Assembly (NCBI RefSeq): GCF_900115125.1
Contig: NZ_FOVJ01000001.1
Location: 186,001-250,000 of the forward strand
DNA length: 64,000 nt
DNA from: Nitrosospira briensis
Lineage (GTDB): Bacteria > Pseudomonadota > Gammaproteobacteria > Burkholderiales > Nitrosomonadaceae
Reading direction: 5' to 3'
The stretch's first letter is position 1; every line of letters begins with the position of its first letter. The notes under the pieces are model-generated. The model ran no database searches, was not told the DNA's origin, and worked only from the letters and a program-made list of their open reading frames with translations. The translations under genes were made by a program, and so were the position numbers. Positions 1 through 64,000 of this stretch are shown here, one piece after another.

Positions 1-348
1 GGGGGAGATAACGTCATTACCGTGTTTATCACCAATTATGCCATGCCGCGTCATGAAATCTGCACGGTTTCGGTCCACGTGCAGCTGACCGGTGCGCCGC
101 GGCCGCTATCTTCGCGCCTGATACGCATCGATGAAGACAATGTAAATCCGAAGCGTGCCTGGCAGGAAATGGGCGAGCCTGAATACCTGAACCTGCGTGA
201 CGTAGAAACACTGCATTCCGCCTCGGTGCTGAATTCTGAGCCGTATCCGTTGCGCATCCTGGAAAACCGCCTGGATTTCGAAATCTCCATGCCGCCGCAA
301 TCGGTTGCGGCCATGAAAATCGAGTGTGCGCCCGGCAGCAAAAATTGA
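1..348 (+). CDS. GH39-like glycoside hydrolase, C-terminal end (partial)
   Basis: The frame is open from the first base of the window and ends with TGA at 346-348, so only the last 115 codons are visible. The sequence resembles the C-terminal beta-sandwich of family 39 glycosidases (beta-xylosidase type): an IDEDNVNPKRAWQEMGEPEY stretch, which in the family reads roughly as 'Asp-Glu-Asp-x-x-Asn-x-x-Arg-x-Trp-x-x-Met-Gly-x-Pro', followed by a closing MPPQSVAAMKIE strand of the kind that ends these enzymes. The catalytic barrel is outside the window, so activity and substrate cannot be judged. A glucoamylase-like gene follows 62 bp downstream on the same strand, which suggests a small carbohydrate-active cluster. 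Family assignment rests on motif memory only. Confidence 0.6.
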   Translation, partial: GGDNVITVFITNYAMPRHEICTVSVHVQLTGAPRPLSSRLIRIDEDNVNPKRAWQEMGEPEYLNLRDVETLHSASVLNSEPYPLRILENRLDFEISMPPQSVAAMKIECAPGSKN

Positions 349-410
349 AGAGTTCAGGACCAGGGGCGCGGGAAGCCGGATGAATTCGGTTCCATCGGAT
401 AAAACCGATC

Positions 411-1730
411 ATGCACATATCTGAGCCCATGGCCTCCAGACAATCCAGACAAGACGAGATGCTTTTGAATCTGCAGCAGGACTCGTTTGCATATTTCGTC
501 CACAAAACCAATCCCGCAAATGGACTTGTCCTTGACAAGTCGCACCCTGACTGGCCCGCAAGTATTGCCGCAGTGGGCCTCGCGCTTGCGGCTTATCCGG
601 TTGGAGTTGAACGCGGATTCATGACGCGGGAAGAGGCCGTGAAGCGTACGCTCACGGTTTTGAAGTTTTTCGCTAGCGCGCCCCATGGCCCCGAGCGCGA
701 TGCTACCGGGTACAAGGGGTTTTATTATCATTTCCTGGACATGAACACGGGAAGACGCGTCTGGAATTGCGAACTCTCCAGCGTCGATACGGCCTTCCTG
801 ATTGCCGGCATGCTCATTGCACTGGCTTACTACAAGCACGACACGGAGGAGGAAGCGGAAATCCGCAGGCTCGCCGATGAACTTTACAGGCGCGTTGATT
901 GGCAATGGATGCAGAACGGAGAGGCTGCGGTAAGCCATGGCTGGAAGCCCGAAAAAGGTTTTCTGCGTTATCGGTGGACAGGCTATGACGAGGCGCTGAT
1001 CATCTATCTGCTGGGGTTGGGCTCACCCACGCATCCATTATCGGACGAAAGCTATGCGGCATGGACCTCAACCTACAAGTGGAAAAAGATCTATGACATA
1101 GAGTTTCTTTATGCGGGACCATTATTCATTCACCAGTTGTCGCATGCATGGATCGATTTTCGCGGAATTCAGGATTCATTCATGCGTGCGCGCGGCAGCG
1201 ACTACTTCGCAAATTCTCGCTGCGCGACGCTCGTCCAGCAACGGTACGCGGCGCGTAATCCGCTCGAGTTCAAGCATTACAACGAGTATTGCTGGGGTAT
1301 AACTTCCAGCGACGGGCCGGGGCCTGTTACCCGGCAGGTGGACGGCATCCTTCGAGTTTTTTATGATTACATCGGCCGCGGCGCGCCCTACGGCCCGGAT
1401 GATGGCACATTGGCGCCGTGGGCAGTGGTCGCTTCCCTCCCGTTCGCACCCGATATCGTGCTCCCAACCATCGAGAATTACGAACGCATGAACTTGAGAG
1501 AAGCCCAGGAGTACGGCTATAAGGCTACGTTCAACCCCACCTTTCCGGTGGAACCGCACCACGAATTCGGATGGGTATCGCCCTATCACTTTGGTTTGAA
1601 CCAGGGACCCATCGTTATGATGATCGAAAATTATCGCTCCGGATTGCCGTGGTCACTGATGCGGCAATGCCCTTATCTTGTGACTGGCTTGCGCCGTGCG
1701 GGATTTCATGGCGGCTGGCTGGAAGGTTGA
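411..1730 (+). CDS. Glucoamylase-like domain protein (PF10091 type)
   Basis: A 439-residue protein without a visible signal peptide. It carries the conserved blocks of the glycoamylase-like family: a FYYHFLDMNTGRRVWNCELS block around residues 105-124, WGITSSDGPG near 295-304, APWAVVASLPFAP near 335-347 and FGWVSPYHFGLNQGPIVMMI near 388-407. Related enzymes adopt an (alpha/alpha)6 barrel, and some (family GH144) cut beta-1,2-glucans. The actual substrate here is unknown. The start at 411 has no clear Shine-Dalgarno sequence; residue 7 (position 429) is an alternative Met. The GH39-like fragment just upstream on the same strand suggests a shared role in glucan turnover, which is inference. Confidence 0.8.
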   Translation: MHISEPMASRQSRQDEMLLNLQQDSFAYFVHKTNPANGLVLDKSHPDWPASIAAVGLALAAYPVGVERGFMTREEAVKRTLTVLKFFASAPHGPERDATGYKGFYYHFLDMNTGRRVWNCELSSVDTAFLIAGMLIALAYYKHDTEEEAEIRRLADELYRRVDWQWMQNGEAAVSHGWKPEKGFLRYRWTGYDEALIIYLLGLGSPTHPLSDESYAAWTSTYKWKKIYDIEFLYAGPLFIHQLSHAWIDFRGIQDSFMRARGSDYFANSRCATLVQQRYAARNPLEFKHYNEYCWGITSSDGPGPVTRQVDGILRVFYDYIGRGAPYGPDDGTLAPWAVVASLPFAPDIVLPTIENYERMNLREAQEYGYKATFNPTFPVEPHHEFGWVSPYHFGLNQGPIVMMIENYRSGLPWSLMRQCPYLVTGLRRAGFHGGWLEG

Positions 1731-1877
1731 ACGTGCATCTTCACTGACCGGCTTGCGGTATGCGTCTTCGCAGCGTGCGGCTCCAAAGCAACAGGTTTTA
1801 TCGCCTCTAAAATTATGTATGCTAGCGAACGGAGTGAAACCGAGCTTCCATATAGCCTTGAGGTGGTAATAACCCAA

Positions 1878-1906
1878 TTGCGGTTTTCTTTATGAAACTG
1901 TAATGG
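1878..1906 (+). promoter_or_regulatory. Candidate sigma-70 promoter of the crystallin-like gene
   Basis: TTGCGG at 1878-1883, a 17-bp spacer, then TAATGG at 1901-1906, about 70 bp before the ATG at 1976. Spacing is ideal and both hexamers match the consensus at four positions. No experiment supports it. Confidence 0.3.
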
Positions 1907-1975
1907 ATCTCGCTTGGATGGCCATTAAATAACCGGCTCAGAGAGAGTCCTTTCACCGTTTTTTAGGAGGATGAT

Positions 1976-2491
1976 ATGAATAATCCAAAGATCTCCCGAA
2001 ACTTCCTGACCGCCCTCGCAGTAGTGTTCGTTATTTGCGCTGCTCCTGCTGTAAACGCGCAAGAGATGCCTGATAGACCGGTAATGAATAAAAAACCGGA
2101 ACCGGTAGAAAAGAAGTCGCAGTCTGGAACCAAAGACGGCAAGATAATTATCGAAGTCCCGGTATTGATGCTGGTTCCCATGAAGGTTTCAACTGATCTC
2201 GAAAACAAGGGGTGCTGGGTGAAGTTTTATGAAAAGAAAGATTATGAAGGAGACAGCCTGATGCTGTCGGGCCCCCTCAATTTGCCCCGGCTGGTAGGTC
2301 CATTTGGTGCGGATTGGGAAAACAAGGTTCGCAGCATTAAAACCGGACCCAAGACGAATGTCACCATCTATGACAATCGCGACTTCCGGGATCAGAACAA
2401 GTTTCTCGATCCGGGCTCGAACATTCCCGATATGTCGAAGCAAATGGGATTTTTTGACGACTTCCGGTCGATGATGCTCAGCTGCATATAA
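1976..2491 (+). CDS. Secreted beta/gamma-crystallin-like protein
   Basis: A 171-residue protein with an N-terminal signal peptide (hydrophobic core about residues 10-25, AVNA cleavage region, then QEMPD). A Lys/Glu/Pro-rich linker (about 33-57) leads to two Greek-key-like motifs in residues 78-171. Each starts with an aromatic beta strand (WVKFYEKKDYEGDS; VTIYDNRDFRDQNKF) and ends with a signature of the '[DN]-x-x-[RS]-S' kind (ENKVRSIKTG; FDDFRSMMLS). Such motifs often bind calcium. Cysteines occur only at the domain start (GCW) and penultimate position (SCI), so they could pair. The start is fixed by a strong AGGAGG at spacing 6. Likely periplasmic or secreted; function unknown. It stands alone and converges on the hydrolase gene. 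Confidence 0.75.
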   Translation: MNNPKISRNFLTALAVVFVICAAPAVNAQEMPDRPVMNKKPEPVEKKSQSGTKDGKIIIEVPVLMLVPMKVSTDLENKGCWVKFYEKKDYEGDSLMLSGPLNLPRLVGPFGADWENKVRSIKTGPKTNVTIYDNRDFRDQNKFLDPGSNIPDMSKQMGFFDDFRSMMLSCI

Positions 2492-2574
2492 AATATTGCG
2501 CGAGGCGATTCGCTGGGCGCGAGCCAGACAGGGTCGCTGCTGGGAAGCCGTTTCCTCCCCTTGTTCTACAGTTT

Positions 2575-3252
2575 TCAGGCTCGGCAGGAATTCAGAACGA
2601 CGTGTTTGAGAATATGCAGCCGGCGGTGAAAAAAATGTTCCGCCCTGGGGATCACGACGACGGGTAACTCCTGGGGTCCCGCCCAGTCCAGGACGCTGTT
2701 CAAGGGCACTACTTCGTCCTGGTCGCCATGGATGAGCAGGACCTCAGGCGTATGTTCAATGTCATGTTTAGCGCTCGGCTGTACGATATGGGGAGCGTTC
2801 AATCGCTGAACCGCCGGCGCGACCAATACGACTTTTTGCGGTTTGAGGCGTTGCGCCGCGTACGCCTGGATTGCTCCGCCGAAGGAAAAGCCCGCCAGCA
2901 ACAATGGCATAGGCGTACCAGCTTGCGTTGTGAATCGGCTCCTGATGGTTTCTACTACCGCAAGCACGTCCGCGGTTTCCCCCTCACCCGTGTCACTACC
3001 TGAGTTACGGGCGCCACCGCTTTGCCCCACGCCCCGAAAGTTGAATTTGACGGTTATAAATCCCAGCTCAAGAAAAGCCTTGAATAGGGTGTACACAACC
3101 TTGTTATTCATGGTTCCGTCATACAAGGGGTGGGGGTGCGCGACGACGGCAACACCGCGGGGGGAACTTGAATCCGGCTCGGCCAGAACCGTTTCCAGCC
3201 TTCCAGCCGGGCCGTCAAGGAACAATTTTTGGGGAATATGCGGATTCGGCAA
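2575..3252 (-). CDS. Alpha/beta hydrolase
   Basis: A 225-residue protein of the short alpha/beta-hydrolase type often annotated as dienelactone-hydrolase-like or KANL3/Tex30-like. It shows the HPHPLYDGTMNNKV oxyanion region (39-52), NFRGVGQSGG (71-80), the nucleophile elbow GFSFGG with Ser123, HGDQDEVVP with the acid at about Asp180, and His207 in AEHFFH. That completes a Ser-Asp-His triad. There is no signal peptide, so it is probably a cytoplasmic esterase or thioesterase; the substrate cannot be inferred. The gene lies 49 bp downstream of the ferredoxin gene on the same strand and may be cotranscribed with it. Confidence 0.85.
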   Translation of the reverse strand: MPNPHIPQKLFLDGPAGRLETVLAEPDSSSPRGVAVVAHPHPLYDGTMNNKVVYTLFKAFLELGFITVKFNFRGVGQSGGARNSGSDTGEGETADVLAVVETIRSRFTTQAGTPMPLLLAGFSFGGAIQAYAAQRLKPQKVVLVAPAVQRLNAPHIVQPSAKHDIEHTPEVLLIHGDQDEVVPLNSVLDWAGPQELPVVVIPRAEHFFHRRLHILKHVVLNSCRA

Positions 3253-3301
3253 TGTGCTCAGCCAGGTAATTGGATAGTATATTCGCAGAGCCCACGCGGC
3301 C

Positions 3302-3613
3302 TTAAATGCGCAGTCGCTCTACCACGCGTCCGTTTTTCAGATGCTCCTCGATGATCTCGTCGATATCTTCCTTGTCCACATACGTGTACCAGACGTCTTC
3401 CGGGTAAACCACGATAACAGGACCTTCATTGCAACGGTCGAGGCAGCCGGCATTGTTAATCCGTATTCTCTTGCCCTTGCTATCGAGTTTAAGCGATTTA
3501 ATGCGTTCTTTGGCGTAATCACGTATGGCCTGGGCTCCAAAATTATTGCAGCACAATGCTCCCGCTTCACGCTGATTCACGCAAAAAAATACATGCCTTT
3601 GGTAGTAGCTCAT
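3302..3613 (-). CDS. Thioredoxin-like (2Fe-2S) ferredoxin
   Basis: A 103-residue protein starting MSYYQRHVFFC. Four cysteines, Cys11, Cys21/22, Cys57 and Cys61, are spaced like the 2Fe-2S ligands of thioredoxin-fold ferredoxins (NuoE / Clostridium pasteurianum type). The block NAGCLDRCNEGP is typical of the proteobacterial version encoded near housekeeping hydrolases. It ends with the acidic KEDIDEIIEEHLKNG helix. A longer reading frame begins at 3676, but the extra 21 residues lack family similarity, so the internal Met at 3613 was chosen. Its electron-transfer partner is not known. Confidence 0.85.
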   Translation of the reverse strand: MSYYQRHVFFCVNQREAGALCCNNFGAQAIRDYAKERIKSLKLDSKGKRIRINNAGCLDRCNEGPVIVVYPEDVWYTYVDKEDIDEIIEEHLKNGRVVERLRI

Positions 3614-3978
3614 GAAAGTTTTCGAGGAAAGGGATGAATAAAAATTATACCGAACAACGCCGGTGGCGGGCGGCATACTGATCAGTTTACACTAAAGCGG
3701 CCTTCGCTTATTCACCGTCCCACACCAGAGAGTAAAGGTTGGGGTATGCAAAGTCACGTATATCGGACGGTGGAAATAACACCGGAATGGTTGTGGAGTG
3801 CCTTGGTCCGCGCCTGCCAGCCAGAAATTTCGAAGCTTATCACCGCATCCGCAACTGCCATTCCGTAGCGAACTCACCAAGAGGTGAAGGCCAAGTGATG
3901 CAAAAAGTCGTTTGTATCAAAAGGCTAAACTGAAAAATACGCCGCCAATTGCTGGATTCAGGTTTAATGTTCCTCCTC
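3614..3978. other. Intergenic stretch without a supported gene
   Basis: About 365 bp lie between the ferredoxin start and the end of the polyamine operon. I see only short chance frames and a weak 5-bp hairpin near 3693-3708 with no following T-run. The ferredoxin promoter must be here, but no convincing -35/-10 pair was found. Confidence 0.5.
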
Positions 3979-5100
3979 CTATCTCAATTTTATTTCTGTC
4001 CACAAACGGCTTAGCCGCCGCCGCTGCCTGCGATCCAGGTCATGCAACATTTCAAGCCGGGAGAGCGTTTCGGTGTCCGGGAATATCGCCTCGTTGTCTG
4101 CTATTTCCGGCCGTATATACTGCATTGCATCCGTATTGGGATTGCCGGAACCGATTAGGTTGGTGAGTTCGGCGGAATTTTTTCCGTCGAGCATGAAATT
4201 CATGAATTGATGGGCAAGGCCGGGACGGTTCCCGCTTTGGGGGAGCACCATGCTGTCGAGCGCCAGAACCGCGCCTTCCTTTGGTGTCGAGTAGCCGATC
4301 TTGAACCGCCGTCCGGTCCGTTTTGCATCGAGCGCCGCCTGAAACATGTCGTTGGAATAACCGTGCGCCAGCCACAGATTGCCTACAGCCAGTTCCTTGA
4401 TATAACTGGTATTGCTGAAAGCTGCCCAGTAGGGCTTGGCGCGGACGATGAGGTCCGCAGCCTCCTTCCAGTGTTTCTCGTCGGCATCGTTAACCGAATA
4501 GCCGAGGTATTTCAGCGCGGCCGCCATCAGTTCGCGCTGACTATCGAGCACGGTCACTCGTCCCTTGATTTTTTCGAGGTATTTTGGCTCGAAAATGATT
4601 GCCCAGGTGTCGGTGGGAAGGCCGAGTTCCTTTATCTTCTCCTGATTGAAGCCGAGCAGGGTAAGGGTATAGGCATAAGGTACGGAATATTTATTGCCGG
4701 GATCGAAGGCAGTGTCGAGATACGCCGGATTGATATTCCTGAGGTTGGGTAAAAGTGATTTATCCAGTGGCCTCAGCGCACCCTGTCGAATCAGGGTGTC
4801 CATCGCATTTCCGGTGGGAACGATGAGATCATACCCCGCCGCCCCCGCCGCGAGCTTCGCCAGCATTTCCTCATTATCCGAATAATAATCCTGCGCAAGT
4901 TCGCAATTGCAGAACTCCTCGAAACGATCCACTGTTTCCGGCGCAATGTAATTATTCCAGTTAAATAGATGCAGAACGTTTCCGGTAGCGCGGGCCGTGT
5001 TCTGGTCGCGTTTGGCACAACCCGCGGAGAGCAGTACGAGCCATGCGAGCAGGAATAAGAGCGACACCAGCGGCATTGGGGAACGGCGCTGAGGCTTCAT
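3979..5100 (-). CDS. potD: Polyamine ABC transporter substrate-binding lipoprotein
   Basis: A 373-residue periplasmic binding protein of the PotD/PotF family. A lipoprotein signal ends in LLSAGC with lipidated Cys28. The mature part opens with the family strand LHLFNWNNYIAPETVDRFEE, and later has YDLIVPTGNAMDTLIRQG and the IGSGNPNTDA loop. It should capture spermidine or putrescine outside the inner membrane. The gene overlaps the permease gene upstream by 4 bp (5097-5100), so it is the last gene of a four-gene operon (potA-potB-potC-potD order). PotD versus PotF cannot be settled by eye. Confidence 0.88.
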   Translation of the reverse strand: MKPQRRSPMPLVSLLFLLAWLVLLSAGCAKRDQNTARATGNVLHLFNWNNYIAPETVDRFEEFCNCELAQDYYSDNEEMLAKLAAGAAGYDLIVPTGNAMDTLIRQGALRPLDKSLLPNLRNINPAYLDTAFDPGNKYSVPYAYTLTLLGFNQEKIKELGLPTDTWAIIFEPKYLEKIKGRVTVLDSQRELMAAALKYLGYSVNDADEKHWKEAADLIVRAKPYWAAFSNTSYIKELAVGNLWLAHGYSNDMFQAALDAKRTGRRFKIGYSTPKEGAVLALDSMVLPQSGNRPGLAHQFMNFMLDGKNSAELTNLIGSGNPNTDAMQYIRPEIADNEAIFPDTETLSRLEMLHDLDRRQRRRLSRLWTEIKLR

Positions 5101-5897
5101 TTTCCCGCTTTGTCGGGCGACATGGTTCTGGCTGAAGCGCGTGCTTCCAGCCGCGCCGCGATTGTGATCATGATCAGCGTGAGCAGCATCAATAATGTGG
5201 AAATCGCGTTCACTTCCGGTGTTACCGCAACCTTTATCATCGTATAGATCTGGATGGGTAGAATCGGTTCGCCTACGCCCTTGGTAAAGAAGGTTATGAC
5301 AAAATCATCAATGGACAAGGTAAACGACATCAGGGCACCTGCTACCACGGCGGGCATGATAAGCGGCAATGTGACAAGACGAAAAGTTTGCCATGGAGAC
5401 GCGCCAAGGTCCCGAGCCGCTTCGAAGATGTTCTCATCCATGCCCTCGAGCCGCGCGCGCACGATAATCGCCACGAAGCCGATACAGAATGTGGTATGCG
5501 CGATGATGATGGAGACCATACCAAGCGTCAAATTCAGGACTTGCAGGAAAAATAACAATAACGATACGCCCAGCAGGATTTCTGGCATTGCCACGGGCGT
5601 GAATACCAGTACCGGCAATACCTTGAGCTTGTACCGGTGTATTGCCAGGCCCGCCATTGTTCCGAGCAGGGTCGCGCTAAAGCTGGCGCTGAGTGCGATG
5701 ATCAGCGAGTTGCGCGCGGCTGTAAGCATTTCGGTGTTGTTGAACAGCGCCTTATACCAGAAAAGCGTAAAGCCTACCCATTCTGCATTCAGCCGGGAGT
5801 CATTGAACGAATACAGAACCACGATGGCGAGCGGAATGTACAGAAAGGCGTAAATCAGGGCGGCCAGGGACCAGAGCCAGATATTGCTGCGGCCCAT
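5097..5897 (-). CDS. potC: Polyamine ABC transporter permease (PotC/PotI)
   Basis: An inner-membrane permease with about six membrane segments and the EAA loop that contacts the ATPase (MDENIFEAARDLGASPWQTF). MGRSNIWLW at 5897 is the preferred start. The frame extends upstream to 5945, but those 16 residues are charged and lie inside the preceding permease gene. The chosen ATG starts one base beyond the stop codon of the other permease and follows an AGGGAA sequence. It forms the transmembrane heterodimer with the permease encoded just upstream. Confidence 0.88.
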   Translation of the reverse strand: MGRSNIWLWSLAALIYAFLYIPLAIVVLYSFNDSRLNAEWVGFTLFWYKALFNNTEMLTAARNSLIIALSASFSATLLGTMAGLAIHRYKLKVLPVLVFTPVAMPEILLGVSLLLFFLQVLNLTLGMVSIIIAHTTFCIGFVAIIVRARLEGMDENIFEAARDLGASPWQTFRLVTLPLIMPAVVAGALMSFTLSIDDFVITFFTKGVGEPILPIQIYTMIKVAVTPEVNAISTLLMLLTLIMITIAARLEARASARTMSPDKAGK

Positions 5898-5898
5898 G

Positions 5899-6843
5899 CT
5901 AAACCGTTCCCTGGCGGGTGGCGAAGCGCGAGAACCATGTTGCAAGCCCGGCTATGGACAGCACGGCCAGTGTCAGCATGATCGACAGCACTGAACCAAA
6001 AGGCCAGTCGCGGGTACCGAGGAATTGGTCCTTGATGAGGTTGCCTATGAGTATGTCGCCCGTGCCGCCGAGTATTTCGGGCACCGCGAACATGCCGAGC
6101 ACCGGAATGAACACCAGTGCCGAACCTGAAAATACGCCGGGTAGAGACAGCGGCCAGGTAACCCGCCAGAAGCGCTGCCAGGCATTGGCACCCAGATCCT
6201 GGGCTGCATTGAGAAGCGAAGGGTCGTGCTTTTCGAGATTGGTGTAAAGAGGCAGCACCATAAAGGGCAGGTGGACATATACCATGCCTACCAATACCGC
6301 GAATGGCGAGAACAGCAATGTGATGGGCGCAATCCCGAATATGCCTAGAACAGCATTGATGAAATGGCTAAGCCCGGATTCCGGCCCAAGAATAATCATC
6401 CATGCATATATGCGGATAAGAAAATTGCTGGCGAATGGCAGCACCACCAGCAGCACCATCAAATTGCGAAAACGTTTTTCACTGCGTGCGATCAGCATGG
6501 CCAGCGGGTAAGCCATGACGAGGCAGATCAAGGTGGTGGCTGACGCCATAAGGAAGGATTTAAGGAAAATTTTCGCGTAGAGAACGTCGCTGAAAAAGAA
6601 TTGATAGGCTTCGGACGTGATCCCGTATTCGCCAATGGTCATGTCCTCCGGCGCAGTAATAGGTGCCAGGCCTCCAAACTCGCCCGGAAAGCGGAATGAG
6701 GTGAGGATCATGATCAGGCTGGGAGCAACGAAGAATACCAGCAGGAACAATAGTGGCGGCCCGCCTACGAGAAACCTGGCAATGCGCGCGTCTTTGGTTT
6801 CTCCTTTAACTCCTTTAATCATTGAGAAAGATTCCGGCATCAT
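5899..6843 (-). CDS. potB: Polyamine ABC transporter permease (PotB/PotH)
   Basis: A 314-residue permease with six predicted membrane segments, a periplasmic stretch after the first segment (about 50-95), and the EAA loop LLNAAQDLGANAWQRFWRVT. It belongs to the binding-protein-dependent permease family with the potC product. The annotated start overlaps the end of potA by 29 bp; Met8 at 6822 would overlap by only 8 bp and is also possible. The tight overlaps imply translational coupling in the operon. Confidence 0.87.
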   Translation of the reverse strand: MMPESFSMIKGVKGETKDARIARFLVGGPPLLFLLVFFVAPSLIMILTSFRFPGEFGGLAPITAPEDMTIGEYGITSEAYQFFFSDVLYAKIFLKSFLMASATTLICLVMAYPLAMLIARSEKRFRNLMVLLVVLPFASNFLIRIYAWMIILGPESGLSHFINAVLGIFGIAPITLLFSPFAVLVGMVYVHLPFMVLPLYTNLEKHDPSLLNAAQDLGANAWQRFWRVTWPLSLPGVFSGSALVFIPVLGMFAVPEILGGTGDILIGNLIKDQFLGTRDWPFGSVLSIMLTLAVLSIAGLATWFSRFATRQGTV

Positions 6844-7900
6844 GGCGCCACGACACGCCTACCTGATCCCCTACCTCGAAAAACTTGGCCCTTCCGGGCG
6901 CTGAATTAGGCAGCAAGGCTTCGATATAGGCGCCGTTCGAAAGCTCAACGATATAAGTAGTGACATCTCCCACATACAGAAAGTCGTGTACCTTGCCAGG
7001 GAAATGGTTCTTCAAACGCGGCTCATCCGAAAGATGGGATATCCGGACCTGTTCAGGGCGAATCGCCATTACGCCGGTATCGCCGGTTTTTACGCCCGCT
7101 TTGCCGACGGCGGTCACTTCCCCTAATTCCTTCACGTCGAGTTTCAAATGAGAAGGCGCAGCTTCCACAACCTGTGCACTCATCATGCTGATCTTGCCGA
7201 TGAAATCGGCAACGAAACGATTTCGTGGAAAACTGTAGATTCTGGAGGGTTCGTCGATCTGTTCAACAATGCCATGATTCATTACCGCGATGCGATGCGA
7301 CAGTGCCAGTGCTTCATCCTGGGCATGAGTCACAAAAACAAACGTGACCCCCAGTTCTTTCTGAAGATTAATGAGTTCGATCTGCATCTCTTCGCGCAGT
7401 TTGGCGTCGAGCGCGCCCAGCGGTTCGTCCAGCAACAGCAGCCGTGGGCGGTTCACCAATCCTCTCGCGAATGCCACCCGCTGCTTCTGCCCACCCGACA
7501 ACTCATGGGGAAAACGATTGCCAAAACTCGGCAAGCGTACGCTTTCCAGCGCCTCGCCGACTCTGGTTTTTATTTCCTGCGTTGCCTTGCCTGCCATCTT
7601 GAGCGGAAAAGCGATATTGTCCGCTACCGTCATGTGCGGAAACAGCGCATAGGTCTGGAATACGGTATGGACCGGGCGTTTTTCGGGCGGTGTGCCGACC
7701 ATATCATTTCCATCCAGTAGAATCTGACCTGAATCGGGAAGATCAAATCCGGCTATCATGCGTAATAGCGTCGTTTTGCCACAACCGGATGGCCCGAGCA
7801 ATGTGAAGAACTCACCGGCCTTTACACTGATGCTGACATTATCCACAGCGGTGTAGTTGCTGAAACGCCGCGTTACATTACGAATTTCCAGAAGCGCCAT
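6815..7900 (-). CDS. potA: Polyamine ABC transporter ATP-binding protein
   Basis: A 361-residue ABC ATPase and first gene of the operon. Walker A is GPSGCGKTT (about 36-44), the Q loop follows in VFQTYALFPHM, the ABC signature is LSGGQKQR, and Walker B is LLLLDEPLGALD with the H loop in FVTHAQDEAL. Residues from about 240 form the TOBE-type regulatory domain, including VMAIRPEQVRIS, as in PotA, PotG and other CUT1/polyamine ATPases. It energises import by the two permeases downstream. Confidence 0.9.
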   Translation of the reverse strand: MALLEIRNVTRRFSNYTAVDNVSISVKAGEFFTLLGPSGCGKTTLLRMIAGFDLPDSGQILLDGNDMVGTPPEKRPVHTVFQTYALFPHMTVADNIAFPLKMAGKATQEIKTRVGEALESVRLPSFGNRFPHELSGGQKQRVAFARGLVNRPRLLLLDEPLGALDAKLREEMQIELINLQKELGVTFVFVTHAQDEALALSHRIAVMNHGIVEQIDEPSRIYSFPRNRFVADFIGKISMMSAQVVEAAPSHLKLDVKELGEVTAVGKAGVKTGDTGVMAIRPEQVRISHLSDEPRLKNHFPGKVHDFLYVGDVTTYIVELSNGAYIEALLPNSAPGRAKFFEVGDQVGVSWRHDAGIFLND

Positions 7901-8164
7901 TGTCCTGCCGGATAAAAGGTAAAAAGCGGAGATTTTACCAAATTTCGTTCACGGATTGACCGGGCCTCACAGCCTGGGTTGTTATGCTGGAGGGTGTCTC
8001 TCGGGGAAGAGAGGGGCGGGCAGTTTATCGTTTCTTAGGGAAGGGTGCAGGTGTCGCTGAATTGTTGACGAAGGGGCAACTGGTCGTAAAACGCGCGAGC
8101 TATCCATTATTTTCCCAAACTCAGGTAATACAGACGGAAGAGGGCGAAAAAATTTATTCAAACC

Positions 8165-9679
8165 TTAGACCCATAACTGCCACAGCATTGCCACCGTCAG
8201 CAACACTATAAGGATGGAAAACAAGATGTTCTGGCGCCTTTTTTCGACGATAAACTGATCCATCTTTTCTTCCAGCCCGCTCGTACGGACTTCCATCAAG
8301 GCATGATGCATCAAACGTGGAAACTGCGGCATGATTACCGCCCAGCTCGATGCTTCCTTCTGTAGCCGGCGACTGAATCCGCGCCAGCCAAGCTGTTCGG
8401 CCATCCAGTTTTCCAGGTACGGCTTCGCCGTTGTCCACAAATCGAGATCGGGATCGAGATCGCGCCCCATCCCTTCTATATTCAGCAGGGTTTTTTGTAA
8501 CATTACCAGTTGCGGCTGGATTTCCACGTTGAACTGGCGCGAGGTCTGGAACAGACGCAGCAGTACACGGCCAAAGGAAATTTCTTTCAACGGCTTGTCA
8601 AAGATGGGTTCGCATACGGCGCGGATGGCGGTTTCGAAATCGTTGACACGCGTGTCTTTCGGCGCCCATCCCGCCTCGACGTGGGCTTCCGCCACACGCT
8701 TGTAGTCGCGTCTGAAAAAAGCAAGAAAGTTTTGTGCCAGATAATTCTTGTCCCCGTCGGTGAGCGTTCCCATTATGCCGAAATCGACCGCAATATAACG
8801 CCCGTCGTGCCCAACGAAGATATTGCCGGGATGCATATCGGCGTGAAAATAACCGTCGCGGAATACCTGAGTGAAAAAAATTTCTACTCCGACGCGAGCC
8901 AGTCGCGGAATATCTATTCCCTGCTCCCGTAGCACATCCACATGACTGATGGGGGTGCCTTTTACACGTTGCATTACCATCACACCGGAATAGCAATAGT
9001 CCCAGTAAACTTCCGGTACCAGGAGCAGCGGCGAATCCATAAAATTGCGGCGCAACTGGCTGCAGTTGGATGCCTCTCGCATGAGATCCAGTTCGTCATC
9101 CAGATGGCGCGCGAATTCGGTCACGACTTCGCGGGGCTTCAGCCGTTTGCCATCCGGCCACAGTGCCTCAACCAGGAGCGCGCCGGATTCCATCAATGCG
9201 ATATCATGTGCAATCACCGGGGCGATGCCGGGCCGCAGCACTTTCACAGCAACCTCGGTGCCATCATGCAACACGGCCAGATGAACCTGGGCAACGGATG
9301 CGCTGGCTACCGGTTCGGCATCGAATATCAGGAAGACTTCGTTGACCGGCTTTCCATAAATCTGTTCCAGTGTAGACAGGGCAAGGCTGGATGGAAATGG
9401 CGGAACTTGATCCTGCAGCTTGGCCAGCTCATCGGCAATATCCGGCGGCAGAAGGTCGCGGCGTGTGGAAAGCATCTGCCCGAACTTGACAAAGATAGGG
9501 CCAAGCGCTTCCAGAGCCAGACGAAGGCGCTCGCCTCGCGCTCTATCCAGCTTTCGCCAGAATGTGGCCATCCTGACGACGGGTCGTACCAGACGCAATC
9601 GTTCATGGCCCAGAAAAAATTCATCAAGACCAAAACGAAATGCTATCGAGAGTATTTTGAGAAGACGAAAGAAACGCAT
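8165..9679 (-). CDS. ubiB: UbiB, ubiquinone biosynthesis kinase-like protein
   Basis: A 504-residue member of the ABC1/ADCK/UbiB atypical kinase family, needed for ubiquinone biosynthesis. It has the invariant KxGQ motif ([17 protein letters not shown], about 64-80), the Ala-rich loop [12 protein letters not shown], the catalytic-loop region [15 protein letters not shown] and the metal-binding VDFGIMG. Hydrophobic C-terminal residues 483-503 give the membrane anchor. Length is typical of the family. It lies 69 bp downstream of ubiJ on the same strand; ubiE, the usual third gene, is not in the neighbourhood. Confidence 0.93.
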
Positions 9680-9748
9680 TTATTCTATGAACGGCAGTTC
9701 CCTCGTGCAATTTATTCAGAGGTTCCCTGAACAATCTTCTCAGTTTGT

Positions 9749-10330
9749 TTATAGGAGTTGGTTTGTCAGTGCTTTCACGCGAATTTCCAGATTTGCCACT
9801 TTAGCCCGTAGTGCATTTACTTCATTGATAAACTCATGCATATCCGGGGGCCTGGCAAGCAACGGTTGCTCTTCTGTCAGGTATTCCAGCAGTGTCTGAG
9901 ACACATTGCGAATGGTTCCGGTATGCCAACGCATCAGGCTTTCACCCGTCCGAACGACCCGGTGGGCGAGTATATCGCCTATTGCCGCGCTCAAATCCTG
10001 CTCCACATCCCAGCGCAGGTTTTTCCCGATATCAAGAATTTCTTCAGCGAAGGCGCTATCGCCCGAAACCCGGATTTCACGATACGCATCTTCGTCACAG
10101 GCGAGCAAACGTGGCAGCAAACCGGGATCAAGGGTGAAGACAGCATCGTTGGGCGCCGCTGTGGACGCCGGCGATAGCTCGCCGCTGGCCTGCACGGTCA
10201 GGGCGAGGTCAAGGAAAGGGGGTACGCGAAAACGAGCCGTCTTGCCGGCACAAGGCTGCAGCCGTTTGCGCGCCCAGCTTTCTCCACGCAGTAAGTGGTT
10301 CAGCGGGGCTATCGTAACGGATGCCAGCAT
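9749..10330 (-). CDS. ubiJ: UbiJ, SCP2-domain ubiquinone biosynthesis accessory factor
   Basis: A 193-residue protein with an N-terminal SCP2 lipid-binding domain (about 15-110) and a C-terminal coiled-coil-like helix (EVNALRAKVANLEIRVKALT), the layout of UbiJ. UbiJ and UbiK support a soluble complex of late ubiquinone enzymes. Its position directly before ubiB supports the call. It starts 13 bp after the stop of the Tim44-like gene. Confidence 0.82.
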   Translation of the reverse strand: MLASVTIAPLNHLLRGESWARKRLQPCAGKTARFRVPPFLDLALTVQASGELSPASTAAPNDAVFTLDPGLLPRLLACDEDAYREIRVSGDSAFAEEILDIGKNLRWDVEQDLSAAIGDILAHRVVRTGESLMRWHTGTIRNVSQTLLEYLTEEQPLLARPPDMHEFINEVNALRAKVANLEIRVKALTNQLL

Positions 10331-10343
10331 GACGGTTCAGTAT

Positions 10344-11234
10344 CTAGGAAACTTGTTGAATTCCCGCCAGCAGCCAGACTGAATCCGGGTCTTTGATATT
10401 TTTCTGCACATGCCAGACTTCATCAAATGCTTCCGGAGATGACTGCGGGGATTCACGTAACTGGCCGTTGAAACGCACGCTGGCAATGGCGGTGTCGTTT
10501 TCGGTAACCACTTCCAGTAAATCCGCATTAATGGACATGACCTCGGTTCTCTGGGGTTCATTTCCGCGCTCGTTGATCTGCATGCTGATCTCGGCAAACA
10601 TTTCAGGCGTGGTGTATTCCCGGATATCGCTCAGGTCCCGCGCGTCGTTGGCTGCCTGCAGACGGATGAATGAGGTTTTGGCATTGCGCAGAAATGGCTC
10701 GACCTGGAAGTCCGCAGGAATATTGGCATTGCCGCCGGTAGCAGGCACCGCCGTGTTTGCCGCTGATGATGCCGCTGGTCCCCCAGCCGGCGCTCCCGTT
10801 TTCGCGCCCGTTTCCGGCGCGGGGCTGCTGCCTGCCCCTGCACCCATCCCTGAATATTGCATTGGACGCGATGAATGCTCCTGCCTGGGCCTGCGCAACA
10901 TGCGCACGACAAAGAAAATGGCGGCCATCAATGCAGCCAGCATCAGCACATCCATCATATTGATGCCTTCAAATGCGCCACCCATGAAAAGTGCGGCAAG
11001 CAATCCGCCTGCAGCCAGCCCGGCCAGCGGGCCCATCCATTTGCTGCCACCCGCTGCTGCCGCGCCGGGGGCGGCAGATGGCGTTTGCGCCTGCTTGGGC
11101 GCTGCCTGGGGACTTATTGCTTCCCGTTGCTTTCCAATGCTTTTACCGCCGCCGAAGCGTCTTGCTTCGGCATCAAAGGCAGCCAACCCGAAGCTTAAAA
11201 CGGCCAAGGTCAGCAGGGTCATTATTTTCTTCAT
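10344..11234 (-). CDS. Tim44-like domain protein
   Basis: A 296-residue protein with a signal peptide (about 1-24, ending DAEA), then ARRFGGGKSIGKQRE, a low-complexity Ala/Pro/Gly linker, two hydrophobic stretches (about 69-88 and 93-111) and a second Gly/Ala-rich linker. The C-terminal Tim44-like domain occupies about 165-296 (FLRNAKTSFIRLQAANDARD; VRFNGQL; EVWHVQKN). Such proteins are common in proteobacteria and membrane-bound, but their role is not established. ATG is preceded by GGAG in ctccatgaag's complement. It heads the tim44-ubiJ-ubiB run. Confidence 0.85.
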   Translation of the reverse strand: MKKIMTLLTLAVLSFGLAAFDAEARRFGGGKSIGKQREAISPQAAPKQAQTPSAAPGAAAAGGSKWMGPLAGLAAGGLLAALFMGGAFEGINMMDVLMLAALMAAIFFVVRMLRRPRQEHSSRPMQYSGMGAGAGSSPAPETGAKTGAPAGGPAASSAANTAVPATGGNANIPADFQVEPFLRNAKTSFIRLQAANDARDLSDIREYTTPEMFAEISMQINERGNEPQRTEVMSINADLLEVVTENDTAIASVRFNGQLRESPQSSPEAFDEVWHVQKNIKDPDSVWLLAGIQQVS

Positions 11235-11831
11235 GGAGGTCTCCTGAGATACGGTTAAGAGAAGAGTATAGCACTATCAATTCATCGTGGATGTCTCATT
11301 AAATTGAACCGGATCTCTTATTTTCAAGCCCTTCCCGGATGTCCGGGCCGCGCTCGCATTACATAAGAATCGCCATTACTTTCGCGGCATTTTCGCAGCT
11401 TGCCATGCATACACGATTCCATTCCAAGCCGTTTTGGACTCCACGACCTTGAGGCTGAGAGGATGATTAAAGTGTTACTGACCGGATAACCCTGCCTGAC
11501 CACATACGTTCTACGAATAGCACGCCATAAGCCATAAGCAAGGTCTCGTGGACCCGCCTGGGGTAGACATTCAAGGAATCCTGCCATCAGTGCCTGTGAG
11601 ATGAAGAGGCAGATATCGTCATATGATAGCCTCCGCACAGACAGCCATTTAAAACATTGCTTAATTGCATGTTCCATTCCTCTGCCGGATGACGAAATTC
11701 CGGTAGATGTAATTGGCACACGATTAGGGGAAATTACGTAGCTGGCCTAGTGTCTTGGCGTTTCCCGATTTCTCCCTCGTGTTCCAGTTCCAGGGCTTTT
11801 GGTCAGGTCAAGCTTATTGCAAGGAATATAC
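11235..11831. other. Long intergenic region with one doubtful frame
   Basis: Almost 600 bp separate the divergent Tim44-like gene and the stress-protein operon. It should hold both promoters. The only frame of note is the doubtful one on the minus strand at 11324-11677, listed separately. No repeat, tRNA or terminator was seen. Confidence 0.5.
11324..11677 (-). CDS. Doubtful small hypothetical protein
   Basis: A 117-residue frame from MEHAIKQCFKW. The first 70 residues look protein-like (alternating hydrophobic and charged segments such as DDICLFISQALMAGFLECL), but the C-terminal third is Arg/Gly/Ser-rich and resembles chance translation. GAGGA abuts the ATG too closely to be a normal ribosome binding site. 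I recognise no family. It is kept only because the region is otherwise empty. Confidence 0.25.
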   Translation of the reverse strand: MEHAIKQCFKWLSVRRLSYDDICLFISQALMAGFLECLPQAGPRDLAYGLWRAIRRTYVVRQGYPVSNTLIILSASRSWSPKRLGMESCMHGKLRKCRESNGDSYVMRARPGHPGRA

Positions 11832-12740
11832 ATGGAAAAAATTCAACGCATTCTCGTTGCCACCGATTTTTCTTCGCGTGCTGACAGAGCCGTGCAACGT
11901 GCCCTGCAACTGGCTGCGGAGCACCAAGCCAAATTAAATCTGTTGCACGTTCTTCCCGTGTTTTCTCTCGAAACGTTCAAGCACCTTATTTCCGAGACTC
12001 CGCTGGAAACGGAGCAGAGGCTCTACAACCATGCCAAAGCGGTACTGCAAAATAAGTCGGAAGTATTGGCCGGGGAGGGGGTGGCGGTAGAGCATCACGT
12101 TGCAATTGGCAGAGCGCACGTTGAGATTAACCGTTATGCAAAATCTCATTACGCCGATCTGGTAGTCATCGGGGACCAGGGTGAAACATTTGTTCAGGAA
12201 CTCTTCCTGGGGACTACTGCCTCGAAAACTCTCAGTAGAGGAAATCTTCCGCTGCTGATCGTAAAACAGGAGCCGAAGGGGCAGTATAAACATGTGCTGG
12301 TCCCAGTGGATTTTTCGCGTTCCTCCCTGGAAGCACTCGACGTGGCGCTGAAAGTTGTCACGGGGTCGTCGATTCATGTGTTGCACGCAATAGAAATGCC
12401 GCTTGGAAGAAAAATGAAGCAGGCCGGGTTAAATGCAAAATCGATTGATCTCTATCGCGACAAGATGTTGAGTCGTGCCCGCGAAGCGATGGAGAAACTC
12501 GTCGCCGATCACGTGCGCGGCGATACCCGGGTGACTTGCATCATCGAGTATGGTCGCGCGCCGGCCGTGATCGCGGAGAAAACAAAATTTCTTGATATTG
12601 ATCTGATTGTCATCGGCAAGCGCGGCGAAACAGAGCTGGATGAGGTGCTTTTCGGGTCTGTTACAAAGCACGTTCTTTATGAGACGCCATGCGACGTACT
12701 CGTGGTCAATCCCGTGGCCGGCTCGCCGTCATCGCCGTAG
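11832..12740 (+). CDS. Tandem universal stress protein (UspA family)
   Basis: A 302-residue protein made of two UspA domains: residues 1-145 (RILVATDFSSRADRAV ... GDQGETFVQELFLGTTAS) and about 150-300 (HVLVPVDFSRSSLEAL ... GKRGETELDEVLFGSVTKH). Both halves keep the Gly-rich nucleotide-binding loop of ATP-binding Usp proteins. The start is the ATG at 11832 after AAGGAA; an upstream in-frame codon at 11799 adds nothing conserved. The gene is 51 bp before ackA and probably leads the usp-ackA-xfp operon, suggesting a response to energy or redox stress. Confidence 0.87.
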   Translation: MEKIQRILVATDFSSRADRAVQRALQLAAEHQAKLNLLHVLPVFSLETFKHLISETPLETEQRLYNHAKAVLQNKSEVLAGEGVAVEHHVAIGRAHVEINRYAKSHYADLVVIGDQGETFVQELFLGTTASKTLSRGNLPLLIVKQEPKGQYKHVLVPVDFSRSSLEALDVALKVVTGSSIHVLHAIEMPLGRKMKQAGLNAKSIDLYRDKMLSRAREAMEKLVADHVRGDTRVTCIIEYGRAPAVIAEKTKFLDIDLIVIGKRGETELDEVLFGSVTKHVLYETPCDVLVVNPVAGSPSSP

Positions 12741-12791
12741 TCCAGTACAAGACAGCGTGAGGTCCCGCTAGTCCAGGAGTTCTTTTTTTTC

Positions 12792-13919
12792 ATGACCATC
12801 CTCACGATTAACACTGGTAGCTCATCGGTTCGCCTGGCTGCGTTTGCATCCGAAGCCGGAACGCCGAGTGAGCTGGCGAACGCGCGTCACGACCTTTTAG
12901 ATGTTGAGCCTCGGATCATACTCAAGGAATTCGTGAAAACGCATGGGTTTATGGATATAAGCGTGGTTGCACATCGCGTGGTGCACGGCGGTATGAAGTT
13001 CACTGCATCATGTCTGGTCGACAAGGAGGTGGAGCGAGAGATTGAGAACCTTGCAGCGTTGGCACCATTGCATAATCCAGTCGCGCTAGACTGGATCCGG
13101 GCGACGCGTGAAGTGTTGCATCCAGGCGTTGCTCAGGTCGCAGTGTTTGATACGGCCTTTTTCACGGCTCTGCCGGAAGTCGCCCGGGCCTATGCCATTC
13201 CGTATGAGCTTACCGAAAAACATGGACTTCGGCGCTACGGTTTTCATGGCCTGGCGCATCAGGCAATGTGGCGCTCCTGGCATGAATCGCAGGCAAGCAG
13301 CACACAGGAAGAGAAAGGAGAAAGAGTAATTACAATACAGCTCGGAGCTGGCTGCTCGATCACAGCAAGCGTCCACGGACTGCCACGCGACACTTCAATG
13401 GGTTTTTCACCCTTGGAGGGACTTATGATGGCGACGCGCTCGGGCGATATAGATCCGGGCTTGATCACGTTTTTGCAGCGTCAGGAGAGCCTGGCAACGG
13501 AGCAATTGGATCAACTGCTTAACGAGCGCTCGGGCCTGCTGGGAATCTCCGGAATCAGCGCGGACATACGCAGATTGCTGGAATCGAATGATGATCGCGC
13601 GCGGCTGGCCGTGGACTCCTACTGTTACCGGGTGCGCAAGTATCTCGGCGCCTATCTGGCGGTGCTTGGCGGTGCTGACGCAATTGTATTCGGCGGGGGG
13701 GTAGGCGAGAACTCGCCGGCGGTCAGGGAAAAAATTCTGACCGGTATGAAATGGTGCGGAATTGAGATCGACCCGGAAAAAAACCGTTGCTCCAACGGAA
13801 TGTCGCGCATCAGCAATTCCGGGAGCCAGGTTGAGGTCTGGGTCATCCCCGTAAATGAGGCGCTAATCCTGGCGCATGAAGCTGCGAGCGTGGTGGCAGC
13901 GGATGGTGATCAAAATTGA
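12792..13919 (+). CDS. ackA: Acetate kinase
   Basis: A 375-residue acetate kinase, slightly shorter than the usual 400. Motifs of the ASKHA fold are in order: LTINTGSSSVR (N-terminal phosphate loop), AHRVVHGG, FDTAFF with the catalytic Asp, RRYGFHGLAHQ, and the adenosine loop FGGGVGENS. It converts acetyl phosphate and ADP to acetate and ATP. The phosphoketolase gene follows 12 bp later, so acetyl phosphate made by Xfp can be used directly for ATP. An AGGAG precedes the ATG at longer than usual spacing (about 11). Confidence 0.93.
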   Translation: MTILTINTGSSSVRLAAFASEAGTPSELANARHDLLDVEPRIILKEFVKTHGFMDISVVAHRVVHGGMKFTASCLVDKEVEREIENLAALAPLHNPVALDWIRATREVLHPGVAQVAVFDTAFFTALPEVARAYAIPYELTEKHGLRRYGFHGLAHQAMWRSWHESQASSTQEEKGERVITIQLGAGCSITASVHGLPRDTSMGFSPLEGLMMATRSGDIDPGLITFLQRQESLATEQLDQLLNERSGLLGISGISADIRRLLESNDDRARLAVDSYCYRVRKYLGAYLAVLGGADAIVFGGGVGENSPAVREKILTGMKWCGIEIDPEKNRCSNGMSRISNSGSQVEVWVIPVNEALILAHEAASVVAADGDQN

Positions 13920-13931
13920 AGGAGAACACAC

Positions 13932-16373
13932 ATGAGCCAAGCTGAACCGGCAGATGCAAACGTGGATAAGCCCCTTTCCGCGGACGAATTGCGCGGGATG
14001 AACGCCTACTGGCGTGCTGCAAACTACCTCTCGGTCGGGCAAATCTATCTCCTGGATAACCCCTTGCTCAAGGAACCCCTCACGCTCGCGCATATCAAGC
14101 CCCGATTACTCGGCCATTGGGGTACCACACCCGGGCTCAATTTTATTTACGTGCACCTGAATCGCATTATCAAAACATTTGATCTTGATATGTTCTACAT
14201 CGCGGGCCCCGGCCATGGGGGACCAGCGATGGTCGCCAATACCTGGCTCGAAGGCAGCTATAGCGAATTCTATCCCCACATTTCCAGGGACGCCGCGGGC
14301 ATGAAGCGGTTGTTCAAGCAGTTCTCCTTCCCCGGCGGCATTCCCAGCCATGCCGCACCGGAAACGCCCGGCTCGATTAATGAAGGCGGAGAGCTGGGCT
14401 ATTCGCTGTCGCACGCTTTCGGGGCGGCGTTCGATAACCCGGATCTGATCGTGGCCTGCGTAGTTGGGGATGGTGAAGCTGAAACGGGGCCACTTGCCAC
14501 CGCCTGGCACTCCAACAAATTTCTCAATCCGGTTCACGATGGCGCTGTTCTGCCCATTCTGCATCTCAACGGTTACAAGATAGCGAGCCCCACGCTGCTT
14601 GCCCGCATGAGCCATGAAGAATTGGAAAGTTTGTTCGTGGGCTATGGTTACGAGCCCTGTTTTGTCGAGGGTTCCGATCCGGAATTCATGCATCAGGCTA
14701 TGGCGGCTGCGCTCGACAAGGCGGTTGACAGGATTCGGACAGCGCAGCGCGAGGCGCGTGCTGGAGGAATGAGCACTGGGGGAATAGGGCGCAAGCCAAG
14801 GGCCGGGATGGCCAAATACCCGCGCTGGCCTCTGATCATTTTACGCAGCCCCAAGGGATGGACGGGCCCGGAAGAAGTTGACGGCAAGAAAGTAGAAGAT
14901 TATTGGCGCTCGCACCAGGTGCCGCTCGCGGAGATCGGTTCAAAACCGCAGCATCTGAAACGGCTGGAAGACTGGATGAAGAGCTACAAGCCGGAAGAGC
15001 TATTTGATGATATGGGTGAGCCCGTCCCGGAATTGAAAGCGCTGGCCCCACAGGGGAACCGGCGCATGGGGGCCAATCCCCATGCCAATGGCGGAAAACT
15101 GCTAAAGGGCCTGGAAATGCCGGATTTCCGTGACTATGCGGTCGATGTGCCTTCGCCGGGATCGGTTGTGGGTGAAGCCACGCGGGAAATGGGCAAGTTG
15201 CTGCGCGACATCATGAAACTGAATCTGGACAGCCGTAATTTCCGGATAATGGGTCCCGACGAGACCAGCTCGAACCGCCTGAGCGCGCTGTTCGAGGTGA
15301 CTGACCGAACCTGGGTTGCGCAAACCCTGCCCGAGGATGAGCACCTTTCCCCGGATGGAAGGGTAATGGAGATTCTTTCAGAGCACACCTGTCAGGGCTG
15401 GCTTGAAGGTTATCTCCTCACCGGGCGCCACGGCCTTTTTTCCTGCTATGAGGCATTCATCCACATCGTTGACTCAATGTTCAATCAACACGCCAAGTGG
15501 CTTAAGGTAAGCAGCAAGGAGATTTCCTGGCGCAGCCCGATCGCCTCGCTTAATTATCTTCTGACGTCGCACGTCTGGCGGCAGGATCACAACGGTTTCT
15601 CGCATCAGGATCCTGGTTTCATCGACCACGTAGTAAACAAGAAGGCCGATATCATTCGCGTTTATCTTCCGCCTGATGCGAACACGCTCCTGTTCATTAC
15701 GGATAAGTGCCTTCGCTCGCGCAATTTCATCAACGTTATGGTGGCGGGCAAACAACCGGCGCTGCAATGGCTTGATATGGATACGGCAGTCAAGCACTGC
15801 ACCGCCGGCATCGGCATCTGGGGCTGGGCAAGCAACGATCAGGACGGCGAGCCGGACGTGGTGCTCGCCTGTGCGGGCGATGTGCCTACTCTAGAAACAC
15901 TGGCTGCGGTAGACCTGCTGCGCTGTCATATCCCCGAGCTCAGGATGCGGGTGATCAATGTAGTAGACCTGATGACTTTACAGCCCCCGCATGAGCACCC
16001 GCACGGATTATCGGATCGGGATTTCGACACGCTCTTCACCACAAGCAAACCCATTATATTTGCATACCACGGCTATCCCTGGCTAATACATCGCTTGACC
16101 TACCGGCGCACCAATCATGAAAATCTGCACGTGCGCGGTTATAAAGAGGAAGGCACGACCACGACTCCATTCGACATGACCGTTCTCAACGACCTGGACC
16201 GTTTTCATCTGGTGATGGACGTGGTCGACCGCGTGCCGAAGCTGGGCTCGAAAGGCGCTTACCTCAAGCAACGAATGCGGGATAAGTTGATCGAGCATAA
16301 ACGTTATATTATAAGCCATGGTGAGGATATGCCGGAAATTCGCGATTGGCATTGGCCCGCTTCCGACCAATGA
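13932..16373 (+). CDS. xfp: Phosphoketolase (xylulose-5-P / fructose-6-P)
   Basis: An 813-residue thiamine-diphosphate enzyme, full length for the family. Seen in order: [19 protein letters not shown] (about 93-111), the ThDP/Mg loop [20 protein letters not shown] (about 178-197), [11 protein letters not shown] (about 437-447) and the C-terminal transketolase-like domain with [13 protein letters not shown]. It splits xylulose 5-phosphate (or fructose 6-phosphate) with phosphate into acetyl phosphate and a sugar phosphate. GGAGAA precedes the ATG. Together with ackA it gives a phosphoketolase shunt. Substrate preference cannot be read by eye. Confidence 0.94.
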
Positions 16374-16512
16374 GCCGGAGCTGGATTGAATCACGAGCTT
16401 GGCCGCATACGTCATCTTTACAAGACTGTCCTGACCCGTATTTTCGCGGGGGCGGAATTGGATCAACATCACATGTAAATAGAAATTCGCTGAACTCAAT
16501 GAAGGAAAATCG

Positions 16513-17130
16513 GTGATATTCATCATCAACGTTATTGCACTGTATGCTTCATTTTCGACGAATAGCATGTACGGTGTTTTTTGGGGCGCCATCCTGCCGG
16601 CTTTATATGCGATCGTCGTGGCACCTCATGCATTGATAGGCAGAACAGATATGCCTCCCACAAAAATAAAGAAGATTCTCGCCGGTAGGTGGGAAAATGC
16701 AGATGACTTGACCGGATATATTGTGAAGTACTGGATGGCGCTTGCCTCTCCTGCCACTTCCTGGAAAAAGCAGCTTAACAGCGTCATCCTGTACGTGACA
16801 TCCTTTTTTCTTGGTTTCGTATATTTTCTCAGGGAGATGTTTGCGGGCGCCATTCTCCTGTTTGGCGTGGGGTACATTCTCTACAAAATGAGCAGGAGAG
16901 TAGACCGGCCTAGAGCCGTATATGCCAATTCAGACTTTCGGGATGGCAGTGATAACGAGTTCGCGAGGAAGGAATGGGAGCTCGCAGCCATGGCTATCGT
17001 CGCATTTTCCGATTTATACCCGGACGATAGCGCAATAAAGAATTCGGCAAATGAAGTCTCGGAGGATGAGGAGGTAAAATTGCTGCTGGCAAAATATCGA
17101 CATGACCAGGGGTTGGGGTGGGTTGCGTAG
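16513..17130 (+). CDS. Hypothetical membrane protein
   Basis: A 205-residue protein, GTG start after GAAGGA at good spacing. Hydrophobic segments lie near 1-14, 21-40, 84-104 and 106-122; the C-terminal 80 residues are soluble and acidic (EDEEVKLLLAKYRHDQG). I recognise no family. It follows xfp by 139 bp on the same strand and converges on ppsR. The codon use looks native. Confidence 0.6.
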   Translation: MIFIINVIALYASFSTNSMYGVFWGAILPALYAIVVAPHALIGRTDMPPTKIKKILAGRWENADDLTGYIVKYWMALASPATSWKKQLNSVILYVTSFFLGFVYFLREMFAGAILLFGVGYILYKMSRRVDRPRAVYANSDFRDGSDNEFARKEWELAAMAIVAFSDLYPDDSAIKNSANEVSEDEEVKLLLAKYRHDQGLGWVA

Positions 17131-17231
17131 AACACCATACAATTAATTCCTTCACGATTCCTGTGCCTCACCGGGTTCATCCTGTTCTGTCTTGCTGCCG
17201 CCCCTCATCGCTATTGCTTATTTTTCCGGCC

Positions 17232-18071
17232 CTAGTAAACCTTCCGCTCCAATTTTGCCTCATGCAGCAACGCTGTAGCCAGTTCCTCGATGGATTTGCT
17301 GGTGGCGTCGAGATAGGGGATTCCTTCCCGGCGCATCAATATTTCCGCTTCACGTACTTCATGCTGGCAGTTCTTGACAGACGCGTATTCGCTATTCGGC
17401 CTGCGCTCCTTGCGCATACGATGCAGCCGCAAGGGATCGATGGTAAAGCCAAATAGCCTGCTCCTCACATTCTTGAGTTGGGCCGGCAGCGCCATACGAT
17501 TGAAGTCCTCGGGGATGAAGGGATAGTTGGCGGCATAGATGCCGTATTGCAGCGCGAGATAAAGGCAGGTAGGCGTTTTGCCGGTACGGGAGACTCCTAC
17601 CAGAATAATATCAGCCCGGAGCCAGTTCCTTTGCGAGATGCCGTCATCGTGCTCCAAGGTGTATTTTATTGCCTCTATGCGCCGGTGCTGGCCGATGGAG
17701 TCTTGGGCCCGGTGGGAGAGCCCTACAGTAGGCGATGAATGAATGCCCAATTCAGCTTCAATCTGGGCAATAAAAATACTGAAACAGTCCAGATGCAAGG
17801 CGTTGGCAGAGTCAAGGACAAATCGAATTTCGGGATTAACGAATGTACTGAATACCAGTGGACGTCCGTCATCCAGTTTCGCGCGCTCATCAATTTGCCG
17901 CACTGTGGCGAGGGCTTTTTCCCTGGTATCGAGGTAGGGCAGGGTAATTTCTTCAAACTCGGCATTTTCAAATTGGCTGAGCAGGCTGTGCCCCAGCATT
18001 TCGACAGTGATACCTGTGCGGTCCGAGAGGAAGAATGCGGTTCGCCGGGGCGGCTTTGCTGTGGTTGACAT
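17232..18071 (-). CDS. ppsR: PEP synthase regulatory kinase/phosphorylase
   Basis: A 279-residue bifunctional regulator (DUF299/PSRP family). It shows the N-terminal [19 protein letters not shown] block, the P-loop [15 protein letters not shown] (about 159-173) and the closing [20 protein letters not shown] block. The family inactivates PEP synthase by ADP-dependent Thr phosphorylation and reactivates it by Pi-dependent dephosphorylation. The gene is divergent from ppsA with 88 bp between, the standard arrangement, so both probably share a control region. Confidence 0.93.
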
Positions 18072-18159
18072 TTGCTGCGACTCACCCGTAATGTTGAGTC
18101 ACGTTAAATTAGCGGACTTTACCATGTAACACAACCCTCCACTCGAACAGGAGCAGGAA

Positions 18160-20550
18160 ATGAGCGATTCACGATACGTGGTGTGGTTTGATGAGCTGCG
18201 CATGACGGACGTAAGCAGCGTTGGCGGCAAGAATGCTTCGCTGGGCGAGATGATCAGCCAGCTAACACAGGCAGGAGTCCGGGTTCCTGGCGGTTTTGCC
18301 ACCACTGCCGATGCCTATCGTGATTTTCTGGCTTATGGCGGGCTGGCACAACGCATCGAGAAAAGACTTGAGGCGCTGGATACCACAGATGTGGAGGCCT
18401 TGGCAGCGGCCGGCGCGCAAGTTCGTGCCTGGATAGTGGAAACACCGTTGCCACCGAGACTGGAAAAGGAAATTTCCGGCGCTTACGAGAAATTGCTGCA
18501 TGAAGCGGGGGCCAACGATATTTCTGTTGCGGTACGTTCCTCGGCAACCGCCGAGGACTTAGCAGACGCGTCTTTTGCGGGACAGCAGGAAACCTTTCTC
18601 AACGTGCATGGGCTGGACAATCTGCTGAAGGCGGTCAAGGACGTGTTTGCCTCGCTCTACAATGACCGGGCGATTTCCTACCGCGTGCACAAGAATTTCA
18701 TTCATTCCGAAGTTGCACTATCCGCAGGCGTGCAGCGCATGGTACGCAGCGACGTGGGCGCAGCCGGGGTAATATTCACGCTGGATACCGAATCCGGTTT
18801 CGACAAGGTGGTCTTCATCACCTCGTCCTACGGCCTTGGCGAAACCGTAGTGAAAGGCGCGGTGAATCCCGACGAATTCTACGTTTACAAACCTGCGGTG
18901 ACACAGGGAAAGCCCGCGATATTGCGGCGGAGCCTGGGCTCCAAACTCATCATGATGCAATTTGCCGCGAGCCGTGAAGCGGCGCATCCGGTCGAAACCG
19001 TGGATGTGGAGGAGAGCAGGCGCAAGCGCTTTTCCATTACCGATGCTGAGGTGGAGGAACTCGCCCGCCATGCGCTTGTCATTGAGCGGCATTATCAAAG
19101 GCCAATGGATATCGAATGGGGCAAGGATGGCGTGGATGGCAATCTCTATATCCTTCAGGCGCGGCCCGAGACAGTGCAGGCGCAGGCAGCCATGGGTACC
19201 TTGCGGCGCTACCGCCTGAAAGGCAAATCGGAAGTGTTGATATCAGGGCGTGCCATTGGACAGAAGATAGGTACCGGGCCCGTGCGCCTGGTTTTGGATG
19301 CGGTCCAGATGTCCCGAGTGCGGGAAGGTGACGTGCTGGTTACCGACATGACCGATCCCGATTGGGAACCGGTAATGAAACGTGCGTCGGCCATTGTTAC
19401 CAATCGTGGTGGCCGTACCTGTCATGCAGCCATTGTTGCGCGTGAGCTGGGGATACCGGCAGTGGTAGGCTGCGGTCACGCAACCAGCTTGCTGGTTGAG
19501 GACCAGATGGTTACGGTGTCCTGCACCGAGGGTGATACCGGCAACGTTTACCGGGGTGCGCTGGAAGTTGAAGTTAACGATCTTGCACTGGAAAGCATGC
19601 CGAAACCGCCGGTCAAGATCAGCATGAATGTCGGAAACCCCGAACTGGCATTCGAGTTTCAGCGCATCCCCAACCATGGTGTAGGGCTCGCGAGGCTGGA
19701 GTTCATTATTGCACGCATGATCGGGATCCATCCCAAAGCCGTACTGCGCTATTCCGATCTTCCGCCCGAGTTGAAGCAGCAAGTGGAAAACCAGAGCGCA
19801 GGTTACGCCGACCCTGTCAGTTTCTATGTGGAAAAGTTGACCGAAGGCATCGCCACCCTGGGTGCTGCCTTTTTCCCCAAACCCGTAATAGTGCGCATGT
19901 CCGATTTCAAATCGAACGAATATTCCAGCCTCATCGGCGGGCAGCAATATGAGCCCAGGGAAGAAAACCCCATGCTGGGTTTCCGCGGCGCATCGCGCTA
20001 TGTGGCAGAAGAGTTCCGAGACTGTTTCGAACTGGAATGCCGCGCGCTCAAGAAAGCGCGCGATGAAATCGGTCTTGCCAATCTGGAAATCATGATCCCC
20101 TTTGTGCGGACGCCAGCCGAGGCAAGGCGCGTGGTGGAGTTACTGGAAGAGAACGGCCTGAAGCGGGGCGAGAACGGTCTTCGGCTGATAATGATGTGTG
20201 AAATTCCCTCCAATGCACTGCTTGCAGATCAATTTCTGGAATACTTCGATGGATTTTCCATCGGATCCAACGATCTTACACAGCTCACGCTCGGGCTGGA
20301 CCGGGATTCAAGCCTGGTTGCGGAATCCTTTGACGAACGCGATCCGGCGGTAAAAGCGTTGCTGCGGCTTGCTATTCAGGCGTGCCGTAAAGCCGGTAAA
20401 TACGTCGGGATTTGTGGCCAGGGACCTTCCGATCATCCCGACCTGGCGCGATGGCTTATGGAAGAAGGGATCGAAAGCCTATCGCTCAATCCTGACACAG
20501 TTGTCGATACCTGGTTGTATCTCGCAGGGGGAGCAGAAAAAAAGGTATAG
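18160..20550 (+). CDS. ppsA: Phosphoenolpyruvate synthase
   Basis: A 796-residue enzyme of normal length. The N-terminal ATP-grasp domain has [12 protein letters not shown] and [13 protein letters not shown]; the phosphohistidine domain has [17 protein letters not shown] with His at about 422; the C-terminal PEP/pyruvate barrel has the catalytic [14 protein letters not shown] cysteine block. It makes PEP, AMP and Pi from pyruvate, ATP and water. In an autotroph it feeds gluconeogenesis. A GGAG-containing sequence precedes ATG (gagcaggaaatg). The regulator ppsR lies divergently upstream. Confidence 0.95.
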
Positions 20551-20598
20551 TTCTAAGGCCGCGCTGTCACTCCGAATCATGCTTCGATAAGGATGCAA

Positions 20599-21213
20599 AT
20601 GGCAAAAAACAGTACTCCGCGCCATGTCGGCTTCATTCCAGACGGCAATCGCCGTTGGGCCGCGAACCGCGGCCTGCCTAAGGAGGAGGGATACGCATCA
20701 GGTATTGGACCGGGTTTATCACTCTACGAAATATGCAAAAAACGCGGAATAGCCGAGGCATCGATTTACTGTTTTACGCAAGATAATACCAAGCGGCCCA
20801 ACGCTCAGAAGCTTGCCTTTACCGATGCATCCGTAGCATTTGCTTTTGAAGTTGCCCGCCGCGGTGCTGCCCTGCTTGTGCTGGGCGACGAGACTTCCGC
20901 GCAGTTTCCCAAGGTTCTGGAATCATTCAGAACGCGCCAGGGCACCGGCATGAAGGTAAATCTACTCGTTAACTATGGATGGGAATGGGACCTGGATGGC
21001 CTTAAAAATGGCGGTCTGCGCTCAAGTGATGTTTCGCGTCTTGACCTGATCGTGCGGTGGGGAGGAGGACGCCGCCTGAGCGGTTTTCTCCCGGTGCAAT
21101 CGGTGTACGCGGACTTCTACGTCAGGGATGAATACTGGCCGGATTTCGAGCCCCAGCATTTTGAACATGCCTTGTCCTGGTTCAAACGGCAGGACCGGAC
21201 ATTTGGCGGGTAA
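20599..21213 (+). CDS. Short divergent cis-prenyltransferase (UppS-family)
   Basis: A 204-residue protein (true UppS is about 240-260). It keeps the N-terminal catalytic block as HVGFIPDGNRRWAANRG with the Asp of DGN, the YCFTQDNTKRP block, and the C-terminal VYADFYVRDEYWPDF signature. The usual 'Arg-x-Ser-Gly-Glu-x-Arg-Leu-Ser-Asn-Phe' pyrophosphate-binding segment reads RWGGGRRLSGFLPVQS, and the stretch between the two halves is shortened. It could make a different or shorter prenyl chain, or be a non-catalytic partner. The second Met (20599) suits the AAGGA spacing better than 20593. It is 48 bp downstream of ppsA and may be cotranscribed. Confidence 0.75.
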   Translation: MAKNSTPRHVGFIPDGNRRWAANRGLPKEEGYASGIGPGLSLYEICKKRGIAEASIYCFTQDNTKRPNAQKLAFTDASVAFAFEVARRGAALLVLGDETSAQFPKVLESFRTRQGTGMKVNLLVNYGWEWDLDGLKNGGLRSSDVSRLDLIVRWGGGRRLSGFLPVQSVYADFYVRDEYWPDFEPQHFEHALSWFKRQDRTFGG

Positions 21214-21349
21214 GATCCGCCTTCTCAGTGCAGCGACCCGCCGGCCCGATCGGGTTTGTGCTGCTTGTTGCCTGCGACGTTGCCCATCTTCGATCCCTGT
21301 ATAAGCGTAAAACAATACCTATCATTTTTGACATAAAGGAGATAAAAAC

Positions 21350-21529
21350 ATGTCAGCAGCCTCGGATGCGAAAAGAATGTTCGTCGAAAACCTCAATGCC
21401 TTCGGCGACCAAAAAACCCAGCCTGAAAAATATAATCTTTATCTCGGCCTTATTTATCTGGTTGCATCCGTGGAACAAGTTCAGCAGGATTTGGAGCAAA
21501 TCAAGCAGCTACTTGCCAAGCGTCATTGA
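21350..21529 (+). CDS. 59-residue small protein, unknown function
   Basis: A short gene starting MSAASDAKRMFVENLNAFGD and ending KQLLAKRH. The ATG has a strong AAAGGAG at 7 bp, and the composition is protein-like: a predicted amphipathic, helix-forming C-terminal half (VASVEQVQQDLEQIKQLL) after a hydrophobic YLGLIYL segment. No family recognised. It lies 136 bp after the prenyltransferase gene on the same strand and converges on the PEP-CTERM gene with a 23-bp gap. The stop is TGA at 527-529 of the 21 kb block. Confidence 0.6.
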   Translation: MSAASDAKRMFVENLNAFGDQKTQPEKYNLYLGLIYLVASVEQVQQDLEQIKQLLAKRH

Positions 21530-21552
21530 ATTTTGCCCGTGCAATTTATCGG

Positions 21553-22269
21553 CTAAAGTGGGTGTGTCGTCCTGCGGCGACGCAACATAGATCCCAAGAG
21601 ACCAAGGCCAGCTATGAACATGGCGTAGGTTTCGGGTTCAGGTATGGGAGAAACAGTATTGCCGATAAATGCGGTGGGTAAAGCTCCAACCCTTTGATCA
21701 CCGAACGAATAAGTAAAGGAAAGATCAAATCGCTTCGTTTCGTCTGGTGCAAATGCTCCCAACGAAATAATAGGGATGAGGTCGGTTGAATTGCGGGTTT
21801 CCGGCGGGTAAGGGGCAGGGGTACAACTGGGTGATCCGGCTTGGCATGGTTCGGTCAACGGAAGTTGTTGGCTTCCGGTCAAATCGGCGAGTTTTCCCAT
21901 GAACACTGCGCTTGCGACTGGGCTTGTCAAGCTAACGGTTAGACTGGTGCCAGTGTTGTTGAAATTGCTGGTGTACCACCCGTTTAAATCATTGCGCCAT
22001 TCCATGGGCACGTAGGTGGTATCTATGTTCGGCCATATAAAAGGAATGGCGAAGCTTAACGCCGGCAAGGAGTTCGAAGTCAGGTTCTGAGCAAAAAGGT
22101 TTTGGTACGTTACGACGTTACCATTAATAGTGCGGGTAGTTAACGAGTCGCCGCTCCAAGTAGAGGAAGGATCATCCTGTAAAGTATATGCGGCTGCGGG
22201 AACAGTAAAAACAAGGGATATGGCTATTATTACAAAACTGGATAATTTACTTAAAAGCTTGATATTCAT
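21553..22269 (-). CDS. PEP-CTERM sorting-domain protein
   Basis: A 238-residue exported protein. Signal peptide about 1-27 (IIAISLVFTVPAAAY), then an unrecognised domain with Trp/Asn/Thr-rich strands, and a C-terminal PEP-CTERM tripartite signal: SPIPEPETYAMF, a hydrophobic segment (IAGLGLLGSML) and RRRRT. Such proteins are cut and sorted by an exosortase (XrtA-type) in bacteria that also make exopolysaccharide; no exosortase gene is in this window. Cysteines appear only as a CQAGSPSC pair, which may form a disulphide. Confidence 0.85.
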   Translation of the reverse strand: MNIKLLSKLSSFVIIAISLVFTVPAAAYTLQDDPSSTWSGDSLTTRTINGNVVTYQNLFAQNLTSNSLPALSFAIPFIWPNIDTTYVPMEWRNDLNGWYTSNFNNTGTSLTVSLTSPVASAVFMGKLADLTGSQQLPLTEPCQAGSPSCTPAPYPPETRNSTDLIPIISLGAFAPDETKRFDLSFTYSFGDQRVGALPTAFIGNTVSPIPEPETYAMFIAGLGLLGSMLRRRRTTHPL

Positions 22270-22679
22270 AATTAAGCCCCTAATTCTTTATTTTTCGTAT
22301 ACCCATTTTCAACATATGCTTCAGGCGAGGACAGCGCAATAGCCCACATAGACTATTAATTAGGTAAACCAATTGGGTCAGACGGGTCAGACTCGATTGA
22401 TTGTGCATACCGATGCGTAGGTGTTCTGAACCAAGGGAAACTGAAGAGGCAGGTAGAGTTGGCGGCAGCGAAAATTGGAAGCGGATAATTATCGGCCCGG
22501 GTGGCGGTAAATGTGAGTGGTTTGAACAATTGGAAGCTGATACTACGCTAACACCTACGGATGAGGATAGGGGGCACGAGTGATGCTTCGCGGGATGGGA
22601 TCGGGAAACCCCGCAGATCCGGGATGAATTGGACGCATCTATGAAATGCCAGGCGGGAGCTTTCAGCGCCCGCAACTTC
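22270..22679. other. Intergenic region in accessory patch
   Basis: About 410 bp between the PEP-CTERM gene start and the end of the Schlafen-domain gene. It contains the promoter side of the PEP-CTERM gene, a short tandem 9-bp repeat (gggtcagac twice, near 22375-22392) and a 60-codon plus-strand frame at 22401-22583 beginning with TTG. I do not call the frame as a gene. The region may include decayed coding sequence. Confidence 0.45.
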
Positions 22680-23861
22680 TTAGCGGCCGTTCCACAAGCC
22701 GGTAGTTTCGTTAAAAAACCGAGATTTTGAAAAACCTACAGCATTCCAAAGTGCATCAAACGCCGGCCTGACCGCACGGTGGTAATCCGCAACGTTTACG
22801 CTATACTCCTCGATCAGGCACGCCGGTAGTCGGACGACATCCCGATCAAATGGCTCGAGTTCATCGAAAAACATATCGTTATATACGTGGTAGAACGCGC
22901 CCTTCACCCCTTCTAAGGTGAACATAAGAATCAAAGGCGGATCGACATCAAGGGTTTTTAAGCCGTCGATATAGCGCGGGAGAGAGTCGAAAATTTGATG
23001 CTCAAGACGCAATCCCGCGATACCATTTCGCCCTTTATGTTCGTGGACAAGATTAGCCTCTGTTGCTTCGACAATTCCATTTCTAAATATCTGTGTATAT
23101 CCGTGATTGGTTTCGCCGCCGCGCTCGTTAATAACACCATCAAGATTATAACGGGGAGACATCCCCATACTTCCTAGCGGTGCAAATGAGGCGTGCCGCG
23201 CATACATCTTTTCGGGGTTAATAGTGACTGTAGACGATACCGCTGAAAGTGGGATGATATGAAGTATAAAACGGCCGTTACCGATCAATGGCCGCTGGCC
23301 GTTAGCCCGGTTAAAAAGTTCTATCCGCTCGTCGCGAAACTCCCGGGTGCGATCCGCCGCAGAAGCTGACAATGTATACAGGTGTCTGAGTTCATCCATG
23401 CTTGCCTCGTGTGCCCCCGCAGAGTTTCGGACGAAAAATCTATTTGAATTTTGCGCGCAGACCCGATGGGGAATCTGCCAGCTTCGCGGAATTCGAATCA
23501 CGATTGCGTGGGATTGTTTAGCTAAGCGGACGGACTTTAGCCGGTAACCCGGAATACGAGGTTCAATGCCCGTCCTAATAATTTGATCAAGACGAGATAC
23601 CTCAACATCAATATCCGCGGGCTTGATACCACACAGATTAGAGGCGACACCCTCGGCCTCGTCCATACCGATTACGATATGGCCCCCGTTTACATTCGCA
23701 AACGCTGATACATCCTTAAGCAATTCCCTTTTATCGGCGTCGCTGGTCCCATAAGCGTCGCGCTTGTAGTCTAGGTGCAATCCTTCCGGCACTTGACCCT
23801 CAACCAGTTCTAGAAGGTCTGTTTCAGTTATTGCTTCAAAGTCTAGCCGGGAAATAGACAC
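22680..23861 (-). CDS. Schlafen/AlbA_2-domain protein
   Basis: A 393-residue protein with an N-terminal AlbA_2 (Schlafen-like) domain, about residues 10-160: HLDYKRDAYGTSDADKRELL then DVSAFANVNGGHIVIGMDE, and RNSAGAHEASMDELRHLYTL. The C-terminal 230 residues are unrecognised and contain no HTH or helicase motif I can see. The family is scattered among bacterial regulators and some defence islands; activity is often unknown. The gene is isolated, with looser, lower-GC coding than its neighbours, and lies just inside the tRNA-Thr gene with a tRNA-like remnant between. That suggests horizontal acquisition, which is inference. Confidence 0.75.
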   Translation of the reverse strand: MSISRLDFEAITETDLLELVEGQVPEGLHLDYKRDAYGTSDADKRELLKDVSAFANVNGGHIVIGMDEAEGVASNLCGIKPADIDVEVSRLDQIIRTGIEPRIPGYRLKSVRLAKQSHAIVIRIPRSWQIPHRVCAQNSNRFFVRNSAGAHEASMDELRHLYTLSASAADRTREFRDERIELFNRANGQRPLIGNGRFILHIIPLSAVSSTVTINPEKMYARHASFAPLGSMGMSPRYNLDGVINERGGETNHGYTQIFRNGIVEATEANLVHEHKGRNGIAGLRLEHQIFDSLPRYIDGLKTLDVDPPLILMFTLEGVKGAFYHVYNDMFFDELEPFDRDVVRLPACLIEEYSVNVADYHRAVRPAFDALWNAVGFSKSRFFNETTGLWNGR

Positions 23862-23898
23862 TTCGAGAATTTACCTAAGATTTGCCTAAAAGAATAGA

Positions 23899-23978
23899 TG
23901 GTGCCGCATCTCCGATTCGAACGGACGACCTACCGATTACACCGGGAAAACCGATCTTTCTAATTCAGCCGATCTGGT
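23899..23978 (-). pseudogene. tRNA-like remnant (degenerate tRNA)
   Basis: Read on the minus strand, the sequence ends in GGCACCA and has a T-arm-like GTCCG-TTCGAAT-CGGAG, a variable-loop AGGTCG, an anticodon-arm-like CGGTT...AATCG with a 10-nt loop instead of 7, and a D-arm-like GCTGAATTAGAAAGATC. The acceptor 5' strand does not pair properly with ATGCGGC and one T-stem pair is G-G. It therefore looks like a decayed tRNA or captured tRNA 3' half. It sits 70 bp downstream of the intact tRNA-Thr on the same strand and 37 bp upstream of the Schlafen-domain gene. Confidence 0.4.
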
Positions 23979-24047
23979 TTTTGTTGCCTGAGATGTTGCC
24001 TATTTCCAGATACATTGCAGCTATAGAATTATAACTGCTTGTTTTAT

Positions 24048-24123
24048 TGGTGCCGACACCAAGAGTCGAACTCGGGACCTTCTGATTACAAATCAGCTGC
24101 TCTACCAACTGAGCTATGCCGGC
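24048..24123 (-). tRNA. tRNA-Thr (anticodon TGT)
   Basis: On the minus strand a full 76-nt cloverleaf, GCCGGCA at the 5' end and TGTCGGC-A-CCA at the 3' end (one G-U pair), with CCA encoded. D arm GCTCAGTTGGTAGAGC, anticodon loop TTTGTAA giving TGT, T arm CCGAG-TTCGACT-CTTGG. Position 27-43 is a G-A mismatch, so the anticodon stem has only four clean pairs; other elements are canonical. It lies 72 bp upstream of nothing coding on its own strand and borders an accessory patch downstream. Confidence 0.93.
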
Positions 24124-24195
24124 GCAATGCAATTATAGTGGCTGGGGAGCGGGGGAGCAAACCTGTGGAGGTGTTACAAAAGCAATCGGAAATTA

Positions 24196-24618
24196 TTATT
24201 TGATGACCTGAAAGCGACGCTTTTGATTTGTGGGGGACGCTGAACCGGGGACCTGTGGCTTACCAGATTCCCCGGTATCTGCTTCGCCTTGCGCTGGATC
24301 GGCCTCGTTCTCAAGCGTGAAGAGTAGGCCCTGGGCGGTTTCCTTGGCAAATATTCCCTGCACCGCGCCAACCGGTATGGCAATTTCCCGTGAAACGCCG
24401 CCAAACCTGGCGGAGAAGTGGATGAAATCATTACCAAGGGTGAGATGGTGCGCCGCATCGTGGCTGATGTTCAGTATGATCTCACCATCTTTTACAAATT
24501 CATCCGGCACACGAGTCTGGGCATCTACCTTAACCGATATATAGGGAGTAAAACCACTGTCCGAGCACCATTCATAAATCGCGCGGATCAGATACGGTTT
24601 GGTGGAAAGCTCTTTCAT
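24196..24618 (-). CDS. sspB: ClpXP protease specificity-enhancing factor
   Basis: A 140-residue adaptor. The N-terminal substrate-binding domain (about 1-105: KPYLIRAIYEWCSDSGFTPY, ILNISHDAAHHLTLGND, FSARFGGVSREIAIPVGAV) is well conserved. A flexible Pro/Glu/Gly linker leads to the C-terminal XB tail KRRFQVIK, which docks on ClpX. It delivers ssrA-tagged and other substrates to ClpXP. It overlaps sspA by 4 bp, the standard operon. Confidence 0.92.
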   Translation of the reverse strand: MKELSTKPYLIRAIYEWCSDSGFTPYISVKVDAQTRVPDEFVKDGEIILNISHDAAHHLTLGNDFIHFSARFGGVSREIAIPVGAVQGIFAKETAQGLLFTLENEADPAQGEADTGESGKPQVPGSASPTNQKRRFQVIK

Positions 24619-25214
24619 TTGCGCATTGCTTTCTCGGACGCCGTAAGCGCGTCAATGAACGCCGGCCTGCTGAAAAGACGCTCGGCGAACTTCAATAGCG
24701 GCGCGGCCTGTTTTGGTAGCTGAATACCATAATGGTCCAATCGCCATAATAATGGCGCAATCGCCACGTCAAGCATGGAAAACTCATCCCCCAGCATGTA
24801 TTTCTGTTTTACGAACACAGGTGCAATCACAGTCAGGTTATCGCGAATGGCCGCACGCGCTTTCTCTGCTGTTTTCTGATTGCTGCTCTCGACAGCATCG
24901 ATATGACAAAACAGTTCCTGCTCGAAGCGGTGTAGAAATAGCCGCGCCCTCGCCCGCATTACAGGGTCGGCAGGCATCAATTGCGGATGAGGAAAACGAT
25001 CATCAATATATTCGTTGATGATGTTGGATTCGTAAAGGATGAGATCGCGCTCCACCAGCACAGGCACCCGGCCATAGGGACTCATTACCGCAAGATCCTC
25101 CGGCCTGTTATGCAGGTCGACATCGATAATCTGAAAGTCCATACCCTTCTCGTACAGCACGATACGACAGCGATGGCTGAACGGACAGGTAGTGGCTGAA
25201 TACAATGTCATCAT
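24615..25214 (-). CDS. sspA: Stringent starvation protein A
   Basis: A 199-residue GST-fold protein: thioredoxin-like N-domain (MTLYSATTCPFSHRCRIVLY, then the EDLAVMSPYGRVPVLVERD block) and an all-helical C-domain. SspA binds RNA polymerase holoenzyme and alters transcription under starvation. The neighbours are typical for betaproteobacteria: petABC upstream (55-bp gap from petC) and sspB overlapping downstream, so the five genes may form one transcription unit. Confidence 0.92.
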   Translation of the reverse strand: MMTLYSATTCPFSHRCRIVLYEKGMDFQIIDVDLHNRPEDLAVMSPYGRVPVLVERDLILYESNIINEYIDDRFPHPQLMPADPVMRARARLFLHRFEQELFCHIDAVESSNQKTAEKARAAIRDNLTVIAPVFVKQKYMLGDEFSMLDVAIAPLLWRLDHYGIQLPKQAAPLLKFAERLFSRPAFIDALTASEKAMRK

Positions 25215-25269
25215 GACTTGTTACTTTCAGTGTATGAGGGTGCAACGCTTTGTAGCGGATGAGAAATAG

Positions 25270-26007
25270 TCAATGTACGTCCTTCCAATACTCCTGTTTC
25301 AGGGCATAAGTCAATCCCAGCATGGCAAACAGGAAGAGCATTACAATAATTCCCAATTGCACTCGTTTAGTGGCGGCTGGTTCGCCGAGATAAACCAGGA
25401 AGTTAACCAGGTCAGTGACGTAGGCGTCATATTCCGTTTTTGAAAGGGTACCGGGCTTGTCCAGCTTCAGCTCCTTTACTTCATGTGTGCCGCCATGACC
25501 GTCGTCGACATTCTTCACCGAAAGTGACTGCTCACCCTGTAACTGGTATAGCACATGAGGCATGGCAGCTTTATCAAATACCAGATTATTCCACCCCGTA
25601 GCCGTGGAGTCATCACGATAAAACTTCCTGAGATAGGTGTAGAGCCAGTCAGGACCACGGGAACGCGCAATAACCGACAAATCGGGCGGAGGCACGCCTA
25701 ACCATTGCTTGGCGTCTTTCGGCTTCATGGCCACCGTCATGAGCTCACCCACTTTTTGCCCGGTAAATATGAGGTTATCGCTGATCTGGTTTTCCGTGAG
25801 GCCTAAGTCCCTGAGCCGGTTATAGCGCATGTACTCGGCGCTATGGCATGACAGGCAATAGTTGACAAAAGTTTGTGCGCCGCGTTGCAGCGAAATCTTG
25901 TCGCCCGGATTAAGCTGAGGGCGATCCAGTTTCACTTCCGGACCGCTGGCGAACGAAACAAGCGGGACCAGGCAAAAAATCAAAAGTATACTTGTTATTT
26001 TTCTCAT
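25270..26007 (-). CDS. petC: Cytochrome c1 of the bc1 complex
   Basis: A 245-residue protein with a signal peptide (1-20), the haem site CLSCH (Cys51, Cys54, His55), LGVPPPDLSVIARSRGPDWLYTYL, and a C-terminal membrane anchor about 211-231. It takes electrons from the Rieske centre and passes them to soluble cytochrome c in the periplasm. It overlaps petB by 4 bp as the third gene of petABC. Confidence 0.94.
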   Translation of the reverse strand: MRKITSILLIFCLVPLVSFASGPEVKLDRPQLNPGDKISLQRGAQTFVNYCLSCHSAEYMRYNRLRDLGLTENQISDNLIFTGQKVGELMTVAMKPKDAKQWLGVPPPDLSVIARSRGPDWLYTYLRKFYRDDSTATGWNNLVFDKAAMPHVLYQLQGEQSLSVKNVDDGHGGTHEVKELKLDKPGTLSKTEYDAYVTDLVNFLVYLGEPAATKRVQLGIIVMLFLFAMLGLTYALKQEYWKDVH

Positions 26008-27251
26008 TCTGTCACCCTGGTCGGTTCAGGCTTCGTTTTATCTATCTTGCTGTACCACGGCATAAGAATGAAGAAGGCAAAGTAGATCACCGTGAATATC
26101 TGCGCAAGTATGGTATAGAGCGGCGTGGGTGATTTCGTGCCGAGCCAGCCAAGCACAAAAACGCTGATGACAAAGAGGGTGAGGGCAAATTTGAAAATCG
26201 GCCCTTTATAACGGATCGATTTTACGGGGCTGCGGTCCAGCCAGGGCAACAGGGCAAAGATTGCAACCGAGCCACCCATCAGGATGATGCCCCAGAGTTT
26301 TGCATCTATCCAGAGAAAGTTGATGGTGACCGCCCTCAGCATCGAGTAGTACGGGGTGAAATACCAGACAGGAGCGATATGATCCGGTGTCTGCAGAGTG
26401 TTGGCGGGAACAAAATTATTGTATTCAAGGAAATAGCCACCCATTTCGGGCGCGAAAAATATAATCCCGGTGAATATGATCAGGAAAACCACCACCCCGA
26501 AAATATCCTTCACCGAGTAGTAGGGATGAAACGGTATGCCATCTACCGGAATATGCGTTACCGGATCCTTGTTCGCCTTGATCTCGATCCCGTCCGGGTT
26601 GTTCGACCCGACTTCGTGCAAGGCCAGTATATGCACCACCACGAGCACCACAAGCAAAACGGGCAGCGTCACAACGTGGTAGGCAAAAAAGCGGTTGAGC
26701 GCAGCGTCCGACAGCATGAAGTCGCCCAGCAGCCAGTTGGAGAGCGTTTCGCCCACTACGGGAATTGCACCGATCATGCTTATGATCACCTGCGCCCCCC
26801 AATAGGACATCTGCCCCCATGGCAGGATATAGCCTGTAAATGCCAGCATCATCAGGATGAAGAAGATGCCCATCCCGATCAGCCAGAGAAGCTCGCGCGG
26901 CTTGCGATAGGAACCGTACATCATGCCCCGGAACATATGCAGATAGACAACCACAAAGAACATCGATGCGCCAGTGGAGTGCATATAGCGGATCAGCCAG
27001 CCGAAATTGACGTCCCGCATGATGTATTCCACCGAGGCGAATGCCATGCTGGCGTCCGGCTTGTAGTTCATGGTGAGAAAGATGCCGGTAAGAAGCTGAT
27101 TCACCAGCACGAGCATGGCCAGCGAGCCGAAGTAGTACCAGAAATTGAAGTTCTTGGGTGCGTAGTACTCGCTCAGATGAGCTTTCCAGTTGGCGGTTAA
27201 CGGAAAACGCTCGTCTATCCAACCGATGAAGGATTCCAATCGCTTGCTCAT
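26004..27251 (-). CDS. petB: Cytochrome b of the bc1 complex
   Basis: A 415-residue membrane protein with about eight helices. It holds the haem-ligand helices (RYMHSTGASMFFVVVYLHMF and FAYHVVTLPVLLVVLVVVHI), GQMSYWGAQVI, and the Qo-site motif, here PVWYFTPYYSMLRA. The common PEWY glutamate is a valine, a variant known in many beta- and gammaproteobacteria. It forms the quinol-oxidising core with the Rieske protein and cytochrome c1. It starts one base after the petA stop, so the genes are tightly linked. Confidence 0.95.
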   Translation of the reverse strand: MSKRLESFIGWIDERFPLTANWKAHLSEYYAPKNFNFWYYFGSLAMLVLVNQLLTGIFLTMNYKPDASMAFASVEYIMRDVNFGWLIRYMHSTGASMFFVVVYLHMFRGMMYGSYRKPRELLWLIGMGIFFILMMLAFTGYILPWGQMSYWGAQVIISMIGAIPVVGETLSNWLLGDFMLSDAALNRFFAYHVVTLPVLLVVLVVVHILALHEVGSNNPDGIEIKANKDPVTHIPVDGIPFHPYYSVKDIFGVVVFLIIFTGIIFFAPEMGGYFLEYNNFVPANTLQTPDHIAPVWYFTPYYSMLRAVTINFLWIDAKLWGIILMGGSVAIFALLPWLDRSPVKSIRYKGPIFKFALTLFVISVFVLGWLGTKSPTPLYTILAQIFTVIYFAFFILMPWYSKIDKTKPEPTRVTE

Positions 27252-27854
27252 TTATGCGGACTCCTTACGATCGGAACCGATCAAGAGGCTTGTATCAGTC
27301 AAATACACGTGAGGGGGAACGGCCAGATTGGTTGGCGCCGGGACGCTTTTGTAAACCCGGCCAGCCAGGTCGAACTTGGATCCGTGGCAGGGGCAGAAAA
27401 AACCTCCAAGCCAATCCGGGCCAAGATCCGCTGGAGCAATATCCTTGCGATACACCGGAGAGCATCCCAAATGGGTACAGACCCCTTCCACCACCAGAAT
27501 TGCCGGTTTGATAGACCGCGTTTCATTCTGGGCATACGGCGGTTGCTGGTCTTTTTCCGATTTGGGATCGGCCACCTGGCCATCCAGTTTCTTCAGGGTC
27601 GCCAGCATCTCGGGAGTACGGTTCAATACCCACACTACCTTCCCGCGCCATTCCACCAGCAGCAGCATGCCTGGCTCAACCTTGCTGATGTCCACCTCGA
27701 CCGGCGCGCCAGCTGCTTTTGCGCGTTCACTGGGCAACATGCTCATCACGAAGGGAGTCGCCACCGCAGCAGTTGCGATTCCGCCCGCAACCGATGTTGC
27801 GACCAGAAGGAAACGCCTTCTGCTGTTCATTTCTTTTTTCTCAATATCCGCCAT
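27252..27854 (-). CDS. petA: Rieske iron-sulphur subunit of the bc1 complex
   Basis: A 200-residue protein. The N-terminus carries a twin-arginine-type signal (NSRRRFLLVATSVAGG) that also serves as the membrane anchor. The Rieske 2Fe-2S ligands are in CTHLGC and CPCHGS, followed by the Pro loop AGRVYKSVPAPTNL. It oxidises quinol at the Qo site and swings to cytochrome c1. First gene of petABC. Confidence 0.94.
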   Translation of the reverse strand: MADIEKKEMNSRRRFLLVATSVAGGIATAAVATPFVMSMLPSERAKAAGAPVEVDISKVEPGMLLLVEWRGKVVWVLNRTPEMLATLKKLDGQVADPKSEKDQQPPYAQNETRSIKPAILVVEGVCTHLGCSPVYRKDIAPADLGPDWLGGFFCPCHGSKFDLAGRVYKSVPAPTNLAVPPHVYLTDTSLLIGSDRKESA

Positions 27855-28258
27855 ATTTTGCAGTCCCGGTTTTCAGTTCGGACCTTCTAAAAAAACTCGT
27901 AAAAAAACTTAACCATTTTACCATAGTACGTATTGGAAAATAAATATTGATTGTAAAACTTGTTGATTGAATGGTAAAAAACTCATAAATTAACCCCTTA
28001 TCGATAAACGGTGGGGCCACCTGATCCGGCCGGCTTTTCTATACTCTGATTCCACTTGCGCTTGTCACACCTGAAATAAACCGTATTGCCGCATCAGCAT
28101 CTATAATATTTTCAAACGCGAATATGCGGGATTACCGTTATCGTCGCCACGTCAATTGAATGCGGGGCGGACAAGAGTGCCGGTATAGTCTGCAAACAGT
28201 ACTTCAGCTTGACAATACGCGCGGATGGATAGCCTGAGACATCACATGTTTTTAGTTC
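27855..28258. other. AT-rich divergent promoter region
   Basis: About 400 bp between the divergent petABC operon and yacG. The petA side is clearly AT-rich (about 27880-27990). A good -35 hexamer, TTGACA, lies at 28209-28214 on the yacG side, but its -10 partner is weak. No gene, repeat or RNA was recognised. Confidence 0.4.
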
Positions 28259-28453
28259 ATGACCATGAAGAAACCTGTCGTTAACTGTCCTTACTGCGGC
28301 AAGATTGTTGTCTGGGATACCAGCAATCCTTATCGCCCGTTTTGTTCCGAGCGCTGCAAGCTTATCGATCTGGGGCAGTGGGCTACAGAATCCTATCGTA
28401 TTCCGGATACGAATCCGGAAAAACAGGACGATTCATTAAAAGATGAGGAATAG
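28259..28453 (+). CDS. yacG: Zinc-binding DNA gyrase inhibitor YacG
   Basis: A 64-residue protein with the YacG zinc ribbon: CPYCG, then [20 protein letters not shown], giving four cysteine ligands (C-x2-C-x15-C-x3-C). It ends with an acidic tail. E. coli YacG binds GyrB and inhibits gyrase. No strong ribosome binding site is seen; the second Met, two codons on (28265), is an equal candidate. It converges on the MutT/ThiE gene, a change from the more usual co-directional cluster. Confidence 0.9.
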
Positions 28454-28537
28454 CACAACCCCGCGCGGTTGCGCAATTTTATTTGATGTTTGAACGCCTG
28501 ATCGCCGGGCGTTGAAGTAAACTACGCCGGCAGGATC

Positions 28538-29488
28538 CTAGTCGATGCCTCGCATCATCGCTATTCCGTGCCCGCCGTGCTCCCATGCCGTGATTAAATC
28601 ACCGCGGTGCAATCCACCCAGCGCATACACGGGTATGGAGCAGTTGCGGATGAGAGCCGCAAATTTTTGCCATCCGAGTGTTGCAGAGCCGGGATGGCTC
28701 AAGGTAGGCAGTACGGGAGCAAGCACGGCAAAATCCATCCCCAGCTGCTCGGCTCGAAAAAGCTCCTCGGAATTGTGGCAAGACGCGCCGCACCATGCAA
28801 TGGCAGGACGCTTCGCGAGATCCATCAGCTGTGTTGCGGGAAAATGTACCCCGTCCGCGCCGGTCTCGCGGCAGAAATCCAGATTTCCTGTATAGCCATT
28901 CACCAGGACTCTCGCGCCGCTACGGTGTGCAAGCGAAACCACATCAACCGTAAAAGCACGCAGCGCCTCCTTCGTCATTCCTTTTTCGCGTATCTGCACC
29001 AGCCGCAGCCCTTTTTGCAACGCGCATTCGATTTGGGCTAATGAAACTTCAGGGCTCCATTCCGTCGCATTGGTGATTGCATAAACGGGCGGTAAATCAA
29101 GTGCGCGCAATACGGGTGCATTGGCGGGAAGCATCGGTTCAACACGAATGTTGTTGGCGAATTGCCACGATAATTCCTGATTTTCGTATGGATGCGGATC
29201 GCCACGCCATGCTACAACGCGGTAAAAGCAGAGGCGGACAGTGGCATGGGTATAAGTAAATAGACGAGTAATCCAGGGGTAAGCCTGCTCGACGTGTATA
29301 CCCAGTTCTTCCTGCAATTCGCGCCGGAGCGCGTGAAAGAGCGGCTCGCCTGGGTTTACCTTGCCGCCGGGAAATTCCCAGTAACCCGGATAAGGTTTGC
29401 CTTTTGGCCTGCGGGCCAAGAGGAAGGCGCCATCCGGCCGCGTGATTACCGCAGCGGCAACTTCAACGATATCAGAAGGCTGAGACAT
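28538..29488 (-). CDS. MutT-type Nudix hydrolase fused to ThiE-like domain
   Basis: A 316-residue two-domain protein. Residues 1-135 are a Nudix domain with the box GGKVNPGEPLFHALRRELQE extending to ELG, as in 8-oxo-dGTP diphosphatases that cleanse the nucleotide pool. Residues about 140-316 are a thiamine-phosphate-synthase-like barrel (YAITNATEWSPEVSLAQIEC, GADGVHFPATQL, GASCHNSEELFRAEQLGMDF, VYALGGLHRGDL). This fusion is widespread in beta- and gammaproteobacteria. The ThiE half is not known to make thiamine. It lies 15 bp downstream of the DUF815 ATPase gene. Confidence 0.9.
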   Translation of the reverse strand: MSQPSDIVEVAAAVITRPDGAFLLARRPKGKPYPGYWEFPGGKVNPGEPLFHALRRELQEELGIHVEQAYPWITRLFTYTHATVRLCFYRVVAWRGDPHPYENQELSWQFANNIRVEPMLPANAPVLRALDLPPVYAITNATEWSPEVSLAQIECALQKGLRLVQIREKGMTKEALRAFTVDVVSLAHRSGARVLVNGYTGNLDFCRETGADGVHFPATQLMDLAKRPAIAWCGASCHNSEELFRAEQLGMDFAVLAPVLPTLSHPGSATLGWQKFAALIRNCSIPVYALGGLHRGDLITAWEHGGHGIAMMRGID

Positions 29489-29503
29489 TGCCGAAAGGGA
29501 TTC

Positions 29504-30382
29504 CTACCGGTTCCTGCCGGAATCTGTTTTCTGCTTTCCCGACCAGTCACGTGCAAACTGCCATGCCACGCGCCCGCTTCGGGAACCGCGCCCTAGCGCC
29601 CACTGCAGTGCGGCTTCACGCGTTGAACGGCTCATTTCTTCGATACCAAAGTAGCTTAGCCAATACTCGGCAATATTCAGGTATTGCTCCTGGTCAAAGG
29701 GGTAGAACGATACCCACAGGCCGAAACGTTCCGATAGTGAAATTTTCTCTTCGACTGCTTCGCTCGGGTGGACCTCTTCGCCTATATGCCTGGTGTTCAA
29801 ATTATCCTGCATGGATTCGGGCATCAGATGACGGCGATTGGAAGTCGCGTAAACCAGAACATTTTCGGATGCTGTGGCGATGGACCCGTCCAGTACCACC
29901 TTTAATGCCTTATAGCCGGGTTCACCCGATTCAAACGAGAGATCGTCGCAATACAGGATGAAACGTTCAGGGCGCCGGTATATTTGTTCGACGATGTCGT
30001 GCAGATCGGTCAGGTCATGTTTTTCCACTTCGATCAAACGTAACCCCGCTGCCGCATACTTGCTCAGCATTGCTTTCACCAGGGACGACTTTCCTGTTCC
30101 GCGCGCTCCGGTGAGCAGCACGTTGTTGGCGGGACGGCCCTGAACGAACTGATGCGTATTTTGATCTATGAGATTTTTTTGCCGCTCGACGCCTCGTAAA
30201 GCGTCGAACGCGATGTGATGAGCGTGGGTGACCGGTCGAATGAATCCTCTGGACCCATTTTTTCGCCAGCGGAACGCCACCGCGGCCTTCCAGTCGGGCT
30301 CAGACTGCTCACCCGGCAGCAGTTCTTCCAGACGGGAGAGTAATTTTTCAGCCTGATTGTATAGCTTGTCCCAGTCCTTCAT
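29504..30382 (-). CDS. DUF815-family AAA ATPase
   Basis: A 292-residue P-loop ATPase. Walker A is GARGTGKSS, Walker B is RFILYCDDLSFE, then a sensor-like VYATSNRRHLMPE. DUF815 proteins are commonly annotated simply as ATP-binding proteins; the target is not known. MKDWDKLYNQAEK at 30382 is preferred, with GGAAG just ahead; the longer frame starts at 30418. It is commonly found between argJ and the MutT/ThiE gene, as here, except that an unrelated plus-strand gene sits between argJ and it. Confidence 0.82.
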   Translation of the reverse strand: MKDWDKLYNQAEKLLSRLEELLPGEQSEPDWKAAVAFRWRKNGSRGFIRPVTHAHHIAFDALRGVERQKNLIDQNTHQFVQGRPANNVLLTGARGTGKSSLVKAMLSKYAAAGLRLIEVEKHDLTDLHDIVEQIYRRPERFILYCDDLSFESGEPGYKALKVVLDGSIATASENVLVYATSNRRHLMPESMQDNLNTRHIGEEVHPSEAVEEKISLSERFGLWVSFYPFDQEQYLNIAEYWLSYFGIEEMSRSTREAALQWALGRGSRSGRVAWQFARDWSGKQKTDSGRNR

Positions 30383-30797
30383 ACACTTCCATATTAACAT
30401 TCGATTATAACAAATCATGCAACAGAACGATTATCCGGAGTAATTGCTCATTCAAGCACTACGGTTTACTTCGCAAGCATATTTCATTTTTTTACCTTCC
30501 CGATTTTATTCCAGCGCGGGTGGATGGCGAGCATGGTCGTGGATGATGGAAACACGGCGCCGAACTGCCCATCATTATGTGTGCTATCGAACGGAACCGC
30601 TCAGCTAAGAAGGTCATGATACGGCATGTTACGTCAGGCGTATCCAAGGTACCGCAGCTTCGGTGCTCACCGTAACAGGCTGTAAATTTAAACAGAGACA
30701 CAGAAGATAGAATCTTTGATGGGGGCGCGGCAATCGGTTAACGCCTGCTTTCCCGAAGGTTTCTTTAAATGAAGCAAAACATTTAGGAGAAGACATC
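30383..30797. other. Intergenic region before the EF-hand gene
   Basis: About 415 bp. It must contain the DUF815 promoter and that of the divergent EF-hand gene. I see AT-rich patches (about 30465-30500 and 30680-30710) but no convincing promoter pair, RNA or repeat. Confidence 0.4.
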
Positions 30798-31352
30798 ATG
30801 AATATGCCCAGTAAAAAGTCGATTATTTCGCTCGCGATAGGATCCGCCGTTGCCGCGACTTTCGGTACTGCATCGATCGCCTCGGCGGGTGAGAATCCTT
30901 TCGCTGCACAATCCCTGGAAAAAGGCTACATGGTGGCCGAGTCTCATTATCACGACAAGGACCAGTATGGCGACAAGAAGGACAGCTATGGTGACAAGAA
31001 GGACAGCTATGGTGACAAGAAGGGCGACAAGAAGTATGGCGAAGGACGCTGTGGAATGTCCATGGCGGATACCGATAATGATGGACGAGTCAGCAGGGAT
31101 GAACATGCGCGCCATGCTGAAACAATGTTCGATAAGATGGATGCCAACAGGGATGGGTATATTGATAAGGATGAGGCAAACAAGATGAAGAGGAAGCACG
31201 GTCATGGTCATGGCCATGGGCATCGTGATAAATACGGCTCGGGTGACCGTGGTTACGACAACGACGGGGTATCAATAAAACGGGACCGTGAATATGGAGC
31301 AGGCGAAGAGGTAAACCGTGATTTGCCCCATATGCGCCAAATGGGACAGTAA
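30798..31352 (+). CDS. Secreted EF-hand protein with HvfA/bufferin-like features
   Basis: A 184-residue exported protein. Signal peptide about 1-30 (ending ASIASA), followed by GENPFAAQSLEKGYMVAE, like the segment after the signal in HvfA-type metallophore precursors. Next is a Lys/Asp/Gly/Tyr repeat (YGDKKDS units, about 57-79), a single EGRCG motif with the only cysteine, Cys85, then two canonical EF-hand loops: DTDNDGRVSRDE (91-102) and DANRDGYIDKDE (115-126). A His-rich HGHGHGHGH tract (134-142) follows. It should bind calcium and perhaps transition metals. AGGAG precedes the ATG. No MNIO (DUF692) or DUF2063 partner is in the window. Confidence 0.7.
   Translation: MNMPSKKSIISLAIGSAVAATFGTASIASAGENPFAAQSLEKGYMVAESHYHDKDQYGDKKDSYGDKKDSYGDKKGDKKYGEGRCGMSMADTDNDGRVSRDEHARHAETMFDKMDANRDGYIDKDEANKMKRKHGHGHGHGHRDKYGSGDRGYDNDGVSIKRDREYGAGEEVNRDLPHMRQMGQ
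30966..31037 (+). repeat. 21-bp tandem repeat inside the EF-hand gene
   Basis: Two near-identical 21-bp units starting TATGG(C/T)GACAAG at 30966 and 30987, a partial third at 31008 and a further GGCGACAAGAAG copy. They encode YGDKKDS units. The repeat could change copy number by slippage without shifting the frame. Confidence 0.85.
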
Positions 31353-31511
31353 GAGAATTTTCGTTGGCGGTTGCGTAGCTCGTGCCAGGGCAATGAATGG
31401 GATAGCCCGGGCCGGAGTCGAATTGACTACGGCTGGTGCGCAGAAGACGCAACCGCTTGCTCGCCTATATTGATGCCTTCAGCGTTTCATGCGGTCGACT
31501 CTGGCCGATCG

Positions 31512-32750
31512 TCAGCTTCGATAATCCGCATTGATTTTTACATAATCATAGGATAGATCACACGTCCAGACGGTCGCTGATGCCTGTCCTCTGTTCAAGA
31601 CGACGCGCACGGTGATTTCAGATTGCTTCATCACTCGCTGGCCATCTTTTTCCAGGTAATCGGGAGCTCTGCCCCCATTCTCCGCGACCAGCACATTATC
31701 GAGATAGAGCTGCAATTTATTGACGTTCAGGCCGTCTATGCCCGCATAGCCGATAGCTGCAAGTATTCGTCCCAGATTTGGATCAGATGCAAAAAAAGCG
31801 GTCTTGACCAGCGGTGAGTGGGCAATGGCATACGCCGCTTTACGGCATTCATCCGGCGTCTCGCCGCGCTCGACCTGAATGGTGATGAACTTGGTAGCGC
31901 CCTCTCCATCGCGTACGATAGCTTGAGCCAGCTGTGCCGCAACTTCGGTGATTCCCTCTTGCAGCAGTGCAAATTCGGCGCTTTCTTTAGCCGTGATGGC
32001 GGAATTTCCGGCTTGGCCGGTTGCGATCAGAATGAATGCGTCATTGGTTGACGTATCTCCATCCACAGTGATTCGGTTGAACGAGTTTTCGGCTGCATGG
32101 CTCACGATTTCCTGGAGCAGCGGCTGGCTCAAGGCAGCGTCGGTCGCGATATAACTCAACATCGTCGCCATGTGCGGACGAATCATCCCTGAACCTTTGG
32201 CAATGCCTGTGATGGTTACGGTTGTGCCGTCGAGAGTGATCTGTTTCGACACTGCCTTGGGTACGATATCGGTCGTCATGATTGCCTGGGAGGCAATAAA
32301 CCAGTTTTCCGCCTTCAGGTCTGCTACCGCTGCGGGCAACCCGGCAAGAACGCGCCCCAGTGGTAGCGGCTCCATGATCACACCGGTGGAAAACGGCAGA
32401 ACCTGGCGGCTGTCGCAGCCGAGCAACCGGGCAGTCTCAAGGCATGTGGCGCGAGCGTCCGCGATCCCGCCCTCGCCTGTGCCTGCGTTGGCATTGCCGG
32501 TGTTGACTACCAGCGCGCAAACAGGATATGAGGCATCTACATTTAAAAGATGTTCTTTAGCGATAATTACGGGCGCGGCGCAAAAATCGTTTTGTGTAAA
32601 AACGCCGGCTACCTTTGCGCCTTCATTCAGCCTGATTACAAGCAGGTCACGCCGGCCCGGCTTCTTGATGCCGGCTTCCGCGACGCCCAACGTTACGCCT
32701 TCTATTGGCAGCAGTTGCTCGGGTACTGGCGGTGTAAAGTTGACTGGCAT
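31512..32750 (-). CDS. argJ: Bifunctional ornithine acetyltransferase / N-acetylglutamate synthase
   Basis: A 412-residue ArgJ. The self-cleavage site is in [13 protein letters not shown], where the chain is cut before Thr196 to give alpha and beta subunits and expose the nucleophile. Also seen: [26 protein letters not shown] and the terminal ADYRS. It recycles the acetyl group between acetylornithine and glutamate and can make N-acetylglutamate. MPVNF at 32750 is preferred; an in-frame Met lies four codons earlier. Other arginine genes (argD, argF, argG) are 17 kb away. Confidence 0.95.
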
Positions 32751-33004
32751 AATAGGAATCACGAAAGTTTAATAAAGTGTTGCGGCTCTCAATCAAAACA
32801 GCATGATCATGTAATCTCCCGCCCATAACGCTTTGCCTTTGTCTTTGGATTGGAAAGGACGCGTTACAGAAATAACGCGCTATGCTAACTTATCTTTGAT
32901 CCTTCGCATATTTTCCCTGATTTTAAATGTTCCAATGTTCTCATCGTCATGGTAAAAAACAGAACTTGATGACAAATTGGTAATCAGGAGTTGAGAGGAA
33001 ACCC

Positions 33005-33232
33005 ATGAACTGTGATAAAGAACTGGATGTGCGCGGCCTGAATTGTCCCTTGCCTATCCTTCGAACAAAAAAATCCCTGGTGGATATGACAACGGGGCAG
33101 GTGTTGAAGATCATGGCCACCGATCCTGGCTCTGTGATCGATTTTCAGGTTTTTGCCGATCAGACTGGCAACGAATTGCTGTCATTGGCAGAGGCGGCTG
33201 GAGAATTCACGTTTTACATGAAGAAGAGATGA
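33005..33232 (+). CDS. tusA: TusA-family sulphur carrier protein
   Basis: A 75-residue protein with the family block ELDVRGLNCPLPILRTKKSL; Cys14 in NCPLP carries the persulphide. The remaining fold (GQVLKIMATDPGSVIDFQ; FTFYMKKR) is standard. It relays sulphur, for example to tRNA thiolation or sulphur metabolism. TTGAGAGG precedes ATG. The paralogue in play cannot be distinguished by sequence. Confidence 0.88.
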   Translation: MNCDKELDVRGLNCPLPILRTKKSLVDMTTGQVLKIMATDPGSVIDFQVFADQTGNELLSLAEAAGEFTFYMKKR

Positions 33233-33431
33233 TGAATCGTGAATGTCGCGCCGCGATCTCCAGCGTTATCGAAACGGCAACGCAAACGCTCAACAGTTCG
33301 GATCAGGATGGGAATTACCCCGCAGGAATGATATTGAGTAGCAGGAGGAAGTGCGTGCCGCACTTATCCATAAGGACTACGCCCTTGTCGTCCGTGCCGC
33401 CATCGGTACGGCTTTCCTTGGGTGGGATATA

Positions 33432-34382
33432 TCAAAGCGCAGCGCAAGCTTCGGCTGCGGTGGCCAGCTTTTGATATCTTGCGAGCCAGGGTAGCGGGAC
33501 GGGAAATCCGGAGCCATTCCGTTTCGCTGAATGGGCCGCAACCATGGCGCCAAGCATGATCGCGCGGCCGCAGCTGTCTCCTCCTGCCCGGATATTGGAC
33601 TCGACCGCGGTACGGTAGTCCGCTGCATGCAGTGCGATATGAAAGACTACGGGCAAGCCTTGCGCGACATGACAGGCAGGACCAAAGCGCTCCGCAGCCG
33701 CAACGCTATCCAGTTTCGGCATGGCGAGCGCCTGCTCCAGCAGCGGTTGAAGCGGGTTTCCCGCGTACGGCAAAGCATCAGTCAGAGCTTGGGCAATCGG
33801 CACTCCTTGCAACACTTTGAACAATGCAACCGAGGCGCACCGTGCGGCGGCCACTGCCACACCATTGTTATTTGTCACCCGCACTACTTCCTCCATGCGT
33901 TCCAACAGGTTCTCCAAAGTCCCGTGCGCCGCGATTAGTGCGGGAAGCGCGGCGAGGGCCGGATGCTGGTCGTCATCGGCGCCGGACGCTGCCGGAAATT
34001 CCGAGGGTTCAAGGAACAGCAGGTTGCGCAACGTCAGGCGAGTGGGGGAGTCGATATAACCGACGAATTCACCACCGGGTCCGAAGTGCGAGCGGTATTC
34101 AGCCTGATACTCGATGCGATTGAAAGCGCGATGCTTCGCGAGATGCTTCAGCATCAACAGGCAAACCTCGCCATAGGCGCTGGACCCCCCGGGCAGCTTT
34201 CCGGCATGCGCAAGGTAACCTTTCCCTTCCGCATAATGATCTGCCTCCGGTTTAAGAAAAACGAGGCCTTTGGCAGCTTCAATCTCTGCAATGCGTGCGG
34301 GATCATAAAGCCAATGTAGGCCAAGGGCGGCGGAATCGGCGACAAGCGCGCCAAGAACCGCCGCGGTATTCTCATTCTTCAT
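33432..34382 (-). CDS. ADP-ribosylglycohydrolase family protein
   Basis: A 316-residue protein of the ADP-ribosylglycohydrolase (DraG-like) fold. N-terminal AAVLGALVADSAALGLHWLYDP fits the family's start, GGSSAYGEVCLLMLKHL follows, and NIRAGGDSCGRAIMLGAM corresponds to the metal-binding 'Gly-Gly-Asp-x-Asp' segment, here GGDSCGRA, with Cys where a second Asp is usual. The exact substrate is unknown. The start at 34382 is supported by AAAGGAA at 9 bp; a longer frame from 34475 overlaps the Trm112 gene and was rejected. Confidence 0.8.
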   Translation of the reverse strand: MKNENTAAVLGALVADSAALGLHWLYDPARIAEIEAAKGLVFLKPEADHYAEGKGYLAHAGKLPGGSSAYGEVCLLMLKHLAKHRAFNRIEYQAEYRSHFGPGGEFVGYIDSPTRLTLRNLLFLEPSEFPAASGADDDQHPALAALPALIAAHGTLENLLERMEEVVRVTNNNGVAVAAARCASVALFKVLQGVPIAQALTDALPYAGNPLQPLLEQALAMPKLDSVAAAERFGPACHVAQGLPVVFHIALHAADYRTAVESNIRAGGDSCGRAIMLGAMVAAHSAKRNGSGFPVPLPWLARYQKLATAAEACAAL

Positions 34383-34437
34383 CGTTACAAATTCCTTTCC
34401 TGCCACCGGATGCGTTGCTGGTTTTTTCAGAATGAAG

Positions 34438-34617
34438 CTAAAGCTCTTCTTCCACAGGCAATCTTCGCGCCTCATCTTCCAGCATTACGGGAATGCCGTC
34501 CCTGATAGGGAAAGCCAGGCGATCTCCCTTGCAGATCAGCTCATTATCGGATTTCCTGTAGAGCAGTGGGGCCTTGCAGAGAGGGCATACCAGAATATCG
34601 AGTAATTTTGAATCCAT
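34438..34617 (-). CDS. Trm112-family zinc-finger-like protein
   Basis: A 59-residue protein starting [20 protein letters not shown] and ending [15 protein letters not shown]. It has the family's LDILVCP-x-C-K-x-P start and the [14 protein letters not shown] block. The second Cys pair of the yeast zinc finger is reduced to a single Cys ([12 protein letters not shown]). Bacterial members (YcaR-like) are small companions of lipid A genes. It starts 9 bp after exbD. The usual lpxK neighbour is absent. Confidence 0.9.
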
Positions 34618-34626
34618 AAGTTAAGC

Positions 34627-35043
34627 CTACCTGGTGTTTTCAGTCGTGAAAGTAATGCGATTGTATCCAGCCAGACGTGCGGCCTCCATCACCGATATAA
34701 CGGACTGATGGGTCGCTTGCGCATCCGCATTGATGACAATGACCGGATCGGGCCGGTCACCTGCCGCTGCACTTAATTCCTCCCTCAAGCGTTCCGTACT
34801 GGAGTCTTGAAGAGGGGTCCGGTTGACCGTATAGTCTCCCGCGGCGCTTACGGAGATATCGATGACGTTGGGGCGGTCATGGGGGGTGTCGGAAGTCGCT
34901 TGCGGCAAACTGATTTCCAGTTCCGAAAATTTCGAGTAAGTGGTGGTAATCACCAGGAAAATCAGAATTACCAACAGTACGTCGATCATGGGCACCAAAT
35001 TGATTTCTGGCTCTTCTTTCTGCCTGCCGCGCTGGAAATTCAT
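34627..35043 (-). CDS. exbD: ExbD/TolR biopolymer transport protein (first copy)
   Basis: A 138-residue protein with a short cytoplasmic N-terminus (FQRGRQKEEPEINLVPMIDV), one membrane helix (VLLVILIFLVITTTY) with the essential Asp in MIDV, and a periplasmic domain. With ExbB it forms a proton-driven motor. In betaproteobacteria this pair typically sits beside lpxK/Trm112, whereas the second copy in this window sits with tonB. Confidence 0.88.
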   Translation of the reverse strand: MNFQRGRQKEEPEINLVPMIDVLLVILIFLVITTTYSKFSELEISLPQATSDTPHDRPNVIDISVSAAGDYTVNRTPLQDSSTERLREELSAAAGDRPDPVIVINADAQATHQSVISVMEAARLAGYNRITFTTENTR

Positions 35044-35217
35044 CGTGTTTGGCTATGTGGGAACAAATGAACAATAAACCGGAAACCGATAAAATTGAAT
35101 ACCGAAAAGCCGGATTGCGAGCTCTACCTTGATATTGTACCTAGCTGACGAGGCCCTGTTGGCTACGGTACATATAAAAAATATTCCCTTGATTAACCCA
35201 CTTAATCCCTGGTGCCG

Positions 35218-35853
35218 CTAATTTTCCTTGTCAGGCCGGAAGTCCACCTGCCGCTCGCCATGAACGATATCCACCAGCTTCAACGCCTGCAACTCCATTT
35301 CTACCACCAGCGCATCCACTTTAGCGCGGAAATAACGGTAAAACATGATGCTGGGAATGGCCACCAAAATCCCGAATGCGGCATTATAAAGCGCCACGGA
35401 AATGCCGTGAGCGAGTTGCGCGGGATTGCCGCCCCCAGTAGGAGAATTCGAGCCAAAAATCTCGATCATGCCTACGAGCGTTCCAAAGAGTCCCATCAGG
35501 GGACTCAAGGACGCGATGGTTCCCAACGTGGTGAGATATCGTTCAAGATCGTGAGCGACGGCGCGACCGGCTTCTTCGATTGATTCCTTCATGATGTCGC
35601 GCGTGCTTCTAACATTTCTCAAACCCGCGGCAAAAATCTGACCCAGTGGAGAATGCTTCTGTAGCCGGGCCAGCATATCCGTACTGACGCCGCTTTTCCG
35701 GTACTCGTGGACCACTTTGGGCAGAAGATCTCTCGGTGTTACGACGCTCAGGCGCAAAGCCCACATGCGTTCTCCAATAATGCCGACAGCGACAATGGAA
35801 GCCAGAATGATTGGCCAAACCGGCCAACCGGCAGCTTGAATCAGAGCGAACAC
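35218..35853 (-). CDS. exbB: ExbB/TolQ/MotA-type proton channel protein (first copy)
   Basis: A 211-residue protein with three membrane segments (about 9-28, 108-130, 145-170) and the MotA/TolQ/ExbB signature ASLSPLMGLFGTLVGMIEIF and AAFGILVAIPSIMFYRYF. GTG start after AGGGGA. A 174-bp gap separates it from exbD, longer than usual. The 421-bp inverted-repeat element ends 16 bp upstream of the start, so its own promoter or the element's sequence must drive it. Confidence 0.88.
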   Translation of the reverse strand: MFALIQAAGWPVWPIILASIVAVGIIGERMWALRLSVVTPRDLLPKVVHEYRKSGVSTDMLARLQKHSPLGQIFAAGLRNVRSTRDIMKESIEEAGRAVAHDLERYLTTLGTIASLSPLMGLFGTLVGMIEIFGSNSPTGGGNPAQLAHGISVALYNAAFGILVAIPSIMFYRYFRAKVDALVVEMELQALKLVDIVHGERQVDFRPDKEN

Positions 35854-36567
35854 CGAAAATCCCCTATATGAACCTCTAAATGAGTTTTCCGTAGAGCGCG
35901 TTGCACCAAAACCGGGATGGTCACAAGGCGCGCGACGAAGGCGGTAGCTTAGTCTACGACGAAGGGGAGTGCAACGCGGTTAGCGCCCGATTTTACCGCA
36001 ACCGGAAGGGACGGAGGCTTTGGGGGCGGTCTGCTTTGTCAGGCTCCTGGCGAAGGGGGGGCCCAGGGCGTTGGACGAGGGACCCCGCGAAGCGGGGATC
36101 GGACAGCGTCGGGGATGTCGCCCCCGCGCCCCGCTTACGTCTGCGGCGCCTACATCCCACTGCGGGGTCGCACCTTCCTTCGGAAGGCACCGCTCCACCC
36201 TTCGCGGTCGTGCCATTCGCGTCGTCCCCTTTCGCGCATCCCCATCCCCAAAGCCGCCGTCGCGTCCACGGAAAACTCATTTAGAGGTTCCTTGATCAGA
36301 GCCATAATGTAGCTTGCCCCTGTGATTTCAGCAAGGAGGGGAATGTTTTTCTTGTCCACAATTGCTGTGGATAAGTTTGTGGGTAATTTGCAAATAGGGC
36401 CATTAAGTTGCCCTGCCATAACGACTTTTTCTGTTTAGGTTAATTTTTGAACTTAATAATATTCGTTAAAATACAAGTACTTGGTCCTGTCCCTAGTATT
36501 CATGCGGGTTTCCGCTTCACAAATATGCATATTTGGTGACAAGTGTGGATTATTGTAGAATGTCAAG
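35854..36567. other. Long intergenic region containing the 421-bp element
   Basis: Between exbB and xseA. Positions 35870-36290 are the inverted-repeat element listed separately. The remaining 277 bp on the xseA side are AT-rich with plausible promoter sequence (TAAAAT at about 36466) and a perfect 10-bp palindrome CAAGTACTTG at 36474-36483. No gene is supported. Confidence 0.6.
35870..36290. mobile_element. MITE-like element with perfect 23-bp terminal inverted repeats
   Basis: The left end, 35870-35892 (GAACCTCTAAATGAGTTTTC plus CGT), is the exact reverse complement of 36268-36290. The ends are AT-rich, the 375-bp interior is strongly GC-rich and contains a short palindrome (ACCCCGCG...CGGGGA near 36082-36098). 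Interior frames are Arg/Pro/Gly-rich chance translations with no transposase motif. No target-site duplication is evident in the flanks. The shape fits a non-autonomous mobile element or an ordered intergenic repeat. Confidence 0.65.
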
Positions 36568-37911
36568 ATGAATCTGATTATGGAAATGGAGATAGCAAGG
36601 GCTGTCTTGAGCGTGGGCGAACTGAATCGCACCGCGAAAGCCTTGCTGGAACAAGCTTTCCCGTTATTATGGGTTGCCGGCGAAATTTCGAATATCAAAT
36701 GCTACGGTTCGGGCCATTGGTACTTCTCACTCAAGGATGAAGACGCTCAAGTACGTTGCGTCATGTTCCGCGATAAAAATCAGTACCTGGACTGGCAGCC
36801 CCGGGATGGCATGCGAGTGGAAGTGCGGGCGCTGGTGACGTTATATCACGCGCGCGGTGACTTTCAATTAAGCGTTGAGACCATCCGCCGTGCCGGGTCG
36901 GGTACGTTGTTTGAAGCTTTTGAGCAGCTCAAGGTCAGGCTGGGAAAAGAAGGCCTGTTTGCTCCTGAGCGCAAAAAACCGTTACCGTATTTCCCGAAGC
37001 AGATTGGCATCATTACTTCTCCAGCCGCTGCTGCGCTGCATGACGTGTTGTCTACGCTGCAACGGCGTATGCCTTCCATGCCCGTGATTGTTTACCCGAC
37101 GCCAGTACAGGGCGCCGGCGCTTCCACCAGGATAGCAGCGGCTGTTCAAAAGGCGGGAGATCGCGCCGAGTGCGACGTTCTGATCCTATGCCGGGGTGGC
37201 GGCGCTATTGAAGATTTATGGGCATTCAATGAGGAGATTGTGGCGCGTGCAATTGCCGCCTGTCCCATCCCCATCATCAGTGGGATAGGTCACGAAACCG
37301 ATTTCACCATTGCTGATTTTGTAGCTGACGTCCGCGCCCCCACGCCTACCGGCGCATCCCAACTCGTCTGCCCTGATCGTGAAGAATTAATCCGGCTCGG
37401 CGAAATTCTTTTGGGCCGGATGCGGCGGGGCATGCAGCGCTGCATTGAAAGCCGCATGCAGCACGCCGATATGCTTGAATGCCGTCTGTTACATCCCGGA
37501 AAGCGGATTAATGACCGGCTTGCATACCTTGAGCGTTTACGCAAGCGGCTCGCTGACTCCTGGGTACGACATTCAGAAAGCAAGAACTGGCGTTTGCGGG
37601 AGATTGATCAGCGGCTTACAATAGCCAGCCCCGATATTTCCCGCCTTGCCGAGCGCCAGCGCGAACTCGGCTGGCGCTTGCGGCGCGCCGTTGCGGTTCA
37701 CCTGGAAACGCTTGCAATGAATGTGGGGCGCAGGCAAGCAGACCTTACCCATCTTAACCCGAAGTCAGTGCTGGAACGCGGTTACAGTATTGCTTTCGCC
37801 GCTGACGGCGAGGTGTTGAGAAATAGCGATCAGATCGATGTTGGCGATACAATTCGGGTGACGTTCGCCAAAGGGTGGAGCAAAGCTTCCGTGACCGGGA
37901 GAGGCGAGTAA
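36568..37911 (+). CDS. xseA: Exonuclease VII large subunit
   Basis: A 447-residue protein of the family's usual length. An OB-fold N-domain (LLWVAGEISNIKCYGSGHWYFSLKD) precedes the catalytic core (IGIITSPAAAALHDVL; LILCRGGGAIEDLWAFNEE; ISGIGHETDFTIADFVADVRAPTPTGAS). The C-terminus has the coiled-coil region and SVLERGYSIAF. With XseB it degrades single-stranded DNA from both ends. xseB is not next to it. Alternative Met codons lie 4 and 6 codons in. Confidence 0.94.
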   Translation: MNLIMEMEIARAVLSVGELNRTAKALLEQAFPLLWVAGEISNIKCYGSGHWYFSLKDEDAQVRCVMFRDKNQYLDWQPRDGMRVEVRALVTLYHARGDFQLSVETIRRAGSGTLFEAFEQLKVRLGKEGLFAPERKKPLPYFPKQIGIITSPAAAALHDVLSTLQRRMPSMPVIVYPTPVQGAGASTRIAAAVQKAGDRAECDVLILCRGGGAIEDLWAFNEEIVARAIAACPIPIISGIGHETDFTIADFVADVRAPTPTGASQLVCPDREELIRLGEILLGRMRRGMQRCIESRMQHADMLECRLLHPGKRINDRLAYLERLRKRLADSWVRHSESKNWRLREIDQRLTIASPDISRLAERQRELGWRLRRAVAVHLETLAMNVGRRQADLTHLNPKSVLERGYSIAFAADGEVLRNSDQIDVGDTIRVTFAKGWSKASVTGRGE

Positions 37912-38072
37912 ATTCTGGCTCCCGAAAACTCGTTATCATTGTGGACATTTACGCCATGGTGATGCAGACTTGGAATCCACCATATCGTTTGTATCAGCTT
38001 CTCGCATACCAGCTGCCTGATATCCGTGCTGTCACCGAGTTTTATTAGCTCTCTCATCAGGAAGTATTTCCA

Positions 38073-38447
38073 ATGTCTAGAATTTTTATCACGCTTGGCG
38101 CTATCAACGCGTTGTTATGTGTCGCTTTTGGCGCTTTCGGCGCCCACGGTTTAAAACAGAGGCTCACCGCCGATATGCTTGCGGTGTATCAGACCGGGGT
38201 GCAATATCATTTTTATCACGCACTGGGCCTTATCGCGGTTGGTCTCGTGTTGTTGCATTTTCCCGCATCCAAACCGGTGGCATTGTCGGGTTGGTTGATG
38301 CTCGCAGGCATTGCCTTGTTTTCCGTCAGTCTTTATGCACTGAGCCTGACAGGAATACGTGGACTGGGCGCGATAACGCCACTGGGCGGCGTCGCATTCC
38401 TGAGCGGCTGGGCTTTGCTTGCCTACGGCGTTTGGACTGGAAAATAA
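38073..38447 (+). CDS. DUF423 membrane protein
   Basis: A 124-residue inner-membrane protein with four hydrophobic segments. The first is FITLGAINALLCVAFGAFGAHGLK, typical of DUF423 (YgdD-like), followed by YHFYHALGLIAVGL and the end ITPLGGVAFLSGWALLAYGV. Function is unknown. It is 161 bp after xseA. Confidence 0.85.
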   Translation: MSRIFITLGAINALLCVAFGAFGAHGLKQRLTADMLAVYQTGVQYHFYHALGLIAVGLVLLHFPASKPVALSGWLMLAGIALFSVSLYALSLTGIRGLGAITPLGGVAFLSGWALLAYGVWTGK

Positions 38448-38499
38448 GCCTGGACAATCAGCCAGCTATTTTTTGTAATACCAATATCGCAATATCCTC

Positions 38500-39702
38500 G
38501 TGACGCTACGCTATTTTTTTGCTCCCTGTCCGCGCGGGCTGGAGTCCGTACTCGTTAACGAACTGGAACAGCTTGGCGCATCCTTGGTGAGCGGGCGCGA
38601 CGGGGGAGTGCAATTCCAGGGTGACTGGGACATCTGTTACCGCGCCAATCTCGAAAGCCGTATTGCCAGTCGCATCCTTTGGCGGGTTGCAGAGGAGCCT
38701 TATTCCACCGAAACCGATGTGTACGAGGCGGCGCGCGCGTTGCCGTGGGGCGAATGGTTTTCCCCAGCGCTTACCATTCGCGTCAAGCTGGCCGCCATCA
38801 AATGTCCATTGCGCAGTCTTGACTTTGCCACACTCAAGATCAAGGATGCCGTATGCGACAAGTTCCGCGTAACTGCCGGCCGTCGCCCCAGCGTGGATAC
38901 GGCGCAACCGGATATCCGCATCCACGGCTTCCTGAACGCCCGGAAGTTTTCTTTGTACGTAGATACGTCAGGCGATGCACTATTCAAGCGCGGCCTCCGG
39001 AAGAACGCCGGCGAGGCTCCAATAAGGGAAAACCTGGCAGCCGGGATCTTGTCGCTGACAGGGTGGCAACCAGGCATCCCGCTGCTCGACCCGATGTGCG
39101 GTAGCGGCACCTTTCTGCTGGAAGCGGCACAAATTGCGTTGGATATTGCGCCAGGATCAGGACGCGCTTTCGCCTTTGAAAAGCTGAAGCAATTCAAGAA
39201 GGCGCAATGGGATCGCCTTAAGGACGCAGCATTATCCCGCCAAAAGCCGAAGACAGCGCAGCCGATATTCGGCAGCGACCTATATGGGGACATTGTAGCG
39301 CTTGCTCGCTCAAATCTGGTTGCCGCGGGCTTCTCGGAAGTGGTTGCGCTCAAGCAGGCCAACTTTCTCGAAACATCTGCCCCTGCTTCTTCCGGCTTCC
39401 TTGTAACCAATCCCCCTTATGGCGTAAGAGTAGGCGAGCAGCACGAGCTTGCAGAGTTTTATCCTAAACTTGGAGATGTGCTGAAGAAAAAATTCAGCGG
39501 ATGGACTGCTTATATCGTTACCGCGGACCCGCTTCTGCCAAAATTGTTGCGTTTAACGCCCTCACGACGTATCCCCTTGTTCAACGGTGCGCTGGAATGC
39601 CGCTTACTGGAATATAAAATGGTTGCCGGTGGAATGCGCAAGGCCAAGAAAGCCAGCGATGAGGTCCCACCGGATCATGTTGTCAAAAGCAGTCATGGTT
39701 AG
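38500..39702 (+). CDS. THUMP-domain RNA methyltransferase (RlmL/RlmK N-like)
   Basis: A 400-residue methyltransferase, GTG start. An N-terminal THUMP domain (ALTIRVKLAAIKCPLRSLDFATLKIKD follows the RNA-binding pattern, split here by position 95-120) and a Rossmann-fold methylase with DPMCGSGTFLLEAAQIA and the catalytic TNPPYGVRVGEQ. The family methylates guanine N2 in 23S rRNA (as RlmL does at G2445) though the exact site in this organism is unproven. It overlaps dsbB by 8 bp. Confidence 0.85.
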   Translation: MTLRYFFAPCPRGLESVLVNELEQLGASLVSGRDGGVQFQGDWDICYRANLESRIASRILWRVAEEPYSTETDVYEAARALPWGEWFSPALTIRVKLAAIKCPLRSLDFATLKIKDAVCDKFRVTAGRRPSVDTAQPDIRIHGFLNARKFSLYVDTSGDALFKRGLRKNAGEAPIRENLAAGILSLTGWQPGIPLLDPMCGSGTFLLEAAQIALDIAPGSGRAFAFEKLKQFKKAQWDRLKDAALSRQKPKTAQPIFGSDLYGDIVALARSNLVAAGFSEVVALKQANFLETSAPASSGFLVTNPPYGVRVGEQHELAEFYPKLGDVLKKKFSGWTAYIVTADPLLPKLLRLTPSRRIPLFNGALECRLLEYKMVAGGMRKAKKASDEVPPDHVVKSSHG

Positions 39703-40201
39703 CCATACGAAGCCAGAAGCAAGAACGATTTTTTTATTGATATTTATAGGCTGCGCGAGCCTGGTCAGCTACGCCCTTTATCTACAGTTGGTAAAAAATC
39801 TCTTGCCCTGTCCGCTGTGTGTTGTGCAACGCATTGCGTACTGGTCGGTTGGTTTAACTGCGCTATTGGCGTTTATCCATTCACCCGGGGTAATAGGGCG
39901 CCGGATCTACAGCGGCCTGTTGGCGTGCTTTGCCGTCGCCGGGGCCGTGGTCGCCTTGCGCCACGCGTGGCTGGTGCGCTATCCGGAGGCATTTGAATGC
40001 GGCGTCAGTCCGGAAGAAGAATTTTTGAATGCCCTGCCGCTCGCTCAGTGGTGGCCCGGCATGTTCGAGGCAAACGGAGATTGCGCCGATGTGACATGGC
40101 AGTTCGCGTCGCTTACCTTGCCGGATTGGTCAGCAATTTTTTTCATGCTCTTTGGCGGCCTGGCGATTCATGCGTTGCTTGCCGTGCGCAATCGGCGCTG
40201 A
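39695..40201 (+). CDS. dsbB: Disulphide bond formation protein B
   Basis: A 168-residue inner-membrane protein with four hydrophobic segments. It has the quinone-proximal CPLC pair and a second periplasmic pair in ECGVSPEEEF ... NGDC. It reoxidises DsbA and passes electrons to ubiquinone. MVSHTKPEARTIF at 39695 is preferred; its ATG overlaps the end of the methyltransferase gene and the extra upstream frame residues are charged. A Met at 39677 is the alternative. Confidence 0.9.
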   Translation: MVSHTKPEARTIFLLIFIGCASLVSYALYLQLVKNLLPCPLCVVQRIAYWSVGLTALLAFIHSPGVIGRRIYSGLLACFAVAGAVVALRHAWLVRYPEAFECGVSPEEEFLNALPLAQWWPGMFEANGDCADVTWQFASLTLPDWSAIFFMLFGGLAIHALLAVRNRR

Positions 40202-40374
40202 TCAAGTCGCGGTTGTTACCGAAATTCAGGCAGGCCTCTTTAATATTCCTCCAGAATTTGTGGCTTCAAATGGCGAAACTGAACTTTTGAACGGATGAGG
40301 TTCGAGGCCTTGAAAACTGAACTTACTGCCCCTACTTATGATCTACCTTTGACACGAGAAACGGAATTCAATCT

Positions 40375-41253
40375 ATGAAACGGATTTTTCTATTTGTAGT
40401 CACCAACCTGGCAATCTTGCTGGTGCTGAGCATTACGCTGCGAATACTGGGCGTGGACCGCATGCTTGACGCGGAAGGTGGCATAGATTTCAATTCGCTG
40501 CTAGTCATGTCGGCTGTGATTGGCTTTGGCGGCTCATTGATTTCGCTTGCCATGTCCAAATGGAGCGCGAAACGCATGACCGGCGCCGTAGTGATCGAGC
40601 ATCCTTCCGATCCAACCGAACGCTGGTTAGTGGATACCGTCCGGCGCCAGGCAGAGCGCGTCGGTATCGGCATGCCGGAAGTGGCGATTTATGACGCGCC
40701 CGACATCAATGCCTTTGCAACCGGCATGAACCGTAATGCAGCACTGGTGGCGGTGAGCACAGGCCTGCTGCAGAACATGCACAAGGATGAAATCGAGGGT
40801 GTGCTGGCGCATGAAATAAGCCACGTCGCCAACGGCGATATGGTGACACTCGCGCTGATTCAGGGCGTGGTCAACACATTCGTGATTTTCTTGTCGCGAG
40901 TAATCGGGCATTTTGTGGACCGCGTGGTATTCAAGACGGAGCGGGACCACGGTCCGGCTTTTCTGATTACGACCCTCGTGGCGCAGATGGTATTGGGAAT
41001 ACTCGCCAGCATGATAGTCATGTGGTTCAGCCGCCAGCGCGAGTTCCGCGCCGATGCGGGCGGAGCGCAACTGGCTGGCCGCAACAAGATGATAGCCGCG
41101 CTTGAGCGCCTTAAACAACGGCATGAACCATCACAGTTGCCGGAGCGGCTGGCAGCGTTTGGAATTTCCGGCGGAAACGGCGGCCTCAGGGGTCTCTTCA
41201 TGTCGCACCCGCCCCTTGAGGTTCGTATCGCGGCTTTGCGTGAAATGGCTTGA
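40375..41253 (+). CDS. htpX: Membrane zinc protease HtpX
   Basis: A 292-residue M48 protease of normal length. Two N-terminal membrane segments ([36 protein letters not shown]), the HEISH metal-binding motif ([12 protein letters not shown]), a second hydrophobic region and the [10 protein letters not shown] third-ligand block. It degrades damaged membrane proteins with FtsH. A bidirectional terminator follows. Confidence 0.94.
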
Positions 41254-41274
41254 CTGACTGAATCTTAAACATTT

Positions 41275-41312
41275 AAAAAAGGCGGGAAGCACTACGTGCT
41301 CCCGCCTTTTTT
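41275..41312. terminator. Bidirectional rho-independent terminator
   Basis: Arms AAAAAAGGCGGG (41275-41286) and CCCGCCTTTTTT (41301-41312) extend to a nearly continuous stem (AGCAC/GTGCT with a TAC loop and one bulged A). T-runs face outwards on both strands, so it can end htpX (plus) and mlaA (minus). Confidence 0.9.
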
Positions 41313-41403
41313 AATCCTGCTGATTTTTCACGGCGTTTATAAATGTTGCGAACCTGGCCGGGTTGATCGAAGGACGGGCTATCAATCCCATGACTTCGAA
41401 TCC

Positions 41404-42387
41404 CTAGATATCTTCATCCTCTTCAATCTTGGGCGGATTGCCGTCATGCACCAGGTTGCGCCGCCGTTGAAGGTAAGCATCGCGCATAAACTCATACTTG
41501 TCCAGCGCGGCTTCATCCAGCGTTTTTTCGGATTTGAGCAAACCGGCCCGCGCATCGGCAGCTCTGCTTCCGCCAACTACGGGGCCTATGAAAGGAGCTA
41601 CGAAGAAGCTGCCTACAAAAACAGGGTCAGTCGCCATGTCCAGCACACGTCCGCCCGCGTCCCGAGTCGAGCTGGGGCCGAGAAAGGGCAATACAACGTA
41701 AGGACCGCTTGCAACACCGTGATACCCTAAAGTTTGTCCAAAATCCTCATCGTGCTTTTCAAAACCAACATCGCTGGCCAGATCAACAATGCCTGCCAGG
41801 CCGAAGGTGCTGTTGAGCAGTAACCGCGTGCTGCTCGTCAACGCATTATTGAACTTGAACTGGAGGAGGTTGTTGATCGTAATGGGGATGTCATTCAAGT
41901 TGGAAAATACATTTCCCACTGCGACCTGGAGGGGGTCGGGCATTATCCACTTGTAACCCTCCGCTATGGGCCGGAACACATAATCGTCAACCGACTCGTT
42001 GAAAGAGAATACCGCGCGGTTCATTGGCTCCCACGGATCTTCTTTACTATAGGCCGGATAGGTAGCCGGCGGAGCTGCGTTCTTGAACACGGGACCGTTA
42101 AATGATTCCTGTACTTCTTTTCGATCATTATCGCTTGCGCGATCAATATCAGCCGAGGAAACCGAATCAACTGGAGCGCTCGGACCAGTCGAGGCGACTG
42201 GTCCTGCCGTGTTCGCGGCGCTTTCCATGATGGTCTTGTCGGCCGAGGCGTTCGTGTTTGCGCTTGCGTTGGTCGCGGCAGCGGTATTAGCGTCCGTTGT
42301 GGTGTTCTTGTTGGCTGTGGCGCAGCCGTCAAGAAGAAACCCCAGCAGTAACAGCGATAAGGTAGAAGGTTTGACGAAGCGAGCCAT
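41404..42387 (-). CDS. mlaA: MlaA (VacJ) outer-membrane lipoprotein
   Basis: A 327-residue lipoprotein with lipobox LLDGC and a low-complexity Ala/Asn/Thr linker (about 25-55). The MlaA core opens EDPWEPMNRAVFSFNESVDD and contains NNLLQFKFNNALTSSTRLLLN and GPYVVLPFLGPSSTRDAGG. It removes mislocalised phospholipids from the outer leaflet. MARFVKPS at 42387 is preferred; the frame extends to a GTG at 42429. Partner mla genes are absent nearby. Confidence 0.9.
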   Translation of the reverse strand: MARFVKPSTLSLLLLGFLLDGCATANKNTTTDANTAAATNASANTNASADKTIMESAANTAGPVASTGPSAPVDSVSSADIDRASDNDRKEVQESFNGPVFKNAAPPATYPAYSKEDPWEPMNRAVFSFNESVDDYVFRPIAEGYKWIMPDPLQVAVGNVFSNLNDIPITINNLLQFKFNNALTSSTRLLLNSTFGLAGIVDLASDVGFEKHDEDFGQTLGYHGVASGPYVVLPFLGPSSTRDAGGRVLDMATDPVFVGSFFVAPFIGPVVGGSRAADARAGLLKSEKTLDEAALDKYEFMRDAYLQRRRNLVHDGNPPKIEEDEDI

Positions 42388-42619
42388 AGTCGAGAGATAA
42401 ATGGTTTTGCAGTTGATCGTGTACGCCACCGCTTGCGAGGGTGTGCGCTGTTGAATGACGTGAATAAATTGCCGCCATTATATGGCTAATACCGATTGGG
42501 TGCGCAAGTTTTTAGGACAGGAAAAATAGTTCTCTTGTACTTCCTTTCACTTCTTGCACTCTTATAACCATTGCTGCTGCGTCCTCAGGATATGCCCGGC
42601 TCGCGGCCATTCGTTCTCC

Positions 42620-44158
42620 TTATAATTCGCCGCGCCGCGAGAAATTTTTCAGACGGAAGCCGAGCACCCACAGCATGCCAAAGTAGGTGGTTGCCCCGAT
42701 TGCCACAATCCCCGCCAGCCGTGTCCCGCGTTGGAAAGCGGAGTCTGCGAGCCATGATGCATCGGTGCCCGAGCCAAACCACAGCGCGCTACCCATCGCT
42801 GCCAGTGCCAGCAATATTTTTGCCATGAAAACCAGCCATCCAGGCTGGGGCTGGTAAATTTGATGGCTGCGTAATTTGTAGTAAAGGAGCCCGGCGTTGA
42901 GGCAGGCGCCGAGGCCTATGGCTAGTGCAAGTCCGGCATGGCGCAGCGGTATAATGAAAGCGAGATTCATTAATTGCGTGGCGACGAGCGTGATGACGGC
43001 AATTTTTACCGGCGTGCGAATATTTTGCCGCGCATAAAATCCGGGGGCCAGCACTTTTACTAGAATCAGCCCCAGCAATCCCAAGCTATAAGCAACCAGC
43101 GCATTACGGGTCATCCACACGTCGTTCACCGAAAATTCGCCATGGTAAAAGAGGGTGGTGATGAGCGGTGTGGCAAGCAGCGCCAATGCCAGCGCCGCCG
43201 GCAGCGTCAGCAGCATGGTCAGGCGCAAGCCCCAGTCCAGCAGGCGGGAATATTCTTCGGTGCTGTTATCAGCATAATGGCGGGACAGCGACGGCAGCAA
43301 TATTGTCCCAAGCGCCACGCCTAAGAGGCCAGCGGGAAATTCCATCAACCGGTCGGCGTAGTAGAGCCATGACACGCTGCCGGTGATGAGAAAAGACGCG
43401 AAAATTGTGTTGATCAACAAGCTGATCTGTCCGATCGACACACCAAACACCGCGGGCCCCATTTGCCTGATGACGCGCCACGCGCCGGTATCGGGGGATC
43501 TGAGGCGCGGGCGCGGCATTAATTTCAGACGCATGAGAAACGGCGCCTGGAAGGCCAACTGGAGTAAACCGCCAATAAATACCGCCCATGCAAGCGCCAG
43601 TACCGGCGGGTCCATCAAGGGCGCCAGCCATAGCGAACAGCCGATGAATGACAGATTCAGCAATGCTGGAGTCAGCGCAGGCACTGAAAATCTCCCGTAG
43701 GTATTGAGTATGCCTCCAGCGAGCGATACAAGCGAAATGAATAGGATGTAGGGAAACGTGATGCGCAGCAGTTCGATTGTCAGCGCGAATTTTTGCGGGC
43801 TGGCGGCAAATCCGGGCGCGCTCACGTAGATAACCAGCGGCGCAGCAATGACGCCGATCAGCGTGACCGAAAATAAAACGATGGAAAGCAGCGTGGCAAC
43901 ATGATTGATGAGCTCGCGGGTTTCTTCGGCTGTGCGGCGGTTTTTATATTCCGCGAGGATGGGTACGAATGCCTGCGAAAACGCCCCTTCGGCAAATAGA
44001 CGGCGCAGCAGGTTGGGAATGCGGAAGGCCACAAAAAAAGCGTCGGTTGCGATACCGGCGCCAAAAATGCGAGCGATGAGCACATCCCTCACGAATCCCA
44101 GAATACGGGATATCAGCGTCATTCCGCTGACAGTAGCGAGGGCTTTAAGCAGATTCAT
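42620..44158 (-). CDS. murJ: Lipid II flippase MurJ (MviN)
   Basis: A 512-residue membrane protein of the MOP/MATE superfamily with about 14 hydrophobic segments. It begins LLKALATVSGMTLISRILGF and has FFVAFRIPNLLRRLFAEGAF with the essential Arg residues, and PVLALAWAVFIGGLLQLAFQ. It flips lipid II across the inner membrane. It is divergent from rpsT with a 294-bp gap, a widespread arrangement. Confidence 0.95.
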   Translation of the reverse strand: MNLLKALATVSGMTLISRILGFVRDVLIARIFGAGIATDAFFVAFRIPNLLRRLFAEGAFSQAFVPILAEYKNRRTAEETRELINHVATLLSIVLFSVTLIGVIAAPLVIYVSAPGFAASPQKFALTIELLRITFPYILFISLVSLAGGILNTYGRFSVPALTPALLNLSFIGCSLWLAPLMDPPVLALAWAVFIGGLLQLAFQAPFLMRLKLMPRPRLRSPDTGAWRVIRQMGPAVFGVSIGQISLLINTIFASFLITGSVSWLYYADRLMEFPAGLLGVALGTILLPSLSRHYADNSTEEYSRLLDWGLRLTMLLTLPAALALALLATPLITTLFYHGEFSVNDVWMTRNALVAYSLGLLGLILVKVLAPGFYARQNIRTPVKIAVITLVATQLMNLAFIIPLRHAGLALAIGLGACLNAGLLYYKLRSHQIYQPQPGWLVFMAKILLALAAMGSALWFGSGTDASWLADSAFQRGTRLAGIVAIGATTYFGMLWVLGFRLKNFSRRGEL

Positions 44159-44385
44159 GGATGAGTATGTTAACCTGAATAGTTCTGCGGGTCCGTATTA
44201 GCAGATGAAAATCTGGCCAGGGCCACCAGGGACTCGAATAATTTGCCGTGGATCATGTTTGAAAATGGGAATGATGATAAGGAGAGGAGAGTGGTGGCGA
44301 CCTGCCTGAGCGCGAGGATAAGCGACGACCTTTGAGGCCGAGCAGCGGTTTTCCAGGTAATCAGGATGCCGATGGTCCGTTATCC

Positions 44386-44414
44386 TTGCAATATCGCAGA
44401 AATATACGTATCAT
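44386..44414 (+). promoter_or_regulatory. Sigma-70 promoter for rpsT
   Basis: TTGCAA at 44386-44391, a spacer of exactly 17 bp, and TATCAT at 44409-44414, 38 bp before the rpsT ATG. Good hexamers and spacing for the primary sigma factor. Confidence 0.55.
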
Positions 44415-44452
44415 TCAAAAAATTTGCGCAACAGTTAATTTAAGGAATTTTC

Positions 44453-44716
44453 ATGGCCAATAGTGCACAAGCCAGAAAACGTGCGAGGCAAAACGTCAGT
44501 CAACGCGACCGCAATACGAGTCTGCGCTCGGAATTGAGGACGGCAATCAAGCATGTGAGAAAAGGTATCGAATCTGCCGACAAGGCCGTGGCACAAGCGG
44601 CGTTCCAGGCATCCATCGGCACGATAGATTGTATTGCCGACAAGGGAATCATCCACAAGAATAAAGCGGCCCGCCATAAAAGCCGCCTGTCAGCCGCGAT
44701 CAAGGCGATGGCCTGA
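44453..44716 (+). CDS. rpsT: 30S ribosomal protein S20
   Basis: An 87-residue basic protein, full length. It starts [20 protein letters not shown] and ends [19 protein letters not shown], as usual for bS20. AAGGAA precedes the ATG. It has its own promoter upstream and a terminator directly downstream, so it is a single-gene unit. Confidence 0.96.
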
Positions 44717-44736
44717 TCAGCACCGTTTATCCTGAT

Positions 44737-44767
44737 AAAAAAAGCCCGGCCTTCCTGGGCTTTTTTT
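44737..44767 (+). terminator. Rho-independent terminator after rpsT
   Basis: AAAAAAAGCCC ... GGGCTTTTTTT at 44737-44767 with a GGCCTTCCT loop, 20 bp after the stop. It is symmetrical enough to serve the facing slipin gene as well. Confidence 0.9.
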
Positions 44768-44818
44768 ATGGATGCATCACCTTTTGATAGCAGGACCGCG
44801 TTCCGCGCTTCAGTGGCA

Positions 44819-45592
44819 CTAGCGAACCTCCGGATTGCGATTCTTCAGCGTATCCGTTAGCGCGGCCACCAGATCCATAGGTATCGGAAAAAGGATCGTG
44901 TTGGATTTGTCACCGGAAATGGTCGTGAGCGTCTGTAGATAGCGCAGTTGCATTGCCCCTGCCTGCTGGGAAAGAATTTGCGCCGCCTGCATCAATTTGT
45001 CTGATGCCTGCAATTCGCCTTCAGCATGAATCACCTTTGCACGCCGCTCGCGTTCTGCCTCGGCTTGCCGCGCAATCGCCCTTATCATGGATTCATCAAT
45101 ATCCACATGCTTGATCTCGACGTTGGCAACCTTTATGCCCCAGGCATCGGTCTGAATATCCAGCGCTTTCTGGATATCCATGTTGAGTTTTTCTCGTTCC
45201 GCCAGCATTTCATCAAGCTCATGCTTCCCGAGTACCGAGCGCAAAGTGGTCTGTGCAAATTGACTGGTGGCGGCAAGGAAGTTCTCAACCTGGATGATGG
45301 CTTTCTGCGGATCAACCACGCGAAAATATACGACGGCGTTGACTTTCACCGAGACGTTGTCACGGGAAATGACGTCCTGGCTGGGTACATCCATCACCAC
45401 GGTGCGCAGGTCGACCCGCACCATCTTCTGAATGCCGGGAATTATCACGATGAGGCCCGGACCTTTTACCTTTTGAAAGCGGCCCAGCAGGAACACCACG
45501 CCGCGCTCATATTCGCGCAATATGCGGAATACCGAGAACAGCAGGATAATCAGGATCATGATGAAAGTAACAAAACCCAAATTGGCGAGCAT
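44819..45592 (-). CDS. SPFH/stomatin-like protein (slipin)
   Basis: A 257-residue protein: one N-terminal membrane segment ([19 protein letters not shown]) and the SPFH/Band 7 domain ([50 protein letters not shown]) with a C-terminal coiled coil and the membrane-proximal end [14 protein letters not shown]. Typical slipins pair with NfeD proteases, and the NfeD gene lies 15 bp upstream. Probably scaffolds a membrane protease. Confidence 0.92.
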
Positions 45593-45607
45593 GATAGTCT
45601 CCTTTGG

Positions 45608-47017
45608 TTATTTCTCTGCCGGCGTCACCTCTAAAACCAGACCGTCCATTCCTGTCACACGCACTTTCTGTCCTGGAGTGAGAGGCTGCGCACAACGTAC
45701 GCACCACAGTTCGCCATGAATACGTGCCATGCCTTCGCCCGGCCTGGCCTCCGGCATCTCCAGCATTTCCCCCATCGACCCGACCATCTCTTCACGGCCG
45801 CTGACGATGGGCTTGTGCCGCGATTTCAGCGCCATGCCGACGACCGAAATCAGAAATAAGGCGCTCGCCATCGATATTCCGGCGATCAAGGGCCAGGGAA
45901 TGCCGTAGCCGGGCATATCGCTGTCAATCAGCATCAGGGAGCCGAAGACAAAAGCAATCATGCCGCCGATGCCAAGTGCGCCGAAGCTCGGTAAAAAGGC
46001 TTCCGCCACCATGAACGAGATGCCGAGCAGGATCAGGGCGAGGCCGGCGTAACTCACCGGCAGCAATTGAAATGCGTACAGGGCGACGAGCAGGCAGATG
46101 GCGCCTGCTACGCCGGGCAACACGAAGCCGGGATTGGAAAATTCGAAAAACAATCCGTAAATGCCGATAAGCATCAGGATATACGCCACGCTCGGGTCGG
46201 TGATGACAGCCAGGAGCTGTGTGCGCCAATCGGGCTCGATGATCTCTACCTCAGCTGAAACCGTATCGAGGGTAAGGTTCTGGCCAAGTACGTTAACTTG
46301 CCTGCCATTCGCCTGCTTTAAAAGATCCGGTACGTCAGCAGCGATATAATCGATGACTTTGAGATTCAGCGCTTCTGTTGCGGATAGACTTACCGCTTCA
46401 TGCACAGCGCGTTCCGCCCATTCCGCATTGCGTCCACGCATCTGTGCAAGCGAGCGGATGTATGCAGCGGCGTCGTTTATCATTTTGCGCGACATCGCAT
46501 CTTTTTTCGGCGCCTTCTCGCCTTTTAATACGTCCTGATCGTGGTTCTCGTCCGGCTGCGGTGCAGGTGAATCCCGTGATGACTTCGGCCCGGTTTCAGG
46601 CTTCCACTCAGGCTCCGACTCCGGCATACCGCCGATCTGTACCGGTGTGGCCGCACCCAGATTGGTGCCCGGGGCCATCGCCGCGATGTGGCCGGCATAC
46701 AGGATGTAGGTTCCGGCACTGGCCGCACGAGCACCGCTCGGCGCGATAAAAACCGCGACCGGCACGGGCGAAGCCAGAATGCCGCGTATGATCTGCCGCA
46801 TCGAGGTGTCGAGGCCACCTGGCGTATCCAGTTGCAATACAACAAGAGATGCACGCTCCTCGGCGGCACGCTCGATACCGCGCTGGGTGAAGTCGGCATT
46901 GGCGGGAGCAATAGGACCGTCAACTTTCAGTACCAACACCGGCGCAGCCAGAACCAGAACCGGCAACAGAAGCAACAAGGCCGCTACGCCATGAAAGGTC
47001 GGGATGAGCATTTTCAT
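45608..47017 (-). CDS. NfeD-family membrane serine protease
   Basis: A 469-residue long NfeD. A signal peptide (about 1-24) leads to a ClpP-class protease domain: VLQLDTPGGLDTSMRQIIRG, then the nucleophile region PSGARAASAGTYIL, and Lys in DAMSRKMINDAAAYIRS as the likely general base. A Pro/Glu/Asp/Lys-rich insert lies around residues 130-170. Four to five membrane helices follow (about 275-410) and the C-terminal OB-fold NfeD domain ends PLTPGQKVRVTGMDGLVLEV. It would cleave stomatin-type partners. The 40-residue insert is longer than I expect for the family. Confidence 0.9.
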   Translation of the reverse strand: MKMLIPTFHGVAALLLLLPVLVLAAPVLVLKVDGPIAPANADFTQRGIERAAEERASLVVLQLDTPGGLDTSMRQIIRGILASPVPVAVFIAPSGARAASAGTYILYAGHIAAMAPGTNLGAATPVQIGGMPESEPEWKPETGPKSSRDSPAPQPDENHDQDVLKGEKAPKKDAMSRKMINDAAAYIRSLAQMRGRNAEWAERAVHEAVSLSATEALNLKVIDYIAADVPDLLKQANGRQVNVLGQNLTLDTVSAEVEIIEPDWRTQLLAVITDPSVAYILMLIGIYGLFFEFSNPGFVLPGVAGAICLLVALYAFQLLPVSYAGLALILLGISFMVAEAFLPSFGALGIGGMIAFVFGSLMLIDSDMPGYGIPWPLIAGISMASALFLISVVGMALKSRHKPIVSGREEMVGSMGEMLEMPEARPGEGMARIHGELWCVRCAQPLTPGQKVRVTGMDGLVLEVTPAEK

Positions 47018-47181
47018 TGTTTTACTATAGACCGTTTCAACCTCGCCCGCGTTCGGCGGGGAACGCGATCCACGATTTATCGACTTGATTCATCGGGCGC
47101 TAATAGTCCCGGCGCCTCCAAGCTTGCAATCAACCCCGTTTTAGCGCATAAAAGAGATTTTTCTATCAAGACTGGGCATTC

Positions 47182-49161
47182 ATGAAGCGACCAATAAGCC
47201 GGATTCTCGTTATCAATGACGAGAAACTGATACTGAAGGAACTTATCAAGGGCTTGAATGCCGCGGCCAAATCCCTCGAAAACCCGCTGGGCATCACCTT
47301 TTCCGGCGTTACGACCGCGCGCGAGGCACTGCAGGCGATTGAAGATGACGGCGACATTCAGTCGGTATTGGTGGACGATACGCTCTATACGTTGAAAAAT
47401 GGTGAGAAGGGTTCACGCAACCTGCAAATGACGGCGTTGAAGCTGGTGCAGGAGATCACCCGTTTTCGTCCTGAACTCGATATCTATATCTTGATCGCGC
47501 AGGAACAGGAGGATGAGGTGGTGGATGCGCTCTTTTCGGAAACGGTTGACGGCTATTTCTATCGGGAAGAGCGCGATTATCGGGGCATGTATCGCATCCT
47601 CAACGCCCAGCTTCAGGAAAAAGCGCGCACACCTTTTTATGATCAGCTCAAAAATTATGTATTGATGGCAAAGGATGCGTGGCATACGCCAGGGCACTCT
47701 TCCGGCGATTCGCTGCGTGACAGCCCGTGGGCCAGCGATTTTTATCAATTTATCGGCGAGCATATTTTCCGCGCCGACTTGTCAGTGTCGGTGCCGATGC
47801 TCGACTCGCTGATGGAACCGACCGGCGTTATCGCGGAAGCGCAAAAGATTGCAGCAAAGGCATTTGGCGCGCGGCGCACGTTCTTCGCCACTAACGGCAC
47901 CTCCACCGCCAACAAGGTGATATTCCAGACACTGCTCGCACCCGGCGAAAAGCTGTTGCTGGATCGCAACTGCCACAAATCCGTGCATCACGGCGTCGTA
48001 TTATCTGGCGCTCATCCGGTCTATCTCAACTCATCTGTGAACAAGAAATTCGGTGTTTACGGACCGGTGCCGAAGCAGACGCTGCTCGGCGCCATCGAAG
48101 AACATTCCGATGCGCAGGCGCTTATACTCACCAGTTGCACTTATGATGGCCTGCGCTACGACTTGCGTCCCATTATCGAGGCGGCGCATGCCAAGGGCAT
48201 CAAAGTTATCATCGACGAAGCCTGGTACGGGTTCGCCCGTTTTCACCCCGCTTTTCGTCCGACCGCATTGGAGTCGGGCGCAGACTACGCCACCCAGAGC
48301 ACGCACAAAGTGCTGTCGGCCTTCTCGCAGTCCAGCATGATCCACATCAATGATCCCGAGTTTAACGAGCATCTGTTTCGTGAAAATTTCAACATGCACA
48401 CTTCCACCAGCCCGCAGTACAGCATGATCGCGAGCCTGGATGTTGCGCGCAAACAAGCGACGCTGGAGGGTTACAAACTGCTGTCGCGTACGCTGGAACT
48501 GGCTAAGGAAGTGCGTGCCCAGATTAATTCCACAGGTGTCTTCCGCGTGCTGGAACTCGCTGATCTATTGCCTGATGAGGTGAAGCATGACAATATACTG
48601 CTCGATACCACCAAAGTTACGGTAGATATTTCCCGGTGCGGTTTTACTGTGGAGGACTTAATCCGGGAATTGTTCGAGCGATATAATATCCAGGTGGAGA
48701 AGTCTACATTCAATACCCTCACTCTGCTCCTTACCATAGGCACCACGCGTAGCAAGGTTTCGCGTCTTTATGATGCATTGATGCGCATCGCGCGCGAAGG
48801 CCGCGCGCCACGGCGGCTCTACCAGATTCCGGAGATTCCAGGTTTTACCGATCTGAAATATCTGCCGCGGGACGCGTTTTACTCCGGGGGAGAACGGGTG
48901 CCGTTGCTGGATGAGCAGGAACGAATAAATGACGAACTGAAAGGCAGGGTGTGCGCGGATCAGATTACCCCCTATCCGCCGGGCATTCCCGTGCTGGTGC
49001 CAGGGCAAACGATTACGCACGAGGTCGTGCAATATCTCGTTAGCATGCTGCGTTCTCAAAAACGCGTGGAAGTGCATGGGATTGTTTACGACGGCTATCT
49101 GCCCTGTTTGAGGCTACTTACCGCCGCTGAGGAAAAAGGCTTGAAAAAGCTGGTTAAATAG
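47182..49161 (+). CDS. Orn/Lys/Arg decarboxylase family PLP enzyme
   Basis: A 659-residue fold-type I decarboxylase. An N-terminal wing domain (about 1-130) resembles a response-regulator receiver fold (RILVINDEKLILKELIKGL; LVDDTLYTLKNGEKGSRN). The PLP core contains ATNGTSTANKVIFQTLL, the IIDEAWYGFARFHP block and the Schiff-base Lys376 in ATQSTHKVLSAFSQ. The C-terminal domain includes TPYPPGIPVLVPGQTI. It is shorter than the inducible decarboxylases (about 710-750). It would make agmatine, cadaverine or putrescine; which amino acid cannot be read here. argD follows on the same strand. Confidence 0.88.
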   Translation: MKRPISRILVINDEKLILKELIKGLNAAAKSLENPLGITFSGVTTAREALQAIEDDGDIQSVLVDDTLYTLKNGEKGSRNLQMTALKLVQEITRFRPELDIYILIAQEQEDEVVDALFSETVDGYFYREERDYRGMYRILNAQLQEKARTPFYDQLKNYVLMAKDAWHTPGHSSGDSLRDSPWASDFYQFIGEHIFRADLSVSVPMLDSLMEPTGVIAEAQKIAAKAFGARRTFFATNGTSTANKVIFQTLLAPGEKLLLDRNCHKSVHHGVVLSGAHPVYLNSSVNKKFGVYGPVPKQTLLGAIEEHSDAQALILTSCTYDGLRYDLRPIIEAAHAKGIKVIIDEAWYGFARFHPAFRPTALESGADYATQSTHKVLSAFSQSSMIHINDPEFNEHLFRENFNMHTSTSPQYSMIASLDVARKQATLEGYKLLSRTLELAKEVRAQINSTGVFRVLELADLLPDEVKHDNILLDTTKVTVDISRCGFTVEDLIRELFERYNIQVEKSTFNTLTLLLTIGTTRSKVSRLYDALMRIAREGRAPRRLYQIPEIPGFTDLKYLPRDAFYSGGERVPLLDEQERINDELKGRVCADQITPYPPGIPVLVPGQTITHEVVQYLVSMLRSQKRVEVHGIVYDGYLPCLRLLTAAEEKGLKKLVK

Positions 49162-49344
49162 GTAACCATAACGAGTTGCACGAGTACGACAAACTATTCA
49201 TCATGGCGCACGGCGGCTTATGCCGCCGTGCCGCTTTCCACGCTGGCGAATGCACGCACCCTGCCTATGGAATCTCTGAACAAATCCCCTTCGGATACGA
49301 AGGTGACGCCGCCACATGCGGATCATAGTAAGACGGATACCTAT

Positions 49345-50517
49345 ATGCCCAATTTGATGAACACTTATCTACCGCTACCCGTTACCTTCGTAAGGGGGGA
49401 AGGCGTCTGGCTGTGGGACGAAGAGGGCAAGCGTTATCTCGATGCGCTTGCCGGGGTTGCCGTATGCGGGCTGGGACATTGTCATCCAGAGCTCGTGAAG
49501 GCGATTTGCCAGCAGGCTGGTACGCTTATCCATACTTCCAATCTTTATCATATAGGGAAGCAGGAACAGCTCGCCAGCAGACTGGCCTTGCTGTCGGGAA
49601 TGGACAACGCATTTTTCTGCAACTCGGGCGCCGAAGCGAATGAAGCCGCGATCAAGTTGGCAAGATTATATGGACATGGCAAAAATATAGATCTGCCCAC
49701 CATTATTGTCATGGAAAAATCCTTTCACGGACGAACCATGGCAACCTTGACAGCGAGTGGCAACCGCAAGGTTCAGGCGGGTTTCGAACCGCTGCTAACC
49801 GGCTTTGCACGGGTTCCGTATAACGATCTTGAAGCCGTGGCGCAAGTGGGCGTGCACAACAAGAGTGTGGTAGCCATATTGGTTGAACCCTATCAGGGCG
49901 AAGGGGGCGTCAATGTTCCGCAGGCGAATTATCTGCAGGGCTTGCGCCATATCTGCGATCAAAACGGCTGGCTGCTGATGCTGGATGAGGTACAGTGTGG
50001 AATCGGCCGCAGCGGCAACTGGTTTGCCTTTCAACACAGCTGCATTACTCCGGATGTGATTACCCTGGCCAAAGGCTTGGGTTCTGGAGTCGCTATCGGC
50101 GCCTGCCTTGCAAAAGGTACGGCGGCGAAAGTATTCAAGCCCGGCAATCACGCCTCCACTTTTGGAGGCAACCCATTGGCCTGTACGGCTGCGCTTACCA
50201 CGCTCAAAGTGATCGAAGATCAGGATTTGCTGAGAAATGCAATGGAGCAGGGCGACTTCATGCGGAGCATGTTCAAAGCGGAGTTGGCAGGCCTGCCGGA
50301 CCTGGTGCAAATTCGCGGTCAGGGTTTGATGATTGGTATCGAACTTTCCAGGCCATGCGGCGAGCTTGTAAAAACAGCATTGAAAAAAGGACTTCTGGTC
50401 AACGTGACTTCGGACAAGGTGGTGCGTCTGCTACCGCCGCTGGTAATCCAGCGGAGCGAAGCGGAGCAGGTGGTATCGATTTTATCCGGCATAGTGAAGG
50501 ACTTTCTGGCGACCTGA
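49345..50517 (+). CDS. argD: Acetylornithine aminotransferase
   Basis: A 390-residue class III aminotransferase. FVRGEGVWLWDEEGKRYLDA, NSGAEANEAAIKLARLYGH, LDEVQCGIGRSGNWFAFQH, and PLP Lys243 in ITLAKGLGSG. It makes acetylornithine from acetylglutamate semialdehyde and glutamate. MPNLMNTYLPLPV at 49345 matches the family length; an in-frame GTG at 49228 and Met at 49267 give longer products but show no similarity. argF and argG follow within 2.4 kb, so this is an arginine operon or cluster. Confidence 0.92.
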   Translation: MPNLMNTYLPLPVTFVRGEGVWLWDEEGKRYLDALAGVAVCGLGHCHPELVKAICQQAGTLIHTSNLYHIGKQEQLASRLALLSGMDNAFFCNSGAEANEAAIKLARLYGHGKNIDLPTIIVMEKSFHGRTMATLTASGNRKVQAGFEPLLTGFARVPYNDLEAVAQVGVHNKSVVAILVEPYQGEGGVNVPQANYLQGLRHICDQNGWLLMLDEVQCGIGRSGNWFAFQHSCITPDVITLAKGLGSGVAIGACLAKGTAAKVFKPGNHASTFGGNPLACTAALTTLKVIEDQDLLRNAMEQGDFMRSMFKAELAGLPDLVQIRGQGLMIGIELSRPCGELVKTALKKGLLVNVTSDKVVRLLPPLVIQRSEAEQVVSILSGIVKDFLAT

Positions 50518-50604
50518 CGAGGTTGCAAATTCCCGAAAAGTGGATCGTGATACCTGCCGGTACATGCTTTCGCTATTCGAGTTCCATGTGTGGTTTCAAA
50601 TATT

Positions 50605-51528
50605 ATGCAAATCAAGCACTTTTTACAGTTCAACGATTTTTCCCGGGAGGAATTCGAGTATCTGTTCGAGCGTACGCGCTGGATCAAGCAGGAGTTCAAG
50701 CAATACAGGCGCTATTGGCCCTTGCAGGACAGGACGCTTGCGATGATTTTCGACAAACATTCGACTCGCACACGCCTCTCGTTCGAGGCGGGCATGCATC
50801 AATTGGGCGGTGCGGCGATCTATCTTTCCACGCGGGATACTCAGCTAGGCCGGGGCGAGCCCGTAGAAGATGCGGCGCGTGTTATTTCGCGCATGGTGGA
50901 TATCGTCATGATCCGTACCAATGGACACGATATTATCCGGCGTTTCGCAGCAAATTCGCGTGTGCCCGTGATCAACGGATTGACAGACGAATATCACCCG
51001 TGTCAGATCATGGGCGATATTTATACTTTTATTGAGCAGCGGGGAAGTATCGCCGGCAAAACGATCGCGTGGATCGGGGATTCCAATAACGTCTGCAACA
51101 CTTGGCTTCAGGCAGCGGAGGTGTTCGGCTTCAATGTGCATGTCTCGACTCCACCTGGCTACGAAGTGGAGCCGGAACGGGCCGGGCTTTATGGAACGGA
51201 CCACTACGAGGAGTTTTCGAATCCGCATGACGCAGTGAAAGATGCCGATCTGGTTACCACCGATGTCTGGACCAGCATGGGGTTCGAAGCGGAAACCGAG
51301 GAGCGAAAGAAAGATTTTGCGGACTTTCGCGTAGACGCGGAAATGATGGCATGCACCAGGAAAGATACGCTGTTCATGCACTGCCTGCCTGCTCACCGTG
51401 GTGAAGAAGTGGCGGCTGAGGTCATCGAGGGTCCCCAGTCCATCGTGTGGGAAGAAGCCGAGAACCGGTTACACACCCAGAAGGCGCTGATTGAATATTT
51501 GTTGTTGGGAAGATTGAAGGAAGTTTGA
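50605..51528 (+). CDS. argF: Ornithine carbamoyltransferase
   Basis: A 307-residue enzyme: MQIKHFLQFNDFSREEFEYL, the carbamoyl-phosphate motif STRTRLSFEAG, the HPCQ block (DEYHPCQIMGDIYTF) and the ornithine motif HCLPAHRG. It makes citrulline from ornithine and carbamoyl phosphate. The start at 50605 is chosen because preceding in-frame residues are not conserved. It lies 87 bp after argD. Confidence 0.95.
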   Translation: MQIKHFLQFNDFSREEFEYLFERTRWIKQEFKQYRRYWPLQDRTLAMIFDKHSTRTRLSFEAGMHQLGGAAIYLSTRDTQLGRGEPVEDAARVISRMVDIVMIRTNGHDIIRRFAANSRVPVINGLTDEYHPCQIMGDIYTFIEQRGSIAGKTIAWIGDSNNVCNTWLQAAEVFGFNVHVSTPPGYEVEPERAGLYGTDHYEEFSNPHDAVKDADLVTTDVWTSMGFEAETEERKKDFADFRVDAEMMACTRKDTLFMHCLPAHRGEEVAAEVIEGPQSIVWEEAENRLHTQKALIEYLLLGRLKEV

Positions 51529-51692
51529 CATCTCCATTTCAAACAGCTGTTCCACTACTGCTGCTACGCGAAGCGGGCAGTCGATCCAAGTTAGCAGACT
51601 GTGCGGAGACCGCATGCGCGGATCTCGAAAAAATCCTGATTTTAAAAACCGCTTCTGTGTGTTGCGTTTGAAGCTTTAACAGCGAGTCAAGC

Positions 51693-52934
51693 ATGAAAAA
51701 AATAAGCAAGGCTGATGTGCCTGAAATTAACAAGGTTGTTCTGGCGTTCTCCGGTGGCCTGGATACTTCCGTGATTTTAAAATGGCTGCAAGATACTTAT
51801 CAGTGCGAAGTTGTCACCTTTACCGCGGATATAGGACAGGGCGAAGAGGTGGAACCTGCACGCGCAAAGGCCCGGCAGCTCGGGGTAAAGGAAATTTACA
51901 TCGAGGATCTGCGTGAAGAATTCGTACGCGACTTCGTATTTCCCATGTTCCGAGCCAATGCTGTTTATGAAGGTGAGTACCTGCTCGGCACCAGTATCGC
52001 CCGGCCGTTGATCGCCAAGCGTCAGATTGAAATCGCGCATGAAACCGGGGCCAGCGCCGTGTCTCATGGCGCGACGGGAAAGGGCAATGACCAGGTGCGC
52101 TTTGAGCTCGGCTATTACGCACTTGAGCCCAATATCCGGGTGATCGCACCTTGGCGCGAATGGGACCTTACATCCCGGGAAAAGCTGTTGAACTATGCGG
52201 AGCAGCATGGCATCCCTGTAGAGATGAAGAAGAAAGGTGGCTCCCCGTACAGCATGGATGCCAATCTGCTGCATATTTCTTATGAAGGCCGTATGCTGGA
52301 AGATCCCGCGCAGGAACCGGAGGAATCCATGTGGCGCTGGAGTGTGTCACCTGAACGCGCCTCGGACGAGGCGGAATACCTGGACCTGGAATTCAGGCAG
52401 GGCGACATCGTGGCACTCAACGGCGAGGACCTCTCGCCCGCCACCGTGCTTGCGAGGCTAAATCAATTGGGCGGTAAGCACGGCATTGGACGGCTGGACC
52501 TGGTCGAGAACCGCTACGTCGGGATGAAATCCCGCGGGTGTTACGAGACACCTGGCGGGACCATCATGCTGCGCGCCCGCCGTGCCATCGAATCCATCAC
52601 CCTCGACCGGGAAGTGGCGCATTTGAAGGATGAACTGATGCCGCGCTACGCAGAGCTTATCTATAATGGTTATTGGTGGAGTCCCGAGCGTAAAATGATG
52701 CAAACCATGATTGATGCATCCCAGGCTCATGTAAACGGCTGGGTACGGGTGAAGCTTTACAAGGGAAATGTGATCGTGGTTGGAAGGGATTCCAGGACAG
52801 ATTCGCTGTTCGATCCTCATATCGCCACCTTTGAGGATGATCAGGGTGCATACAATCAGGCAGATGCGGCTGGATTCATCAAACTGAACGCGCTACGGAT
52901 GCGTATTGCCGCAAATCTGGAAAACAGCCGGTAA
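51693..52934 (+). CDS. argG: Argininosuccinate synthase
   Basis: A 413-residue ATP-dependent ligase. It has the PP-loop [55 protein letters not shown] and the [18 protein letters not shown] block. It joins citrulline and aspartate. argH is not in this window, so the last step is encoded elsewhere. ATG follows AACAGCGAG, a weak site. Confidence 0.96.
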
Positions 52935-52988
52935 TTTCCGGCCCTCCGATTCCATGATCTTCGGCAGTCGATAAAAGGAGATTTGCTC

Positions 52989-53474
52989 ATGCCATCGTTC
53001 GATATTGTTTCCGAGGTTGATAAGCAGGAAGTCAGAAACGCGATTGACCAGACGAATAAGGAGGTAAGTACCCGATTCGACTTCAAGGGATCGGATGCAC
53101 GCGTGGAACAGGCTGATTACACCCTCACCGTTTTTGCCGATGATGAATTCAAACTGGGCCAAGCGCTCGACATTCTGATGGCCAAGCTCGCCAAGCGCAA
53201 TGTCGACGTGCGCTGCCTGGACAAAGGAGAGGCGGAAAAGATCAGCGGCAATAAGGTCAAGCAGCAAGTCACGGTTAAAACAGGAGTGGAAAGCGAACTG
53301 GCAAAAAAAATCATCAGGCTTATCAAGGACAGCAAGCTTAAGGTGCAGGGTAGTATCCAGGGAGAGGCAGTGCGAGTTTCAGGCGCGAAGCGGGATACCT
53401 TGCAGGAGGCGATACAACTGATCAAGAAATCCATTATTGAATTTCCCCTTCAATTCCAGAATTTCCGCGAATAA
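52989..53474 (+). CDS. yajQ: YajQ-family nucleotide-binding protein
   Basis: A 161-residue protein, starting [20 protein letters not shown], with two ferredoxin-like halves ([40 protein letters not shown]). Some relatives bind cyclic di-GMP, others are structural orphans. ATG at 52989 after AAAAGGAG is preferred over the TTG two codons earlier. It follows argG by 54 bp. Confidence 0.9.
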
Positions 53475-53504
53475 CGCACAGGATTTTTCGTCGCGGAGAT
53501 TTTG

Positions 53505-54206
53505 TCACAACAGGCCTGAAATCCACTTCTCATATAAGCGGCTCGCCACCTGGTTCAATCGCGGCACGCGTTGAGCCAGGTCCACCTGGATGGCTTCCAC
53601 TGATTCTACCGATGGTTCGGGACTGGCGGCTATTTCCGCGGCGCCCGATGTGCACCAGTCCCTTACCATTTCTTCAGTCATTTCCACGTGACATTGCAAT
53701 CCGAGGTGCTTATCCATCGTGAACGCCTGATTCTCGCAACAGGAGCTTGAAAGCAAAAGGGTTGCGCCTTTCGGGATGGTAAAAACTTCGCCGTGCCAGT
53801 GGAACGCCTCAAACTTCGACCATTCTCCAAACCAACGGCGTCCCTCCCTATTATCCGCGACGCACACTTCACCCCATCCGATTTCCTTGACCGGGCTTCT
53901 GCTTACGGTTCCACCCAGCGCGATTGACATCAATTGCGCACCGAGACAGTGGCCCAATACGGGTATATTGTTCGGTACCGCTTGCCGGATCAAGGCGAGT
54001 GCCGGCGCTATCCACGGCAAGTTGTCGTTCACGCTCATTGGTCCACCCATGAATACCAGGCCACTGAACTGGTCCGCACTAGCGGGCAGCGTCTCGTTTG
54101 CGTCGACCTTGACCAGTTGCCAAGGGATAGCATGAGAATCAAGGAATGTGGCCAGGTAGCCAGGGCCCTCGGCAGGAAAGTGCCTGAAGATTGCAACGGG
54201 TTTCAT
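53505..54206 (-). CDS. Class I glutamine amidotransferase-like protein
   Basis: A 233-residue protein with the class I amidotransferase triad: nucleophile Cys87 in PVLGHCLGAQLMS, and His173 and Glu175 in GLQCHVEMTEE. FMGGPMSVND corresponds to the oxyanion strand of GMP-synthase-like proteins. The acceptor is unknown; neighbours give no clue. It converges on yajQ with 30 bp between. Confidence 0.9.
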   Translation of the reverse strand: MKPVAIFRHFPAEGPGYLATFLDSHAIPWQLVKVDANETLPASADQFSGLVFMGGPMSVNDNLPWIAPALALIRQAVPNNIPVLGHCLGAQLMSIALGGTVSRSPVKEIGWGEVCVADNREGRRWFGEWSKFEAFHWHGEVFTIPKGATLLLSSSCCENQAFTMDKHLGLQCHVEMTEEMVRDWCTSGAAEIAASPEPSVESVEAIQVDLAQRVPRLNQVASRLYEKWISGLL

Positions 54207-54355
54207 AAAGTGCGCTGGTTTTCAGCTAGCGGTAGAGTGCTGGTAGCGCTGGCGCCAGCGCCGGACCAGGGACAGGAGTAAATTGTTGCGCGGCGACGTT
54301 GCACCGGTAGTTGCGCAAAGAGATCCGTGAAGGAGCGGACAGGGAAACAAGATAT

Positions 54356-54904
54356 TTATCGGGCGGAGTGCCAGGGCGCCACGTCCGCATCAGCGATGAT
54401 TCGCTGACCGGTAACACGTATACCATCAAAATCCGCTCGCTCGTGCGCCCCAATCAGGAACTTTCCCGTTTCTACCTGGACCTCTACCTCGCCACTGGAA
54501 ACGGCAATTGTGCCTCCATTCGCAAATTTACGGACGCTGAAACGTGTTCCGATATCCCTTATGTATGTTGTGCCCACTTTTAACTGTAACTTTCCGGCGC
54601 CGTTGCCCTTCGCATCGAAATAAACGTTGCCGCGGAGCAACTCGATCTGGGGAGGTTCCGCATTGCTGACAGTGACACTGCTGTCGGCATCCAGACTGAT
54701 GTCGATGTAAGGCGTGGCGTTAACGGCGAGCCGTTCTCCCGGGACGGTTTGGTGGATACGGGTTGCCACCGGCTTGGCGATGTACCACGACACTAAACCC
54801 AGGCCGAGTGCTGTGGCGGCAATGGAACCGTGCAGCAGGAAACTCCGCCAGCGAGTGCGGGCGGCTAAGCGCATGGGGTTCCGACTATCGAGGCTGCAAA
54901 GCAT
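54356..54904 (-). CDS. Truncated FecR-like protein
   Basis: A 182-residue protein from MLCSLDSRNPMRL. One membrane segment (about 25-42: FLLHGSIAATALGLGLVSWY) precedes a FecR-type periplasmic domain (TVPGERLAVNATPYIDISLD; LLRGNVYFDAKGNG; GTRFSVRKFANGGTIAVSSG). The N-terminal cytoplasmic domain that binds the sigma factor is missing, and the protein stops at VAPWHSAR, before the usual C-terminal domain. No FecI gene is adjacent. It is therefore either a reduced envelope sensor or a remnant. It lies 76 bp after exbD on the same strand. The frame also opens with a TTG at 54913. Confidence 0.6.
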   Translation of the reverse strand: MLCSLDSRNPMRLAARTRWRSFLLHGSIAATALGLGLVSWYIAKPVATRIHQTVPGERLAVNATPYIDISLDADSSVTVSNAEPPQIELLRGNVYFDAKGNGAGKLQLKVGTTYIRDIGTRFSVRKFANGGTIAVSSGEVEVQVETGKFLIGAHERADFDGIRVTGQRIIADADVAPWHSAR

Positions 54905-54980
54905 CTGCGACAACGTATGTCCATATTGGAATTATGGGCGGTTGACATCGCGTACCAGCGCATAGCTTTGCAACTTGGTT

Positions 54981-55400
54981 TTACTGTTGTGAAGGATCGG
55001 TAACAAATCCGATTCGTACCAATCCGGCTTTTGCTGCAATAGACATCACCTTTGCCACATGTTCGTAATCAACGTGCGCGTCGGCGCGAATATGGAGCTC
55101 GATATTGGGATTTTGTTCTGTCGCCCCGGCAAACCGTGGCGCCAATTGGTCGATGGTGACCGGTTCCCCATTCCAGTAAAGGCTGGCATCTTCGCGAAGC
55201 GCGAATTCGATATGGTCCGGTTGCGTAATATTCGGGCTGCTTGATGCTTTCGGCAGATCGACTTTAACCGAATGTGTCAGCAGCGGTGCGGTAATGATGA
55301 AGATAACCAACAATACGAGCATTACATCGACCAGCGGCACTACATTGATTTCAGTCATCGGCAACTGGCGATTGCCACGGTCCATGCTGCCAAATGCCAT
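54981..55400 (-). CDS. exbD: ExbD biopolymer transport protein (second copy)
   Basis: A 139-residue protein with EINVVPLVDVMLVLLVIFII, the essential Asp in LVDVM and a periplasmic domain. It overlaps exbB by one base (start and stop share base 55400) and belongs to the tonB-exbB-exbD cluster. It should power TonB-dependent receptors. Confidence 0.92.
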   Translation of the reverse strand: MAFGSMDRGNRQLPMTEINVVPLVDVMLVLLVIFIITAPLLTHSVKVDLPKASSSPNITQPDHIEFALREDASLYWNGEPVTIDQLAPRFAGATEQNPNIELHIRADAHVDYEHVAKVMSIAAKAGLVRIGFVTDPSQQ

Positions 55401-56164
55401 TACGACCTCCGTTCGGTAGGAGCAACCGCGGGCGAAATGATAGGGGCAACGACCCGCAGCGACCGTTCATCCCCTGCGGAGCTATTGGTTTTCGTGCCGA
55501 CAGCAATCAATACAAAAAGGTCATGCGCAAAAGAATCCAGACGGGCAAGCCATATGCGATTACGCCGTACAAACGTGTTATAGGCCAAAACCGCGGGAAT
55601 CGCAACAGCAAGTCCCAGTGCCGTCATTATCAATGCTTCTCCGACCGGACCCGCAACTTTATCCAGCGTGCCCTGGCCGGATAGCCCGATCTGCACCAGC
55701 GCGTGGTAGATGCCCCATACCGTGCCGAACAAGCCAATATACGGCGCCGCCGAGCCCGCCGAGGCTATCACGGTAAGGCCATTTTCGACCCGGGTGGCTT
55801 CCTGGTCGAGTCCATTCCGTAATACCCGTGTAATGAATTCGCTGGCACCTCCCGCTGCGGCGAGCTTCTGCAAGCCATGCTTTTCGGAATCCACCGCGGC
55901 ATCCATCGCCTGCCGAGCAAGTTGCGCAAACGCATTATCGTCTGACCCGTCCTTCAGCGTCGAGTTCACTTCCTGCAACGAACTGGCGCTCCAGAAACGC
56001 TTGAGAAAAGCATCAGCGCGCTTGCCTGCCAGAAAATTCGAAATGCTCTTGGTGAGTATCAGGTACCAGCTCGCCACAGAAAGCGCAAGCAGCAGTACAA
56101 GCACGCTGATGCCCACGCCATCGAGCTGCGTGAGAAAATTTGAAAAGCCGAGGCCTTTTTCCAT
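55400..56164 (-). CDS. exbB: ExbB proton channel protein (second copy)
   Basis: A 254-residue protein with three membrane segments and the MotA/TolQ/ExbB signature in GSAAPYIGLFGTVWGIYHAL and ALIMTALGLAVAIPAVLAYN. The ATG at 56164 has AAGGAG at spacing 8. The longer frame to 56230 overlaps tonB and is not conserved. Energises TonB with ExbD. Confidence 0.92.
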   Translation of the reverse strand: MEKGLGFSNFLTQLDGVGISVLVLLLALSVASWYLILTKSISNFLAGKRADAFLKRFWSASSLQEVNSTLKDGSDDNAFAQLARQAMDAAVDSEKHGLQKLAAAGGASEFITRVLRNGLDQEATRVENGLTVIASAGSAAPYIGLFGTVWGIYHALVQIGLSGQGTLDKVAGPVGEALIMTALGLAVAIPAVLAYNTFVRRNRIWLARLDSFAHDLFVLIAVGTKTNSSAGDERSLRVVAPIISPAVAPTERRS

Positions 56165-56168
56165 CGAA

Positions 56169-56849
56169 TCAATCTCCTTGGAGTACAAAATTGAAAGGTT
56201 GCAAAGCAATGGCCCGAACGGGCTGGCCATTGCGCATGGGCGGATTGCAGCGCCAGGTTTTCACTGCCGCCATGGCCGCTTCATCTAGCCGCTTGAAACC
56301 GCTGCTGTCCACGACCTGTGCCACATGGACGTTACCTTTTTCATCCAGCTCTACCCGTAATACCAGCTTTCCCTCCTCGCCAAGCCGACGCGAAAGCGGA
56401 GGATAGGCAGGCGCGTTCAGTTGTGGACATCCAACAGATAGCTCAGCGGATAACGTGACAGGCCCTGCCGGCATTTGCGGGGCAGGAGGCGCAGGCGGTG
56501 CTTCCACTATCGGCTCTGGTTCCGGCTCTACTGGGGGAGGAGGTGCAACCGGTTCGCTCTCGGACAGTATCGGCGTTTCCGCCACCAATTGGCGTGCTTT
56601 CGGTTTCTTCACGGGTTGGGGTTTGGGTTCAGGAGGCGGCGGCTCAGGCTTGGATTCTTCCTTTGGCCGCGACGAAGGAATAAAATCGACCATAAGCGTC
56701 ACCAGTTGTTCTGGCGGAGGAATTATCTCCTGTTTGAACAAGTAGTAAAGCAGCGCCCCGTGGATTGCAAGGACAAACATCAGGCTGGGCAAGAAAGCGG
56801 GATTATGCTTCATTGCATTGTGCCCAATGTTACGAGTCAGTTGCTGCAT
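56169..56849 (-). CDS. tonB: TonB energy-transducing protein
   Basis: A 226-residue protein. An N-terminal membrane anchor (FLPSLMFVLAIHGALLYYLF) with the conserved His, a Pro/Glu/Lys-rich spacer (about 55-125), and a C-terminal domain (NAPAYPPLSRRLGEEGKLVL; VDSSGFKRLDEAAMAAVKTW). Met13 (56813) is an alternative start. It overlaps exbB's longer frame but ends 5 bp before exbB's ATG. It overlaps the thioredoxin-like gene by 20 bp. Confidence 0.93.
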   Translation of the reverse strand: MQQLTRNIGHNAMKHNPAFLPSLMFVLAIHGALLYYLFKQEIIPPPEQLVTLMVDFIPSSRPKEESKPEPPPPEPKPQPVKKPKARQLVAETPILSESEPVAPPPPVEPEPEPIVEAPPAPPAPQMPAGPVTLSAELSVGCPQLNAPAYPPLSRRLGEEGKLVLRVELDEKGNVHVAQVVDSSGFKRLDEAAMAAVKTWRCNPPMRNGQPVRAIALQPFNFVLQGD

Positions 56850-57489
56850 TGCGAGCTAACCAGTCTTCGACGAACTTCTTGTTGATCAAGCCGGTCTTGA
56901 CTTCGCGCTGGTGCTTTCGATCATAAAAATAGGTTCGCGGCACTTCGCCATACCAGCGACGATCAATTTCAAGACGCAAGCGCTCCGGCATGTCCTCCGC
57001 AAAGACCCATTGCTCGACCTTCCCCATCCCGTAGCTTTTCGCCCGGGCGCCGACCTGTGGCGTATCAGTTACGGTGTCAGTGGCGATCAGTACGACGTCC
57101 AGCTTCGAATGGCTGCGTTTGAGTTCACTCAGCATCTTAAGTTCGGTTGGGCAATACTGACATTCGAGCGACCACAAAACGAGAATGAAAGGTTTGCCCG
57201 CACGAGGTGCGAGAATCTGATCAAGACTTCCCACAGTAAAAGGACGGACACTCTCGGCCGCGCTGGCCCCGTTCGCAAAACTCAGCATCAACACGAGAGC
57301 CAGACAGCGCAACCGGGAACGTCCTCCACTGGATGGAGAGCACGCAGCGGTATCTGTGCGCCAGCCAGTAATCCTGGGAGGCTGCTGCGTTTCAGGCGCG
57401 GTCTCCCGGGTACGCGAGCGAAAGACCAGGGGCAGCGTTGCCCGATTGTTTCGGAATAAAGAGAATGGGGATTTCAGAATATTGAACAT
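56830..57489 (-). CDS. Thioredoxin-like (TlpA-type) protein
   Basis: A 219-residue protein. The first 60 residues are Arg/Thr/Pro-rich, followed by a hydrophobic segment (LRCLALVLMLSFANGASA) like a signal peptide. The mature domain carries the redox CQYC in VLWSLECQYCPTELKML and a cis-Pro region EVPRTYFYD. It is a periplasmic disulphide handler of TlpA/AhpC-TSA type. The long pre-signal stretch suggests the true start is nearer the hydrophobic segment, but no better start was found. It heads the tonB cluster. Confidence 0.75.
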   Translation of the reverse strand: MFNILKSPFSLFRNNRATLPLVFRSRTRETAPETQQPPRITGWRTDTAACSPSSGGRSRLRCLALVLMLSFANGASAAESVRPFTVGSLDQILAPRAGKPFILVLWSLECQYCPTELKMLSELKRSHSKLDVVLIATDTVTDTPQVGARAKSYGMGKVEQWVFAEDMPERLRLEIDRRWYGEVPRTYFYDRKHQREVKTGLINKKFVEDWLARNAATDS

Positions 57490-58046
57490 TAATAATGTAA
57501 ATCTAATTAAGAATCAGTCGCAATCCACATTAAAATTTTAACACTAACCCGCAAATCTACGTATAGTAATATTTTCACCTACGCCGAGTTCCTGGCCCCT
57601 GCCTGATTTCCCTGCCGAATCATAACAGCATGATAGGCGGGAAAAGCCGTTGTAACAATGCGACAAATTGTCGCAGCGTGGAGATTGAATGATACGACTG
57701 AGGCTCCCGCAATTGGTTCGCGTTCGAGTTGGGCTGCAGAGCTGATAAGCATGGTTTTGCTTGCCGTGCAAATCAATCCCGCAAAAGCAGACGAAAAATC
57801 GCCGCTACACCGAGTCATCTTCCCGATAGTTTAGCCGCTGAACTCGCCGCATCTGGAGTTGGCCGCCGGCTCAATAGTACGAGTTTTTCATTCCGCAAAA
57901 TTCGAGCGTCATTCATGTGAGTAGCGAGTGGCATATGGCTTTGCCTTTTTCCCGCAAACTGTTCGGGTAAATGGGGAAAAATTTGCTAATATTGCCGCGG
58001 GTGCGAGTCTGTCTCCTGTTTTTCATCTTCCCATAGGCAAATTATC
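57490..58046. other. Long intergenic region with a perfect palindrome
   Basis: About 560 bp separate two divergent clusters: the tonB operon (minus) and the sigma factor operon (plus). It is AT-rich near the tonB side. It contains the 17-bp palindrome at 57659-57675. A TTGCGA/TAGATT-like promoter for the tonB operon may lie near 57500-57525 on the minus strand. No gene is supported. Confidence 0.5.
57659..57675. promoter_or_regulatory. Perfect 17-bp palindrome, candidate operator
   Basis: TGCGACAA-A-TTGTCGCA, an exact inverted repeat with 8-bp arms and a one-base centre, is characteristic of a homodimeric regulator's site. It lies 170 bp upstream of the tonB-cluster start and about 370 bp upstream of the sigma factor. 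The protein that binds it is unknown. Confidence 0.45.
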
Positions 58047-58628
58047 CTGGCTACTAAACAAGAATTTTCCAGGTTTTTGGCTGAGACTGAACGGCGCGCC
58101 TACAAGCAGGCTTTGTTCGCCGTACGAGATGAACATCTTGCGCTGGATATTGTTCAGGATTCAATGGCCAAGCTCGTGCAGAAGTACGCAGGCAAGCCGT
58201 TAGAAGAATTGCCCCTCCTGTTTCAACGTATTCTGCAAAATACCATACGGGATTTTTACAGGCGGCAGAAAACACGCTCCTTATGGACCACTTTGTTTTC
58301 ATCATTCATTCCCCGCAATCGGGAAACGGAAAATGAAGACTACGATCCACTGGAAACACTGGAAACTTTGCAGCCGGGTGCGTCGTCTAATTTTGCAGAC
58401 CCGCGTATACAATTAGAACAATCGCAATTGATGGATACGATCGAGAAGGCTATTGAAACCCTTCCGCCGCGTCAACGGGAAGCTTTTCTCCTGCGTTACT
58501 GGGAAGGGATGGATGTTTCGGAAACAGCAAAGATTATGGAGTGTTCGGAAGGAAGCGTGAAGACTCACTGTTCGCGGGCGGCCCATACTCTTGGCAGGAT
58601 ATTGAAAAAAGATGGAATTGAGCTATGA
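58047..58628 (+). CDS. ECF-type RNA polymerase sigma factor
   Basis: A protein of about 193 residues with sigma region 2 (FAVRDEHLALDIVQDSMAKL), a linker, and region 4 (LPPRQREAFLLRYWEGMDVS; CSEGSVKTHCSRA). The betaproteobacterial homologues I recall begin 'M-A-x-K-Q-E-x-S-x-F-L', and the in-frame codons from 58047 read (CTG)ATKQEFSRFLAE, so translation probably starts at CTG 58047 or an AUU at 58041. The in-frame TTG at 58077 would delete ten conserved residues. It begins a four-gene plus-strand cluster with DUF3619, DUF3106 and RDD genes. Confidence 0.75.
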   Translation: MATKQEFSRFLAETERRAYKQALFAVRDEHLALDIVQDSMAKLVQKYAGKPLEELPLLFQRILQNTIRDFYRRQKTRSLWTTLFSSFIPRNRETENEDYDPLETLETLQPGASSNFADPRIQLEQSQLMDTIEKAIETLPPRQREAFLLRYWEGMDVSETAKIMECSEGSVKTHCSRAAHTLGRILKKDGIEL

Positions 58629-58993
58629 GAGAATCTGACGTAGGGAGGAAGGTAGCGCATTTGCTGGATGACCGTCTGGATCATATCAAGCAAGGCACCC
58701 TGAACCGCCTTGAATCTGCGCGTAGAGCCTCCCTTGAGAATTACCATGTAGTCGAGGCAATGGTTGATGCTGGCCAGGGCGCTTCCGCGCGGACCGGTTC
58801 CGATTTGCATTCCGGAACCAGAAAACTGCTATCGGCCATAGCGCTGGTATTTGCCCTGGCGAGTGTCGTCTATTGGCAGGCTCTTCAGCAAGGCGACGAA
58901 AATGAGGAAATTGACATCATGCTGCTCGTCGATGACCTGCCAATAGATGCTTATCTCGACGACGAGTTTGATGCATGGCTAGATCCGCACTAG
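58625..58993 (+). CDS. DUF3619 family protein
   Basis: A 122-residue protein: a soluble N-domain (DVGRKVAHLLDDRLDHIKQG), one membrane helix (LLSAIALVFALASVVYWQAL), and an acidic C-terminus (LLVDDLPIDAYLDDEFDAWL). It overlaps the sigma gene by 4 bp. DUF3619 proteins accompany this sigma factor in betaproteobacteria and may act as its anti-sigma factor, which is inference. Confidence 0.8.
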   Translation: MRESDVGRKVAHLLDDRLDHIKQGTLNRLESARRASLENYHVVEAMVDAGQGASARTGSDLHSGTRKLLSAIALVFALASVVYWQALQQGDENEEIDIMLLVDDLPIDAYLDDEFDAWLDPH

Positions 58994-59358
58994 TAGCGGC
59001 GTTTTGCTTATGCCTGTCACTATCCACTTTAGCTGAATCCAGCCAGCCTTCATGGGAGAAGTTGAAGCCTCAGCAGCGGGAAGTCCTGGCTCCGCTTGCG
59101 CAAGAGTGGGACAATATGGACCCGGTTAAAAAGAAGAAATGGCTGGGAATCGCCGAACGCTACCCCGGAATGACGCCTTCCGAGCAACACCGCACCCAGT
59201 TGCGGATGCGTGATTGGTACTCGCTCACCCCCGAGCAGCGCGAATTGGTGCGAGAGAAGTATAAGACGATAAAAAAAATGCCGCCGGACAAGCGTCATGA
59301 AATAAAACGGAAGTGGCGTGAATATGAGCAAAATTCCGGGGGTCGGAGAGAACAATAA
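58975..59358 (+). CDS. DUF3106 family exported protein
   Basis: A 127-residue protein with a signal peptide (about 1-20, ending LAESS), then a helical repeat region (SWEKLKPQQREVLAPLAQEW, MDPVKKKKWLGIAERYPGMT). Each repeat ends in a Trp/aromatic block typical of DUF3106. It overlaps the DUF3619 gene by 19 bp. Periplasmic; function unknown. Confidence 0.8.
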   Translation: MARSALVAAFCLCLSLSTLAESSQPSWEKLKPQQREVLAPLAQEWDNMDPVKKKKWLGIAERYPGMTPSEQHRTQLRMRDWYSLTPEQRELVREKYKTIKKMPPDKRHEIKRKWREYEQNSGGRREQ

Positions 59359-59447
59359 GGCGCCTCCCGGCCTTCCTGTTTTTTTGCCGTTTCTATCAGC
59401 AGGGCATTATAAAAAAGACGAAAGCGCTCCTGAATGAGCCCTTACAA

Positions 59448-59876
59448 ATGATGAAAGCCTTCGCACCGGGGTTGTGGCGGCGGCTGCTGAGCATGATTTA
59501 TGAATTCCTGATTCTGGTTGCGGTTCTGTTTATCGCCAGCTTTGTGTTTCATCTGGTATTCCGGGACACTGGTTCTCTTTTTTTCCGGCCTGCGTTTCAG
59601 CTTTATCTCCTGGTGGTCGCAGGTATTTATTTCACCTGGTTTTGGACACACGGCGGGCAAACACTGCCCATGCAAACCTGGAAACTCAGGGTGATCAGGG
59701 CGGATGGAGGACAACTCTTCCTGAAACAGGCGCTGGCGCGTTACTTATTCGCAGTAATCGGCTTTTTTTTCTTTGGCTGTGGAATACTGTGGGCGTTGTT
59801 CGACCGTGACGGCCTATTCCTGCATGACCGGCTGGCGGGTACCAGGATCGTTAGAATCGGGAATGAGGCGAAGTAG
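59448..59876 (+). CDS. RDD family membrane protein
   Basis: A 142-residue protein with the RDD pattern. It starts LWRRLLSMIYEFLILVAVLF, with Arg and Tyr-x-Asp-like residues near the first membrane segment, and ends LFDRDGLFLHDRLAGTRIVR. Four hydrophobic segments. Some RDD proteins act as cation transporters, but the role here is unknown. Last gene of the sigma cluster. Confidence 0.88.
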   Translation: MMKAFAPGLWRRLLSMIYEFLILVAVLFIASFVFHLVFRDTGSLFFRPAFQLYLLVVAGIYFTWFWTHGGQTLPMQTWKLRVIRADGGQLFLKQALARYLFAVIGFFFFGCGILWALFDRDGLFLHDRLAGTRIVRIGNEAK

Positions 59877-59972
59877 AATCGGGTTTTTGTACTGGCTGGA
59901 GGTGAAGCGGCGGTTCGGCGGTCCGGTGTACGCACTTGTCCGCGGTTTTGCGATCGCAGGACGAACTTCCAA

Positions 59973-61433
59973 TCAGCCAGTTCCTCCTACCGTTAATCCA
60001 TCTATGCGTAGCGTTGGCTGGCCCACCCCGACCGGTACGCTTTGACCTTCTTTACCACAGGTGCCAACGCCCGGATCGAGCGACATATCGTTGCCTATCA
60101 TCGAAACTCGGGTAAGCACATCCGGGCCATTGCCAATCAGGGTCGCGCCTTTTACCGGATAAGCGATTTTCCCGTTTTCGATCATATATGCTTCCGCAGC
60201 GGAGAACACGAATTTCCCGCTGGTGATATCTACCTGGCCTCCGCCAAAATTCACCGCATATAAACCATGCTTCACGGAAGCAATGATCTCATCGGGGCTT
60301 TTATCGCCGTTCAGCATATAGGTGTTGGTCATGCGCGGCATAGGGATATGCGCAAACGATTCGCGGCGCGCGTTACCCGTGACCGGCACATTCATCAGCC
60401 GTGCGTTCAGGCTGTCCTGCAGATAGCCTTTTAGTATCCCGTTTTCGATCAACACAGTGCATTGCGTAGGATTTCCTTCGTCATCGATATTAAGTGATCC
60501 GCGCCGCCGTGCCATGGTGCCGTCGTCCACCACGGTCACACCCGTTGCGGCCACCCGTTCCCCAATGCGCCCGGCAAATGCGGAACTCCCCTTGCGGTTG
60601 AAGTCCCCCTCCAGGCCGTGGCCGATGGCCTCATGCAACAGTATTCCCGGCCAACCGGCGCCAAGCACTACCGTCATCGTCCCCGCTGGCGCCGGTTTGG
60701 CGCCCAGATTGACAATAGCCTGATGCACCGCTTTCGCGGCATAATCGCGCAGCACATCGTCAGTGAAATAAGCATAATCGAAGCGTCCTCCGCCACCGGC
60801 CACCCCTTGCTCGCGATTGCCGTTTTCCTCGGCGATGACTTGCACAGAGAGCCGCACAAGAGGCCGTACATCCGCCGCGACGAGACCGTCGCTGCGCGCT
60901 ACCAGCACCACTTCGTATTCTCCGGCGAGAGACGCCATCACCTGGATAACACGTTTGTCCAGGGCGCGGGCATAACCCTCGAGCTTTTCCAGCAAGGCCA
61001 CTTTGTCAGTATCTTTAAGGCTGGCGATAGGATCCTGGGGAAGATAAAGTTCGCGCCCTTTACTGCGTCTGACCGCTTGCACCGATTGCCCTGCGCCGTG
61101 ACTGGCAATGGCCCGGGTAGCTTGAGCGGCCGAGGCAAGGGCGGGCATGCTGATGTCGTCCGAATAGGCAAACGCCGTCTTGTCCCCGCTGACCGCGCGG
61201 ACGCCTACACCCTGATCGATATTAAAGCTGCCAGATTTGACGATGCCTTCTTCCAGAGCCCAGCCTTCAGCGCGGCTATACTGAAAATAGAGATCAGCAT
61301 AATCGACGCGGTGTGTGAGCATCTGACCGAATACCTTCTGCAGTCCGGCTGTATCTATCTCGTGGGGTGCGAGCAGGCAGCTGTTGGCGGTGGCGAAAAG
61401 ATCGCCGGGTTGGATGAGAGGTTCTGTAATCAT
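59973..61433 (-). CDS. tldD: Metalloprotease TldD
   Basis: A 486-residue TldD. The zinc motif [16 protein letters not shown] lies at about residues 267-282. Other blocks are [20 protein letters not shown] and [20 protein letters not shown]. With PmbA (TldE) it degrades unfolded peptides and processes microcins such as microcin B17. pmbA is not adjacent. It lies 33 bp downstream of the nitrilase-like gene. Confidence 0.94.
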
Positions 61434-61466
61434 GATGTCCGGTAGACAGAAAAAAAGGCGATAGAT

Positions 61467-62330
61467 TCAACAATGATGCAAGGTACGGTGATTCAGCGCG
61501 GGCAAACTATTGCGCAAGCTGGCCTGATATTCGCGATTGACATCCGCGATCACGACGCCTGACCCCCGCGGAAGGCGATCAAGGACGACGCCCCATGGGT
61601 CGACAATCATGCTGTCGCCATGGGTTTCACGCCCGTTGATATGGTAGCCCCCTTGAGCGGGCGCAACCACATACGCGAGGTTTTCTATGGCGCGGGCACG
61701 AATGAGGGTTTCCCAATGAGCTCTCCCCGTAGTTGCGGTGAAAGCCGCGGGAGCGAAAATGATATCCACTTGTCCCATGGAACGGTAGAGCTCGGGAAAC
61801 CGCAAATCATAACAAATGGAAAGACCGATACGGCCAAACGGAGAGTCCAGGGCTACGACGCCGCAACCTGCTTCGATCGTTTCTTCCTCGGCATAGCGTT
61901 CGTTCCCGAGCTCCAGGCCGAATAAATGTATTTTATCGTAGCGTGCAACCTGCTGTCCTTTGTCATCATACACGAGGCAGCTATTCCTGACCTTGTCCGG
62001 ACTGGAAGACTCCAGAGGCACAGAACCTCCTACCAGCCATATGCCCAGCCGTTTGGCGATACTGCTCAGGAACTGCTGTATGGGCCCGCTGTTGATCCGC
62101 TCGCGAGCCGCTACCCTATCCGCGTCTTTCATGCCCATAAGGCAAAAATACTCGGGCAGGGCGGCCAGCTTCGCCCCTTGCGAAGCAGCGATGGCAAGCA
62201 GACGGGTAGCTTCTTCCAGATTGCCATTTACATTAGGGCCAGCCGACATTTGAATGGCGGCGACACGAAAAGAACCCTCCCTTGCTTCTCCGGGTGCAGG
62301 CGGGCTACATGTTGTTGAGCTATTGGACAT
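61467..62330 (-). CDS. Carbon-nitrogen hydrolase (Nit1/Nit-type)
   Basis: A 287-residue nitrilase-superfamily protein with the Glu-Lys-Cys triad: Glu in AALPEYFCLMG, Lys in YDKIHLFGLELG, Cys in LSICYDLRFPELYR. The family repairs deaminated glutathione by amidase action. Position between yhdP and tldD is the common betaproteobacterial order. Confidence 0.93.
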   Translation of the reverse strand: MSNSSTTCSPPAPGEAREGSFRVAAIQMSAGPNVNGNLEEATRLLAIAASQGAKLAALPEYFCLMGMKDADRVAARERINSGPIQQFLSSIAKRLGIWLVGGSVPLESSSPDKVRNSCLVYDDKGQQVARYDKIHLFGLELGNERYAEEETIEAGCGVVALDSPFGRIGLSICYDLRFPELYRSMGQVDIIFAPAAFTATTGRAHWETLIRARAIENLAYVVAPAQGGYHINGRETHGDSMIVDPWGVVLDRLPRGSGVVIADVNREYQASLRNSLPALNHRTLHHC

Positions 62331-62585
62331 ATTTTAATGATTTGGGCACGGCTGACGCGGCAATAAGGCGTCAAGCGCCAAAAAATGAGCATGAAGGATG
62401 AATCGCCCCTCGGGAAACAGAGTAACTTAAAACAATGTCAAAATAAACCCTTGAGGCCGGTCACCATGATCATCCGGCATATTTTTTGCCTTCCATGAGC
62501 GGCCGTCAGCCGCTCGCTGCAAAATTTGGAACGTCCTGCGCCGCTTTCATTATGCTTCCGCCTTCAAGAACTTCGAAATTTTTCT

Positions 62586-64000
62586 TCATCTATGTGACTG
62601 GTGGTCATTGACATCATGCCGTCCGTTCGATTGAACGCCGCTGCTGCGCGGTATTTTAGTTACGACCGGATCGGACCAGGTGCCGGTAATATCGTATTCG
62701 TTGGATGTAGCCGGGGTTTGCATTGCCGTGCTTGCAATCACGGTTGCCATACCGACAACGGGAGTGGCCAATCCAAATGACGGAGTTACCTTGATATGCA
62801 GTTTCTGGGTTTCCGCTTCCAGATTCATCTCCCCGTCCATGACAACCTTTGCAGAAGGCCCTTCGATCCGAAGGTCATCGGTAAACGCCACGCCACGGGT
62901 AATTTTCACGTCCCCGGAAATATCGTCAAACCCGAATCCCTCACTGAATACATCGTGGAAATCCAGAGCGATTCTTCGTGGTAGTGATCGGAGGTTGAAA
63001 ATACCGAACAGCCTGCCAATTCCTGGCTCAAATCGGGGAAATTGCCCTCGTCTGGCGTTCAGCTTGAAGTTTCCGGACAGGGTGGAGTAATCTATTGACT
63101 CGGGGTTGCCCTGCCAGGACAATGCGCCCTCAACCGTGCCGCTTCCACGCGTTACGCGGTCTTCATGGCCGAGGCGCGTCAGAAACTTGCCGATGTCGGT
63201 CGCTTTCAGGGTGAGATCTGCATGGACGCGAGGCGACGCGGTCCGATTTTGCCATATCCCGTGGATTACTATCGAACTGTCTGGATTGGTTATCTGCAGC
63301 TTCTCAATGCCCCAGTTCCGCCCTTCCTGGCCCGCCAGCAATTCCAGCTTGCCCAACTGCGCCTCGCCAATGACAAAGCTATCCGCTGTTATATCAAGTG
63401 CAGGCAAGTCGTTCCCTCGTCGCCGCCCTTGTGTTGGCAAACCCGGATCGGAACCGGGAGAGGCGGTGGGAATGACCAATCTATTCAATCTCGCCACAAC
63501 CTTGCCATTGCCGGACGGATTCCAGCTGATACCACCATTGATCTCCTTGCTTGCGACAGTTGAATACCATAGGTCGTCCTCCCTGTCGGCGTTCAGCTTG
63601 ACGTCATTAAGTCGCCTGCCCAGAAAGTCGAGCGCGCCTATTTTCAGGTTGATTTCCCTGAGAGGGGAGGCTGACCCCGGTTGATTATTGAACTGCTTCA
63701 GCAAATGATGCCACCGGTCCAGGTTCAATACGGGGAGCAAGCCGCTTACCAACACGCCGGTCGTGTCGGGTAAAACGACAGACATGGTATTGCCGAAATT
63801 CGCATGTCCCCGCTCTACGTGATACTTGCCGGAATTATCCTGCACCCGTTTGATTTTTGCCGTAACCACGTCGCCGTAACTCAGGATAAATTCTTCACGA
63901 TTTGGCCCTGCCGCTTTTCTTTCTAAACGCAGCGGCGCGGCATCTATGGCATCCTTCGAAAAAGGTTCAGGTAAATCCGAAGTGATGCCCAGCAACGGCG
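62586..64000 (-). CDS. yhdP: YhdP family envelope protein (TIGR02099), partial
   Basis: The frame is open to the window edge, so only the C-terminal 471 or so codons are seen. It matches the YhdP/AsmA-like C-terminus (SYGDVVTAKIKRVQDNSGKY; LDITADSFVIGEAQLGKLEL; LKATDIGKFLTRLGHEDRVT; the EYDITGTWSDPVVTKIPRSS end). YhdP moves phospholipid to the outer membrane as a long bridge-like protein. The final 17 residues (SSGVQSNGRHDVNDHQSHR-like) are not conserved and may be a drifted tail. Confidence 0.88.
   Translation of the reverse strand, partial: PLLGITSDLPEPFSKDAIDAAPLRLERKAAGPNREEFILSYGDVVTAKIKRVQDNSGKYHVERGHANFGNTMSVVLPDTTGVLVSGLLPVLNLDRWHHLLKQFNNQPGSASPLREINLKIGALDFLGRRLNDVKLNADREDDLWYSTVASKEINGGISWNPSGNGKVVARLNRLVIPTASPGSDPGLPTQGRRRGNDLPALDITADSFVIGEAQLGKLELLAGQEGRNWGIEKLQITNPDSSIVIHGIWQNRTASPRVHADLTLKATDIGKFLTRLGHEDRVTRGSGTVEGALSWQGNPESIDYSTLSGNFKLNARRGQFPRFEPGIGRLFGIFNLRSLPRRIALDFHDVFSEGFGFDDISGDVKITRGVAFTDDLRIEGPSAKVVMDGEMNLEAETQKLHIKVTPSFGLATPVVGMATVIASTAMQTPATSNEYDITGTWSDPVVTKIPRSSGVQSNGRHDVNDHQSHR

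Follow-up and report, generated by a model that had tools for sequence, protein, structure and literature searches.

The locus and the encoded protein

The window, a stretch of 64,000 nucleotides from Nitrosospira briensis, carries a small plus-strand gene between genes for a DUF815 AAA ATPase and ArgJ (Table 1). The ORF is preceded by AGGAG. Its product of 184 amino acids combines a signal peptide and leader tail with a variable linker, one EGRCG core, two EF-hand loops, a histidine-glycine tract and a C-terminal motif. Cys85, within the core, is the sole cysteine of the protein. Both EF loops are canonical 12-residue loops of the form D-x-[DN]-x-D-G-x-[VI]-x-x-x-E. A search against EF-hand models returned Pfam EF-hand_5 (E 4e-10) and EF-hand_1 (E 6e-9), and the two C-terminal EF-hand_5 stretches score 39.1 bits with PF13202 (cut-off 25.9). 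The ORF, the Pfam matches and the alignment agree with a preliminary description of the gene as encoding an EF-hand protein with an HvfA-like leader and a single EGRCG. A lanmodulin identity was rejected, the match being weak (24.8 bits against a cut-off of 135).

Across positions 30380-31560, no RNA family was matched at E≤1. A sigma-70 promoter scan gave no plus-strand promoter-like site upstream of the EF-hand gene, and a terminator scan gave nothing terminator-like.

Table 1. Features of the locus, in positions of the window
Feature	Position	Strand	Basis and remarks
DUF815 AAA ATPase gene	29504-30418	-	E 9.4e-106; conserved neighbour
Palindromic element ATGTGTGCTATCGAACGGAA, core GTNCGNTANCGNAC; candidate regulator site	30577-30596	+	Alignment of the upstream regions of 23 orphan genes
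Orphan gene for EF-hand HvfA-type precursor, 184 aa	30798-31352	+	ORF; profile and orthologue searches
Sec-type signal peptide, residues 1-30	30798-30887	+	Cleavage after ASA by eye; unusually conserved
Leader tail GENPFAAQSLEKGYMVA, residues 31-47	30888-30938	+	68% mean identity in orphans; same tail in hvf-linked precursors
Low-complexity linker with YGDKKDS-type repeats, residues 48-80	30939-31037	+	38% mean identity; sequence and length differ between species
EGRCG core, residues 82-86	31041-31055	+	EGRCG in 23/23 orphans; Cys85 codon at 31050-31052
EF-hand loop 1 DTDNDGRVSRDE, residues 91-102	31068-31103	+	Pfam matches and alignment
EF-hand loop 2 DANRDGYIDKDE, residues 115-126	31140-31175	+	Pfam matches and alignment
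HGHGHGHGH tract, residues 134-142	31197-31223	+	Length and number of His species-dependent (alignment)
C-terminal motif LPHMRQMGQ, residues 176-184	31323-31349	+	Genus consensus about L[PQ]HM[KR]PMGE
argJ	31512-32762	-	E 3.2e-143; conserved neighbour

Conservation of the orphan gene in the genus

An orthologue with the EGRCG motif is present in all 23 genomes of the genus, taken to be Nitrosospira in the wide sense; the same genes also occur in Nitrosospira and Nitrosovibrio records. DUF815 and argJ both flank the gene in 21 of the 23, and in G018 and G002 one neighbour is seen, near a contig end. Among 14 other genomes of the family, DUF815 directly abuts argJ (within about 30 bases) in ten, four (G025, G026, G031 and G034) have no DUF815 within 1.5 kb of argJ, and none has a match to the orphan at the argJ locus. 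From this distribution, the gene most likely entered the spot between DUF815 and argJ in the ancestor of the genus. The preliminary description had the gene interrupting an argJ-DUF815-mutT order. Its neighbours are indeed DUF815 and ArgJ, with a Nudix/MutT gene beyond DUF815 in the window, but the interruption is a fixed feature of the genus. Orthologues in every genus genome, together with the dN/dS ratio given below, exclude a chance or artefactual ORF and confirm a genuine gene.

In a tree of 67 rows, drawn with midpoint rooting, all 23 orphans fall together in a single group (100/99). Their neighbours are EF-hand precursors, mostly multi-core, from the same genus and from genus g2. A single EGxCG is found in 21 of the 23 orphans. 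The G018 protein has two EGRCG motifs followed by one EF pair, and in G005 the whole unit of EGxCG and two EF loops is present twice. In G002 and G016, the orphan is followed by a further, degenerate copy (L018:2380-2736 and L019:2416-2826), in which the leader and C-terminal motif are kept and the EF hands and core Cys are lost; the one in G016 includes a long HG tract.

HvfA profiles and the hvf cluster

Against the HvfA and bufferin NCBIfam profiles, the 184-aa protein gives no match at E≤1, in a search whose HMMER filters discard most matches above about 0.1; the HvfA models NF050188 and NF050137 are among those left unmatched. The resemblance to HvfA that had been noted by eye is thus not borne out by direct profile comparison, and what supports it comes through homologues. 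The operon with hvfB and hvfC that marks HvfA is likewise not seen here, the orphan having DUF815 and argJ as neighbours. As had been said earlier, neither an MNIO nor a DUF2063 gene adjoins it; the matches in its own genome are on contig C11 and at 513 kb of contig C10, about 300 kb off.

On contig C11, an MNIO gene (PF05114, E 4.6e-106) adjoins a DUF2063 gene, and NCBIfam names the pair HvfB (433 bits, cut-off 360) and HvfC (272 bits, cut-off 142). This HvfB rules out a genome without an MNIO enzyme, on which the earlier reading would have foundered. The cluster also encodes a 74-aa HvfA with three EGKCG motifs that passes NF050137 (24.1 bits, cut-off 19.5). Between this gene and hvfB, directly before the hvfB-hvfC pair, lies a gene for a single-core EF-hand EGRCG precursor that is 56% identical to the 184-aa protein over residues 3-130. 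A further EF-hand relative, in G017 (L064), passes the HvfA repeat profile itself (27.3 bits, cut-off 19.5). Since the modifying genes are on another contig, the orphan protein would have to be modified in trans. All 23 genus genomes have both an MNIO and a DUF2063 gene, and each of the 23 hvf loci holds at least one EF-hand EGxCG precursor.

A second MNIO-like protein of 494 aa is encoded at C10:513159-513794 (L002) and scores above the Pfam cut-off. It was set aside as a modifying enzyme because it matches five NCBIfam models without reaching the cut-off of any and because each of the 22 other genus genomes has one MNIO match only.

Constraint on Cys85 and the leader

In the aligned orphans, E82, G83, Cys85, G86 and the ligands of the EF loops do not vary, and the Cys85 codon is TGT in 19 and TGC in four. 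The fetched loci contribute 31 further EF-hand precursors from the genus, of which 22 are single-core, and nine from genus g2; EGxCG is kept in all of these rows too. For the 46-codon block of core plus EF pair, 95 of 253 orphan pairs are saturated at synonymous sites; the unsaturated pairs have a median dS of about 1.5 and a dN/dS of about 0.06.

Mean pairwise identity among 21 orphans is 77% in the signal peptide, 82% in the EF pair and 38% in the linker. The signal peptide is therefore nearly as conserved as the EF domain, unlike those of the few control secreted proteins (two), at 63% against 84% identity (cytochrome c1) and 48% against 78% (the second). Judged from these alignments, Cys85 and the leader are under strong selection. 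HvfBC is reported to prefer HvfA that carries its signal peptide (PMC13419390), and the pattern fits an orphan signal peptide that doubles as a recognition leader, as for HvfA.

Absence of enzyme and cysteine in a sister genus

The sister genus g4 encodes an EF-hand homologue in seven of eight genomes, G062 having none. The core Cys is absent in all seven homologues, which read EDKYG, GGGYG or GGKYG at this place, and no HvfB-type enzyme was found in the seven genomes. The EF region is kept, with loop 1 altered in some, and the leader is eroded in several. An MNIO match occurs in G028 and G062 and in none of the other six genomes. Both of these genes adjoin a sigma-factor-like gene and a precursor of the DUF2282 kind, assigned by profile match in G028 and by sequence likeness in G062. 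G028 has an MNIO enzyme and a homologue without Cys, though the enzyme sits with the DUF2282 precursor.

The g4 genomes are 72 to 99% complete, which makes single absences uncertain. Four of the seven homologues were placed in the tree, nearer to the hvf-linked precursors than to the orphans. The Cys may have been lost in one or two evolutionary events, so the seven cases are not seven independent tests.

Four proteins from g2 and g4 (L080:2430-3056, L073:4804-5361, L082:1924-2514 and L083:1915-2505) join an HvfA-type leader to a different C-terminal part that is alike among them. L080, the one protein of these that was scanned, gave an LTXXQ (Spy-type) match.

A palindromic site upstream of the orphan

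A palindromic site of 20 bp lies about 200 bp before the orphan start. It is found at no more than one mismatch in all 23 orphan loci, from which the pattern itself was derived. At up to two mismatches, the fetched stretches of 23 hvf loci and 30 other loci contain none, and there is none near the hvf cluster of N. briensis. The N. briensis genome has 31 sites, against four for a reversed control pattern. Summed across the genus, the counts are 618 and, for the reversed pattern, 70; the site is enriched in 22 of the 23 genomes, which have 16 to 37 copies each. The exception is G017, with two sites in total; its orphan still has one, at one mismatch. No enrichment is seen in the 14 other genomes of the family (28 sites against 22 reversed).

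Thirty of the 31 sites in N. briensis were inspected, and ten downstream proteins were scanned with profiles. Those passing cut-offs are hemerythrin, DUF326 (Cys-rich), SDR, BON, OsmC and beta/gamma-crystallin proteins; one of the ten has a cNMP-binding match below cut-off and three have no match. Several further sites precede small secreted proteins rich in Gly, Ser and Gln, and some lie inside genes or have no clear gene after them. We read the site as the mark of a putative stress regulon, with the orphan apparently controlled apart from the hvf operon. A literature search with the letter strings of the site gave nothing relevant, by title and the start of the abstract, among the papers listed.

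A weaker copy in the window, at 1814-1834 (three mismatches to a longer pattern), precedes a gene for a secreted beta/gamma-crystallin protein at 1976-2488. The beta/gamma-crystallin fold often binds calcium.

Predicted structure

An AlphaFold2 model built from 27 sequences is confident only in the EF region (pLDDT about 79-89 for residues 91-130). Confidence is low beyond the EF pair, and the mean pLDDT is 54.6. Helices are predicted at residues 100-114 and 124-134, with none entering loop 1; the EGRCG falls within an unstructured stretch where that helix would be. Fold comparison gave EF-hand proteins as the top PDB matches, at Z of at most 4.7, and points to nothing beyond a possible EF hand.

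Relation to known precursors

The closest described class is the Buf_EGKC|EF-hand_5 chimaera of Antoine et al. 2025 (PMC12452194). The orphan shares with it a signal peptide, a short EGxCG domain and two EF-hand_5 domains; in the 184-aa protein, the N-terminal signal (by eye) and the short EGxCG domain are present and the 17-residue repeats are not. MNIO and DUF2063 genes occur in the same genome, as in the class, unlinked to the orphan. That paper covers the class as a whole, and its main text does not contain "nitroso". Compared with the class as described there, the orphan has its own features: a site fixed throughout the genus, no more than one core in 21 of the 23 proteins, an extra repeat linker, a His tract, an HM..MG tail and a separate stress-type upstream site. 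The paper also reports, in general terms, precursors unlinked to MNIO genes, and leaves open whether enzymes encoded at a different locus modify these or whether they go unmodified.

In Pseudomonas, the gene for the EF-hand protein EfhP (PA4107) occurs with DUF692 and DUF2063 genes, while the P. fluorescens homologue is not adjacent to such genes (PMC4053335). The likeness of EfhP to the orphan is one of description, and the account given there concerns calcium.

The HvfA/oxazolin and fontiphorin families (captophorins) resemble the orphan in leader type, in EGxCG and in the presence of HvfB and HvfC in the genome (PMC13097082, PMC13419390). They have several repeats, whereas the orphan has one motif plus EF hands and no direct HvfA profile match. 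Captophorin chemistry is the formation of 5-thiooxazole (PMC13097082). With two-repeat substrates, FonBC tolerates Arg before the Cys and calls for a small residue to follow, and a FonA shortened to a single EGKCG repeat was left unmodified in vitro when one with two repeats was modified (PMC13097082).

Two proteins of Luteimonas and Pseudoxanthomonas (L122:5001-5483 and L123:4992-5426) have EGKCG repeats on either side of an EF-hand pair and look intermediate between HvfA and the EF-hand chimaeras.

Literature searches gave no paper on Nitrosospira with EF-hand or with DUF692. Among the matches listed from 2026 on, "captophorin" appears only in PMC13097082, which has no "EF-hand". The orphan, its fixation in the genus and its upstream site were not found in print, in part among the matches listed. 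The EF-hand EGxCG precursor is thus a known kind, and the orphan, which stands alone and is apparently under its own control, is an unusual variant of it.

Proposed modification in trans and alternatives

We lean towards an account in which the orphan gene encodes a stress-controlled, single-site protein of HvfA type that is modified by HvfBC in trans. The protein would be a free-standing HvfA/oxazolin-type precursor with a C-terminal EF-hand pair, expressed from the stress-type regulatory site and apparently apart from the hvf operon. HvfB and HvfC, made from another contig, would act in the cytoplasm, where they would recognise the conserved Sec leader and turn the EGRCG cysteine, Cys85, into a copper-binding 5-thiooxazole, a step in trans that we consider reasonably probable. 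The modified protein would then be exported and its EF pair would bind calcium, giving, with the His- and Met-containing tail, a small periplasmic metal-binding protein. On this account the protein would bind both copper and calcium and would have a protective role under stress.

This account is supported by the single cluster that unites HvfB, HvfC, HvfA and the 56%-identical EF-hand precursor, by the joint presence of orphan, MNIO and DUF2063 genes in every genus genome, and by the EF-hand EGxCG precursors of all 23 hvf loci. The retention of EGxCG (23/23 orphans, 31/31 in the genus, 9/9 in g2), the low dN/dS of the core-plus-EF block, and the seven g4 homologues lacking both HvfB-type enzyme and core Cys point the same way. 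The conserved signal peptide agrees with the HvfBC preference (PMC13419390), the EGRCG sequence with the Arg tolerance of FonBC (PMC13097082), and the site in all 23 orphan loci and before stress-type genes with stress control. The account is weakened by the missing direct HvfA match, by the one-repeat FonA result given that the orphan protein has one site, by the grouping of the g4 rows with linked precursors and the small number of loss events, by the MNIO of G028, and by the incompleteness of the g4 genomes and the low AlphaFold2 confidence outside the EF pair.

The single EGxCG also speaks for a somewhat unlikely alternative, in which the orphan protein goes unmodified and serves as a stress protein that binds calcium in the periplasm. 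Cys85 would then be a free thiol or metal- or disulphide-bound, and the HvfA-like leader would reflect ancestry only. The unmodified one-repeat substrate (PMC13097082), the lack of linkage to hvf and the apparently separate regulation all suit such a protein, and the g4 homologues, in which the EF region persists although both Cys and HvfB are missing, indicate that the EF part can serve alone. It accounts poorly, however, for a leader that persists in the orphans but has eroded in several of the g4 homologues, for the invariance of E82, G83 and G86 along with Cys85, and for a single-core EF-hand precursor directly before hvfB in the same genome.

Metal binding could instead reside in the HGHGHGHGH tract and the C-terminal HM..M, as a histidine-rich buffer for Ni, Zn or Cu in which EGRCG and EF hands are secondary. 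At least 90% of 21 orphans share His 138, H178 and M182 are invariant in the 21 aligned, and the degenerate G016 paralogue retains its long HG tract after losing Cys and EF hands. The tract is nevertheless variable, and almost gone from the orphan of the same genome (G016, L019), while Cys85 and the EF ligands are invariant, which makes this alternative very unlikely. The degenerate tandem copies in G002 and G016 might also suggest that the orphan arose as a duplicate of the hvf-linked precursor and is now non-functional and decaying. Given that EGRCG and the EF loops are present in 23/23, that dN/dS is about 0.06 and that the upstream site and ribosome-binding region are conserved, decay is extremely improbable.

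Modification in trans can be extended to a bolder and, in our judgement, unlikely proposal. The EGRCG Cys stands six residues ahead of the first calcium ligand, where the entering helix of EF hand 1 is expected. A 5-thiooxazole placed there might couple copper capture to calcium loading. HvfBC would make such a two-metal switch in trans, and a stress regulon specific to Nitrosospira, marked by a palindromic site of its own, would deploy it.

Significance

The orphan offers a test of whether MNIO-unlinked precursors are modified from another locus or never (PMC12452194). With one HvfB-HvfC pair, this genus has linked substrates of one core or several as well as orphan substrates of a single core, and the sister genus g4, in which enzyme and cysteine are both missing, provides a natural comparison. 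The host is a soil ammonia oxidiser, and ammonia oxidation depends on copper. If the orphan protein is modified, one EGxCG site would suffice, and a thiooxazole could be attached to a calcium-binding module.
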